Of a DNA stretch of 42,188 nt, positions 1 through 42,188 are shown in pieces. A model generated the notes under the pieces. The model did not search any database and had not been told where the DNA came from. It saw only the letters and a list, made by a program, of their open reading frames with translations. Each line of letters starts with the position of its first letter. The stretch's first letter is position 1. The DNA comes from Clostridiales bacterium (GTDB lineage Bacteria; Bacillota; Clostridia; Lachnospirales; Lachnospiraceae), in the NCBI GenBank assembly GCA_012519905.1, contig JAAYPG010000170.1, positions 1 to 42,188 on the forward strand, in the 5' to 3' direction. Position numbers and translations under genes: made by a program.

Positions 1-96
1 GAGCATACGCATTTATCCCATACAGAGCAATCCATATTAGGATATTACTATTATGATACAGTATTACTTAATTTATACATAAATAATTTAATTTAA
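1..96 (+). CDS. possible C-terminal tail of an upstream gene (partial)
   Basis: Frame 1 is open from the first base to a TAA at 94-96, giving 31 codons ending in ...LLNLYINNLI. The segment is too short to assign to a family. It could be the end of a real upstream gene or a chance open frame in AT-rich DNA. It stops just before a good promoter at 109-137, which fits a gene boundary. Confidence 0.35.
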   Translation, partial: EHTHLSHTEQSILGYYYYDTVLLNLYINNLI

Positions 97-108
97 CAAA
101 TATTTTTA

Positions 109-137
109 TTGGATAATAGAAAATATTATGTTATAAT
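109..137 (+). promoter_or_regulatory. sigma-A type promoter of the SEC-C gene
   Basis: TTGGAT (109-114), a 17-nt spacer and a perfect TATAAT (132-137) lie about 90 nt before the start codon of the SEC-C protein. Confidence 0.6.
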
Positions 138-227
138 GTCCGCGATATAGCGATTAGTAGCCTTGTGTATGAGCTCCTAATTGTATATATTATAATTATC
201 ACAGAGAAACTGGGAAGGAAGAATAAT

Positions 228-734
228 ATGAGTCTACTACAAGAGTGGAGAGATTTCGCCTATTCCAACGATATGAACAGCAGGCAAGGGCAGATGTTCT
301 GGGCGAATTACTTTAATATCGAGAAGGAAATCTATCAGAAGCTTCTTGCAAATCCCGATAAGGTATGGGAGGGTACAGTTGAACAGCTGGCCGAGGAGTT
401 TGATACAGAGCTCAAGTATTTTGTGGGCTTTCTAGATGGTGTGAACGACAGCCTTATAACTGCCAATCCTATAGAAGAAATGGACAAGGACACTAAGGTT
501 AGCCTTGCATACGATAAGGAGAAGCTTTACTATAACATGGTTGGAGCAAAAGCTGATTGGTTATATAATCTTGAGGAATGGGATGCCCTACTTACAAGTG
601 AGCGTAGGAAGGAGCTATATAGGGAACAGAGAAGTTCAACCACTATAGTAAAGGATAAGAAAATAGGAAGAAATGATCCCTGTCCTTGTGGTAGTGGGAA
701 AAAGTACAAGAAATGCTGTGGCTTCAACGCATAG
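228..734 (+). CDS. SEC-C metal-binding motif protein
   Basis: 168 residues. The last 22 residues (147-168) are a canonical SEC-C motif ([16 protein letters not shown]), the zinc-binding tail also found at the C-terminus of SecA and on many small proteins. The acidic, mostly helical N-terminal part ([12 protein letters not shown]..., FLDGVNDSL) resembles other small SEC-C proteins of clostridia whose role is unknown. I chose the ATG at 228 because GGGAAGGAAG lies just upstream; the frame extends 21 codons further upstream but that part has no ribosome binding site and looks non-coding. A hairpin at 758-794 closes the unit. Function beyond metal binding is not known. Confidence 0.85.
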
Positions 735-757
735 CATTAATCATATGAAATAATAAT

Positions 758-794
758 AAAGGATAAGAACCTATAATGGGGACTTATCCTTTTC
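758..794. terminator. bidirectional terminator between convergent genes
   Basis: AAAGGATAAG (758-767) pairs with CTTATCCTTT (783-792) around a 15-nt loop. It lies between the SEC-C gene and the convergent XRE gene. The T tract is short, so efficiency is uncertain. Confidence 0.55.
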
Positions 795-825
795 CTTATA
801 ATCAATATGTAGAAGGCGGTAATTA

Positions 826-1167
826 TTATACCGATGCCTTCTGTCTATATAATAAATATTCGGCATATTTTTTTAAATCTTTTATCTGTTTAGGATTAAG
901 CTGCTGATATATATCAAAGAGTTCAATGGTATCCTTATCCAAGATCTCTTCTTTGACAGGCAGATGTGAACCTGCTACTCCCAAGAGATAATCGCAGGAA
1001 ACCTTAAAATAATTGGAAAGCATAATTAGCTTTTCAAAGGATGGTTCATTCCTCTTAGATTCATAATTTGATATAGCAGTTGGTTTAAGTCCCAAGATAT
1101 TGGCCAATTCACTCTGTGTTAGATTATGGTCCAATCTCAGCTGCTTCAAACGAACATGAAATTTCAT
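826..1167 (-). CDS. XRE-family transcriptional regulator
   Basis: 113 residues. Residues about 3-60 form a Cro/C1-type helix-turn-helix (LTQSELANILGLKPTAISNY, then EPSFEKLIMLSNYFKVSCDYLLG), as in small Firmicutes SOS- or phage-like repressors. The C-terminal 45 residues are charged and probably helical, suitable for dimerisation. An upstream in-frame ATG exists at 1185, but GGAGG sits 5 nt before the ATG at 1167, so that start is preferred. A minus-strand promoter lies at 1201-1230. The gene is monocistronic and divergent from the DUF4015 gene, so it might regulate that gene or itself. The target is not shown by the sequence. Confidence 0.88.
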   Translation of the reverse strand: MKFHVRLKQLRLDHNLTQSELANILGLKPTAISNYESKRNEPSFEKLIMLSNYFKVSCDYLLGVAGSHLPVKEEILDKDTIELFDIYQQLNPKQIKDLKKYAEYLLYRQKASV

Positions 1168-1200
1168 AGTAACCTCCGATTTCAAGATACTTACTGACTC

Positions 1201-1230
1201 ATTATATAATGTTTAAAAAACCATTGTCAA
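1201..1230 (-). promoter_or_regulatory. promoter of the XRE regulator gene
   Basis: On the minus strand TTGACA (1230-1225), an 18-nt spacer and TATAAT (1206-1201) precede the start codon by about 35 nt. Confidence 0.65.
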
Positions 1231-1302
1231 TCACTATAATAAACTTTAGATGCCCATTTTTCTAAAGGAATAATGATGTCATAAATAAAAAAATCTCCTG
1301 CC

Positions 1303-1331
1303 TTGACTATACTTATTTTAAACCTTATGAT
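1303..1331 (+). promoter_or_regulatory. sigma-A type promoter of the DUF4015 gene
   Basis: TTGACT (1303-1308), a 17-nt spacer and TATGAT (1326-1331) lie about 100 nt before the start of the DUF4015 gene. The -10 box sits between the arms of a perfect inverted repeat (see next entry). Confidence 0.65.
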
Positions 1332-1340
1332 TAAAATAAG
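1312..1340. promoter_or_regulatory. palindromic operator-like site over the promoter
   Basis: CTTATTTTAA (1312-1321) and TTAAAATAAG (1331-1340) form a perfect 10-bp inverted repeat with a 9-bp spacer, centred close to the -10 box. The geometry is what a dimeric repressor site would have. No known regulator motif was recognised; the divergent XRE protein is an obvious candidate by position only. Confidence 0.5.
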
Positions 1341-1433
1341 CTGATATTTCAACCTAATATTCAGTCATTGTGATAAATGAATCCGAGTAGACAATTGCTT
1401 TATCGGATAATACTTAAAATACGGAGTATATAG

Positions 1434-2744
1434 ATGAGAAAACATAAAAAGAAGGATATGTATATAAGCTATGAGAAGTCCTACCAAAGCCGTAGAAGAG
1501 GGCGCAGTAATACATTTGCAAATGTAATATTAGTGGTTATATTGGCTGTATTATTAGGTATTGGTACCTATTATGCTATCCGAATACAGAGCGGTGGGGA
1601 CTATCGTTTGAATAAAGAAAAGTATTTAGCAGGTGATGCGGAGCTTATTCCGGACGATATTATTTCTACCCCTGAACCTATTATTACAGTTACTCCTGAT
1701 GAGGTTGATGACCAAGAGGAAGATATTCATGTGGAGATTGATTCGAGAGAACCTGTTAAGGCCAAAGGGGTATATGTAACATCCCGCGCTATTATGGATA
1801 AGAGAGATGCGCTGATACATCTTGCTGATACTACTGAAATAAATGCGATGGTTATAGATGTTAAGGATGATAATGGTAGAATAACATTTAGGATGGATAG
1901 TCCTAAGGCCAATGAAATTGGCGCAACCACAAATACAATATCGGATATAGATGATTTGATTAAGCTTTTAAAAGAGAAGGGCATATATCCTATTGCCAGG
2001 ATTGTAGCCTTTAAGGATCCATACCTGGCTGAGAAGAAGCATGAGCTTGCCATAAAGAACAAGGATGGCTCTCTATACAGAGATAATAACGGAGAATGTT
2101 GGATTAATCCCTATGAGAAAGAGGTATGGGATTATCTGATTGAGGTATCCACTAAGGCAGCTGAAGCGGGCTTTATGGAGATACAATTTGACTATATACG
2201 TTTTTCCACGGGAAAGGGTATGTTTGAGGCTTATTTCGGGCCCTTAGCAGAGGAAAAAACTAAAGAGGATATTATTTTAGAATTCACTAAATATGCATAC
2301 GAACAGCTAAAGCCCTTAGGGGTATTTGTTTCAGCTGATGTATATGGAACCATTATTAGCAGTAGTATTGATGCAGGCCTTGTGGGACAAAATTATGTGG
2401 AGATGGCGAAACACCTTGATTATATCTGCCCTATGATTTATCCTTCTCATTTTTCTGCAGGTAATTATGGTGTGGCCCATCCAGATTTAGAACCCTATAA
2501 TATTATCCGTAAGGTGCTGACTGCATCAAAGACAAAACTGGATGAGATACCTGAGGGCGAGCATAGAGCTATCGTAAGACCCTGGCTTCAGGATTTTACT
2601 GCTACTTGGATTAAGAATTATCAGGTTTATGATGGATTGCAGCTACGTCATCAGATAGCTGGGGTTTATAGTGTAGGCTATAGTGAATGGCTATTGTGGA
2701 ATGCTGCCTCTAATTACTCTGTAGGTGGACTTTATGGGGATTAG
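1434..2744 (+). CDS. membrane-anchored DUF4015 glycosidase-like protein
   Basis: 436 residues. A basic N-terminus is followed by one membrane segment (about residues 27-50), an acidic Pro/Thr-containing linker (about 75-105) and a large extracytoplasmic domain beginning KGVYVTSRA. This domain matches the DUF4015 putative glycosyl hydrolase family, a TIM-barrel group: NAMVIDVKDDNG, YPIARIVAFKDP, WINPYEKEVWDY, EIQFDYIRF, YICPMIYPSHF and PWLQDF are typical conserved blocks. The substrate is unknown; a cell-envelope polysaccharide is likely from its location. The start has an adjacent CGGAG ribosome binding site, and expression is probably controlled through the palindrome at 1312-1340. Confidence 0.85.
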   Translation: MRKHKKKDMYISYEKSYQSRRRGRSNTFANVILVVILAVLLGIGTYYAIRIQSGGDYRLNKEKYLAGDAELIPDDIISTPEPIITVTPDEVDDQEEDIHVEIDSREPVKAKGVYVTSRAIMDKRDALIHLADTTEINAMVIDVKDDNGRITFRMDSPKANEIGATTNTISDIDDLIKLLKEKGIYPIARIVAFKDPYLAEKKHELAIKNKDGSLYRDNNGECWINPYEKEVWDYLIEVSTKAAEAGFMEIQFDYIRFSTGKGMFEAYFGPLAEEKTKEDIILEFTKYAYEQLKPLGVFVSADVYGTIISSSIDAGLVGQNYVEMAKHLDYICPMIYPSHFSAGNYGVAHPDLEPYNIIRKVLTASKTKLDEIPEGEHRAIVRPWLQDFTATWIKNYQVYDGLQLRHQIAGVYSVGYSEWLLWNAASNYSVGGLYGD

Positions 2745-2804
2745 AATGCATAATTTGTACCTCTAATTAATATATTCTAGTATAGGTTGGCTCGGAGGTG
2801 TCAA

Positions 2805-3179
2805 ATGAACAAATCCTTTTCTAAGAACACAAGAGTTATATATATATTAGAGGCGTTAGTATTTTCCTATATTATTACCGGACTACTATTGCTAATTATT
2901 TCATTCTTAATGCTAAAGCTGGAGCTTTCAAGTGTTGTTATCAGTGCTGTAATCAATTTTATTTATATTGCTTCTGCCTTTACAGGGGGCTTCTTTATAG
3001 GTAAAAAAGCCGAGCAGAAAAAATTTATATGGGGCTTATTTGTTGGGGTAATTTATTTTATAATCCTAATGCTGGTTTCCTTAATGATGAACCGTGCAGG
3101 AACACTACCCCTAGGAAGTTTATTTACCGTCTTTATTATAACCGGATTAAGTGGTATGTTAGGCGGTATGGTTAGCTAG
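2805..3179 (+). CDS. TIGR04086-like four-helix membrane protein
   Basis: 124 residues, almost entirely hydrophobic, with four predicted membrane helices (about 12-38, 42-64, 73-92 and 98-122) and Gly-rich turns (FTGGFFIGKKAEQKK, SGMLGGMVS). This is the appearance of the TIGR04086/YrzE group of small clostridial membrane proteins, whose role is unknown. The ATG at 2805 follows GGAGGTG at a good distance; the frame can be extended to a TTG at 2787, but that extension contains the ribosome binding site itself. A short hairpin follows at 3191-3215. Confidence 0.75.
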   Translation: MNKSFSKNTRVIYILEALVFSYIITGLLLLIISFLMLKLELSSVVISAVINFIYIASAFTGGFFIGKKAEQKKFIWGLFVGVIYFIILMLVSLMMNRAGTLPLGSLFTVFIITGLSGMLGGMVS

Positions 3180-3190
3180 TTAATGATATA

Positions 3191-3215
3191 GGTGCTGTGG
3201 CTATGCCTCAGCACC
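3191..3215 (+). terminator. hairpin, weak terminator candidate
   Basis: GGTGCTG-T-GGC pairs with GCC-T-CAGCACC around a TAT loop. Only a mixed AT tract follows, so this may be a rho-independent terminator of low quality or a 3'-end stabilising hairpin. Confidence 0.4.
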
Positions 3216-3235
3216 TCAGCTTAATTATAATTTAA

Positions 3236-3264
3236 TTGTATTTTATCTTTGGATTGATTATACT
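3236..3264 (+). promoter_or_regulatory. promoter of rfbD
   Basis: TTGTAT (3236-3241), a 17-nt spacer and TATACT (3259-3264) lie 28 nt before the rfbD start. Confidence 0.55.
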
Positions 3265-3291
3265 ATACATAAATTAATAGAGGGGGAGCTT

Positions 3292-4158
3292 ATGAAGCGG
3301 GTTTTTATTACTGGGGCCCAAGGACAATTGGGACTAGCAATAATTGAATTATTGAAGGACAAGCAGGAGTATGAACTATATCTTACAGATTCCCGTCCTG
3401 ACTTAGAAGGAATAATTAAAATGCTTGACATTACAGATGAGGCTTCGGTCAAATCTGAAATTTTAAGCTTTTATCCTGATATTATTATAAACTGTGCTGC
3501 CATGACTGCAGTGGATTTATGCGAGACCGAGAAGGAGAGAGCTTATGCTATCAATGCACTAGGTCCCAAATATATTGCCAAGGCAGCAAATAGTATAGGG
3601 GCAAAGCTAATTCATATTTCTACTGATTATGTATATGATGGACAGGCCCAGACTCCCTATACTGAGGAAGCTGTGCCTAATCCCATCAGTGTGTATGGTA
3701 GTACCAAGCTTGTCGGTGATAAATTTGTTATGGACTATTGTCCTAAGGCATCTATTATTCATACATCGGGGGTATATGGTGAAGGAAAAAACTTTGTAAG
3801 AACCATGCTTAGACTAGCGGATGAGGATAGGAAAATTCGTGTTGTCTCTGACCAAATAGTGACACCCACCAGTTCTATGGAGCTCGCTAGAGTTATTGTG
3901 TATTTAATGGAGACGGATAGCCATGGAAAGTACCATGCTACATGTGAAGGAAGCACCAACTGGTATGAATTTGCCTTAAAGATATTCAAGATTGCAGGAA
4001 AAGAGCCATCAGTTGAGGCTATAAGTACGTCAGAATATCCCACGCCGGCAAAACGCCCAATGTATTCTGTGCTGGATAACAAAAAGTTAAGAGAAGTGCA
4101 TGGATATACAATGAAAAAATGGGAGGATGCCCTAGAGGAGTATCTGCGGAGGATTTAA
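3292..4158 (+). CDS. rfbD: dTDP-4-dehydrorhamnose reductase
   Basis: 288 residues, a normal length for RmlD/RfbD. It catalyses the last step of dTDP-L-rhamnose synthesis, the NAD(P)H reduction of dTDP-4-dehydro-L-rhamnose, in the cytoplasm. Seen: the Rossmann motif GAQGQLG (8-14), INCAAMTAVD, the substrate-binding HISTDYVYDG, and the catalytic YGSTK (YxxxK). A GGGGGAG ribosome binding site precedes the ATG. The other rml genes are not in this window, so the gene is detached from its pathway; the product would feed surface polysaccharide synthesis. Related SDR-family sugar epimerases or reductases cannot be fully excluded. Confidence 0.88.
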   Translation: MKRVFITGAQGQLGLAIIELLKDKQEYELYLTDSRPDLEGIIKMLDITDEASVKSEILSFYPDIIINCAAMTAVDLCETEKERAYAINALGPKYIAKAANSIGAKLIHISTDYVYDGQAQTPYTEEAVPNPISVYGSTKLVGDKFVMDYCPKASIIHTSGVYGEGKNFVRTMLRLADEDRKIRVVSDQIVTPTSSMELARVIVYLMETDSHGKYHATCEGSTNWYEFALKIFKIAGKEPSVEAISTSEYPTPAKRPMYSVLDNKKLREVHGYTMKKWEDALEEYLRRI

Positions 4159-4219
4159 AACAAATATAAGACACAACAGGTAACCAAATAAAACAGATAA
4201 AAGAGAAAGGCTAGATGCT

Positions 4220-4960
4220 ATGAGATATGAGGAATATACAATAGAGGGAAGAAATGCTGTCCTAGAGGCTATTCGAGCAGGTAAAACTATTGACAAATTG
4301 TTTGTCCTTAGTGGAAGTCAGGATGGTCCCATAAGAACCATTACCGATAAGGCTAAGAAAATGGATGCAATCATAAATTTTGTGAATAAGGAACGATTGG
4401 ATCAGATGTCCCAAACCGGGAAGCATCAGGGTGTAATTGCATATGCTGCAGCATATGAGTATGCTGAAGTTAATGATATATTAGCTGCTGCAAGGGAGAA
4501 AGGAGAGGCTCCCTTTATATTATTACTTGATAGTATTGAAGACCCGCATAATTTAGGCGCTATTATTCGTACAGCGCATCAAGCGGGAGCTCATGGTATT
4601 ATAATTCCCAAAAGACGTGCTGTAGGATTAACTGCCACTGTGGCAAAGACCTCTGCCGGGGCTATCAATTACCTACCTGTAGCCAAGGTTACTAATCTAT
4701 CTGTGACAATCGAGGAGCTAAAAAAAGAAGGTATGTGGTTTGTATGTGCAGATATGGATGGTGAGATAATGTATAAGCTTGACCTAAAAGGTCCTATTGG
4801 TCTGGTAATAGGAAGTGAGGGTGAAGGTGTGGGAAGGCTTATTAAGGAGAAGTGTGACTTTATTGCCAAAATCCCCATGTTTGGTCAAGTGGATTCCTTA
4901 AATGCTTCAGTGGCAGCAGGTGTACTTTCATATGAAATAGTAAGACAGAGGCTAAGTTAA
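4220..4960 (+). CDS. rlmB: 23S rRNA 2'-O-ribose methyltransferase, RlmB/SpoU family
   Basis: 246 residues. An N-terminal substrate-binding domain (YTIEGRNAVLEAIRAGKTIDKLFV, about 1-80) is followed by the knotted SPOUT catalytic domain. The three SpoU motifs are visible: NLGAIIRTA (motif 1), GLVIGSEGEGVGRL (motif 2) and IPMFGQVDSLNASVAAGVLSYE (motif 3). The enzyme transfers a methyl group from S-adenosylmethionine to a ribose in 23S rRNA; the exact nucleotide cannot be read from sequence. It sits directly upstream of sigH, an arrangement also seen in other clostridia and bacilli. Confidence 0.9.
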   Translation: MRYEEYTIEGRNAVLEAIRAGKTIDKLFVLSGSQDGPIRTITDKAKKMDAIINFVNKERLDQMSQTGKHQGVIAYAAAYEYAEVNDILAAAREKGEAPFILLLDSIEDPHNLGAIIRTAHQAGAHGIIIPKRRAVGLTATVAKTSAGAINYLPVAKVTNLSVTIEELKKEGMWFVCADMDGEIMYKLDLKGPIGLVIGSEGEGVGRLIKEKCDFIAKIPMFGQVDSLNASVAAGVLSYEIVRQRLS

Positions 4961-5016
4961 TGACATCTTCTTAGCCCATAATGGCCTGTTCAGACATAAA
5001 ACAAGGAGGTGGTTGG

Positions 5017-5664
5017 ATGAAAGCTAATACGAATTACAGTGTCATGTCCGATGAGGATATCGTGGATAGGATACAAGATGGGGATCGTCCTGCCATGGAC
5101 TTCCTATTTGAAAAATATAAATATCTAGTAAGAAATAAGGCTAAGGCATTATTTTTAATCGGTGGAGATAGAGATGATTTGATTCAAGAGGGAATGATAG
5201 GGCTTTATAAGGCAATACGAGATTACCAAAGGGATAGACAGAGCTCTTTTTTCAATTTTGCCGACTTGTGTATATCAAGTCAGATTTATAGTGCTATTAA
5301 GGCCTCCAATAGAAAGAAGAACATACCGCTTAACACATATATATCAATTTACTCACCCGTAGCTGGTGGAAATGGGGAGGGTACAGAGAAAGAAACCCTA
5401 GTTGACATAATGTACCAAGATAAAGGTTTAAATCCTGAAGAATTGGTTATTGACAAAGAGAATACTAGTATGATAGAATATGAACTTGTAAGACGCTTAA
5501 GCGACCTAGAGAAAGATGTTCTTAGCTTGTATATGCAGGATTTAAAGTATGTGCAGATTGCCAAGGTACTTGGTAAGGAGCCAAAAGCTATAGATAATGC
5601 ATTGACAAGAATTAAGGCCAAGCTTAATCAGGTACTGAAGGATATAGAAAATCAGAATGCATAA
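5017..5664 (+). CDS. sigH: RNA polymerase sigma-H factor (early sporulation)
   Basis: 215 residues. Sigma region 2 spans about 20-100 (DLIQEGMIGLYKAIRDY is the typical -10-binding and core-binding block) and region 4 about 150-205 (LSDLEKDVLSLYMQDLKYVQIAKVLGKEPKAIDNALTRIKAKL, a helix-turn-helix). Both match SigH of spore formers, which starts sporulation and competence programmes by directing RNA polymerase. The ATG at 5017 follows AGGAGGT at a good distance; a longer frame from 4981 includes that ribosome binding site and is unlikely. It lies just after rlmB and just before two tRNA genes. Confidence 0.92.
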   Translation: MKANTNYSVMSDEDIVDRIQDGDRPAMDFLFEKYKYLVRNKAKALFLIGGDRDDLIQEGMIGLYKAIRDYQRDRQSSFFNFADLCISSQIYSAIKASNRKKNIPLNTYISIYSPVAGGNGEGTEKETLVDIMYQDKGLNPEELVIDKENTSMIEYELVRRLSDLEKDVLSLYMQDLKYVQIAKVLGKEPKAIDNALTRIKAKLNQVLKDIENQNA

Positions 5665-5706
5665 GCAGTCATTTTTAATGTAAAGGACTATGAGTCTTTA
5701 TACATT

Positions 5707-5779
5707 GCTGTTGTAGCTCAGTTGGTAGAGCACCTCATTGGTAATGAGGAGGTCAGCGGTTCAAATCCGCCCAACAGCT
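5707..5779 (+). tRNA. tRNA-Thr (anticodon GGT)
   Basis: The acceptor arms GCTGTTG (5707-5713) and CAACAGC (5772-5778) pair perfectly. The D-arm is AGCTCAGTTGGTAGAGC-like, the anticodon stem is CCTCA/TGAGG with loop TTGGTAA, and the T-arm contains GGTTCAAATCC. The 3' CCA is not encoded. Confidence 0.96.
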
Positions 5780-5843
5780 TATCCACTCAGATTATATAGG
5801 GTGGAGACCTTGTTCCCTATAAAAGACGGAACAATGAAAGCAT

Positions 5844-5918
5844 CGAGGTGTGGCTCAGTTTGGCTAGAGCGCTACGTTAGGGACGTAGAGGCCGCAGGTT
5901 CGAATCCTGTCACCTCGA
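5844..5918 (+). tRNA. tRNA-Pro (anticodon AGG)
   Basis: The acceptor arms CGAGGTG (5844-5850) and CACCTCG (5911-5917) pair perfectly. The anticodon stem CTACG/CGTAG encloses the loop TTAGGGA, giving anticodon AGG at 5879-5881 with G37, as expected for proline. The T-arm is GCAGGTTCGAATCCTGT. CCA is not encoded. A34 would be expected to need deamination to inosine for wide decoding of CCN codons. The last three bases are the start of a 25-bp tandem repeat. Confidence 0.93.
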
Positions 5919-5965
5919 TTTTTTGTTACCCAAAAATATACGATTTTTTGTTACCCAAAAATATA
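5916..5965. repeat. exact 25-bp tandem duplication at the tRNA-Pro 3' end
   Basis: Bases 5916-5940 and 5941-5965 are identical 25-mers, each beginning CGATTTTTTGTTACCC and ending AAAAATATA. The first copy includes the last three bases of tRNA-Pro. Each copy carries a T6 run that may end tRNA transcription. The duplication lies immediately before the promoter of the met leader. Confidence 0.95.
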
Positions 5966-5967
5966 TA

Positions 5968-5996
5968 TTGACAATGTAATTTTCATAGGGTATACT
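5968..5996 (+). promoter_or_regulatory. sigma-A promoter of the metNIQ leader
   Basis: A consensus TTGACA (5968-5973), a 17-nt spacer and TATACT (5991-5996). Transcription would start near 6003, giving a leader of about 340 nt before metN. Confidence 0.8.
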
Positions 5997-6069
5997 ACAT
6001 CCAACAATCATATCGGATTACTAGGAACTAAACAAAGGGCTGATAGAAGCTTCGGAAAGGAGTTTATAG

Positions 6070-6168
6070 ATGAGAACATCTAACATCATCATGTGCAATA
6101 TGTCTAACATGTTTGGTATGTGTGCTATGTACGACATGCCTTATATCATATTGTGCTCTGATAGATGA
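6070..6168 (+). CDS. methionine-rich leader peptide of metNIQ
   Basis: A 32-codon reading frame with a strong ribosome binding site (AAAGGAG, 6056-6062, 7 nt before ATG) and a TGA stop at 6166-6168. The peptide has seven methionines; six fall at residues 8, 11, 14, 17, 20 and 23, exactly every third codon (MCN-MSN-MFG-MCA-MYD-M). It lies between a consensus promoter and an intrinsic terminator, upstream of the methionine transporter genes. Established principle: leader peptides rich in the regulated amino acid act as sensors in ribosome-mediated attenuation. Inference: ribosomes stalling on these codons when Met-tRNA is scarce would favour read-through into metNIQ. Cys also occurs three times (residues 9, 18 and 29). 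Confidence 0.75.
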   Translation: MRTSNIIMCNMSNMFGMCAMYDMPYIILCSDR

Positions 6169-6271
6169 ATGTGGTGTTTTCATTATTGAATAAGCTCTTA
6201 TAATTTTTTATCATAAAAAGGGACTATAGAAAACCAACAGGAAGCTATCAGCTATCCTGTTTTTTTCTATA
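6158..6271 (+). promoter_or_regulatory. putative methionine attenuator (antiterminator/terminator pair)
   Basis: The 3' end of the leader frame contains CTGATAG (6158-6164), perfectly complementary to CTATCAG (6245-6251) inside the terminator hairpin. A second copy of the same 5' strand, GCTGATAG (6039-6046), lies before the leader start and is complementary to 6245-6252. If a ribosome stalls at the Met codons, 6158-6164 is free to pair and disrupt the terminator; a ribosome reaching the stop codon at 6166-6168 covers it. The pairing is short (7-8 bp), so the model is plausible but unproven. Confidence 0.55.
6226..6271 (+). terminator. intrinsic terminator in the metNIQ leader
   Basis: AACAGGA (6236-6242) pairs with TCCTGTT (6255-6261) and is extended inward by AGCT/AGCT around an ATC loop with one bulged A. 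T7 follows (6260-6266). Flanking TATAGAAA (6226-6233) and TTTCTATA (6264-6271) can extend the stem outward. It lies 57 nt after the leader stop codon and 70 nt before metN. Confidence 0.85.
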
Positions 6272-6341
6272 AACGATGATTGTTACATAGCAATAAATGA
6301 TAAAATAACTGAGATATAAAAAATGCTAGCGGAGGTGGGTT

Positions 6342-7349
6342 ATGGCTTATCAGGAACCAATGATTGAGCTGATTGGATTAGGAAAGACTTTTGAAAGCAA
6401 GAATAGTCATGTTAAAGCCTTAGAAGATATTAACCTGACCATATATGAGGGTGAAATCTTTGGGATTATTGGACTAAGCGGTGCGGGTAAAAGCACCTTA
6501 GTTAGATGCATTAATTACCTAGAAAGACCAACGACAGGGAAGGTTATATTTGACAAGATTGACTTATCTGAAGTGGATGACTATGAATTATTAAGGGTAA
6601 GGCAATCCATGGGTATGATATTCCAACAGTTTAATCTTTTAATGCAACGTACAGCACTGCAAAATATCTGCTTTCCCTTGGAGATTGCAGGGGTATCCAA
6701 AAAGGATGCTAAAAAGCGTGCATATGAACTTTTAGAAGTTGTAGGATTATCTGATAAGGCAGGGGCCTATCCAGCGCAGCTATCAGGAGGACAAAAGCAG
6801 AGGGTAGCCATAGCAAGAGCTCTAGCGACAAAGCCCAAGGTACTTTTGTGTGACGAAGCCACCAGTGCATTGGATCCGACAACCACGAGGTCGATTCTTG
6901 ACCTGCTAAAGGAAATCAATAAAAATCTTGGGATTACCGTAGTAGTAATTACCCATGAAATGAGCGTAATAGAAGAGATATGTCACCGTGTAGCTATAAT
7001 TGATGCTAGCCATATTGCTGAAATTGGTGATGTAGAGGAGGTCTTTATGAGACCCAAATCAAAGATTGCAAAACAGCTAGTATTTTCAGGGGCTAACCAT
7101 ATAGAATCCTTTGTTGGAGAGGATAAGTGCCGTATTATATTTGACGGAAGAACGTCTTTTGAACCTGTGATAGCTAATATGGTATTGGAGTGTAGAACCC
7201 CAGTGAATATTTTATTTGCAGATACAAAAGATATTGATGGAAAAGCATTTGGACAAATGGTAATTCAGTTACCGGAGGATGATATCAGTAAGAAACGGAT
7301 ATTTGCCTATCTAGAAACTAACAATATACCCCACGAGGAGGTGATATAG
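6342..7349 (+). CDS. metN: methionine ABC transporter ATP-binding protein MetN
   Basis: 335 residues, the usual length for MetN. It hydrolyses ATP on the cytoplasmic side to drive methionine uptake with MetI and MetQ. Seen: Walker A GLSGAGKST (44-52), Q-loop FQQF (94-97), signature LSGGQ (147-151), Walker B VLLCDE (167-172) and switch His in VITHE (about 205). The C-terminal 80 residues (about 255-335) form the NIL/ACT-like domain that binds methionine and inhibits transport in characterised MetN proteins. The start follows GCGGAGGTGGG. First gene of metNIQ, behind a Met-rich leader and terminator. Confidence 0.95.
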   Translation: MAYQEPMIELIGLGKTFESKNSHVKALEDINLTIYEGEIFGIIGLSGAGKSTLVRCINYLERPTTGKVIFDKIDLSEVDDYELLRVRQSMGMIFQQFNLLMQRTALQNICFPLEIAGVSKKDAKKRAYELLEVVGLSDKAGAYPAQLSGGQKQRVAIARALATKPKVLLCDEATSALDPTTTRSILDLLKEINKNLGITVVVITHEMSVIEEICHRVAIIDASHIAEIGDVEEVFMRPKSKIAKQLVFSGANHIESFVGEDKCRIIFDGRTSFEPVIANMVLECRTPVNILFADTKDIDGKAFGQMVIQLPEDDISKKRIFAYLETNNIPHEEVI

Positions 7350-7350
7350 C

Positions 7351-8010
7351 ATGTTTAGCAAGGCAGTACTTGAAATGATAGGAGTAGGTATACTTGAGAC
7401 GCTATATATGACTATAATCTCTTCGATTCTAGCTTATATACTAGGACTTCCCTTGGGAATACTATTAGTAGTGACTGATAAGGATGGGATAGCTCCCTTG
7501 GTAATATTAAATCGTATCGTAGGAGTTATAGTAAATATATTACGTTCTATCCCCTTTGTAATTTTACTTGTGGCCTTAATGCCATTTACTAGAATAGTAG
7601 TTGGTACCACTCTTGGACCAAATGCCCTGGTTGTACCCTTGGTTATAGGATCGGCGCCCTATATTGCTAGGCTGGTGGAATCCTCATTAAAGGAAGTGGA
7701 CCATGGTATTATAGAAGCGGCCCAGTCCATGGGAGCATCCCCAAGACAGATAGTGTTTAAGGTTCTTATACCTGAGGCTATGCCTTCACTGATTATGGGT
7801 GGAGCTATTGCTATTATAACCATCCTTAGTTATTCTGCTATGGGCGGATTTGTAGGAGCGGGAGGACTCGGAACTATAGCCATAAATTATGGTTATTATC
7901 GCTATCAGGTCGATATGATGCTAGTCACTGTGATTATCCTAGTACTTATAGTGCAGGGATTTCAGGAGCTTGGTGGAAGGTTAATGAGACGTTCGGACAA
8001 AAGATTATAA
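7351..8010 (+). CDS. metI: methionine ABC transporter permease MetI
   Basis: 219 residues with five to six membrane helices. The BPD_transp_1 permease domain covers most of the length; the coupling loop that docks on MetN is visible as EVDHGIIEAAQSMGASPRQIVFKVLIPEAMPSL, the EAA motif. Two such subunits form the membrane channel. The ATG follows the metN stop by only a few bases, with GAGGAGGTGATA inside the end of metN as ribosome binding site, so the two are translated together. Confidence 0.95.
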   Translation: MFSKAVLEMIGVGILETLYMTIISSILAYILGLPLGILLVVTDKDGIAPLVILNRIVGVIVNILRSIPFVILLVALMPFTRIVVGTTLGPNALVVPLVIGSAPYIARLVESSLKEVDHGIIEAAQSMGASPRQIVFKVLIPEAMPSLIMGGAIAIITILSYSAMGGFVGAGGLGTIAINYGYYRYQVDMMLVTVIILVLIVQGFQELGGRLMRRSDKRL

Positions 8011-8061
8011 GAAGAAAAATCATAATATATCTGAGTTATCATAATATTAGGAGGGAATATA

Positions 8062-8937
8062 ATGAAAAAAATCGCATTAATATTAGTAGTTTTATCCTTA
8101 TTAGTAACTGTTCTAGGAGCTTGCTCCACTGATAAAAAGGATGACAAACAGAACAATTCTGTAAAAGAGGAGAACAATCAGGGAGATAAAAAGGACGATG
8201 CTCAACCTAAGAAAATTAAAGTAGGAGCAAGTATTACACCCCATGCCGAGATTCTTGAAACTGCAAAAAGTGTATTGGCAGCCAAGGGTTATGAGCTTGA
8301 CATTGTAGAGTATAACGATTATGTTCAGCCCAATGTAGCCTTGGATGCAGGAGACCTTGATGCGAATTACTTCCAGCATCAACCTTATCTTGATCAATTC
8401 AATGCAGATAGAGGTATGGATCTTGTATCTGTAGCTATTATCCATTATGAGCCCTTCGGTATCTATCCAGGAAAAACAAAGAGTGTTGAAGATTTGAAGG
8501 ATGGTGCAGAGATAGCGGTTCCCAATGATGGAACTAATGAAGCGAGAGCACTTCTATTATTAGAGGCACAAGGGCTTATAAAGATCAAGGATGGTGTCGG
8601 CATGGAAGCGACCGTTATTGATATTGAGGAGAATCCTAAGAACCTTGTTATTCATGAGATTGAAGCAGCGCAGTTAGCCCGCTCACTTCAGGATGTAGAC
8701 CTGGCCGTAATAAATGGTAACTTCGCTATTCAAGCAGGATTAAATGTATCTAAGGATGCAATAGCTGTAGAGGATAAGGATTCCGTTGCAGCAGAAACCT
8801 ATGGAAATGTCATCGCCATAAGAAAAGGTGATGAGAATAGAGAAGAAATCAAAGCACTTGTAGAGGCTCTGAAAAGTGATGAAGTTAAGGAATATATTGA
8901 ATCCACCTATGAAGGAGCAGTTGTTCCTAAGTTTTAA
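8062..8937 (+). CDS. metQ: methionine-binding lipoprotein MetQ (NlpA family)
   Basis: 291 residues. It has a lipoprotein signal peptide with lipobox LGAC (Cys21), a Lys/Asp/Asn-rich linker (22-52) and an NlpA-type solute-binding domain (KIKVGASITPHAEILE..., FQHQPYLDQFN, VSVAIIHYEPFGIYPGK, VPNDGTNEARALLLLE, LAVINGNFAIQAGL). The mature protein would be anchored outside the membrane and deliver L- or D-methionine to MetNI. It is 51 nt after metI with a GGAGGG ribosome binding site. Substrate assignment rests on the MetN NIL domain and the Met-rich leader as well as family resemblance. Confidence 0.93.
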   Translation: MKKIALILVVLSLLVTVLGACSTDKKDDKQNNSVKEENNQGDKKDDAQPKKIKVGASITPHAEILETAKSVLAAKGYELDIVEYNDYVQPNVALDAGDLDANYFQHQPYLDQFNADRGMDLVSVAIIHYEPFGIYPGKTKSVEDLKDGAEIAVPNDGTNEARALLLLEAQGLIKIKDGVGMEATVIDIEENPKNLVIHEIEAAQLARSLQDVDLAVINGNFAIQAGLNVSKDAIAVEDKDSVAAETYGNVIAIRKGDENREEIKALVEALKSDEVKEYIESTYEGAVVPKF

Positions 8938-8962
8938 TAATGATAGTAATAGTATATTTAAT

Positions 8963-8988
8963 GTAATAGGGTGAATTCTCCTATTGCA
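8963..8988. terminator. small hairpin after metQ
   Basis: GTAATAGG pairs with CCTATTGC around an AT-rich loop. No T run follows on the plus strand, so it is a poor terminator and may serve as an mRNA 3' end hairpin. Confidence 0.35.
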
Positions 8989-8992
8989 TAAA

Positions 8993-9115
8993 AAAGAGGT
9001 ACCTGTAACCAATATATCATTAGTGGCGATGCCCCCTAGTAATTCACTTCCTTTGATAGGAAATCGGGGTAATAGAGCGCTGGTGATACTAAAACTTGGT
9101 GGCCGGTGCCTCTTT
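8993..9115. ncRNA. nested stem-loop element of unknown identity
   Basis: Four nested helices are visible: AAAGAGGTACC (8993-9003) with GGTGCCTCTTT (9105-9115), 11 bp; TATCATTAGTG (9015-9025) with CGCTGGTGATA (9078-9088), 11 bp with G-U pairs; CCCC (9033-9036) with GGGG (9066-9069); TTCC (9048-9051) with GGAA (9059-9062). The internal loops are large. The minus strand ends the outer stem with six Ts, so the RNA could be on either strand. I do not recognise it as a known riboswitch, T-box, SRP or 6S RNA. Confidence 0.5.
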
Positions 9116-9164
9116 AATACAAAGGAATGTAAGATATTGGTATAGATAAATAGGTGAACATTTA

Positions 9165-9193
9165 TTGATTATGAAAGTACCTTATGTTACTAT
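9165..9193 (+). promoter_or_regulatory. promoter of the DUF3810 gene
   Basis: TTGATT (9165-9170), a 17-nt spacer and TACTAT (9188-9193) lie 42 nt before the TTG start. Confidence 0.45.
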
Positions 9194-9235
9194 TATTATA
9201 GGTCTAATTCTAATTCAAATAGAGGGGGGATACTA

Positions 9236-10351
9236 TTGAGAGAATTAATTAAACTTAAGCGTAATTATTTATTATTCTTATTTCCCCTGTCTTTTATTTT
9301 GATATTGCTAGCTAGAAAGAGTAGTTTCTTTGCTGAACATGTCTATGCTTTGCGTATATATAGATGGTTTTCTCAGCTAGTATCTATAATAACCGGTCTA
9401 GTACCGATCTCATTGGCAGAGATATTAATTATTATATTGCCGTTTTTCCTAATAATATTATTAATAAAATTCATTAGTCGTTTAATAAAGGATAAGCAGA
9501 ATCGAAAGATTAATGCTGCTAAAGGCTTAATTAATATTATCTGTGCCTTAAGTGTTGCTTTATTTTCCTTTACCATGCTTGGAGGATTAAATTATTATAG
9601 ATATCCATTTAGTTATTACTCCAATTTAAATATAGAAAAATCCACAGTTGAGGAGTTATACGGACTTACTAAACAGTTAGCTGAGCAAGCTAATGAGCTG
9701 AGGGCTTTGGTACCTAAGGTGGATGATAATGGTATATTTGATCTATCCATGAGTTATTTTGAACTTGCTAAAGAAGCAAATAAAGCTATGATGAGTCTGG
9801 CAGAAGAATATCCAGTATTCAGTGGGAGATACGGCCGGTCTAAGCCGGTGCTATTATCTCCACTTATGTCCTATACTGAAATCACAGGTATTTTTGTTCC
9901 ATTTACTATGGAGGCCAATGTTAATGTTCAAATATCGGATTATGCTATTCCCTATACTATGCTACATGAGATGGCCCATCAAAGAGGTTTTATGAGAGAG
10001 GATGAAGCCAATTATATTGCCTATATAGCTGGTATGAGTTCGGATAATATTGAATTAATGTATAGTAGCACTATGTTGGCTCTTATTTCTGCTGGCAATG
10101 CCTTATATAATCATGATACTAAGATGTATTTTGACATTAGGGCTATGTATTCCGATGGAGTAGTAAAGGATATACGGGCCAATTCAGAATACTGGGTTAA
10201 ATATGAGGATACAGTGGTTAGTACTATATCAAATAAGTTAAATGACACTTATCTTAAGGTAAATGCTCAAGCAGATGGCGTTAATAGCTATGGACGTATG
10301 GTTGATTTGTTATTGGCGAAATATAGAGCCATGCTGCAGGAAGAACGTTAA
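9236..10351 (+). CDS. DUF3810 membrane protein with zinc-protease-like HEMAH motif
   Basis: 371 residues. Three N-terminal membrane helices (about 10-28, 42-80 and 98-122) precede an extracytoplasmic domain. The layout and blocks such as HEMAHQRGFMREDEANYIAY (about 244-263) match the DUF3810 family. The HExxH signature and downstream Glu suggest a metal-dependent peptidase, but the family is not biochemically defined as far as I know. The start is a TTG at 9236 with GGGGGG just upstream; no nearer ATG gives the complete first helix. It is transcribed alone between a promoter and a strong terminator. Confidence 0.82.
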   Translation: MRELIKLKRNYLLFLFPLSFILILLARKSSFFAEHVYALRIYRWFSQLVSIITGLVPISLAEILIIILPFFLIILLIKFISRLIKDKQNRKINAAKGLINIICALSVALFSFTMLGGLNYYRYPFSYYSNLNIEKSTVEELYGLTKQLAEQANELRALVPKVDDNGIFDLSMSYFELAKEANKAMMSLAEEYPVFSGRYGRSKPVLLSPLMSYTEITGIFVPFTMEANVNVQISDYAIPYTMLHEMAHQRGFMREDEANYIAYIAGMSSDNIELMYSSTMLALISAGNALYNHDTKMYFDIRAMYSDGVVKDIRANSEYWVKYEDTVVSTISNKLNDTYLKVNAQADGVNSYGRMVDLLLAKYRAMLQEER

Positions 10352-10420
10352 CCGATGCAAAAATTCTAACTTTTATAATAAAAAAGACATTAATAATGAT
10401 AACTATATAATAAAGATTAT

Positions 10421-10468
10421 GCTCCTTTTGATGGAATGGCTTATGCCTTTCAGGAAAGGAGCTTTTTT
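10421..10468 (+). terminator. intrinsic terminator after the DUF3810 gene
   Basis: GCTCCTTT (10421-10428) pairs with AAAGGAGC (10455-10462), with extra pairing of GGC/GCC inside, and is followed by six Ts. Confidence 0.85.
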
Positions 10469-10530
10469 AGTTGAATATGAAAGTACGTTTTCTTTATTCT
10501 TTCATTGACTGTTGGGGCTATTTTAGGGGC

Positions 10531-10558
10531 TTGATTATTTAAGAAACTATGATATAAT
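10531..10558 (+). promoter_or_regulatory. promoter of the SleB-like gene
   Basis: TTGATT (10531-10536), a 16-nt spacer and a perfect TATAAT (10553-10558). Confidence 0.55.
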
Positions 10559-10575
10559 TATTAAGTAATTATTAA

Positions 10576-10612
10576 CAAAATGTTATGAAGTTTCCAAATA
10601 TGTAACATTTTG
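10576..10612. promoter_or_regulatory. 10-bp inverted repeat in the 5' leader of the SleB-like gene
   Basis: CAAAATGTTA (10576-10585) and TAACATTTTG (10603-10612) are perfect reverse complements with a 17-nt spacer. The repeat begins 18 nt after the -10 box and ends 19 nt before the start codon, so it could be an operator or a hairpin that limits access to the AAGGAG ribosome binding site. Confidence 0.45.
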
Positions 10613-10631
10613 ATGTTATAAGGAGATTATT

Positions 10632-11531
10632 ATGAATACTATAAAGAAGCTTTTCATTGCATTTGCTGCTGTGATTGTAATTTCACTAGGCTTTAGTCAT
10701 GTGGCATATGCATCTGAGCTTACTGATTTAGAAGATCATTTTGAAATTACCGATACCATAGAAATTACTGAGAAGGAAAGTAATGCTTTGGAGGATGCTG
10801 GTAGTCAGAATGAAGCTGGTGTTCAGAAGGAAGCTGATACTCTGAACGAAGCTGATATCCAGGGTGATACAAATAGCCTTGATGTTGAGGAAGTAGTTGA
10901 TTCTGACGAATTCAATCCTGATGAATATGAGATATTTATAGACGAGCAAGGGCAGGTTTATTATCTTGAGAAAGAGCCAGTAGAACCTGAAATTGAAGAA
11001 ATCGATGAGCTAATACAAGAAGAGTTAGAAGAAGAGCAAGTAAAAGAGAATGTTAAGGAAGAGAAAAAGAAGCCTTCCTATTCTGAGAAGGACTTACGAC
11101 TTCTTTCATGTCTTATCTATAGTGAGGCAGGGAATCAATCCTATAAGGGTATGCTAGCAGTAGCTAATGTTGTTTTGAATAGAGTGAAAAGCAGCGCTTA
11201 TTATCATGTAAACACCATAGAAGAGGTGATATATGACAATCAGTGGGCAGTTCAGTTCACGGTAACCATAAAGAGTAAAAAGACAGGAAAGAGCATGTTA
11301 GATAAAGCCCTGGAATCATATGACACAGGCAAATTTACCGGAAAAAATCCTGCGGCTGAGAAAAAGGCCATGGATAGAGCAATAAAAGCAGCGAAGGCAG
11401 CCCTAAATGGAGAGAACAATATAGGTGATTATCTGTGCTTTAGAATGAATAATAGTGGTGCAAAGAGTATAAAGAAGAAATATTCTGATTACAAAATATT
11501 AGGAGCCCATATCTTCTACCGCACCAAATAA
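10632..11531 (+). CDS. secreted SleB-type cell wall hydrolase
   Basis: 299 residues. A signal peptide (about 1-29, cleavage near AYA-SE) leads to a very acidic, low-complexity linker (about 30-150) with near-repeats such as NEAG, KEAD, NEAD. The C-terminal domain (about 155-299) matches the Hydrolase_2/SleB fold: LLSCLIYSEAGNQSYKGMLAVANVVLNRV with catalytic-type Glu in SEA. In spore formers such enzymes cut peptidoglycan, in the cortex (SleB) or in the vegetative wall. It lacks the N-terminal peptidoglycan-binding domain typical of true SleB, so a vegetative or sporulation-stage hydrolase is as likely as a germination enzyme. Confidence 0.82.
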   Translation: MNTIKKLFIAFAAVIVISLGFSHVAYASELTDLEDHFEITDTIEITEKESNALEDAGSQNEAGVQKEADTLNEADIQGDTNSLDVEEVVDSDEFNPDEYEIFIDEQGQVYYLEKEPVEPEIEEIDELIQEELEEEQVKENVKEEKKKPSYSEKDLRLLSCLIYSEAGNQSYKGMLAVANVVLNRVKSSAYYHVNTIEEVIYDNQWAVQFTVTIKSKKTGKSMLDKALESYDTGKFTGKNPAAEKKAMDRAIKAAKAALNGENNIGDYLCFRMNNSGAKSIKKKYSDYKILGAHIFYRTK

Positions 11532-11547
11532 TATACATACATATAAT

Positions 11548-11590
11548 AAGCTGTACTATATCCTATAGGGTGATCATAGTACAGCTTTAA
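11548..11590. terminator. strong hairpin terminator
   Basis: AAGCTGTACTAT (11548-11559) and ATAGTACAGCTT (11576-11587) form a perfect 12-bp stem. The following tract is TTTAATAATTTA, giving a moderate U-rich tail. Confidence 0.7.
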
Positions 11591-11721
11591 TAATTTATAC
11601 TTTTCTCTTAACTTATTATGTGCTATCATATTATATAAGTCCATTTGTTATGTGATTGATAAGTAAAATAGCATACATTAAGATAAATAATACTAAAGAA
11701 ACTTGATTAGGAGGTATATTC

Positions 11722-12561
11722 ATGGATAATTTGTTTTCAGGTTTGGAGGAATTTGGCCTAAATAATCTATCAAATATAAATATATATGATGAAAAAGAAG
11801 AGGATACCAAGGATAATAAGGTAAAATCGAAGAAAGGCTTTTCTGAAGAGGATATTATTTTTGATAGGACATATACCTGTCCTGTATGTGACACGGATTT
11901 CAAATCCAAGAGTGTTAAGACGGGTAGAGTAAAGCTAAAAGGCCTAGATAGTGATTTAAGACCGAGATATCATCAGGCAGACCCTTTAAAGTATGATGCG
12001 ATCTTATGTACTAGCTGTGGCTATGCTTCATTAACAAGGTTTTTCAAGAATGTTACATATACACAGGCTGATTGGATTAAAAAAAGTATATCATCAAGTT
12101 ATAAACCTGTTGAGGAGACGGGTAACGTATATAGCTATGATGATGCAATTGCTAGGCATAAAATGGCCTTGGTAAGTTCTATAGTAAAAAAAGCTAAGAC
12201 TTCTGAAAGAGCATATACCTGTTTGAAAACCGCATGGGTTATTAGGGGGAAGGCAGAGACGCTACCAAAGGATACTCCTGATTATAAGCAGGTCTTGTTG
12301 CGCCTCAAAAAGGAGGAAATGGAGTTTATATCCAATGCCTATGAGGGATTTTCTGATGCCTTTATGAAGGAGACATTTCCCATGTGTGGCATGGATGAAA
12401 GCACTATTACTTTGCTTGTGGCAGAGCTAGCCAGAAAAACAGGTAAATTAGACGAGGCCTCTCGATGGATATCAAGAGTTCTCGTATCAAGAGATGCAAA
12501 TGATAGGATTAAGGATAAGGCAAGAGAAATAAAAGAACTATTAAAAGAGGGAAGAAATTGA
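11722..12561 (+). CDS. DUF2225 protein with Cys-pair motifs
   Basis: 279 residues. After an acidic N-terminus (1-45) come CPVCDTDFKSKSVKTGR (about 53-69), RPRYHQADPLKYDAILCTSCGYA and a long helical C-terminal region with TPR-like character (about 110-279). This is the DUF2225 arrangement. The CPVC and CTSC pairs plus a conserved Arg/His suggest a zinc site; the function is unknown. The ATG follows GGAGG. The stop codon overlaps the TTG start of the next gene, so the two are translationally coupled, suggesting a joint role. Confidence 0.82.
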   Translation: MDNLFSGLEEFGLNNLSNINIYDEKEEDTKDNKVKSKKGFSEEDIIFDRTYTCPVCDTDFKSKSVKTGRVKLKGLDSDLRPRYHQADPLKYDAILCTSCGYASLTRFFKNVTYTQADWIKKSISSSYKPVEETGNVYSYDDAIARHKMALVSSIVKKAKTSERAYTCLKTAWVIRGKAETLPKDTPDYKQVLLRLKKEEMEFISNAYEGFSDAFMKETFPMCGMDESTITLLVAELARKTGKLDEASRWISRVLVSRDANDRIKDKAREIKELLKEGRN

Positions 12562-13274
12562 AGGAAAAATTACACACAATACCAGTAAATGAGGCCTTTG
12601 ATCTTGGCGGAGAATGTCCTGTTTGCAATATGAGAAAGGAACTGGAGACAAAGGCAATAGATTTCACTATGGGACCCAGCTATATGGAGGATGATGTTCG
12701 AGCCGAGACATCCAAGATGGGTTTTTGTGAGGCGCATATTCAGCTTCTATATCAAAATCAGAATAGATTAGGATTAGCCTTGATTTTAAAAAGCCATATG
12801 GATAAGGTCATAAAGGACATAGAGAAACTCTCTGGTAGTAATACAAGGATACAGGCCCCTTCATTTTTCAAAAGACAGGGAGAGAACTCAGGGGTTATTT
12901 CATATATAGAGGGGCTAGATAACTCCTGCTATATATGTGATAAGATTGATCGTACCTTTGAACGCTATATCGCCACTATATTTTATTTATATAACCAAGA
13001 GGATGAGTTTAGGAAGAAGTTCAAGGCATGTAAGGGCTTTTGCAATCATCATTACGGTATGCTTTATATGCAGGCGCCCAAGCGTCTTAGCGGAGAGCGG
13101 CTAAAGGATTTTATCCGTGAATTAGATACTCTGTATCTTGATAATATGAAGAGGGTAAGAGATGATTTGGATTGGTTCATAGATAAATTTGATTATCGTT
13201 ATGCTGATGAGCCATGGAAAAACTCCAAAGATGCATTACCGCGAACTATTACCAAGACCAATAGCATTATCTAA
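12558..13274 (+). CDS. DUF6062-like Cys-rich protein
   Basis: 238 residues starting at a TTG (12558) that overlaps the TGA of the DUF2225 gene; AGAGGGAAG lies just upstream. It contains two similar Cys/His blocks: CPVCNMRKELE with MGFCEAHIQLL (N-terminal half), and CYICDKIDRTFERY with KGFCNHHYGMLY (C-terminal half). This looks like an internal duplication with metal-binding potential, as in proteins annotated DUF6062 in Lachnospiraceae. The biochemical role is unknown. The shared CPVC motif with its coupled neighbour is notable. Confidence 0.75.
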   Translation: MKEKLHTIPVNEAFDLGGECPVCNMRKELETKAIDFTMGPSYMEDDVRAETSKMGFCEAHIQLLYQNQNRLGLALILKSHMDKVIKDIEKLSGSNTRIQAPSFFKRQGENSGVISYIEGLDNSCYICDKIDRTFERYIATIFYLYNQEDEFRKKFKACKGFCNHHYGMLYMQAPKRLSGERLKDFIRELDTLYLDNMKRVRDDLDWFIDKFDYRYADEPWKNSKDALPRTITKTNSII

Positions 13275-13560
13275 AATAAATGATTTGTATCATAATATCG
13301 GGACCATCATGGTATACAGTTTCTAATTCGACTTATACTAAAAAGCATAATATCCTATAATTAGTATATTATATTAGTATAGAAGAAATAAGAAGAGTTA
13401 TTGCCATAAGGTAATAGCTTTTTTTATGTGATAGAATTTATAAGAAATTGAATCCTATAGTATGATATAGAGATTTAATGAAAAACTGAGAAAAAAGGAG
13501 ATAATACGAGATAACAAGAGGAAATATTAGTTTTACCCAAATATTTTAAGGGATGAGAAG
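13275..13560. other. AT-rich intergenic stretch before groESL
   Basis: No open frame of interest. It holds a short TA-rich direct-repeat-like tract (TTAGTATATTATATTAGTATAG, read as two TTAGTATA units), a terminator at 13396-13425, and then AT-rich DNA up to the groE promoter. Nothing else recognised. Confidence 0.5.
13396..13425 (+). terminator. intrinsic terminator upstream of groESL
   Basis: AGTTATTGCC pairs with GGTAATAGCT around ATAA, followed by T7. It separates the DUF2225/DUF6062 unit from the groE operon. Confidence 0.8.
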
Positions 13561-13589
13561 TTGCATATTTAAGGTAAATTTACTAATAT
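13561..13589 (+). promoter_or_regulatory. probable groESL promoter
   Basis: TTGCAT (13561-13566), 17 nt and TAATAT (13584-13589), overlapped by TATAAT at 13587-13592. The CIRCE operator follows within 15 nt. Confidence 0.5.
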
Positions 13590-13601
13590 AATAACTATCT
13601 A

Positions 13602-13628
13602 TTAGCACTCAATAAGATAGAGTGCTAG
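13602..13628. promoter_or_regulatory. CIRCE operator (HrcA binding site)
   Basis: TTAGCACTC (13602-13610), a 9-nt spacer, and GAGTGCTAG (13620-13628): one mismatch from the CIRCE consensus. It is the established binding site of the heat-shock repressor HrcA and sits between promoter and groES. Confidence 0.95.
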
Positions 13629-13665
13629 CAATTATCAAAAATTGGATAATAAGGAGGAATATTAA

Positions 13666-15592
<1,927 letters not shown>

Positions 15593-15625
15593 GACTATAC
15601 AATCGGTATATAATAAATAATACAA

Positions 15626-15659
15626 GGCTGTCTCATACGAAAGTATGAGGCGGCTTTTT
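15626..15659 (+). terminator. groESL terminator
   Basis: GGCTGTCTCATAC pairs with GTATGAGGCGGC around a GAAA tetraloop, with G-U pairs near the base, then five Ts. Confidence 0.85.
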
Positions 15660-15746
15660 ACTTGGAGAAATCAAGATAAACTGTATTGACAAGAACATAA
15701 AGATTAGATAAGATATAGCAGTAAACTAAATACATATTATTTTTTA

Positions 15747-15832
15747 GCTAGGGGAGCACATGCTGAGAGGTATGAATTTTTTACATACTGACCCTCAATA
15801 CTTGATCCGGGTAATACCGGCGTAAGGAAGCA
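15747..15832 (+). promoter_or_regulatory. TPP (THI-box) riboswitch
   Basis: The conserved core is visible: GGGGAGC...GCTGAGAGG, then GACCCT, then ACTTGATCCGGGTAATACCGG-CGTAAGGAAGC. This is the thiamine pyrophosphate aptamer and it stands directly before the thiamine transporter gene thiT. The expression platform follows at 15842-15873. Confidence 0.96.
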
Positions 15833-15843
15833 ATCAAGTGTCC

Positions 15844-15873
15844 CCTCCTAATTAAATTCAAGGAGGTTTTTTT
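15844..15873 (+). promoter_or_regulatory. thiT expression platform: Shine-Dalgarno sequestering hairpin
   Basis: CCTCCT (15844-15849) pairs with AGGAGG (15861-15866), the thiT ribosome binding site, and T7 runs directly into the ATG. The upstream GTGTCCCCT (15838-15846) can instead pair, with one bulge, with AGGGGAGCAC in the aptamer's 5' strand (15750-15759), freeing AGGAGG. So TPP binding should favour sequestration and shut-off, translational with a possible terminator component. Confidence 0.7.
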
Positions 15874-16557
15874 ATGTACAAAAAGGTGTTTGATTTTTTT
15901 ATTGCTACGGATATGGAAGCTGGTAGTTTTTACCCTACCACAGCGGGCAACATAGCATTGCTGATTATTATTGTCCTACTTTTTGTTACATTGCTTGCAT
16001 TAAGTGGAGGCAAGAAGGAGCTCAGTGCAAAACAGCTGGCATTTTCAGCGGTTGCCATGACTCTGGCTGTTATTACATCAATCTTTACGGTATATGACTT
16101 GCCATTTGGTGGTTCCATAACACTATTTAGGATGTTTTTCATCTGTTTAATAGGATACCTGTATGGTACAAAGGTTGGTATTATAACAGGTGTCGCTTAT
16201 GGAGTGTTGGATTTTATTCTTAAGCCCTATGCAATAACATTGATACAGCCGCTTCTTGATTATCCCATTGCCTTTGGTTGTCTAGGACTTGCAGGAGTGT
16301 TCTCCAAATCTAGATATGGAATTATCAAGGGTTATATCTTAGGAGTTGCGGGAAGGTATATCTGCCATGTGATAACCGGAATAATTTATTTTTATGAATA
16401 TGCCGGCGGAAAAAATGTAGTTGTCTATTCGCTGTCATATAATGCATCATACATTGTTCCTGAAGCTATACTAACCCTTTTAATTCTTCTGATACCTGCT
16501 GTAAGACAAGCGCTTGGAGTAGTCAAGAAAATGGCATTGGAGGGTTCAGCATCATAG
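15874..16557 (+). CDS. thiT: thiamine ECF transporter S component ThiT
   Basis: 227 residues, somewhat longer than typical ThiT because of an N-terminal extension of about 50 residues containing an additional hydrophobic segment (IALLIIIVLLFVTLLALSGG). The remainder has about six membrane helices with typical blocks: LAFSAVAMTLAVITSIFTVYDLPFGGSITLFRM, LYGTKVGIITGVAYGVLDF, and IYFYEYAGGKNVVVYSLSYNASYIVPE near the C-terminus, which includes residues of the thiamine site in the family. Works with a shared ECF module encoded elsewhere. The TPP riboswitch directly upstream strongly supports the substrate. Confidence 0.93.
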   Translation: MYKKVFDFFIATDMEAGSFYPTTAGNIALLIIIVLLFVTLLALSGGKKELSAKQLAFSAVAMTLAVITSIFTVYDLPFGGSITLFRMFFICLIGYLYGTKVGIITGVAYGVLDFILKPYAITLIQPLLDYPIAFGCLGLAGVFSKSRYGIIKGYILGVAGRYICHVITGIIYFYEYAGGKNVVVYSLSYNASYIVPEAILTLLILLIPAVRQALGVVKKMALEGSAS

Positions 16558-16586
16558 ATATATAAATAACGTTAGGACATACAAGA

Positions 16587-16639
16587 CCTTCTCTTTTGTT
16601 GCATATATTTATACAGCAGCAAAAGAGGGGGATTTTTTT
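16587..16639 (+). terminator. thiT terminator overlapping the next gene's ribosome binding site
   Basis: A stem of 15-16 bp (16587-16602 with 16616-16631, a few G-U pairs) around a 13-nt loop is followed by A and T7 (16633-16639). The 3' arm AAAAGAGGGGG is also the Shine-Dalgarno of the deacetylase gene and the T run merges with its TTG start. Confidence 0.85.
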
Positions 16640-17525
16640 GAATAAGCTTATATATTTCATAATATTAATTGTAATGGGTTTATTTTTGCTATATGTCTTT
16701 CAGAATGAGGGAATAGATGTATCCAAGGAAGGTATAGATAGCTATGATTTATACGATGAGCATACCTTGATTTTAGCGGAGCTTGAAAATGAGTTGGCTG
16801 CAGAAGAGAGAAATCATATACATAATGAATCGGATAGTGAGCAGGATTATAGAAGCATGTTTCCGGATCTTTATGCTGTATATGAGTTTCCTGATAAGAT
16901 GGAGAGTGAAAATAAGATAGCCTATCTTACATTTGATGATGGGCCGAGCTCTAATACTTTTGAGATCCTAGATATTCTGGATGATAAGAATGTAAGGGCC
17001 ACCTTTTTTATAGTAGGAAGTGCAATAACAAGGGAGGGAGAAGGCGCATTAAGAAGAATGGTAAATGAAGGTCATGTAATAGGTATACATACTTATTCCC
17101 ACCTTTGTAATGAAATTTATTGCTCAGTAGAACGGTTTTTAGATGATTATAATACCGTGAATCAGCAAATTTATGATATTACAGGAAAAAGAGCTAATAT
17201 CTATCGTTTCCCTTGGGGGAGTAATAATGGGTATAGCAGGGGAATAAAGGATATCTTAATAGATGAGATGAATCGTCGTGGTTTTGCATGCTATGACTGG
17301 AATGTGGATTCAAATGATTCCGTAGGAAGGCCGACAGCATATTCCATTAGGCATAACGTTGAAAAGGATTTAGGAGCCCATGATTATCCCATAGTTCTAA
17401 TGCATGACTCTGATATTCACAATTTGACTGTAGAGACTCTTCCTGAGATAATTGATATGATTAGGGATAGGGGATATGATTTTGACACATTAGATAAAAG
17501 AAAGCCTTACATATTTGAATGGTAG
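16638..17525 (+). CDS. membrane-anchored polysaccharide (peptidoglycan) deacetylase, NodB domain
   Basis: 295 residues from the TTG at 16638, chosen because GAGGGGG lies 6-7 nt upstream and the N-terminus then reads as a clean signal anchor (LIYFIILIVMGLFLLYVF). The linker is acidic. The NodB homology domain begins near residue 92 with TFDDGPSSNTFEILDIL (metal and catalytic Asp), continues with HTYSH (metal His pair, near 150), YRFPWGSNNGYS and ends with DYPIVLMHDS. Such enzymes remove acetyl groups from N-acetylglucosamine of wall glycan. Translation may be limited by the hairpin that covers its ribosome binding site. Confidence 0.85.
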   Translation: MNKLIYFIILIVMGLFLLYVFQNEGIDVSKEGIDSYDLYDEHTLILAELENELAAEERNHIHNESDSEQDYRSMFPDLYAVYEFPDKMESENKIAYLTFDDGPSSNTFEILDILDDKNVRATFFIVGSAITREGEGALRRMVNEGHVIGIHTYSHLCNEIYCSVERFLDDYNTVNQQIYDITGKRANIYRFPWGSNNGYSRGIKDILIDEMNRRGFACYDWNVDSNDSVGRPTAYSIRHNVEKDLGAHDYPIVLMHDSDIHNLTVETLPEIIDMIRDRGYDFDTLDKRKPYIFEW

Positions 17526-17538
17526 ACATAACAGATTA

Positions 17539-17568
17539 AAAGAGTTTCGCAAGCGAAACTCTTTAATT
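17539..17568. terminator. bidirectional terminator
   Basis: AAAGAGTTTCGC (17539-17550) and GCGAAACTCTTT (17553-17564) form a perfect 12-bp stem with A and T tracts outside. It lies between the convergent deacetylase gene and the SpoIID-like gene and can serve both. Confidence 0.85.
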
Positions 17569-17590
17569 TTGTAATAGGAAAATATTCTTT

Positions 17591-18895
17591 TTAACCTTCG
17601 GCCATTCTGGTTACCGCTACATATATACCAGATATTCTGTACCAGGTAGGAAAGTCCACGATTCCAGTTGCGGGCATGTTAAAGATAGATTGAAAGGTTC
17701 TTACTGCCTCTGCGGTCTGTTCGTTGTATTGCCCATTTACCGCAACCTTAGGGATTTGGGTATAAACGTTTGCGATAGCATTTAACTGCTCCTGAATCAT
17801 TCTAACATTATTTCCGCTTGCTCCAATATTCAGATTTTGACCTGGCCAGGAGGCTGGAACACCTGAGACCTGTGGGGCGGTATTGATGAAGATTGAGTCC
17901 CCATAAAAATGTCTCAGAATGCTGATTGCATCATAGCCTTGATCTCCTAAATCCTTTGAGCCCCATTGTGTCATCCAGTTAGGACATTGTACCCTCTTGC
18001 CGTCACAATACTGGGTTAGGATTGGCTGCCTTATATTAGGTCTTGATAGATAATTTACGAACAGGGAATCCACAATGATTCCTATATTACTGAATATATT
18101 TCGTCCGGGTACCCATTTATGGTCAAATGCTGTTGAAGAAGTGACCGTAAAGTTAAATCCTTGGTTGCGATACCATTCTGTAAATACTCTATTTAAGGTA
18201 AAAGATAGTATAGCCAGTACATTGGCCTGAATAGTTGCTTCGGGCCAGGTGGCATATATTTCGCTGCAAGCGACGTTTTTAATATAATCTGTGAATCGGA
18301 CATAATGGTTAGCAGCCGAGGCATCTGTGGGAGGACCGTCATGGACTATGACGAACTCCGGAATTACTACGCGGCTTAATACTATTTCACCTGTCTCAGC
18401 CGCTGGATTTATCTCAGGTTCGGCAATTTTGGGAGGGAAATCCCCCCACAAGGTATGAGGGCTTATAACATATACTGAACCCTCTGCTTCAGGAGTTTCT
18501 GACACTCTCATGGTTGCGTCTTGAATGGCTGTAACATCGGCTAAAACCTGCATATTAGAAATACTTACGGGAGTATAGTCAGGCTGCATACAAAAGATAT
18601 TATACTCCGAATAGGGCTGTACCATCGCAGATGGGTCTAGACTATAGTCAATAGGTGGGGCAGGAAGCTCAATTTCGGGGGTAAGCCCTGATATATCTGT
18701 TGTTATTTCTTCTAAAACCACAGTTGGCTGGGCCGGTGATGTTATTCGGACTGTTGCTCCTTGAACCGGAGCTATATTTGGAGTTACACAGTGTATCTGT
18801 AATCTTCCAAGGGACTGAGTACCAAGCTCTGTAGGATAAATTCTTATAGCTTTATCTTTCTTATTAGATTTACTACTTAAATTAGCAATGTTCAT
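17591..18895 (-). CDS. SpoIID-like / peptidoglycan-binding protein, copy A
   Basis: 434 residues. Three parts: an N-terminal beta-rich region (about 20-130: GTQSLGRLQI, GATVRITSPAQPTV, carboxypeptidase-regulatory or Ig-like in style), a middle domain resembling SpoIID (about 190-340: YVRFTDYIKNVACSEIYATW, then PEATIQANVLAILSFTLNRV), and a C-terminal PG_binding_1 repeat (about 355-430: IGASGNNVRMIQEQLNAIA... TAEAVRTFQSIFNMPATGIVDFPTW). A role in spore or cell-wall peptidoglycan is inferred. No signal peptide is visible. The ATG at 18895 has TGAGG upstream; a longer frame to 18919 lacks one. It is downstream of, and paralogous to, copy B. Confidence 0.78.
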   Translation of the reverse strand: MNIANLSSKSNKKDKAIRIYPTELGTQSLGRLQIHCVTPNIAPVQGATVRITSPAQPTVVLEEITTDISGLTPEIELPAPPIDYSLDPSAMVQPYSEYNIFCMQPDYTPVSISNMQVLADVTAIQDATMRVSETPEAEGSVYVISPHTLWGDFPPKIAEPEINPAAETGEIVLSRVVIPEFVIVHDGPPTDASAANHYVRFTDYIKNVACSEIYATWPEATIQANVLAILSFTLNRVFTEWYRNQGFNFTVTSSTAFDHKWVPGRNIFSNIGIIVDSLFVNYLSRPNIRQPILTQYCDGKRVQCPNWMTQWGSKDLGDQGYDAISILRHFYGDSIFINTAPQVSGVPASWPGQNLNIGASGNNVRMIQEQLNAIANVYTQIPKVAVNGQYNEQTAEAVRTFQSIFNMPATGIVDFPTWYRISGIYVAVTRMAEG

Positions 18896-18944
18896 AATTA
18901 ACCTCAAAATTTCATTCACTATTAAAATATGATAAACTGATATG

Positions 18945-20195
18945 TTATGAGCCTATCCGGGTTACTCCTACATATATTCTTGATATTTTATACCATGTGG
19001 CTATATCGACCACACCTGTTTGTGGAAGATCAAATATTTGTTGAAAAATCCGAACAGAATTTGCAGTATGGGTACCATATATACCGTCCACTGCGATTTT
19101 TGGAATCAATGGATAGGCATTTGCAATTGCATTTAGCTGTTCTTGTATCATTCTGACATTATTGCCAGAAGCACCTATGTCTAGGTTGTAGCCAGGCCAA
19201 GAAGAGGGAACTCCTGATACCTGCACGGCTGTATTTATATATATGCTTTCTCCGTAAAAATTGCGTAGGATTTGAATTGCTGAATATCCCTGATCTCCTA
19301 GGGTCTTGGATCCCCATTGAGTCATCCAGCCAGGGCATTGTACCCGGTTACCATCGCAATATTGAGTAAGAATTGGCTGCTGTATATTAGGCCTTGAAAG
19401 GTAGTTAACGAATACCGAATCAACTATCCAGCTAATATTATCGTATATATTTCGCCCGTTTACCCATTTGTGATCATAGGCGGTTGAAGAGGTAATGGTG
19501 AAATTATATCCCTGGCCTCTATACCATTCTGTATATACACGATTCAAGGTAAAGGATAGTATGGCTAATACATTTGCATAGATGGTAGCCTCTGGCCATG
19601 TGGCATAAATCTCGCTAGAGGCTACATTTTTAATATAATCCTGAAATCTTACATAATGATCAGTGGCATTGCTTGCTGGAGGTCCATCATGGACAATAAC
19701 AAACTCAGGAATTACTACCCGGCTTAGAACTATTTCTCCTGTTTCACCGGTTGGCTTTATCTCACTCTCGGGTATTTTAGGAGGATATTCTCCATAAAGG
19801 GTGTGAGGTGGAATGACAAAGGTGTTGACCGCAGGTTCCGGGGCAAGATTTAATCTGGCTTCCTGGAGGGCAGTAACATTTGGTAGAATTTCTATATCAG
19901 CAAATACTTCAGTCTCATAGCCTGGTGCAGATATCTGTAGATCATAGTTTGAATAGGGTTGTATTTGTGATGGTTCAAGACTTAGGTCTATAGGTGGAGC
20001 TGGCAAAAGAATTTCCTCGCTTAGCCCACTGCTATCTGTTGAGAACTCTTCTAGAACTGTCATTGGATCATTTGGTGCAGATATTCTAACTGTTGCATTA
20101 TCTATCGGAAGAAGTTCCTGTGTGGTAGTTCGTACTTTTAGTCTACCTAAGGACTGTGTATCCATTTGTGCGGGATATATTATATGCTTATTCAT
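18945..20195 (-). CDS. SpoIID-like / peptidoglycan-binding protein, copy B
   Basis: 416 residues, collinear with copy A over its whole length: an N-terminal beta-rich region (TQSLGRLKVRTT, ATVRISAPNDPMTV), a SpoIID-like domain (YVRFQDYIKNVASSEIYATW) and a C-terminal peptidoglycan-binding repeat (IGASGNNVRMIQEQLNAIANAYPLIPK..., DIATWYKISRIYVGVTR). It lacks copy A's extra Lys-rich N-terminus. A 20-residue block (VVIPEFVIVHDGPP and neighbours) is identical in both. Arranged head-to-tail with 49 nt between them, the two probably arose by tandem duplication and are co-transcribed. No secretion signal is obvious. Confidence 0.78.
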   Translation of the reverse strand: MNKHIIYPAQMDTQSLGRLKVRTTTQELLPIDNATVRISAPNDPMTVLEEFSTDSSGLSEEILLPAPPIDLSLEPSQIQPYSNYDLQISAPGYETEVFADIEILPNVTALQEARLNLAPEPAVNTFVIPPHTLYGEYPPKIPESEIKPTGETGEIVLSRVVIPEFVIVHDGPPASNATDHYVRFQDYIKNVASSEIYATWPEATIYANVLAILSFTLNRVYTEWYRGQGYNFTITSSTAYDHKWVNGRNIYDNISWIVDSVFVNYLSRPNIQQPILTQYCDGNRVQCPGWMTQWGSKTLGDQGYSAIQILRNFYGESIYINTAVQVSGVPSSWPGYNLDIGASGNNVRMIQEQLNAIANAYPLIPKIAVDGIYGTHTANSVRIFQQIFDLPQTGVVDIATWYKISRIYVGVTRIGS

Positions 20196-20252
20196 TTTAG
20201 GCCCAATCCTCTTATTTTATTACTAGCTTATGTATTTTAGCCTAAAATGTGA

Positions 20253-20461
20253 ATGAGGCTGTCGCATAAATTGTCGCATAAATAATTAAGGGGGTGTATA
20301 TATTCCATCACACACTGATTAGTAGCACAGTTTGCCATGATTTGTAAATCTAAATCGGACTAAAGTCCGCTTTCGATAATACAAATCATAACAAACCGTT
20401 CTCCTAAATGTGCATGATTGGAACATATACACCCCCTTTTACATTTATGAGACAACCTCAT
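20253..20461. repeat. giant imperfect inverted repeat (MITE-like or compound terminator)
   Basis: Nearly the entire 209 bp folds on itself: ATGAGGCTGTCGCATAAA with TTTATGAGACAACCTCAT at the ends, AAGGGGGTGTATATATTCC with GGAACATATACACCCCCTT, GTTTGCCATGATTTGTA with TACAAATCATAACAAAC, and CGGACT-AAAGTCCG at the centre. The left arm carries an exact 12-bp tandem duplication (TGTCGCATAAAT twice, 20262-20285). It encodes no protein. No clear target-site duplication was found. Confidence 0.85.
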
Positions 20462-20476
20462 AAAAAGGGTATATAT

Positions 20477-20845
20477 TTATTTTCTAGGAATAATCTCTAG
20501 CCAATAACCATCAGGATCATTTATGAAGTAAATTCCCATTCCTGGATTCTCATAACAGATGCATCCCATTTCCTTGTGCTTTTTGTAAGCATTCTCATAA
20601 TCATCTGTAATAAAGGCTAGATGGAATTCGTTATCTCCGAGATTATAAGGTTTATCCCAATCCCTAAGCCAAGTTAATTCAAGTTGGTGCTCTGAGGAGC
20701 CATCGCTTAAAAATACCAATATAAAGTCACCTGAATCAGAAACCTTACGGCGAACCTCCTTAAGTCCCAGTGCTTTCTCGTAAAAGTCTAGGGATTTATC
20801 GAGATCAAGAACATTAAAATTATTATGTGCAAATTTGAAACTCAT
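20477..20845 (-). CDS. glyoxalase I-like VOC family protein
   Basis: 122 residues, one VOC domain of normal lactoylglutathione lyase length: FAHNNFNVLDLDKSLDFYEKAL at the start, HQLELTWLRD, FHLAFITDD and YFINDPDGYWLEIIP at the end. The metal ligands expected in GloA (His near 7, Glu about 56, His about 75 and Glu about 117) all appear to be present. It would convert the methylglyoxal-thiol adduct to a lactoyl thioester. A GGAGGT ribosome binding site is present. Other VOC enzymes cannot be excluded. Confidence 0.82.
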   Translation of the reverse strand: MSFKFAHNNFNVLDLDKSLDFYEKALGLKEVRRKVSDSGDFILVFLSDGSSEHQLELTWLRDWDKPYNLGDNEFHLAFITDDYENAYKKHKEMGCICYENPGMGIYFINDPDGYWLEIIPRK

Positions 20846-20872
20846 ATTATTTTACCTCCAATCTTTATATAT

Positions 20873-20899
20873 AAAAAGCCCGTTAAGAACGGGCCTTTT
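20873..20899 (-). terminator. terminator of the Big_2 gene
   Basis: AAAAGCCCGTT and AACGGGCCTTTT flank an AAG loop; on the minus strand the stem ends GGGCTTTTTATAT. It lies between the Big_2 gene and the glyoxalase gene, both on the minus strand. Confidence 0.85.
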
Positions 20900-20904
20900 A
20901 ATGC

Positions 20905-22002
20905 TTATCTTTTAATTAGGTTTACAAATCCGTACAAGGAACTTAACTGTACTTCAGTAATTATCTGAAACCTCTCATTATACTTTTGCTTTAATTCTGC
21001 CAAATTAAACCTAGAGTCTAAATGTTTATCAAGCGAATCTACAAGTGATGGCCCATTATTAGAAGCTGAAGCTGATAAATTTGAAGCTTCGGCATTAGCC
21101 TGAGTGCTTGTAGCTGCTGGTGTAGGTGTAGGCTCTTTAGAAGCTGTATCTGTTGATTTACTAGCAGAATTTGTACTTTGGGATGTATCCGCTATATCGG
21201 TATTTTCATTATTTACTGCTTCAGTAGAGGTAGATATTTGATTCGTAATGCCTGATGCTGACATTTCTGAATTAAAGAAGTCATACAGAGCATTTGAACG
21301 TTCAGCTTCAGAAATCAAACTTAACTCAGGATGTTGTGCAAAATACTCGTTTATCTGAGCTACATCCTCAGGGCTGCTTACAATAACGCTGCATGATGAA
21401 TATTTTCGGCTTCCATCCTGATTGGTTGCATCGATTTCGGCAAAGATATAAGTCATACCTGGCTTTTTAGCTGTAACACGACCTCCTGAACTAACGGAAG
21501 CAATGGTTGAATCGAAGCTGGAGTATTTTACAAGCTCAGCTGTATTTGTAGGTTTCAACACTGCTTCTAATTGAAAGACTTGATCTTGCTCCAAAATAAT
21601 CATAGTTCGTGTCAGCTTAACACTAAAAGCAGGAGGGCCAACTGTAACCTCGCAGTATAGTGGGCTAGTATTAAGACCTAGTCTAACTGTTGCTGTAATG
21701 GTAGTTGAGCCTACTTTGTTAGCAGTAATTGTTCCTTCCTCGTTAACAGAAGCTATCTCAGGGTCGGCGGACTTAAAGCTAACCTTAGCATCTTTCTCTA
21801 GATTGTATACTCTCAGAGTAAATGATTTACCATTTACTAAGGTGATGGTTCTAAGGTTGAGTCGATATTCGTTATTTTTCTCCTTTTCGACTTCTGATGC
21901 CCGCGCTATACTAACATTGGTCGGCATAATTTGTGGCAAAAAAGTAAAGAAAAGAAGTAAGCCAAGGGAAATCAAACATTTTATTAAAAATTTCTTTTTC
22001 AT
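20905..22002 (-). CDS. secreted protein with two bacterial Ig-like (Big_2) domains
   Basis: 365 residues. A signal peptide (about 1-36, ending near ARA-SE) precedes two Big_2 domains (about 46-120: VSFKSADPEIASVNEEGTITANKVGSTTITATV; about 125-210: VKYSSFDSTIASVSSGGRVTAKKPGMTYIFAEI). A helical part follows (EDVAQINEYFAQHPELSL), then a Ser/Thr/Ala/Asn-rich linker (about 255-320) and a short C-terminal helix (LDKHLDSRFNLAELKQKYNERF). No catalytic domain or sortase motif is seen. Adhesion or wall association is likely from the domain type. Confidence 0.82.
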   Translation of the reverse strand: MKKKFLIKCLISLGLLLFFTFLPQIMPTNVSIARASEVEKEKNNEYRLNLRTITLVNGKSFTLRVYNLEKDAKVSFKSADPEIASVNEEGTITANKVGSTTITATVRLGLNTSPLYCEVTVGPPAFSVKLTRTMIILEQDQVFQLEAVLKPTNTAELVKYSSFDSTIASVSSGGRVTAKKPGMTYIFAEIDATNQDGSRKYSSCSVIVSSPEDVAQINEYFAQHPELSLISEAERSNALYDFFNSEMSASGITNQISTSTEAVNNENTDIADTSQSTNSASKSTDTASKEPTPTPAATSTQANAEASNLSASASNNGPSLVDSLDKHLDSRFNLAELKQKYNERFQIITEVQLSSLYGFVNLIKR

Positions 22003-22054
22003 GGCACTTCCTCCAAATTGTGGAAATACTATGTCACATCCTATTTATTCTATA

Positions 22055-22082
22055 ACTATACTATATCAATTGATTTTGTCAG
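22055..22082 (-). promoter_or_regulatory. promoter of the Big_2 gene
   Basis: On the minus strand CTGACA (22082-22077), 16 nt, and TATAGT (22060-22055), about 53 nt before the start codon. Confidence 0.45.
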
Positions 22083-22249
22083 AATGGTGTCATATTAAGC
22101 TTAATATTTTAAATAATTGTTACATAAACATAGCATGGAATAATATGTAAAGACAATAAAGTTTTACTACTTGTTTTCCTATACCTAGTTAATATATAAT
22201 AATAATGTATGTTAATTATACTTAGGTTCTTTTAATTGATATAGATATA

Positions 22250-22278
22250 TTGTTTTGCATTTAATAATATTATATAAC
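22250..22278 (+). promoter_or_regulatory. promoter of the two-component operon
   Basis: TTGTTT (22250-22255), 17 nt and TATAAC (22273-22278), 33 nt before the response regulator start. The rest of 22083-22249 is AT-rich with no recognised site. Confidence 0.45.
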
Positions 22279-22310
22279 ATAAATAGCCAATTACAAAGGA
22301 GGTAATTATA

Positions 22311-23006
22311 ATGCAACATATCCTAATCGCAGATGATAATCGTGATATTACTGATATTTTATCAACCTATTCCAAGATGGAAGGATTTGAACCTTTAGTA
22401 GCGGCTGATGGTGAGGAAGCAATCAGATTATTTACTGAATATAATCCTGATGTGGTGTTATTGGATGTCATGATGCCAAAGGAGGACGGATATGAAGTAT
22501 GTAGAAAGATTAGAAGCAAGTCAAATGTACCGGTTATCCTTATTACCGCCAGAGGTGAGGACTTTGATAAAATAATGGGTCTTGACATAGGAGCGGATGA
22601 TTACATAGTTAAGCCCTTTAGTCCAAGGGAGGTAATGGCGAGAGTAAGAGCTGTACTTCGGAGAATGACTAAGACGACAAAAGAGAATTCTTCAGACAAT
22701 ATAATATCCATAAGTAATCTGGAAATTAATTTAGAGGAGTATACCTTACATATTGGTGAGAAGAAGATTGCTCTTACCAAAAAAGAAATTGAAACCATGT
22801 GGACCCTAGCATCAAATCCTAATAAAGTATTTACAAGAGATAATCTCCTAGATAGTCTTTGGGGATTTGATTATTTTGGTGATAGTAGAACTGTAGATTC
22901 TCACATAAAGAGGCTTCGTGCCAAGATAGATGCCGTGGATCATCCTGAATGGACCATTAAAACCATATGGGGTGTTGGATATAAATTTGAAATACTAGAA
23001 GATTAG
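22311..23006 (+). CDS. OmpR/PhoB-family response regulator
   Basis: 231 residues. Receiver domain 1-115 with acidic pocket D8/D9, phospho-acceptor D52 (VVLLDVMMP), T79 and K101 (VKPFSP). A winged-helix DNA-binding domain (about 130-228) has KIALTKKEIETMWTLASNPNKVFTRDNLLDSLWG and RTVDSHIKRLRAKI. It is a phosphorylation-switched transcription factor whose targets cannot be read here. It has a strong AGGAGG ribosome binding site, and its kinase gene follows after 34 nt. Confidence 0.95.
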   Translation: MQHILIADDNRDITDILSTYSKMEGFEPLVAADGEEAIRLFTEYNPDVVLLDVMMPKEDGYEVCRKIRSKSNVPVILITARGEDFDKIMGLDIGADDYIVKPFSPREVMARVRAVLRRMTKTTKENSSDNIISISNLEINLEEYTLHIGEKKIALTKKEIETMWTLASNPNKVFTRDNLLDSLWGFDYFGDSRTVDSHIKRLRAKIDAVDHPEWTIKTIWGVGYKFEILED

Positions 23007-23040
23007 GAAAGACATCCGATAAGGTGAAGGAGCTAATTTT

Positions 23041-24525
23041 ATGGCAAAAGAAAACAAGGTTCGTGTATATAACCGTTTGTTTTTCAAGCTGTATTTGAAT
23101 TATGCAGTAATGTTATTAATGACTGCTGTTTTAATTTGCTTGATTTTTATTCAGTTGTACAAAAATACAACTATGAAGAACGAGCGTGAGAAATTAATGG
23201 AACAGGCATCCAATAGCTCTGATATGGTGACGACTAAATTTATTAACACACAGAATTATAGTGAGTTCTTAGACTATATAAATACCCAGCAAAAGATAAT
23301 GGGTTCGGATATCTGGACAATATCAAATCCTTATGCCGTTATACCCATGGACGTCAGATTGGAAACAAACTCCTTTGAAGAAATTTCTGTAGGATATAAG
23401 GAGTATGTGGACCTGGTGGAAAGTGCTTTTCAAAATAGAAAGGAATTCTCTGTTGCTGATGATGAAATATATCAGACACAGACAATAACCGTAGCTGTTC
23501 CCATATATGGGGTAAATCGTGAGGTTGTTGGAGCCTTACTGTCAAAGGCCCCTGTAAAGGGTCTTACTGATATTATAAATGATAGCCTTTCCTTGATTGT
23601 AATCAGTAGCGTCGTTGCTTTAGCCATATCATTTATAATAATCATAATATTTGCTACTGAACTTTCGCTACCCATATCTCGTATGCGATCGACCGCCTTA
23701 TCCCTGGCAGCAGGAAACTATCATTCCAAGACGGGCATAAAGCGAAACGATGAAATTGGAGACCTGGCAAAGACTGTGGATGTATTGTCTGAAAAGCTTT
23801 TGGAAAATGAAATTCAAAGGAAAAACCTAGATCAGATGAGGCTGGATTTCTTTGCAAATGTATCTCATGAGCTAAGAACACCGATTACGGTGGTCAGAGC
23901 ATATACTGAATCCTTGATAGATGGTGTTGTAAAGAATGAAGAAAAAGTTCATCAATATTATGAACGAATGCTTGCAGAATGTCAAAGCATGCAACGATTA
24001 GTAGGGGATTTGATGCTCTTATCAAAAATGCAGAATCCAGATTTCGCTATTGATATTGAGCCTGTTAACTTAGTACAGATATTTGATGATATAATTCGAA
24101 GTGCCAGTACCATAGCTGAAAAGAAAAATATTAAAATAGATATTGTCAAAGAAGATCCTGTAATTATGATGCTTGGTGATTATGATAGATTAAGACAAAT
24201 GTTTATGATCATATTAGATAATGCCATAAAGTTCTCAGGAGAATCTAAGACAGTACACATATATTTATCAAAAGCGGACAGAATAAAAGTAGCTATAAAA
24301 GACGAAGGTATTGGAATGGACAAGAATGATTTAGAGAATATATTTGAAAAGTTTTACAAATCAAACCTAAGACAGAATGCATCAGGTACAGGACTAGGCC
24401 TTTCTATAGCTAAACAGATTGCTATGAAGCATGATGGACACATTGAAGTTGAGTCCGAACTAGGTGTAGGTAGTAAATTTACCTTTACATTCCCTTCCTT
24501 TGATATGGATGAAATATCCCTATAA
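23041..24525 (+). CDS. membrane sensor histidine kinase
   Basis: 494 residues. TM1 about 14-37, an extracytoplasmic sensor about 38-182, TM2 about 183-208, then HAMP (ELSLPISRMRSTALSLAAGNY), HisKA with the phospho-acceptor H276 (FFANVSHELRTPITVVRAYTESL) and a HATPase_c domain (N-box MIILDNAIKFS, G1 DEGIGMD, G2 GTGLGLSIAKQI). It pairs with the upstream response regulator. The signal is unknown; the sensor domain has no recognised ligand-binding motif. The two proteins resemble VanRS/ResDE-like systems only in general architecture. Confidence 0.94.
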   Translation: MAKENKVRVYNRLFFKLYLNYAVMLLMTAVLICLIFIQLYKNTTMKNEREKLMEQASNSSDMVTTKFINTQNYSEFLDYINTQQKIMGSDIWTISNPYAVIPMDVRLETNSFEEISVGYKEYVDLVESAFQNRKEFSVADDEIYQTQTITVAVPIYGVNREVVGALLSKAPVKGLTDIINDSLSLIVISSVVALAISFIIIIIFATELSLPISRMRSTALSLAAGNYHSKTGIKRNDEIGDLAKTVDVLSEKLLENEIQRKNLDQMRLDFFANVSHELRTPITVVRAYTESLIDGVVKNEEKVHQYYERMLAECQSMQRLVGDLMLLSKMQNPDFAIDIEPVNLVQIFDDIIRSASTIAEKKNIKIDIVKEDPVIMMLGDYDRLRQMFMIILDNAIKFSGESKTVHIYLSKADRIKVAIKDEGIGMDKNDLENIFEKFYKSNLRQNASGTGLGLSIAKQIAMKHDGHIEVESELGVGSKFTFTFPSFDMDEISL

Positions 24526-24552
24526 ATACCAGCGTAAAACATAATAAAAACC

Positions 24553-24581
24553 TTGAAAAACAGGTGATAATACATTATAAT
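24553..24581 (+). promoter_or_regulatory. promoter of the 6S RNA gene
   Basis: TTGAAA (24553-24558), 17 nt and perfect TATAAT (24576-24581); transcription would start near 24588, just before the 6S 5' strand. Confidence 0.8.
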
Positions 24582-24587
24582 GTACCT

Positions 24588-24770
24588 AGAGAACTTCCTG
24601 AGATGTTCGACATTCCTGTTATTTTGAACCTACATGATTTAATACGGGATTCCTATATTTATGAGTGGATGCCAAGCCGCCGTTAGCAGCGGAAGGCAGA
24701 AGCTTATATGCGGTTACCCACCTAGCTTAGCTAGGAGTCAAAATGCAGGAGACGGCATTTCGGGTATATA
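24588..24770 (+). ncRNA. ssrS: 6S RNA
   Basis: The terminal stem is typical: CCTGAGATGTTCG near the 5' end pairs with GACGGCATTTCGGG near the 3' end. Between are the arms of a long rod with a central bubble (TTTTGAACCTACATG..., GGATGCCAAGCCGCC...GGCAGAAGC). Size (about 180 nt), the CTGAGATGTTCG signature, own promoter and own terminator fit 6S RNA, which binds the housekeeping RNA polymerase holoenzyme in stationary phase. Exact ends are estimates. Confidence 0.85.
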
Positions 24771-24779
24771 CCAAAGATA

Positions 24780-24805
24780 AGAGCGGCTACGGCCGCTTTT
24801 TTTGG
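24780..24805 (+). terminator. 6S RNA terminator
   Basis: AGCGGC (24782-24787), loop TACG, GCCGCT (24792-24797), then a run of seven Ts. Confidence 0.9.
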
Positions 24806-24916
24806 TTTTTTCTTTTACATATAGTGCTTGTCTTTTAATTGATTAAAATTTATAATAAGTTTAAAGTATATTATATACTTGGATTATTACTAAAAATATA
24901 AAGAGAAGGAGTAGCT

Positions 24917-26848
24917 ATGAGGCATGGATTTTTACGAGTAGCAGCAGTCGCACCTGAGATTAGACTGGCAGATTGTAGCTACAATGCTAAGCAAATTATA
25001 AACTTAATAGAAGAAGTAGAGGAAAAGGAAGTGGGACTTCTTGTTTTTCCTGAGCTTTGTATTACCGGTTATACCTGTGGAGATTTATTCCTACAGGATA
25101 TACTCCTTCGAACTGCTATGGAGCAAGTTAAAAGGGTGGCAGAGGCAACAGCTGACAAGGAGCTTGTAGCCATTATTGGGTTTCCCTTTGACCATCTAGG
25201 AAGGATTTATAATACTGCAGCTATTATACATCGTGGCAGAATATTAGGACTTGTGCCAAAGCAAAATATACCAAATTACGGTGAGTTTTATGAAAGTAGG
25301 TATTTTACAGAGGGGCCAAATGAGGCTATCAAGGTAGACTTTATGGGAGAAGAGCTGTATTTTGGTTCTAGAATACTATTTGAATCTATAGATTTACCTG
25401 ATTTTGTATTAGGAGTGGAGATTTGTGAGGATCTATGGGTTCCCATGTCTCCAGCTAATTCCCATTGTGTAGCGGGTGCTACTGTAATAGCAAACCTATC
25501 AGCCAGCAGTGAAATTGTTGGTAAGGCTGAATATAGAAGAGAGCTGGTTAAGAGCCAGTCAAGTAGGTTGATCTGCGGATATGTATATGCAGATGCTGGA
25601 GAGGGAGAATCCACCACGGATTTAGTGTTCTCTGGACATAACTTAATTGCTGAGAATGGTTTGTTGTTATCTGAGGCTGAGCCCTTTAATAATAAGATGA
25701 TAATAAATGAATTGGATTTAGGCAGAATCAAAAGCGATAGAAGAAGGATGAATACCTATAATGGGCAATGCAGGATGGATTATGTTCGTGTAAAATTTTC
25801 GTTTTCTGAATATGAAGATAAGTTAAAGCAATACGATTTAATCCGTAGTATAGACCCTGCGCCCTTTATTCCCGAGAGCGCTCAGGATAAAATGAAGCGA
25901 TGTAAGGATATACTGGCAATTCAAGCCGCAGGATTAAAGGCTAGACTTTCTCATATAGGAGCAAGTACTGCTGTTTTGGGAGTATCGGGAGGATTAGACT
26001 CAACACTTGCTTTATTGGTTACCCAGGAAGCCTTTGACCAGCTGGGACTTGACAAGAAGGGGATTTTAGCTGTTACCATGCCATGCTTTGGAACATCTAA
26101 GCGAACCTATAACAATGCAAAAACCCTTGCCGAGTGCCTAGGAACAACACTTATGGAGATAGATATTAAGGCTTCTGTAATACAACACTTTGAGGATATA
26201 GGCCATGATATAGACCTACATGATATTACCTATGAGAATTCTCAGGCTAGAGAAAGGACCCAGGTGCTTATGGATCTGGCAAATAAGCATAAGGGAGTGG
26301 TAGTAGGTTCAGGGGATTTGTCTGAGCTTGTACTGGGCTGGGCAACCTTTAACGGAGACCATATGTCTATGTATGGGGTAAATGCCTCGATTCCCAAGAC
26401 ACTGATAGGTGCTATGGTGGAGTGGTTTGCAGATTCTACAGATAATCAAAGTCTGTCAGAGGTACTCAAGGATATCTTAGATACACCTGTTAGCCCTGAG
26501 CTGCTTCCCCCTACAGAAGGAAAAGAGCATCAGCAGACAGAAGACTATATAGGTCCATATGAATTGCATGATTTCTTTATCTATTACGTTCTAAGGTATG
26601 GCTTCTCTCCAGAAAAGGTATATCGTTTAGCAAAGGCGGCTTTTATATATAAATATAGTGAACAAGAAATATTAAAATGGTTACAGATCTTCTATCATAG
26701 ATTTATTAGCCAACAATACAAAAGGTCAAGTCTCCCTGACGGACCAAAGGTGGGTACTGTGTCCGTATCACCCAGAGGAGATCTGAGGATGCCCAGCGAT
26801 GCTAAGGCTAAGCTGTGGTTGGATGAACTGAAGAGTATTTCTATATGA
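24917..26848 (+). CDS. nadE: glutamine-dependent NAD+ synthase
   Basis: 643 residues, the long two-domain form. An N-terminal nitrilase-type glutaminase (about 1-290) has the catalytic triad Glu46 (FPELC), Lys115 (VPKQN) and Cys170 (GVEICEDLW). A C-terminal synthetase has the ATP-pyrophosphatase loop SGGLDS (357-362) and GSGDLSELVLGWATFNGDHM. It amidates nicotinic acid adenine dinucleotide to NAD+ using glutamine. GAAGGAG precedes the ATG. It starts after the 6S RNA terminator and is followed by a degV gene 16 nt downstream. Confidence 0.95.
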   Translation: MRHGFLRVAAVAPEIRLADCSYNAKQIINLIEEVEEKEVGLLVFPELCITGYTCGDLFLQDILLRTAMEQVKRVAEATADKELVAIIGFPFDHLGRIYNTAAIIHRGRILGLVPKQNIPNYGEFYESRYFTEGPNEAIKVDFMGEELYFGSRILFESIDLPDFVLGVEICEDLWVPMSPANSHCVAGATVIANLSASSEIVGKAEYRRELVKSQSSRLICGYVYADAGEGESTTDLVFSGHNLIAENGLLLSEAEPFNNKMIINELDLGRIKSDRRRMNTYNGQCRMDYVRVKFSFSEYEDKLKQYDLIRSIDPAPFIPESAQDKMKRCKDILAIQAAGLKARLSHIGASTAVLGVSGGLDSTLALLVTQEAFDQLGLDKKGILAVTMPCFGTSKRTYNNAKTLAECLGTTLMEIDIKASVIQHFEDIGHDIDLHDITYENSQARERTQVLMDLANKHKGVVVGSGDLSELVLGWATFNGDHMSMYGVNASIPKTLIGAMVEWFADSTDNQSLSEVLKDILDTPVSPELLPPTEGKEHQQTEDYIGPYELHDFFIYYVLRYGFSPEKVYRLAKAAFIYKYSEQEILKWLQIFYHRFISQQYKRSSLPDGPKVGTVSVSPRGDLRMPSDAKAKLWLDELKSISI

Positions 26849-26864
26849 AAGGGGACTAATTAAT

Positions 26865-27740
26865 ATGGCACTAAAGATTGTTACTGATTCCGCATCAGAT
26901 ACACCCAAATGGATTATAGAGGATTATGGACTACATGTTATACCTACACCAGTAGTAATAGACGAAATAGATTATTTTGATGGAGAGACCCTATTTCCTG
27001 AGGAGTTTTATAAAAATTTACAAAGTGGTAAGGACATTAAGACTTATCATATCAATTCACAGATGTTTTATGATAATTTCCTACCCTATGCTAAAAACAA
27101 TGATGAGGTCATATACATTTGCTTTTCTACAGGTATAGCTGGGACCTTTAATGCTGCCAATATAGCAAAGGCGGAGTTGCTAGAGGAATATCCTGATTTT
27201 GATCTTACCATTATAGATTCTAAATGTGCATCATTTGGATTTGGATTGGTAACATATTATGCGCTGAGGATGCAGCAGAATGGTGCAAGCAAAGAGGAAA
27301 TCATAGAAGCAATCAGATGGCATTGTAATCATATGGAGCAGATTTTTACAGTTAAGACCTTGGATTATCTTCTTAAGGGTGGACGCTTAAGTAAGACCTC
27401 AGCTGTAGCAGGAAGCCTACTTGATATCAAACCTATAATCCAAGTTAATAAAGAGGGTGCTCTTGAATCAATAGAGAAGGTCAGAGGAAGACAAAAATCC
27501 TTAAAACGATTGGTTGAAATGGTTGGTGAAAGAGGTAAGGATTTATCTAATCAGATTATAGGATTAGTACATGGGGATGATGCCAAAACCTTGGAGACAG
27601 TAAAGGATATGCTTAAGAATACATATGGCTGTAATGACTTTATAGAAAACTATGTAGGTTGTGCTATTGGAGCCCACACTGGACCAGGAATAATAGGTAT
27701 TATATTTTTAAATGACAAATCCCCATACTTGCACGAATAA
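26865..27740 (+). CDS. DegV family fatty-acid-binding protein
   Basis: 291 residues, the normal DegV length. Seen: KIVTDSASDTPKWIIEDYGLHVIPTPVVID at the N-terminus, TYHINSQMFYDNF, YICFSTGIAGTFNAANIAK (lipid-binding Ser/Thr region), and TVKTLDYLLKGGRLSKTSAVAGSLLDIKPIIQV, all diagnostic. DegV/FakB proteins hold fatty acids for phosphorylation by FakA; which lipid this one carries cannot be judged. AAAGGGG precedes the start. Probably co-transcribed with nadE. Confidence 0.93.
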   Translation: MALKIVTDSASDTPKWIIEDYGLHVIPTPVVIDEIDYFDGETLFPEEFYKNLQSGKDIKTYHINSQMFYDNFLPYAKNNDEVIYICFSTGIAGTFNAANIAKAELLEEYPDFDLTIIDSKCASFGFGLVTYYALRMQQNGASKEEIIEAIRWHCNHMEQIFTVKTLDYLLKGGRLSKTSAVAGSLLDIKPIIQVNKEGALESIEKVRGRQKSLKRLVEMVGERGKDLSNQIIGLVHGDDAKTLETVKDMLKNTYGCNDFIENYVGCAIGAHTGPGIIGIIFLNDKSPYLHE

Positions 27741-27755
27741 GTTTTATAGTTCTAA

Positions 27756-27811
27756 AACAACGTTCTAAAAGTAATTGCCTAGAGCAGGCTTATTACTTGC
27801 AGAACGTTGTT
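27756..27811. terminator. long hairpin between convergent genes
   Basis: AACAACGTTCT (27756-27766) and AGAACGTTGTT (27801-27811) are perfect 11-bp partners; inside, AAGTAAT/ATTACTT and GCC/GGC continue the stem with small bulges. There is no T run on the plus strand. The word GTTCTAA appears in three places in and around it. Probably ends both degV and the minus-strand gene. Confidence 0.6.
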
Positions 27812-27835
27812 CTAAGAGGTGCTATGTAAGTATAA

Positions 27836-28270
27836 TTAGGGTGTAACCTTGGCTTTATCGAGTGCGACCTTAATCGCTTCTATCAGAAGAGTTTGTGTAT
27901 ACCTACTATCATCCTGAAGCTCTAGCTGGTCTATGGGAACATCATTACTTAATTGTGCTGAGATTTCATCTAAGGCAGGAACTACAAGGGGAAACATTGT
28001 AGTTATTGTCTCATCAATGTTAACGATGCGCACAGAGTTTATATGGTTTTCATCCAATACCACTTCAATATTTATAACTGTATCACTTAGTGGTATGGAG
28101 GAGGTCCATACTCCGGCTTTATATAGCTTAGTTTCAGAGGCAACATCTTCATTATCCTTTCCACTGAACATAAATATCAGGAGAAGAATTAGAAGAATAC
28201 CTAAAGCAGCAAAAATTACCGTATATATAATTTCTTTTAATTGGATAACGACTATTTTCGTCTTTGCCAT
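27836..28270 (-). CDS. membrane-anchored protein, FMN-binding-domain-like
   Basis: 144 residues. One membrane helix (about 14-38) is followed by an extracytoplasmic domain whose pattern (LYKAGVWTSSIPLSDTVINIEVVLDENHINSVRIV, then TTMFPLVVPALDEISAQLSNDVPIDQLE, then TQTLLIEAIKVALDKA) resembles FMN_bind domains of the RnfG/NqrC type. The SGAT-like flavinylation motif expected before the last helix is replaced by DDSRYTQT, so covalent flavin attachment looks unlikely. Start at 28270 because CGGAGG lies 6 nt upstream; a longer frame to 28288 includes this site. The resemblance is by eye and moderate. Confidence 0.6.
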   Translation of the reverse strand: MAKTKIVVIQLKEIIYTVIFAALGILLILLLIFMFSGKDNEDVASETKLYKAGVWTSSIPLSDTVINIEVVLDENHINSVRIVNIDETITTMFPLVVPALDEISAQLSNDVPIDQLELQDDSRYTQTLLIEAIKVALDKAKVTP

Positions 28271-28509
28271 TTCTATCCTCCGGAGCATATTGCTTCATTG
28301 TCTTAATCTTATTATATATTATTAGCCAGTAGAATAAATTATGCCGACAAGTTGAGTTTGTGTACTAAAAGTTAAGTTTTATAGTTATTGGATTAATGTA
28401 TGGAGTTTTTGCTGAGTCGACAAAGAGTTTATTGTTACCAATAGTAGCACATAATTCTTACATTGTGATTGTAACTATGGTTAGTATGTTTAAATAATGG
28501 GGTGTAAAT

Positions 28510-31500
28510 ATGTCCTTGCAGTTTTATCTAGGAAGTGCCGGTTCCGGTAAATCCTATCAAATGTATCAAAATATAATAAAGGAATCGCAGAAAAACCCTG
28601 GTACAAATTATTTGATAATTGTACCGGAGCAGTTTACCCTGCAGACCCAGAAGGATATTGTATCCATGCATCCAAATCACGGAGTCATGAATGTGGATAT
28701 CCTGTCTTTTATGCGCTTTGCTTATCGGATATTTGATGAGTTAGGGGGAAATGATTTTCCTATATTAGAGGATACTGGAAAGAGTATGGTTATACGAAAG
28801 GTAGTGGCCATGAAAAGTAAGGAGCTTATCCTCTTTGGATCAGGTGTGAGGAAAGCGGGTTTTATTAATGAACTCAAATCTCTTCTATCTGAGCTCTATC
28901 AATATAATATTGGGCCGGATGATTTTGAAAGGATGATGGATGTTTCCGCAAAAAAACCTGTTCTTAAAGCTAAGCTCCAAGATATAAAGACTATCTATGA
29001 GGGCTTTGCTGACTTTATGAGGGAGCGATATATAACTGCAGAGGAGATTCTAGTTGTATTAGGCAAGGTTATTCATCAATCTGAATGGCTCAAAAACAGT
29101 GTTATATGCTTAGATGGGTTTACTGGCTTCACACCATGTCAAAATGAGATATTAGCTAGCATGATGACATATGCTAAGAAGGTTATGGTTACTGTCACTA
29201 TAGATCCAAGAGAACACTTAGGAGATAAGGAAACTGAATATCGGTTATTTGGGTTGAGTCATAAGACCATAGATAAGTTAACTGAGATTGCTGATACTAC
29301 CAATACTAAGATAGAGGAACATATATATGTGCAGGGTAAGACAGAAGCTAAGACTCCTTATAGATTCTGTAATTCACCTGCCTTAGCCTTTTTAGAGAAG
29401 AATTTATTTAGATATCCCTATGATGTATATAAGAAGGAGCAGGATGAGATTAGCATCCACTGCGCTAAAAGTCCTGAGACAGAGGTTGCATTTGTGGTTA
29501 GGGAGATAAAGAGACTTATAAGAGATGAGGGATATCGTTATAAGGATATAGCAGTAGTTACAGGAGATATAGAAAGATATGGCCGTATAGCAAAGAATTA
29601 CTTTAATACTGCTAACATACCATGCTTTATAGACTATAAGAAGGATATCCTGGCGAATCCTTTAGTTGTATTTTTGCGCTCTGCTATTCAGATCGTTTCG
29701 GAGGATTATAGCTATGAGGCTGTATTTGCTTATCTTAGAACAGGGCTTAGTGATATAAGCAGTGAGGATACAGATTATCTTGAAGATTATGTGCTGGCTA
29801 TGGGGATACGGGGGTCTAAGCGCTATCTTGAGGCATTTACAAGAACCTTTGGTCGGAAAAAGTCTGTGGATTTAAAGAGGCTTAATGATATACGGGAAAG
29901 GATTATCAGTGAAGTTCATCCTCTTTATGAGATTTTACGGGATAAGGAAAAAACAGTAAGTGATTATACAAGAGCCCTTTATGAATTAGGTATTAGGCTA
30001 AATGTATGGGACAAGCTTAATATACTTAATGAATATTTTAAGGAAGAGGACAATCCACTTATGTCTAAGGAATATGATCAGGTCTACAGAATTGTGATGG
30101 AGATTTATGATCAGATAGTTATGCTTCTTGGAGATGAGCATATCAGCCTTAAGGAGTTTACTGAGGTTTTTGAAACAGGTCTTGTGGAGGCTAAGGTGGG
30201 TCTTATTCCTCCGGGTATGGACGAGATAGTTATTGGTGATACACAGAGAACTAGATTAAAGGATATTAGGGCCTTGTTTTTTATTGGTGTCAATGAGGGT
30301 ATTGTTCCAAAGGTTATTGGCAGCGGTGGTATCCTTTCAGATATTGAGAGAGAGCTTCTTACGGATAATGGGATAGAACTGGCCCCTACAAAGAGGCAGC
30401 AGGCATTCACAGAAAACTTCTACATATATCTTAATATGACAAAGCCTAAGGATAAGCTATATATAACATATCATAGAGTTAACGAAGAAGGAAAATCGGT
30501 CGGTCCCTCATACCTAATTGGTAGGCTTTTGACTTATTTTGAAAAGCTTAAAATAAATAATGAGGATGAGCAGTCTCTTGATTTGGAATATATACTTCAG
30601 GATGATGGTATCACCTATCTGGCTGAGGGCCTAAGGCAATATCAGGATGGCAGAGCGCCTATCTTAAACCAACAGATTGAGAACAGTGATGAGTACAAAT
30701 CTGACAAGAAAGATAGGAGAACTTTGATTTTCCGAGAGCTGTATCATAACTACATAGGGGATGATAAGAGGAGAGGGATACTGGAGCTTTTAAAATCAGG
30801 TGCCTTCTATGTGAATACGGAGAGAGGGATATCTAAGGAAGCGGCTTATCTTTTATATGGGGACAATTTAAGCGGAAGTGTTACTAGACTTGAGCGATAT
30901 TCAGGCTGTGCTTTTGCCCACTTTATGTCCTATGGTCTCTCCTTGGAGGAAAGAAGAGAATATAAGTTGGCAGTTCCTGATATTGGGAACATTTTTCATA
31001 ATGCCATTGATGAGTTCTCAAAGATGCTTGATGTCAGTGACTATAATTGGCATACAATCCCTGACGATATAAGAGAAGAATGGGCTGTACTTAGTGTGCA
31101 AAAGGCTGTGGAGGATTTTGAGGGCGGCTATATAAGAAGTAACAAGAGAAATGAATATCTGATTAGGAGAATAGAAAGAATTACCGTAAGAACCTTGTGG
31201 GCGCTCTGTAATCAGATAGGTCAGGGCTCATTTGAACCAGCAGGCTATGAGATGCCCTTCCATCATATTCCTGATAGGGGATTGTCGCTTAAGGGTAGAA
31301 TTGATAGGATGGATTTGTACGAGACAGAGGACAAGGTATATGTCAGGGTAATTGATTATAAATCAGGGTCCACTACCTTCGATATTCAGAGCATATACTA
31401 TGGTCTTCAGCAGCAGCTTGCCATATATCTTAGTGCAGCCATGGATTATTTATCTAATCAATACCAGGGTAAAGAGATAATTCCTGCGGGTATATTCTAT

Positions 31501-31974
31501 TACCATATAGATGATCCTATCGTAGCTAAGTCTGATGAGGCAGATGAGGATATATTCAAGAGTCTGAAGATGAACGGACTTGTAAATAAGGATAAAGAGA
31601 TAATCGGGCTTATGGACAGCAAGCTAGAAGGTCCAGATGGTAGTCTTCGTGCCTCGGTTAGGTCGGATATAATTCCCGTGGACACCAATAAGGAGGGAGA
31701 GCTTTCAAAGCGCTCATCAGTAGCCAGTAAGAAACAGATAGAGGCTTTACTTGATTATGTTAACCAAAAGCTACTTAACAATAAGACGAATATATTAGAG
31801 GGCGATACTAGGCTCAATCCTTATAGGACAGGAGATAGGGTGGCCTGCGAATATTGTGAGTTTAGGACTGCCTGTGGATTTGACCCAAGGCTTCCTGGAT
31901 ACTCATATCGTAATCTGGCTAAAAAACCCCTAGATAAGCTAAAGCAAGAGATATGGGGAGAAGATAATGACTAA
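28510..31974 (+). CDS. addB: ATP-dependent helicase/nuclease subunit AddB
   Basis: 1154 residues, the usual AddB size. With AddA it forms the AddAB end-processing machine for double-strand break repair, the Firmicutes counterpart of RecBCD. Seen: Walker A GSAGSGKS (8-15), a Cys pattern for the 4Fe-4S cluster with C800 (YSGCAFAHF) and C1113, C1116, C1122 (ACEYCEFRTACGFD), and the PD-(D/E)xK nuclease core RIDRMDLYE...VIDYKSG (about 930-950). The ATG is preceded only by a weak GGGG-type site. addA follows after 15 nt. Confidence 0.96.
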   Translation: MSLQFYLGSAGSGKSYQMYQNIIKESQKNPGTNYLIIVPEQFTLQTQKDIVSMHPNHGVMNVDILSFMRFAYRIFDELGGNDFPILEDTGKSMVIRKVVAMKSKELILFGSGVRKAGFINELKSLLSELYQYNIGPDDFERMMDVSAKKPVLKAKLQDIKTIYEGFADFMRERYITAEEILVVLGKVIHQSEWLKNSVICLDGFTGFTPCQNEILASMMTYAKKVMVTVTIDPREHLGDKETEYRLFGLSHKTIDKLTEIADTTNTKIEEHIYVQGKTEAKTPYRFCNSPALAFLEKNLFRYPYDVYKKEQDEISIHCAKSPETEVAFVVREIKRLIRDEGYRYKDIAVVTGDIERYGRIAKNYFNTANIPCFIDYKKDILANPLVVFLRSAIQIVSEDYSYEAVFAYLRTGLSDISSEDTDYLEDYVLAMGIRGSKRYLEAFTRTFGRKKSVDLKRLNDIRERIISEVHPLYEILRDKEKTVSDYTRALYELGIRLNVWDKLNILNEYFKEEDNPLMSKEYDQVYRIVMEIYDQIVMLLGDEHISLKEFTEVFETGLVEAKVGLIPPGMDEIVIGDTQRTRLKDIRALFFIGVNEGIVPKVIGSGGILSDIERELLTDNGIELAPTKRQQAFTENFYIYLNMTKPKDKLYITYHRVNEEGKSVGPSYLIGRLLTYFEKLKINNEDEQSLDLEYILQDDGITYLAEGLRQYQDGRAPILNQQIENSDEYKSDKKDRRTLIFRELYHNYIGDDKRRGILELLKSGAFYVNTERGISKEAAYLLYGDNLSGSVTRLERYSGCAFAHFMSYGLSLEERREYKLAVPDIGNIFHNAIDEFSKMLDVSDYNWHTIPDDIREEWAVLSVQKAVEDFEGGYIRSNKRNEYLIRRIERITVRTLWALCNQIGQGSFEPAGYEMPFHHIPDRGLSLKGRIDRMDLYETEDKVYVRVIDYKSGSTTFDIQSIYYGLQQQLAIYLSAAMDYLSNQYQGKEIIPAGIFYYHIDDPIVAKSDEADEDIFKSLKMNGLVNKDKEIIGLMDSKLEGPDGSLRASVRSDIIPVDTNKEGELSKRSSVASKKQIEALLDYVNQKLLNNKTNILEGDTRLNPYRTGDRVACEYCEFRTACGFDPRLPGYSYRNLAKKPLDKLKQEIWGEDND

Positions 31975-31989
31975 AGAAGGAGGATACCT

Positions 31990-34900
31990 ATGGGTATGGT
32001 ATGGACAGATGCACAACAAAAGGTAATTGATACCAGAAATAAGAACCTTTTGGTATCGGCGGCAGCTGGCTCAGGTAAGACCGCCGTGTTGGTGGAACGT
32101 ATTATTTCTATGATTTCAGAGGGGGAGAGCCCTCTGGACATAGATCATCTTTTGGTGGTTACATTTACGAATGCCGCTGCAGCCCAAATGAGGGATAGGA
32201 TAGGCAAGGCATTGGATAAGAAATTAACCAAAGAGCCTGGTAATACACATCTTCAAAAGCAGTCATCCTTACTTCAAAGCGCCCATATCACTACTATTCA
32301 TAGCTTCTGCTTAAATGTAATAAGAAATTATTTTCATCATATTGATTTGGATCCATCCTTTAAAATGGCTGAGGAATCTGAGATTACCCTGATGAAATCA
32401 GATATTATATCTGATGTGCTTGAGAATTGGTATGAGGAGGGCAGGGAGGACTTTCACCGACTAATAGAAAGCTATTCTTTCTCTAAATCAGATCAACCCA
32501 TAGAGGATTTGGTGCTATCACTATATAACTTCGCCATGAGTAATCCATGGCCTAGGGCTTGGCTTGATACCATAGGAAAACATTTCAAACTGGAAACTAT
32601 AGATGATATGAGTAAAGCGCCTTGGATGAAGGAGCTTCTAAATCATGTGTCCGTGGTTATTTTGGACTTAAAAGAAAAAATTGACCTAGCAATAGATATA
32701 TGTAATGAAGCAGATGGACCAGCTGCATACCTACCAGCTCTTATAAGTGATCGAGAGATGCTATCGGGCCTTATGAATATAGATAGCTATGAGGGCTATG
32801 GAGCTGTCTTGTCAGATATATCCTATACCCGTCTGTCTTCAAAAAGACAAAATGATGTGCCGGAGTCTAAGAAGAATAGAGTTAAGGGCTTAAGAGAAGA
32901 GATGAAGAAGGGTATTAAAGACCTTACCTCCTCCTTCTTCTTTCAGCCTGTAGAGGATATGCTAAATGATATGCAGGCAGTAGGAACTGTTATGGAGGTG
33001 CTTTCGGAGCTGACTAAGGATTTTATGGAGGCCTTTGCAGCCAAGAAGGAGGAAAAGAACCTCATAGACTTTAATGATCTAGAGCATTTTGCCCTTGGGA
33101 TATTGATAGAAGAGAGCGAGGGAGAGATTGTTCCCACCAAGGCCGCAAAAGAGTTAAGTGAACAGTTTGACGAGATATTGATTGACGAGTATCAGGACAG
33201 TAACTTAGTTCAAGAGACCATTCTTAGGGCTATATCAAGAGAGCACATAGGAGGCTCCAACAGATTCATGGTAGGTGATGTAAAGCAGAGCATATATAAG
33301 TTTCGCCTGGCTATGCCTGAATTGTTTCTTGAAAAATATAAATCCTACGGTACATATGATAAGGATGAGGACGGCAGGATTAACTTAAGTCAAAGAATCG
33401 ATCTTGATAAGAATTTCCGAAGTAGGAAGACTATACTGGACTTTGTAAATATAGTATTTGAACAGATTATGACTGAGCCTATAGGCGGTATTCTTTATGA
33501 TGATGCGGCCTCCTTAAAATACGGAGAGTTATTTGAGGAGCTAATGCCTAAGAAGGGCGAGGAGCTGGATTTTGAAGTAAAGGAAAGAGTCGCTAAGGAT
33601 GTTGAACTTATCTTAGTGACAGAGGAAGAGCTTTCTGAAGAAACTGCTGATAGCACACAGGATAATGAATATGGCTTATCAGATGATGAAGAAGAAATAC
33701 AATATTCCAAGAAGGAGCTAGAGGCTAGAGCTATTGCCAAGCGTATTAAAGAGCTTATAGATCCAGAAAAGGGCTTACTTTTATTTGACAAGGATGAGGA
33801 TGGCAACTATATTCATCGTCCTGCCATGCTTAAGGATATCGTCATACTTCTTCGAACCATGACAGGCTGGTCGGATGTGTTTGTTAATACCCTGATGCAG
33901 GAGGGTATTCCTGCCTATGCCGACACCGGTACAGGATACTTTCAGACCCTAGAGATTATGACCATCCTAAATATGCTAAGAATTATTGATAATCCTAGGC
34001 AGGACATACCATTTGCTGGGGTATTGTATTCTAAGATAGGAGGTCTAAGCACCGATGAGCTTGCCCAAATCAGGCTTATGGATCAAAAGGAAACCATGTA
34101 TAAGGCCTGCCTAATCTATGAGGAGCAAGGAACTAATGAGGAGCTAAAAGGGAAGCTTAAAGCATTTTTAGATATGCTTCATAGACTCCGTGATATGATA
34201 AAATATACTCCCATACATGAGCTTATTCAGAAGATACTCGATATGACCGGATACTCATATTATGTTATGGCCATGCCAGGAGGAGATAGAAGGAAGGCCA
34301 ATATTGATATGCTGATTTCACTAGCAGTAAGCTTCGAGAAGGGAAGTTATAGTAGTCTCTTTCATTTTATTAGATATGTGGAGAAACTTCAGAAGTATGA
34401 TGTAGACTATGGAGAGGCAGTTATATCGGGAGAACAGGATAATACCGTAAGAATTATGAGCATCCACAAGAGCAAGGGATTGGAGTTCCCTCTTGTATTT
34501 GTTGGAGGCTTAAGCAAGCAGTTTAATATGCAGGATCAAAGGAGTAAGATCCTATTTGATGTAGATTATGGCCTAGGACCTGACTATATAGATATAGATA
34601 AGAGAACCAAGGTTCAAACCTTACTAAAAAAGGTTATCCAGAAAAAGACTCAGATTGATAATCTAGGCGAAGAGCTTAGGGTGCTTTATGTGGCCATGAC
34701 AAGGGCTAAGGAAAAGCTTATAATGACGGGTTACTTAAAATCTGTAGAGGATATAGAACAAGCTAAGACTTTCTCCTTTTATGAGCTTATGTCAGTTAAA
34801 AACTATCTGGACCTAGTGCTTCCAGCTATGAATAATTCATTTACCGACTATATGAAAATTAGTCTGCTTCGAAAGAGTGACATAATTCTTGAGGAAATTG

Positions 34901-35778
34901 TTAAGCAGAGATTCCTAGAGGAGGATTATAAGGAAATCGAGTCTGAGATAAGAGCAGGCAATAGAGACGAGAATCTTGAGAAGGAAATCGAGAAGAGATT
35001 ATATTATAGTTATCCTTATGATGATGAAGCTAAGCTTAGGGTAAAGCTGTCCGTGTCAGAACTAAAGAAGCTGGGTCAATTCGTAGATGATGAGGATAGC
35101 GAGCTTCTGTATGGGGATTATCATGTGGATGCAAAAGCTGATATGACTTCTAGAGATATAACTGACCAAGATTTAAAATCTGATGATGAGCCCTATATAA
35201 ATGTAGATCAATATATTCCTAACTTTATAAAAGGCCCTGAGCTAGAAATAACAGGTACCGATAGAGGAACCCTATATCATAAGGTACTAGAGCTACTTAA
35301 GCTTTCAAGAGTAAGCAATTACGATGATTTACTAGGAGAGCTGGAGGCTATGGTTAGGGCTGGGCAGCTTACAAGTGATGATATTGGAAGGCTTAATACT
35401 AGAAATATATATAAATTTACCCAGAGTGATGTAGCCAAGCGTATTATAAGCGCAGAGGCAGCAGGAATGCTCTATAAGGAGAAGCAGTTTGTAATAGGAT
35501 TAAAGGCTTCTGAGGTATATCCAGATAAGGAAGATAGTCATGAACTTATTCTAGTTCAGGGTATAGTCGATGTCTTCTTTGAAGAGGATGGTGAGCTGGT
35601 AGTTCTTGACTATAAATCTGATATTGTTAAGGAGGAGAGTCAGTTGATCTCCAGATACAAGGTTCAACTGGTTTATTACAAGAAGGCTTTGGAGCAGATA
35701 TTAGGTAAAAGGGTTAAGGAAATGATTATATATTCGCTATATCTGGGTAAGGAGATTAAGGTCGATAGCAATCAATAA
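31990..35778 (+). CDS. addA: ATP-dependent helicase/nuclease subunit AddA
   Basis: 1262 residues. UvrD/Rep-type superfamily 1 helicase with Walker A AAAGSGKT (24-31), VVTFTNAAAAQMRDRI (motif Ia), TTIHSFCLNVIR, Walker B ILIDEYQDSN (about 396-405), GDVKQSIYKFR (motif III), VRIMSIHKSKGLEFPLVFVGG (motif V) and ELRVLYVAMTRAKEKL (motif VI). The C-terminal nuclease has GTDRGTLYHKVLELL and QGIVDVFFEEDGELVVLDYKSD (about 1190-1210). AGGAGG precedes the start. Acts with AddB; operon of two genes, a SASP gene follows 87 nt later. Confidence 0.97.
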   Translation: MGMVWTDAQQKVIDTRNKNLLVSAAAGSGKTAVLVERIISMISEGESPLDIDHLLVVTFTNAAAAQMRDRIGKALDKKLTKEPGNTHLQKQSSLLQSAHITTIHSFCLNVIRNYFHHIDLDPSFKMAEESEITLMKSDIISDVLENWYEEGREDFHRLIESYSFSKSDQPIEDLVLSLYNFAMSNPWPRAWLDTIGKHFKLETIDDMSKAPWMKELLNHVSVVILDLKEKIDLAIDICNEADGPAAYLPALISDREMLSGLMNIDSYEGYGAVLSDISYTRLSSKRQNDVPESKKNRVKGLREEMKKGIKDLTSSFFFQPVEDMLNDMQAVGTVMEVLSELTKDFMEAFAAKKEEKNLIDFNDLEHFALGILIEESEGEIVPTKAAKELSEQFDEILIDEYQDSNLVQETILRAISREHIGGSNRFMVGDVKQSIYKFRLAMPELFLEKYKSYGTYDKDEDGRINLSQRIDLDKNFRSRKTILDFVNIVFEQIMTEPIGGILYDDAASLKYGELFEELMPKKGEELDFEVKERVAKDVELILVTEEELSEETADSTQDNEYGLSDDEEEIQYSKKELEARAIAKRIKELIDPEKGLLLFDKDEDGNYIHRPAMLKDIVILLRTMTGWSDVFVNTLMQEGIPAYADTGTGYFQTLEIMTILNMLRIIDNPRQDIPFAGVLYSKIGGLSTDELAQIRLMDQKETMYKACLIYEEQGTNEELKGKLKAFLDMLHRLRDMIKYTPIHELIQKILDMTGYSYYVMAMPGGDRRKANIDMLISLAVSFEKGSYSSLFHFIRYVEKLQKYDVDYGEAVISGEQDNTVRIMSIHKSKGLEFPLVFVGGLSKQFNMQDQRSKILFDVDYGLGPDYIDIDKRTKVQTLLKKVIQKKTQIDNLGEELRVLYVAMTRAKEKLIMTGYLKSVEDIEQAKTFSFYELMSVKNYLDLVLPAMNNSFTDYMKISLLRKSDIILEEIVKQRFLEEDYKEIESEIRAGNRDENLEKEIEKRLYYSYPYDDEAKLRVKLSVSELKKLGQFVDDEDSELLYGDYHVDAKADMTSRDITDQDLKSDDEPYINVDQYIPNFIKGPELEITGTDRGTLYHKVLELLKLSRVSNYDDLLGELEAMVRAGQLTSDDIGRLNTRNIYKFTQSDVAKRIISAEAAGMLYKEKQFVIGLKASEVYPDKEDSHELILVQGIVDVFFEEDGELVVLDYKSDIVKEESQLISRYKVQLVYYKKALEQILGKRVKEMIIYSLYLGKEIKVDSNQ

Positions 35779-35865
35779 ATTTGCTAATGCTGATATTTTT
35801 AGCTTGGTATACTTTAGTATAAGATGGTTACACTCTAGAAAAGAAAATAGAAAGGGTGTAGCAGG

Positions 35866-36075
35866 ATGGCAAAAAAAGAAAAGAAAATCGATCTAAACAA
35901 TCTAAAGCCCGAGGAGGAAATGAAATACGAGATAGCAAAGGAGCTGGGCTATCTTGATAAGGTTATGACAACTGGATGGAAATCTCTAACCGCTAAGGAA
36001 TCAGGTAGAATCGGTGGTATAATCACCAAAAGAAAGAGGGAAGAGAAAAAGAGGAGCGAAGTTGAACAAAATTAA
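35866..36075 (+). CDS. small acid-soluble spore protein, alpha/beta type
   Basis: 69 residues. The core MKYEIAKELGYLDKV...GWKSLTAKESGRIGGIITKRKRE has the two SASP signatures: the KYEIAKELG germination-protease region, and the SGRIGG DNA-binding block. Such proteins coat spore DNA and protect it from damage. It has a Lys-rich N-terminus of about 10 residues. AAAGGGTG precedes the ATG. Sporulation-specific control by sigma-G is expected for this family, but I could not identify a convincing sigma-G promoter. The strongest evidence is motif match; the position beside the DNA repair genes addAB may be coincidental. Confidence 0.85.
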   Translation: MAKKEKKIDLNNLKPEEEMKYEIAKELGYLDKVMTTGWKSLTAKESGRIGGIITKRKREEKKRSEVEQN

Positions 36076-36142
36076 ATAAATTAATTTGTAGGGATAGAAA
36101 AATAGTCTTACAATCAGATATGTTGTGGAAATGACAAGCTGG

Positions 36143-36182
36143 GGCTGTCGAATTAAGAAATTAATTCGGCAGCTTCTTTTAT
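36143..36182 (+). terminator. terminator after the SASP gene
   Basis: GCTGTCGAATTAA (36144-36156, after further Gs) pairs with TTAATTCGGCAGC (36161-36173) around GAAA, followed by TTCTTTT. Confidence 0.85.
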
Positions 36183-36190
36183 ATCAAATC

Positions 36191-36219
36191 TTGACATATA
36201 ATGCGTGTTTACATAAAAT
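36191..36219 (+). promoter_or_regulatory. promoter-like sequence within the DUF4367 start region
   Basis: Perfect TTGACA (36191-36196), 17 nt and TAAAAT (36214-36219). It overlaps the first codons of the following frame, so transcription would start downstream of its first ATG, possibly near the second in-frame ATG at 36222. Confidence 0.4.
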
Positions 36220-36713
36220 GGATGAAAGTAGATGTATTGGCTGTGACCATATTATCTCTTGTCCTGCTTACTAATCCTGAGGTAAGGGCTGCCATCAAGA
36301 ATACTATAATTGAATGGTATGATAAATACACTTCAATTATATTTAAGGGACAGGAAACCTCTGATACCGGTGCTATAAAAGAATTCAAATTCGAGTATAT
36401 ACCTGCTGGATATAGCGAAAGCCTAATTGAAAAGTTCGGTAAGTCTACTGATATGGAATATGAAAATGGCTTAGGGGATTTTATTTACATTTCATACTGG
36501 CCGGATTCATACAGTGCTAGTATTTCTATAGATAATGAAAATCATATAATAAAGAGCGAGATTATTAACGGATATGATGCATATATAGCCGAAGCTACGA
36601 ACGATGATTTTGATAATGGTATCATCTTAAGTATGGAAGGATATAGATTCACCTTATGGAGTAAGCTACCTACGAATGAGCTAATTAAAATAGTAGAATC
36701 AATTACTTGGTAA
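36201..36713 (+). pseudogene. N-terminally truncated DUF4367-type protein
   Basis: 170 codons from 36201 (or 163 from the ATG at 36222). One hydrophobic segment (VLAVTILSLVLLTNPEVRAAIKNTIIEWYDKY) is followed by a DUF4367-like extracytoplasmic domain (FKFEYIPAGY..., DAYIAEATNDDFDNGIILSMEGYRFTLWSKLPTNELIKIVESI). Members of this family normally carry about 80 more residues in front of the membrane segment and follow a sigma-factor gene. Here both are missing: the frame begins right behind a terminator, with no ribosome binding site and a promoter inside the start region. It may be a remnant, or a leaderless short form. Confidence 0.6.
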
Positions 36714-36734
36714 AAATCAACAATGAATTATAAT
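36707..36734 (+). promoter_or_regulatory. promoter candidate in the accessory region
   Basis: TTGGTA (36707-36712), 16 nt and a perfect TATAAT (36729-36734), before the secreted-protein-like fragment. Confidence 0.35.
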
Positions 36735-36790
36735 AAATTTTGTATAAAATGTATGTAAGATAGATATTCCTTTAAACGTTTATTAAGTGA

Positions 36791-37387
36791 AGGCAGGTTA
36801 ATGACAGGGATTTAGCCAAAGAAAAACTGTCTCGAATAGGAGTCGGTATAGAGTTTCAAGAAGTATCTAGGGAATACTCTGTGAATGCTGCATCACCAAG
36901 TAATTTAACTTTATCTATTTTTTCAGCCCACAGAGGTCATGATACATATCACCGTTTAATTTGCTCATTTGACTGGAATGGTTATGGAGAAAGTAAGCCG
37001 GCTACATATGATGTTTTGGGTATATTCTTTAATAAAAACATGGCAGACTACTATGGATATAGTCAAAGTGATGAAAATATATGTTGGTTAAAAGATTCAT
37101 CAAAATTTTTAGAAGGTACTATTTTATTTAATGTCAACGATGATAAGTTTGAGTTGATAACAAGAGATGGGTATGTTTCAGTATATGTTACACCTAAAAT
37201 GACAGGTACATTTGTTTATGGTGGTAAATATGTTCATACTTATAATACAACTAATACTACCACATCAGGTTCGGCATCTGTTAAGTTTAGTGGAACAGGA
37301 GTGACAGGAAGCATTGGATTTTCAGTTGACGTGACTACAGTTGAAACAAATTGGGAAAAAGGAACTGATAACGCAACATTTTGGTAA
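36791..37387 (+). pseudogene. secreted-protein-like fragment lacking a good start
   Basis: The frame is open from 36791 but has no ATG; the first usable start is a GTG at 36881 (168 codons) with AGGGA 7 nt upstream. The reading frame before it (DRDLAKEKLSRIGVGIEFQEVSREYSV) looks like genuine protein. The rest is polar, Tyr/Thr/Asn/Gly-rich and beta-like (VYVTPKMTGTFVYGGKYV; NTTNTTTSGSASVKFSGTG), typical of an exported protein, yet there is no signal peptide. I infer that the 5' end has been lost; the family was not recognised. Confidence 0.5.
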
Positions 37388-37441
37388 TATAGATTTAGTC
37401 TTGTATCCTCAAATCTTTTTTAGAGAAACATAATTAAGCAA

Positions 37442-37493
37442 ATACCTCCTATGTAAAGCAAATGTGAACTGTTTGCTAATACATAGGAGGTAT
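37442..37493. repeat. strong hairpin with AGGAGG in the 3' arm
   Basis: ATACCTCCTATGTA (37442-37455) and TACATAGGAGGTAT (37480-37493) pair perfectly over 14 bp; AGCAAA/TTTGCT adds 6 bp after a small bulge. No T run follows. The 3' arm offers AGGAGG 11 nt before an in-frame ATG at 37502. Confidence 0.8.
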
Positions 37494-37540
37494 ACAACGA
37501 GATGATTGTAAATGTAATGCTTGGGGAGGGATATTCAATT

Positions 37541-38029
37541 ATGAGCAGAAATAAAAGGTTTATTTTTTTATTAATCATGATATTATTTTTATCAGGTTGT
37601 AAATTCCAAGATACGAATAGTGATCCAGAGATAAATGCAATATTCACTATTTCAGAGTTATCAAATAAAGATTTTGACGATATAGGAACAAAAGGATTTA
37701 ACATAGAAGACTTTAGAAAAGTCAATATATCAATAACTGTTAAAAACAACACTAATATTACTGATAGAGAAATTAGTCTTCCTAATATAAAAGATGTTAT
37801 GAACTCATATGATATAGAACGTTATTGGTACGGTGAATATGTCACTAGTAATAATCCGAATGAAGATGCCGAATATAGGTATGATATAATGTTTTTGTCT
37901 AAGGGATTATCTGAAGACGATATTAAGTCTGTGTTTACTGATTCTAATATTATTGTAAGCTGGACGAGTAAAGAAGATAAAAAAGAGAAGAGAACTATTA
38001 ATTTGACTGATATAATAACCTTTGAGTGA
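37541..38029 (+). CDS. lipoprotein of unknown function
   Basis: 162 residues with a lipoprotein signal: RNKRFIFLLIMILFLSGC, lipobox LSGC with Cys about 20. The mature part is acidic and beta-like (VNISITVKNNTNITDREISLPN; NIIVSWTSKEDKKEKRTINLTD), suggesting an Ig-like fold, but no family was recognised. Start at 37541 with GGGGAGGG upstream; an alternative in-frame ATG at 37502 behind the AGGAGG of the hairpin would add 13 residues before the signal peptide. The downstream gene follows closely, so both may be expressed together. Confidence 0.75.
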   Translation: MSRNKRFIFLLIMILFLSGCKFQDTNSDPEINAIFTISELSNKDFDDIGTKGFNIEDFRKVNISITVKNNTNITDREISLPNIKDVMNSYDIERYWYGEYVTSNNPNEDAEYRYDIMFLSKGLSEDDIKSVFTDSNIIVSWTSKEDKKEKRTINLTDIITFE

Positions 38030-38078
38030 TAAGATTTACTTATTTTGTTTTCAAACAGAGCGAAAGGAAATATTAGTA

Positions 38079-38618
38079 ATGAGCAAGAAGATATTATTGT
38101 CTATAATATTAGCGGCTATAATTATAGTGGTTTCTTTCTTGGCTATACATAAATCGTCTAATTCAAGCATTAATGTTTGTGAGCTGATCGAAAGAGGCAT
38201 ATCAAAGCAATATAAAGAAAAAGTGGAGATTGATATATTTGATACTTATGAAATATTTGATTCTAAAATCATTGGATTCACTGCATTTGATAATAAAAAG
38301 TGTTCCTTTGCTCTTCTGAAACAAAAGGAAGAAGAATATCAGTTGATTAATGTTCAAAAGTTTGATGGGTTTATAGATAGAGGTATAGATATTTATCTGC
38401 AATATATTAATTTATATAATGAAAAACAGGAATTGAAATCGTATATGATTATTCTTAGTATGAATGATGAACTGTCAAAAATAGAAATATTGATTGACGA
38501 GAAAATCAATATATTTGAAGCTGGCGTTATGCCTTATATGAAAGTAATTGAATTACCGAATGATGATTTTGATATGAAGTATACCTTTTATGATTACTTA
38601 GAAAATGAGATAAAGTAG
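38079..38618 (+). CDS. membrane-anchored protein of unknown function
   Basis: 179 residues. An N-terminal membrane anchor or signal (KKILLSIILAAIIIVVSFLAI, about 3-23) is followed by a polar domain of about 155 residues with mixed beta and helical pattern (KIIGFTAFDNKKCSFALLKQKEEEYQLINVQKF). There is no recognised family. Start at 38079 because GAAAGGAAA precedes it; the frame continues 19 codons upstream and overlaps the previous gene. Strongly AT-rich codon use, like the rest of this accessory stretch. Probably forms a unit with the lipoprotein gene. Confidence 0.7.
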   Translation: MSKKILLSIILAAIIIVVSFLAIHKSSNSSINVCELIERGISKQYKEKVEIDIFDTYEIFDSKIIGFTAFDNKKCSFALLKQKEEEYQLINVQKFDGFIDRGIDIYLQYINLYNEKQELKSYMIILSMNDELSKIEILIDEKINIFEAGVMPYMKVIELPNDDFDMKYTFYDYLENEIK

Positions 38619-38708
38619 GATAATGAATTTGTATTAATGTATTTGATTATTGATTAGATTGTTGATTTACGGATTAGCTGTACATATTGAATAATAGAGT
38701 TAAAGTGA

Positions 38709-38735
38709 GCCTGTGTCTAGATTGATGACACAGGC
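38709..38735. terminator. hairpin between convergent genes
   Basis: GCCTGTGTC (38709-38717) and GACACAGGC (38727-38735) form a perfect 9-bp stem. T tracts are poor on both strands, but the position between convergent genes suits a bidirectional terminator. Confidence 0.55.
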
Positions 38736-38755
38736 CTATTATAATAGTAATTATT

Positions 38756-39922
38756 TTAGAACGGTGACTGATATTTTGTATTATTTAGCTTCAGGTTGTT
38801 GATTCCTAGGAAGCCCTTTATTGCCACACATGCCCCGCCAAGGAGAATTGAGGTGTCCCTAAGTACTGAGGGAACAATCTGGATATAGCTATTCATCTTG
38901 CTTTTTAAGGTATCCTCAATCTGCTTAAGTATATGAGGAAATTGTATAGTAAAGCTACTATTTATAATAACAATTTCAGGATTATAAGCGTTTAGTATAT
39001 TGTTAATCCCCACTGACATATATTTTACGAATCTATCCATAACTTGCTGGGCTATTGAATCATTTTCTTCAAGCATTCTACTAAAAGTAGTAAAGTCTGC
39101 TTCTTCTAAACCTTTTAATCTTGCAAATTCCTGCATAAGCACCCGTTCAGATACATATTGCTCTAAGCAACCAAGATTTCCGCAGGGGCAAGGCCTACCA
39201 TCTATCTCCACAATAGTATGGCCAAATTCACCTGCTCTGCCATCATAGCCTGTATAAAGCTGGTTATTTATGATTATACCGAGTCCAATACCTGAATGCA
39301 CACTGATATTAGCAATATTGGCATAATCATATTGGAAGGTTTTCTCGCCCATTACTGATAGATTGGCCTCGTTCTCCATATATATAGGCACACCAAAATG
39401 TTGATTTAAGCCCTCGGCTAGATTTGCACCAGACAAATTATAGTAGGGTGCAAAGGATACTTGATTGTCGATGGTGACGCCGTGTATACCAATGGTTATT
39501 CCAACTAATCCATAGGGAGAATTATCTGGAAGCTTCATAGATTCTATAAGACTTATTATTTCGTTTACTATATTAAAGGCATTTCTTGGGGTTCTAATTT
39601 GCTTTAGGCAGCAGTCTTCACCTGCCAGATCAGAAACCAGGGCGGATATGGTATCAACTCCAAGATCAATTGATATGACATGACCAGCCTTTTTATTTAA
39701 ACTTAGGAGGATAGGCTTCCTACCCAGACTTGTATCATCACTACCGATTTCTATTACCAGCTTACGGTTTATTAAATCCTGGACTATAGCTGATACAGTG
39801 GCCTTAGTTAATCCAAGATGCTTTGCTGTAGACGCTCTTGAGATAGAGGCCTGATTAATAATAGTCTCTAGTACCAGATGAGTATTAATATCCCGTATAA
39901 GTTCTTTACTGCCTGTAACCAT
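38756..39922 (-). CDS. xylR: ROK-family repressor, XylR-type
   Basis: 388 residues. An N-terminal winged helix-turn-helix (about 5-65: SRASTAKHLGLTKATVSAIVQDL) is joined to a ROK sugar-kinase-like domain (about 75-385) with the ATP-type motif ISIDLGVDTISALVSDLAG and the zinc motif CPCGNLGCLEQYVS (CxCGxxGCxE). This is the domain order of the Firmicutes xylose repressor. The start at 39922 has AAGGTG upstream; the longer frame to 39952 contains that site. Divergent from xylB, with an operator-like repeat beside the xylB promoter, so the xylose role is well supported though not proven. Confidence 0.85.
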   Translation of the reverse strand: MVTGSKELIRDINTHLVLETIINQASISRASTAKHLGLTKATVSAIVQDLINRKLVIEIGSDDTSLGRKPILLSLNKKAGHVISIDLGVDTISALVSDLAGEDCCLKQIRTPRNAFNIVNEIISLIESMKLPDNSPYGLVGITIGIHGVTIDNQVSFAPYYNLSGANLAEGLNQHFGVPIYMENEANLSVMGEKTFQYDYANIANISVHSGIGLGIIINNQLYTGYDGRAGEFGHTIVEIDGRPCPCGNLGCLEQYVSERVLMQEFARLKGLEEADFTTFSRMLEENDSIAQQVMDRFVKYMSVGINNILNAYNPEIVIINSSFTIQFPHILKQIEDTLKSKMNSYIQIVPSVLRDTSILLGGACVAIKGFLGINNLKLNNTKYQSPF

Positions 39923-40030
39923 ATGATTCACCTTTCGTTCTGCTCTATGCATTGCCTTTTATAGGCTAATCTGCTTATCATAATAGCATAGAAAGAGATT
40001 TTTGGAAAGGGCGTTATTTTGACTTCTACC

Positions 40031-40059
40031 TTGACATAAGTGGGTCATATTGATATATT
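40031..40059 (+). promoter_or_regulatory. xylB promoter
   Basis: Perfect TTGACA (40031-40036), 17 nt and TATATT (40054-40059). Confidence 0.7.
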
Positions 40060-40062
40060 TAA

Positions 40063-40086
40063 GTTAATATAGTTTACTCAACTAAC
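40063..40086. promoter_or_regulatory. operator-like inverted repeat downstream of the xylB promoter
   Basis: GTTAATATAG (40063-40072), a 4-nt spacer and CTCAACTAAC (40077-40086) are imperfect reverse complements (7 of 10). It covers the expected transcription start, and its GTTA...TAAC ends match the general look of Firmicutes XylR sites. Likely bound by the divergently encoded ROK repressor. Confidence 0.55.
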
Positions 40087-40170
40087 ATGAGAAAAAATGT
40101 ATATATTTACTAATGAGGCGATGATTATACTGGTGCCAATAATTCATAGTATGAAAGGAGTAATACACAT

Positions 40171-41640
40171 ATGTTGTATATAGGTGTGGATTTAGGAACA
40201 TCCTCCGTTAAGCTATTGCTGATGGATGAGAATGGAAAAATTGAAAGTATTGTTACAAGGGAATATCCCATATTCTACCCTAAGACCGGTTGGTCTGAAC
40301 AGAAACCGGAGGATTGGTATAGTGCTCTGGTGGATGGTATTAAAGAATTAACTAAGGATTGTAACACGGATGAAATCGATGGTATCAGCTTTAGCGGACA
40401 GATGCATGGTATGGTAATATTAGATGAGAATGACAAGGTTATTCGTCCCGCTATCCTATGGAATGACGGTCGTACCCAGGCAGAATGTGATTACTTAAAT
40501 AATGAGATAGGTAGAGAGAAGATCTCTAGCTATACTGCTAACATGGCACTTACCGGATTTACTGCTCCAAAGTTATTATGGGTAAGAAAGCACGAGCCTG
40601 AGAATTTTGCAAAGATTAAAAAGGTTATGCTACCTAAGGATTATGTTGCATATATGCTCTCAGGAGTTCATTGTACTGATGTTTCCGATGCATCTGGCAT
40701 GCTATTATTTGATGTTAAGAATAAGTGCTGGTCTAAGGAAATGCTTGATATATGTGGACTGAAGGAAGAACAGATGGCTAAGGTATTTGAGTCCTATGAA
40801 GTAGTTGGTAGTATAAGCCAGAAGGCTTCAGAGGAGACAGGACTTCCTACCAGTGTCAAGGTTATTGCTGGTGGTGGTGACCAGGCTGTTGCATCAGTTG
40901 GAACAGGTACAGTTGGCCAAGGAAAATGTAATGTTTCCCTAGGAACCTCCGGTGTAGTATTTATATCAGCTCAGGATTTTGCGGTGGATGATAATAATGC
41001 ACTTCATGCCTTCTGCCATGCTGATGGTAAATATCATTTCATGGGTGTTATGCTGTCTGCCGGTGCTAGTAATACCTGGTGGATGAATGACATTTTAGGA
41101 ACTAAGGATTATGTCAAAGAAGAGAAGGGTATCACTAAGCTTGGTGAGAACAATACATATTTCCTTCCTTATCTAATGGGTGAAAGAACACCTCATAACA
41201 ACCCAAATGCAAGAGGTACATTTATAGGAATGACCATGGATACGACCCGTGAAGAAATGACCCAGGCAGTTCTTGAGGGTGTAGCATTTGCACTTCGTGA
41301 TTCCTTTGAAATTGCCAAATCTTTAGGTGTAGAGGTAGAAAGAACCAGAATAAACGGTGGCGGAGCCAATAGCCCCCTTTGGTGTAATATAGTTGCAAAT
41401 ATTTTAAATGTTAAGGTTGATAAGATAAATTCCAAGGAAGGTCCTGCCTTTGGTGCAGCTATACTAGCAGCTGTTGGTTGTGGCAAGTACGCTAGCGTAG
41501 AGGAAGCTACTGAAAAGCTTATCAAGGTAGTTAGTACAGTTGAACAGGATCCTCAGATTGTAGAGCTTTACAATAAGAAATATGAGGTATTCAAAGAGTT
41601 ATATCCTAGCTTAAAGGATATGTTTGATAAGATGGTATAG
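40171..41640 (+). CDS. xylB: xylulokinase
   Basis: 489 residues, normal for XylB. FGGY-type kinase that phosphorylates D-xylulose with ATP, feeding the pentose phosphate pathway. Seen: YIGVDLGTSSVKLLLMDENG (phosphate 1 loop), GISFSGQMHGMVILDENDKVIRPAILWNDGRT (substrate region typical for xylulokinase), LPKDYVAYMLSG, AGGGDQAVASVGTG (adenosine-side Gly-rich block) and NGGGANSPLW with GPAFGAAILAA near the C-terminus. GAAAGGAG precedes the ATG. First gene after the ROK-controlled promoter. Confidence 0.94.
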   Translation: MLYIGVDLGTSSVKLLLMDENGKIESIVTREYPIFYPKTGWSEQKPEDWYSALVDGIKELTKDCNTDEIDGISFSGQMHGMVILDENDKVIRPAILWNDGRTQAECDYLNNEIGREKISSYTANMALTGFTAPKLLWVRKHEPENFAKIKKVMLPKDYVAYMLSGVHCTDVSDASGMLLFDVKNKCWSKEMLDICGLKEEQMAKVFESYEVVGSISQKASEETGLPTSVKVIAGGGDQAVASVGTGTVGQGKCNVSLGTSGVVFISAQDFAVDDNNALHAFCHADGKYHFMGVMLSAGASNTWWMNDILGTKDYVKEEKGITKLGENNTYFLPYLMGERTPHNNPNARGTFIGMTMDTTREEMTQAVLEGVAFALRDSFEIAKSLGVEVERTRINGGGANSPLWCNIVANILNVKVDKINSKEGPAFGAAILAAVGCGKYASVEEATEKLIKVVSTVEQDPQIVELYNKKYEVFKELYPSLKDMFDKMV

Positions 41641-41674
41641 TCTTAAATAGTCGTTAATAACAAGATAATATATT

Positions 41675-41708
41675 AGGAAAGGTGCATTCTTATAGCACCT
41701 TTTCCTAC
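41675..41708 (+). terminator. terminator after xylB
   Basis: AGGAAAGGTGC (41675-41685) pairs with GCACCTTTTCCT (41695-41706) around a 9-nt loop, with TTTT inside the descending arm. It lies 120 nt after xylB and about 50 nt before the next gene. A TATAAT at 41720-41725 may be the -10 box of that gene. Confidence 0.7.
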
Positions 41709-41759
41709 TTTTACATTGATATAATTCACTAATCACAGCATAAGAGAAGGGAAATATAG

Positions 41760-42188
41760 ATGTTTAATAATGTTAAGATTAATTCTGCAAAGATAAGTCA
41801 AGTTAAGGTAAATGATTCTTATTATGTAAATGCTTTTGAAAAAGAAGTTGAATATCTTAAGTCCTTAGAAATTGATAGATTGCTAGCTGGTTTTCGCGAA
41901 GTTAAAGGTCTTAAGCCAAAAGCATCAGTTTATTCAGGCTGGGAAAACACTGAAATAAAGGGTCATACCCTAGGGCATTATTTAGCTGCTATTTCACAGG
42001 CATATGCTAATTCAAAGGATGAAGAACTTGGTAAGGATATAGGGTATATTATAGATGAGCTAGCTGATGCTCAGCTAGATAGTGGGTATCTATTTGCTTC
42101 TGGCGAGTATTTATTCGATAATATTGAAAATAAAAAGCCTGCCTGGGTTCCATGGTATACCATGCATAAAATATTTGAGGGACTTATA
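41760..42188 (+). CDS. GH127-family glycoside hydrolase (partial, 3' end outside window)
   Basis: The first 143 codons are open to the window end. Start at the ATG at 41760 with GAGAAGGG upstream. The sequence has blocks typical of the GH127 (formerly DUF1680) N-terminus: LLAGFREVKGLKPKASVYSG, TLGHYLAAISQAYANSKDEELG, ELADAQLDSGYLFA and WVPWYTMHKIFEGL. Characterised GH127 enzymes include beta-L-arabinofuranosidases that act on plant arabinosides. No signal peptide is seen, so it is probably intracellular. It follows xylB, consistent with a pentose-scavenging locus, though it seems to have its own promoter. Confidence 0.85.
   Translation, partial: MFNNVKINSAKISQVKVNDSYYVNAFEKEVEYLKSLEIDRLLAGFREVKGLKPKASVYSGWENTEIKGHTLGHYLAAISQAYANSKDEELGKDIGYIIDELADAQLDSGYLFASGEYLFDNIENKKPAWVPWYTMHKIFEGLI

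Follow-up and report, generated by a model that had tools for sequence, protein, structure and literature searches.

The window analysed here, a 42,188-nucleotide stretch of a Lachnospiraceae genome (GenBank assembly GCA_012519905.1, contig JAAYPG010000170.1), contains a methionine ABC transporter operon, metNIQ, recognized from domain matches (MetI scores above its NCBIfam cut-off, MetN and MetQ below theirs). Upstream of the operon and on the same strand lie a predicted promoter, a short open reading frame (ORF) with its own ribosome binding site, and an intrinsic terminator (Table 1), the arrangement of a transcription attenuator. Two tRNA genes, tRNA-Thr(GGT) at 5707-5779 and tRNA-Pro (anticodon AGG) at 5843-5919, both on the plus strand, directly precede this leader region, and a gene for the sporulation sigma factor SigH (4981-5664, plus strand) lies upstream of them; two tRNAs are also present upstream of metN in Herbinix hemicellulosilytica (L103). 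Downstream of metQ, genes for a DUF3810 protein (9236-10351) and a DUF2225 protein (11722-12561) are both on the plus strand, as are a TPP riboswitch (15740-15845; Rfam RF00059, 69.8 bits) and a 6S RNA (24592-24770; RF00013, 81.4 bits).

The product of the 32-codon ORF is MRTSNIIMCNMSNMFGMCAMYDMPYIILCSDR, followed by a stop codon, with Met at residues 1, 8, 11, 14, 17, 20, and 23. A preliminary description of this DNA had claimed a perfect three-codon Met period from residue 8 to residue 23, a strong Shine-Dalgarno sequence, a consensus promoter before the frame, an intrinsic terminator after it, and a position directly ahead of a methionine transporter operon, and the locus agrees with all of these. 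The Shine-Dalgarno sequence lies 7 nt 5' of the leader ATG, which itself is 74 nt past the end of the promoter-like element. This element aligns in 11 loci of the window's subgroup, being degenerate in L015, and promoter-like sites in 5500-7000 number 8, against 5.4 expected from shuffles. The stretch 6210-6275 has a folding energy of -19.5 kcal/mol (z -5.8), and a T-run comes after it; a simple pattern scan for terminators listed none at the leader because the stem is bulged.

Table 1. Features of the metNIQ leader region and operon in the window
Feature	Position	Strand	Description	Basis
Promoter	5968..5996	+	sigma-70-type, TTGACA-17-TATACT; predicted	11/12 matches
Arm R0	6039..6053	+	GCTGATAGaaGCTTC; complementary to terminator 5' arm; candidate second antiterminator	folding, 7 close loci
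Shine-Dalgarno	6057..6062	+	AAGGAG, of leader ORF	sequence
Leader ORF	6070..6168	+	Met at 8/11/14/17/20/23	translation, conservation in relatives
Arm R1	6070..6080	+	AUGAGAACAUC; first 11 nt of leader (start codon and next); pairs with 6173-6183	folding, 26 loci
Arm R2a	6159..6164	+	UGAUAG; just 5' of stop codon; pairs with CUAUCA of terminator 5' arm	covariation between clades
Arm R2b	6173..6183	+	GGUGUUUUCAU; after stop codon; pairs with R1	folding, comparison
Terminator	6225..6271	+	intrinsic; core hairpin 6237-6260, T-run 6260-6266	folding, genus comparison
R3	6229..6252	+	GAAAACC plus 5' arm and loop of terminator	folding
metN	6342..7349	+	methionine ABC transporter ATPase, C-terminal NIL domain	domain matches
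metI	7351..8010	+	BPD permease	domain matches
metQ	8062..8937	+	NlpA-type substrate-binding lipoprotein	domain matches

The run of six ATG triplets at 9-nt spacing was matched in none of 5000 shuffles of 5920-6341, in which the longest run was four, reached once; across the whole genome, four ATGs at this spacing occur at nine places, three of which overlap pieces of the window's leader. We also applied a detector that accepts any Shine-Dalgarno-led ORF of 8-60 amino acids with at least five Met within 650 bp upstream of metN. Among 77 named metN loci (about 20 of them from the window's own genus; L098, L117, and L136 were left out as too short), such an ORF was found on the sense strand at 49 and on the antisense strand at none. 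This corresponds to 49 in 50.2 kb at the metN slot, compared with 16 in 472.5 kb plus 4 in 189.9 kb (20 in 662 kb) elsewhere in the same loci on both strands. Within the window, the same detector accepts two further plus-strand frames and one minus-strand frame, with five Met each.

Within the genus (the Herbinix/Mobilitalea group, whose named records include Herbinix hemicellulosilytica, Herbinix MAGs, and Mobilitalea sibirica), MetN is present in 28 of 34 genomes, and a Met/Cys-rich ORF lies upstream of metN at all 27 loci with readable upstream sequence. One locus was excluded where the contig ends at the gene (L012), and one leader lacks its start where the contig ends (L034); the 26 leaders with a readable start are each preceded by a Shine-Dalgarno-like sequence. 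The locus sets overlap: the genus loci in L095-L123 are the same as those in L009-L035. The leaders follow a common pattern, M[RK]TSxxxMC...MCGMCxMP, with variations. ATG triplets in the 27 leaders (531 codons) are in frame in 145 cases and out of frame in 4, and Cys is encoded by TGC 47 times and by TGT 45 times; a frame conserved upstream of metN with synonymous variation is thus what the genus contains. All ten aligned close relatives keep Met at 8, 11, 14, 17, 20, and 23, with codons 5, 12, 19, 22, and 26 varying (an eleventh close relative, L014, was left out of the alignment for an inserted codon). By a simple pairwise count, the ten aligned leaders have a nonsynonymous/synonymous ratio of 0.60 across codons 5-24, which implies only mild overall constraint. 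Codons for the amino acid that the operon serves are therefore in excess and kept in relatives, and a similar hairpin lies 3' of the leader, before the first gene, in 27 of 27 genus loci; 99.5% of terminator cells are paired. Cysteine is the other recurrent residue. It accounts for 12.7% of residues in the genus set of 27 and 10.0% in a set of 22 chosen leaders from elsewhere, and all but one leader of each set have at least two Cys (26 of 27 and 21 of 22).

The spacing is another matter. Other subgroups of the genus have MCFNMCGMCSM or MCNTMCSMGMCCM, and a run of at least five Met at three-codon spacing is present in 11 of the 27 leaders of the genus and in 2 of the 22 chosen others. We thus reject the strict period as a functional signal. 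The period singled out in the preliminary description is real in the window and its close relatives and is a lineage-specific feature; Met richness, and invariance among close kin, hold, but the conserved spacing proposed there as a check is not kept family-wide.

A profile of the leader searched against 397 family genomes gave, besides two same-genus genomes (E 1.6e-7 and 2e-5), only listed matches at E 0.068 or above; apart from those two genomes, all of the 30 profile-match loci that were read resembled chance. Because the profile had no convincing matches outside the genus, leaders of other genera were sought by position, upstream of metN. The same slot in Agathobaculum-type genomes and in other members of the Lachnospiraceae holds leaders that are unrelated as peptides and again rich in Met and Cys, for instance MNQLKAMQMNMYMMNGMMMCRMSMC in Hungatella hathewayi (L155), MNQLRAMQMNMDMMNSMYMMMCC in [Clostridium] clostridioforme (L161), and MLSIRMNMCMMCGFARFSAMQR in Agathobaculum sp. 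(L129). At the family level, where metN is present in 60 of 120 genomes, 11 of the best 29 metN loci outside the genus have a leader (L074 offers 275 bp only), and among 20 lower-ranking loci at least five Met were found in two (L215 and L226), with four in L220; a further candidate, L218, with four Met and without a Met-Cys cluster, was judged to be chance. At the order level (metN in 128 of 245 genomes), the detector accepted 6 of the best 28 new loci, and 4 of these are convincing; the matches in L196 and L198 resemble chance hits. Leaders are thus frequent near the window's kin and rarer with distance. The 28 named loci that are leaderless by the detector comprise 3 in which relaxed rules reveal a leader (L134, L143, and L174), 3 with a T-box or SAM-I riboswitch, and 22 others. 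Outside the genus, a terminator was found only at a distance for L072 and not at all for L079, although other settings returned one for L079.

Clostridia are generally considered to control their methionine genes through SAM riboswitches, Met T-boxes, or repressors. Met T-box and SAM-I leaders, which sense uncharged tRNA or SAM through RNA structure, occupy the same slot before metN in some relatives. Upstream of the window's metN, neither a T-box (RF00230) nor a SAM riboswitch (RF00162) covariance-model match was found, and the leader has no credible match in Rfam, where only eukaryotic or viral families appear, at E 1.4 or more. Leaderless relatives carry T-boxes before metN at L070, L077, L156, L159, L182, L183, and L184, and SAM-I riboswitches at L127, L178, L186, L187, L188, L192, and L199. 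One or the other is present at 14 of 57 leaderless loci and at 0 of 23 loci with a leader (Fisher p 0.008, kinship ignored; L196 and L198 counted as leaderless, and L134, L143, and L174 as having a leader). All seven T-boxes have AUG at the presumed specifier position (two by Rfam alignment, all by pattern). The genus has SAM-I riboswitches in 32 of 34 genomes, preceding metK (named from protein sequence) in the five loci read. In the window's genome, 11 of the 14 T-box matches exceed the cut-off, and the sole SAM-I match is on another contig. The organism therefore owns the usual tools, yet has the leader at metNIQ.

Classical attenuators (trp, his, leu, and thr) combine leader codons for the amino acid served with competing 1:2, 2:3, and 3:4 helices and an intrinsic terminator; the window's leader has such codons, a predicted 1:2 helix, and a terminator, together with complementarity that may allow a 2:3 helix. 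Arms R1 and R2b can form 11 pairs, with 95.8% of cells paired over 26 loci; this helix hardly varies and shows little covariation (316 of 2000 permutations do as well). The R2a arm and its partner in R3 change together between clades, appearing elsewhere in the genus as GAUAAG/CUUAUC, GACGGC/GCUGUC, and GAUAGC/GCUAUC. Over 26 loci, matched R2a:R3 arms average -7.71 kcal/mol and permuted arms -5.70, with 0 of 2000 permutations as low (kinship ignored); the 15 loci outside the window's subgroup likewise give 0 of 2000, and there is no signal within that subgroup of 11 (888 of 2000) because the arms hardly vary there. The GUUUUC of R2b can alternatively pair with GAAAAC at 6229-6234. Further, an element around R2, GAATGTGRTGTTWTC, has changed little across three leader subgroups, in which it falls in different frames or past the stop, and this points to constraint on the RNA. 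Two features are unlike the classical systems, namely that the first arm includes the leader's own start codon and that one subclade has an arm, R0, upstream of the Shine-Dalgarno sequence.

Similar complementarity is found outside the genus. In 29 loci, the segment at or just past the ORF end pairs with the terminator arm at -14.29 kcal/mol when matched and -12.04 when permuted (0 of 2000 as low, kinship ignored), and the same test within each of three non-genus groups is not significant (156, 330, and 110 of 2000). Read by eye, the best duplex in 7 of 10 Agathobaculum-type loci is between the RNA coding for (F/S)-A-R-F, TGCTCGTTT, and the terminator arm AAACGAGCGGAAAGCA or a similar one, and among MNQ-type loci the best duplex joins, in about 7 of 10, a post-stop segment like GTATGGATTGTGA and TCGCAAGTCTGTG. 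The ends of otherwise unrelated Met-rich leaders are also alike (VSFARIRYSA, VIFDA, VYFPAP, and FARFSA in L215, L226, L089, L090, and the Agathobaculum type), a likeness that may be driven by RNA because the Agathobaculum-type coding RNA complements the terminator arm.

We consider it highly probable (roughly 85%) that the leader is a translation-coupled transcription attenuator that would sense methionine through stalling at its AUG codons. This reading, already put forward in the preliminary description, is supported by the conserved frame, the in-frame ATG codons, synonymous variation, the terminator, the competing pairings, and the replacement of the leader by T-boxes or SAM-I riboswitches in some relatives. 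RNA polymerase would start at about 6003, and a ribosome would load on the leader. With enough Met-tRNA, the ribosome would reach the stop codon and cover about 6159-6183, allowing the terminator to form and turning metNIQ off. When Met-tRNA is scarce, it would instead stall in the AUG cluster, where, together with queued or initiating ribosomes, it would block R1 from pairing with R2b; the freed segment at the ORF end could then pair with the terminator 5' arm, and the polymerase would read into metNIQ. If no ribosome were present, R1 would pair with R2b.

We folded the leaders with ribosome-covered positions masked and the transcript cut before the terminator 3' arm, using 26 of the 27 genus loci (L034 left out) and a mask that began 15 nt before the leader start and ended 13 nt downstream from the first base of the awaited codon. 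Without a ribosome, R1:R2, the 1:2 helix, averages at least 6.6 pairs in 23 of 26 loci, among them the window. A stall at one or more Met codons brings R2:R3 to at least 5 pairs in 21 of 26 loci, and a ribosome at the stop codon leaves it below 5 pairs in 25 of 26, the exception (L027) having a short ORF. The window, L010, L011, L013, and L014 make up the five loci in which no stall state reaches 5 pairs. R0 is present in each of them, and also in L009 and L015, which nevertheless reach 5 pairs; in the window, the printed structures have R0:R3 in every state, even at the stop codon, and R0 is probably also the cause of the failure in the other four. The masked-folding model alone would thus not switch the window's leader, and the outcome would depend on kinetics or on initiating ribosomes covering R0. 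Masking a single footprint gives weaker support, with later stalls often letting R1:R2 re-form; since R1 re-pairs behind a single ribosome, the model needs queued or initiating ribosomes. Among Agathobaculum-type leaders, the terminator arm is less paired at the stop codon than at the first Met tested in 12 of 12, and L129 and L158 have it paired in the absence of a ribosome as well. Of 15 MNQ-type leaders, 11 keep the terminator arm paired upstream (at least 0.6) at the stop codon, which counts against a simple switch.

The R0 arm may have a second role. Its pairing with R3 reaches -14.6 to -21.1 kcal/mol in seven loci (the window, L009, L010, L011, L013, L014, and L015) and -4.5 to -10.6 kcal/mol in four other loci of the window's subgroup; matched arms average -15.17 and permuted arms -13.52, with 18 of 2000 permutations as low (kinship ignored), and one U-A/C-G change was read by eye from the alignment. 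It is conceivable, though rather unlikely, that the window's subclade has two antiterminators, R2, freed by Met stalls, and R0, which would pair with the terminator 5' arm (about 11-15 pairs, ending at the Shine-Dalgarno sequence) when no ribosome initiates, so that elongator and initiator Met-tRNA would be sensed separately. If true, R0 would respond to how much initiator fMet-tRNA is available and answer the inability of a Met-starved cell to start the leader. Alternatively, R0 may act in a local hairpin.

Among rival explanations, the strong folding of the leader region (z -5.6) and conservation at the RNA level past the Met codons would suit a conserved non-coding RNA, such as an unknown riboswitch, with Met codons present by chance; the 145 to 4 bias of ATG toward the frame, the synonymous variation, the confinement of Met-rich ORFs to the sense strand, and the Rfam result make this very improbable. 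A programmed arrest peptide, in which the nascent chain would stall the ribosome with methionine or SAM as ligand and codons would not be counted, could account for non-Met residues that are nearly fixed in the genus (T3, S4, C9, and C18) and for Pro24, present in all ten aligned close relatives. However, the pairing constraint on R1 can also explain the fixed MRTS, the first 11 nt being largely kept and the third base of codon 4 varying, and the peptides of other genera have only their Met/Cys richness in common; we regard this explanation as improbable. Least probable of all is a working small protein, for instance a metal-binding peptide that lies before metNIQ by chance. MxxM and Cys spacings akin to copper-binding motifs count in its favor, but the terminator follows the ORF throughout the genus, C-terminus and length vary, other genera have different peptides, and riboswitches fill the same slot in some relatives.

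A dual sensor differs from the preferred attenuator only in its signal. Here the Cys codons would be part of what is read, and the operon would report the supply of sulfur amino acids. The strong enrichment of Cys in both sets of leaders argues for such co-sensing, as do the Met-Cys pairs in the metL ORF of Streptomyces lividans (PMC8079986), whereas the AUG specifiers of the same-slot T-boxes and the less strict fixation of Cys than of Met argue against it; we hold it as a tentative possibility, somewhat short of even odds.

The preliminary description knew of no Met-leader-peptide attenuator of this type in clostridia. That holds for clostridia in the PMC literature searched, where none was found among the matches listed. 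In S. lividans TK24, however, the short ORF metL, directly before metNIQ and containing Met-Cys pairs, has been proposed as an attenuator; its transcript is leaderless, it has two internal Met, and the authors of the report saw no clear terminator (PMC8079986). It is actinobacterial, and its likeness to the clostridial leader is one of described features. In bacilli, another report predicts His leader peptides before hisS paralogs and hisZ (PMC2965389). These, too, are predicted amino-acid leader peptides of Firmicutes whose relatives use T-boxes, and differ in that they concern histidine, bacilli, and genes of tRNA-synthetase type (PMC2965389). New within the literature searched are a family of Met/Cys leaders in clostridia, the comparative picture of their anatomy, the way in which they alternate with T-boxes and riboswitches, and a second arm located upstream. 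From the comparison of sequences, a ribosome-based sensor before metN has apparently been reached more than once, with unrelated peptides. The polycysteine leader ORFs of mycobacteria also act as attenuators through a Cys-rich leader, and differ in having Cys only, in being leaderless, and in belonging to another phylum.

Unlike the classical attenuators, the window's leader would sense an amino acid whose tRNA also starts proteins, and would do so in a clostridial genome rich in T-box matches. Methionine is a special case for leader sensors because the leader itself needs Met to start. The system thus offers a way to ask how cells separate a shortage of initiator Met-tRNA from one of elongator Met-tRNA, and its Met-Cys pairs raise the question of whether the sulfur amino acids are read together.
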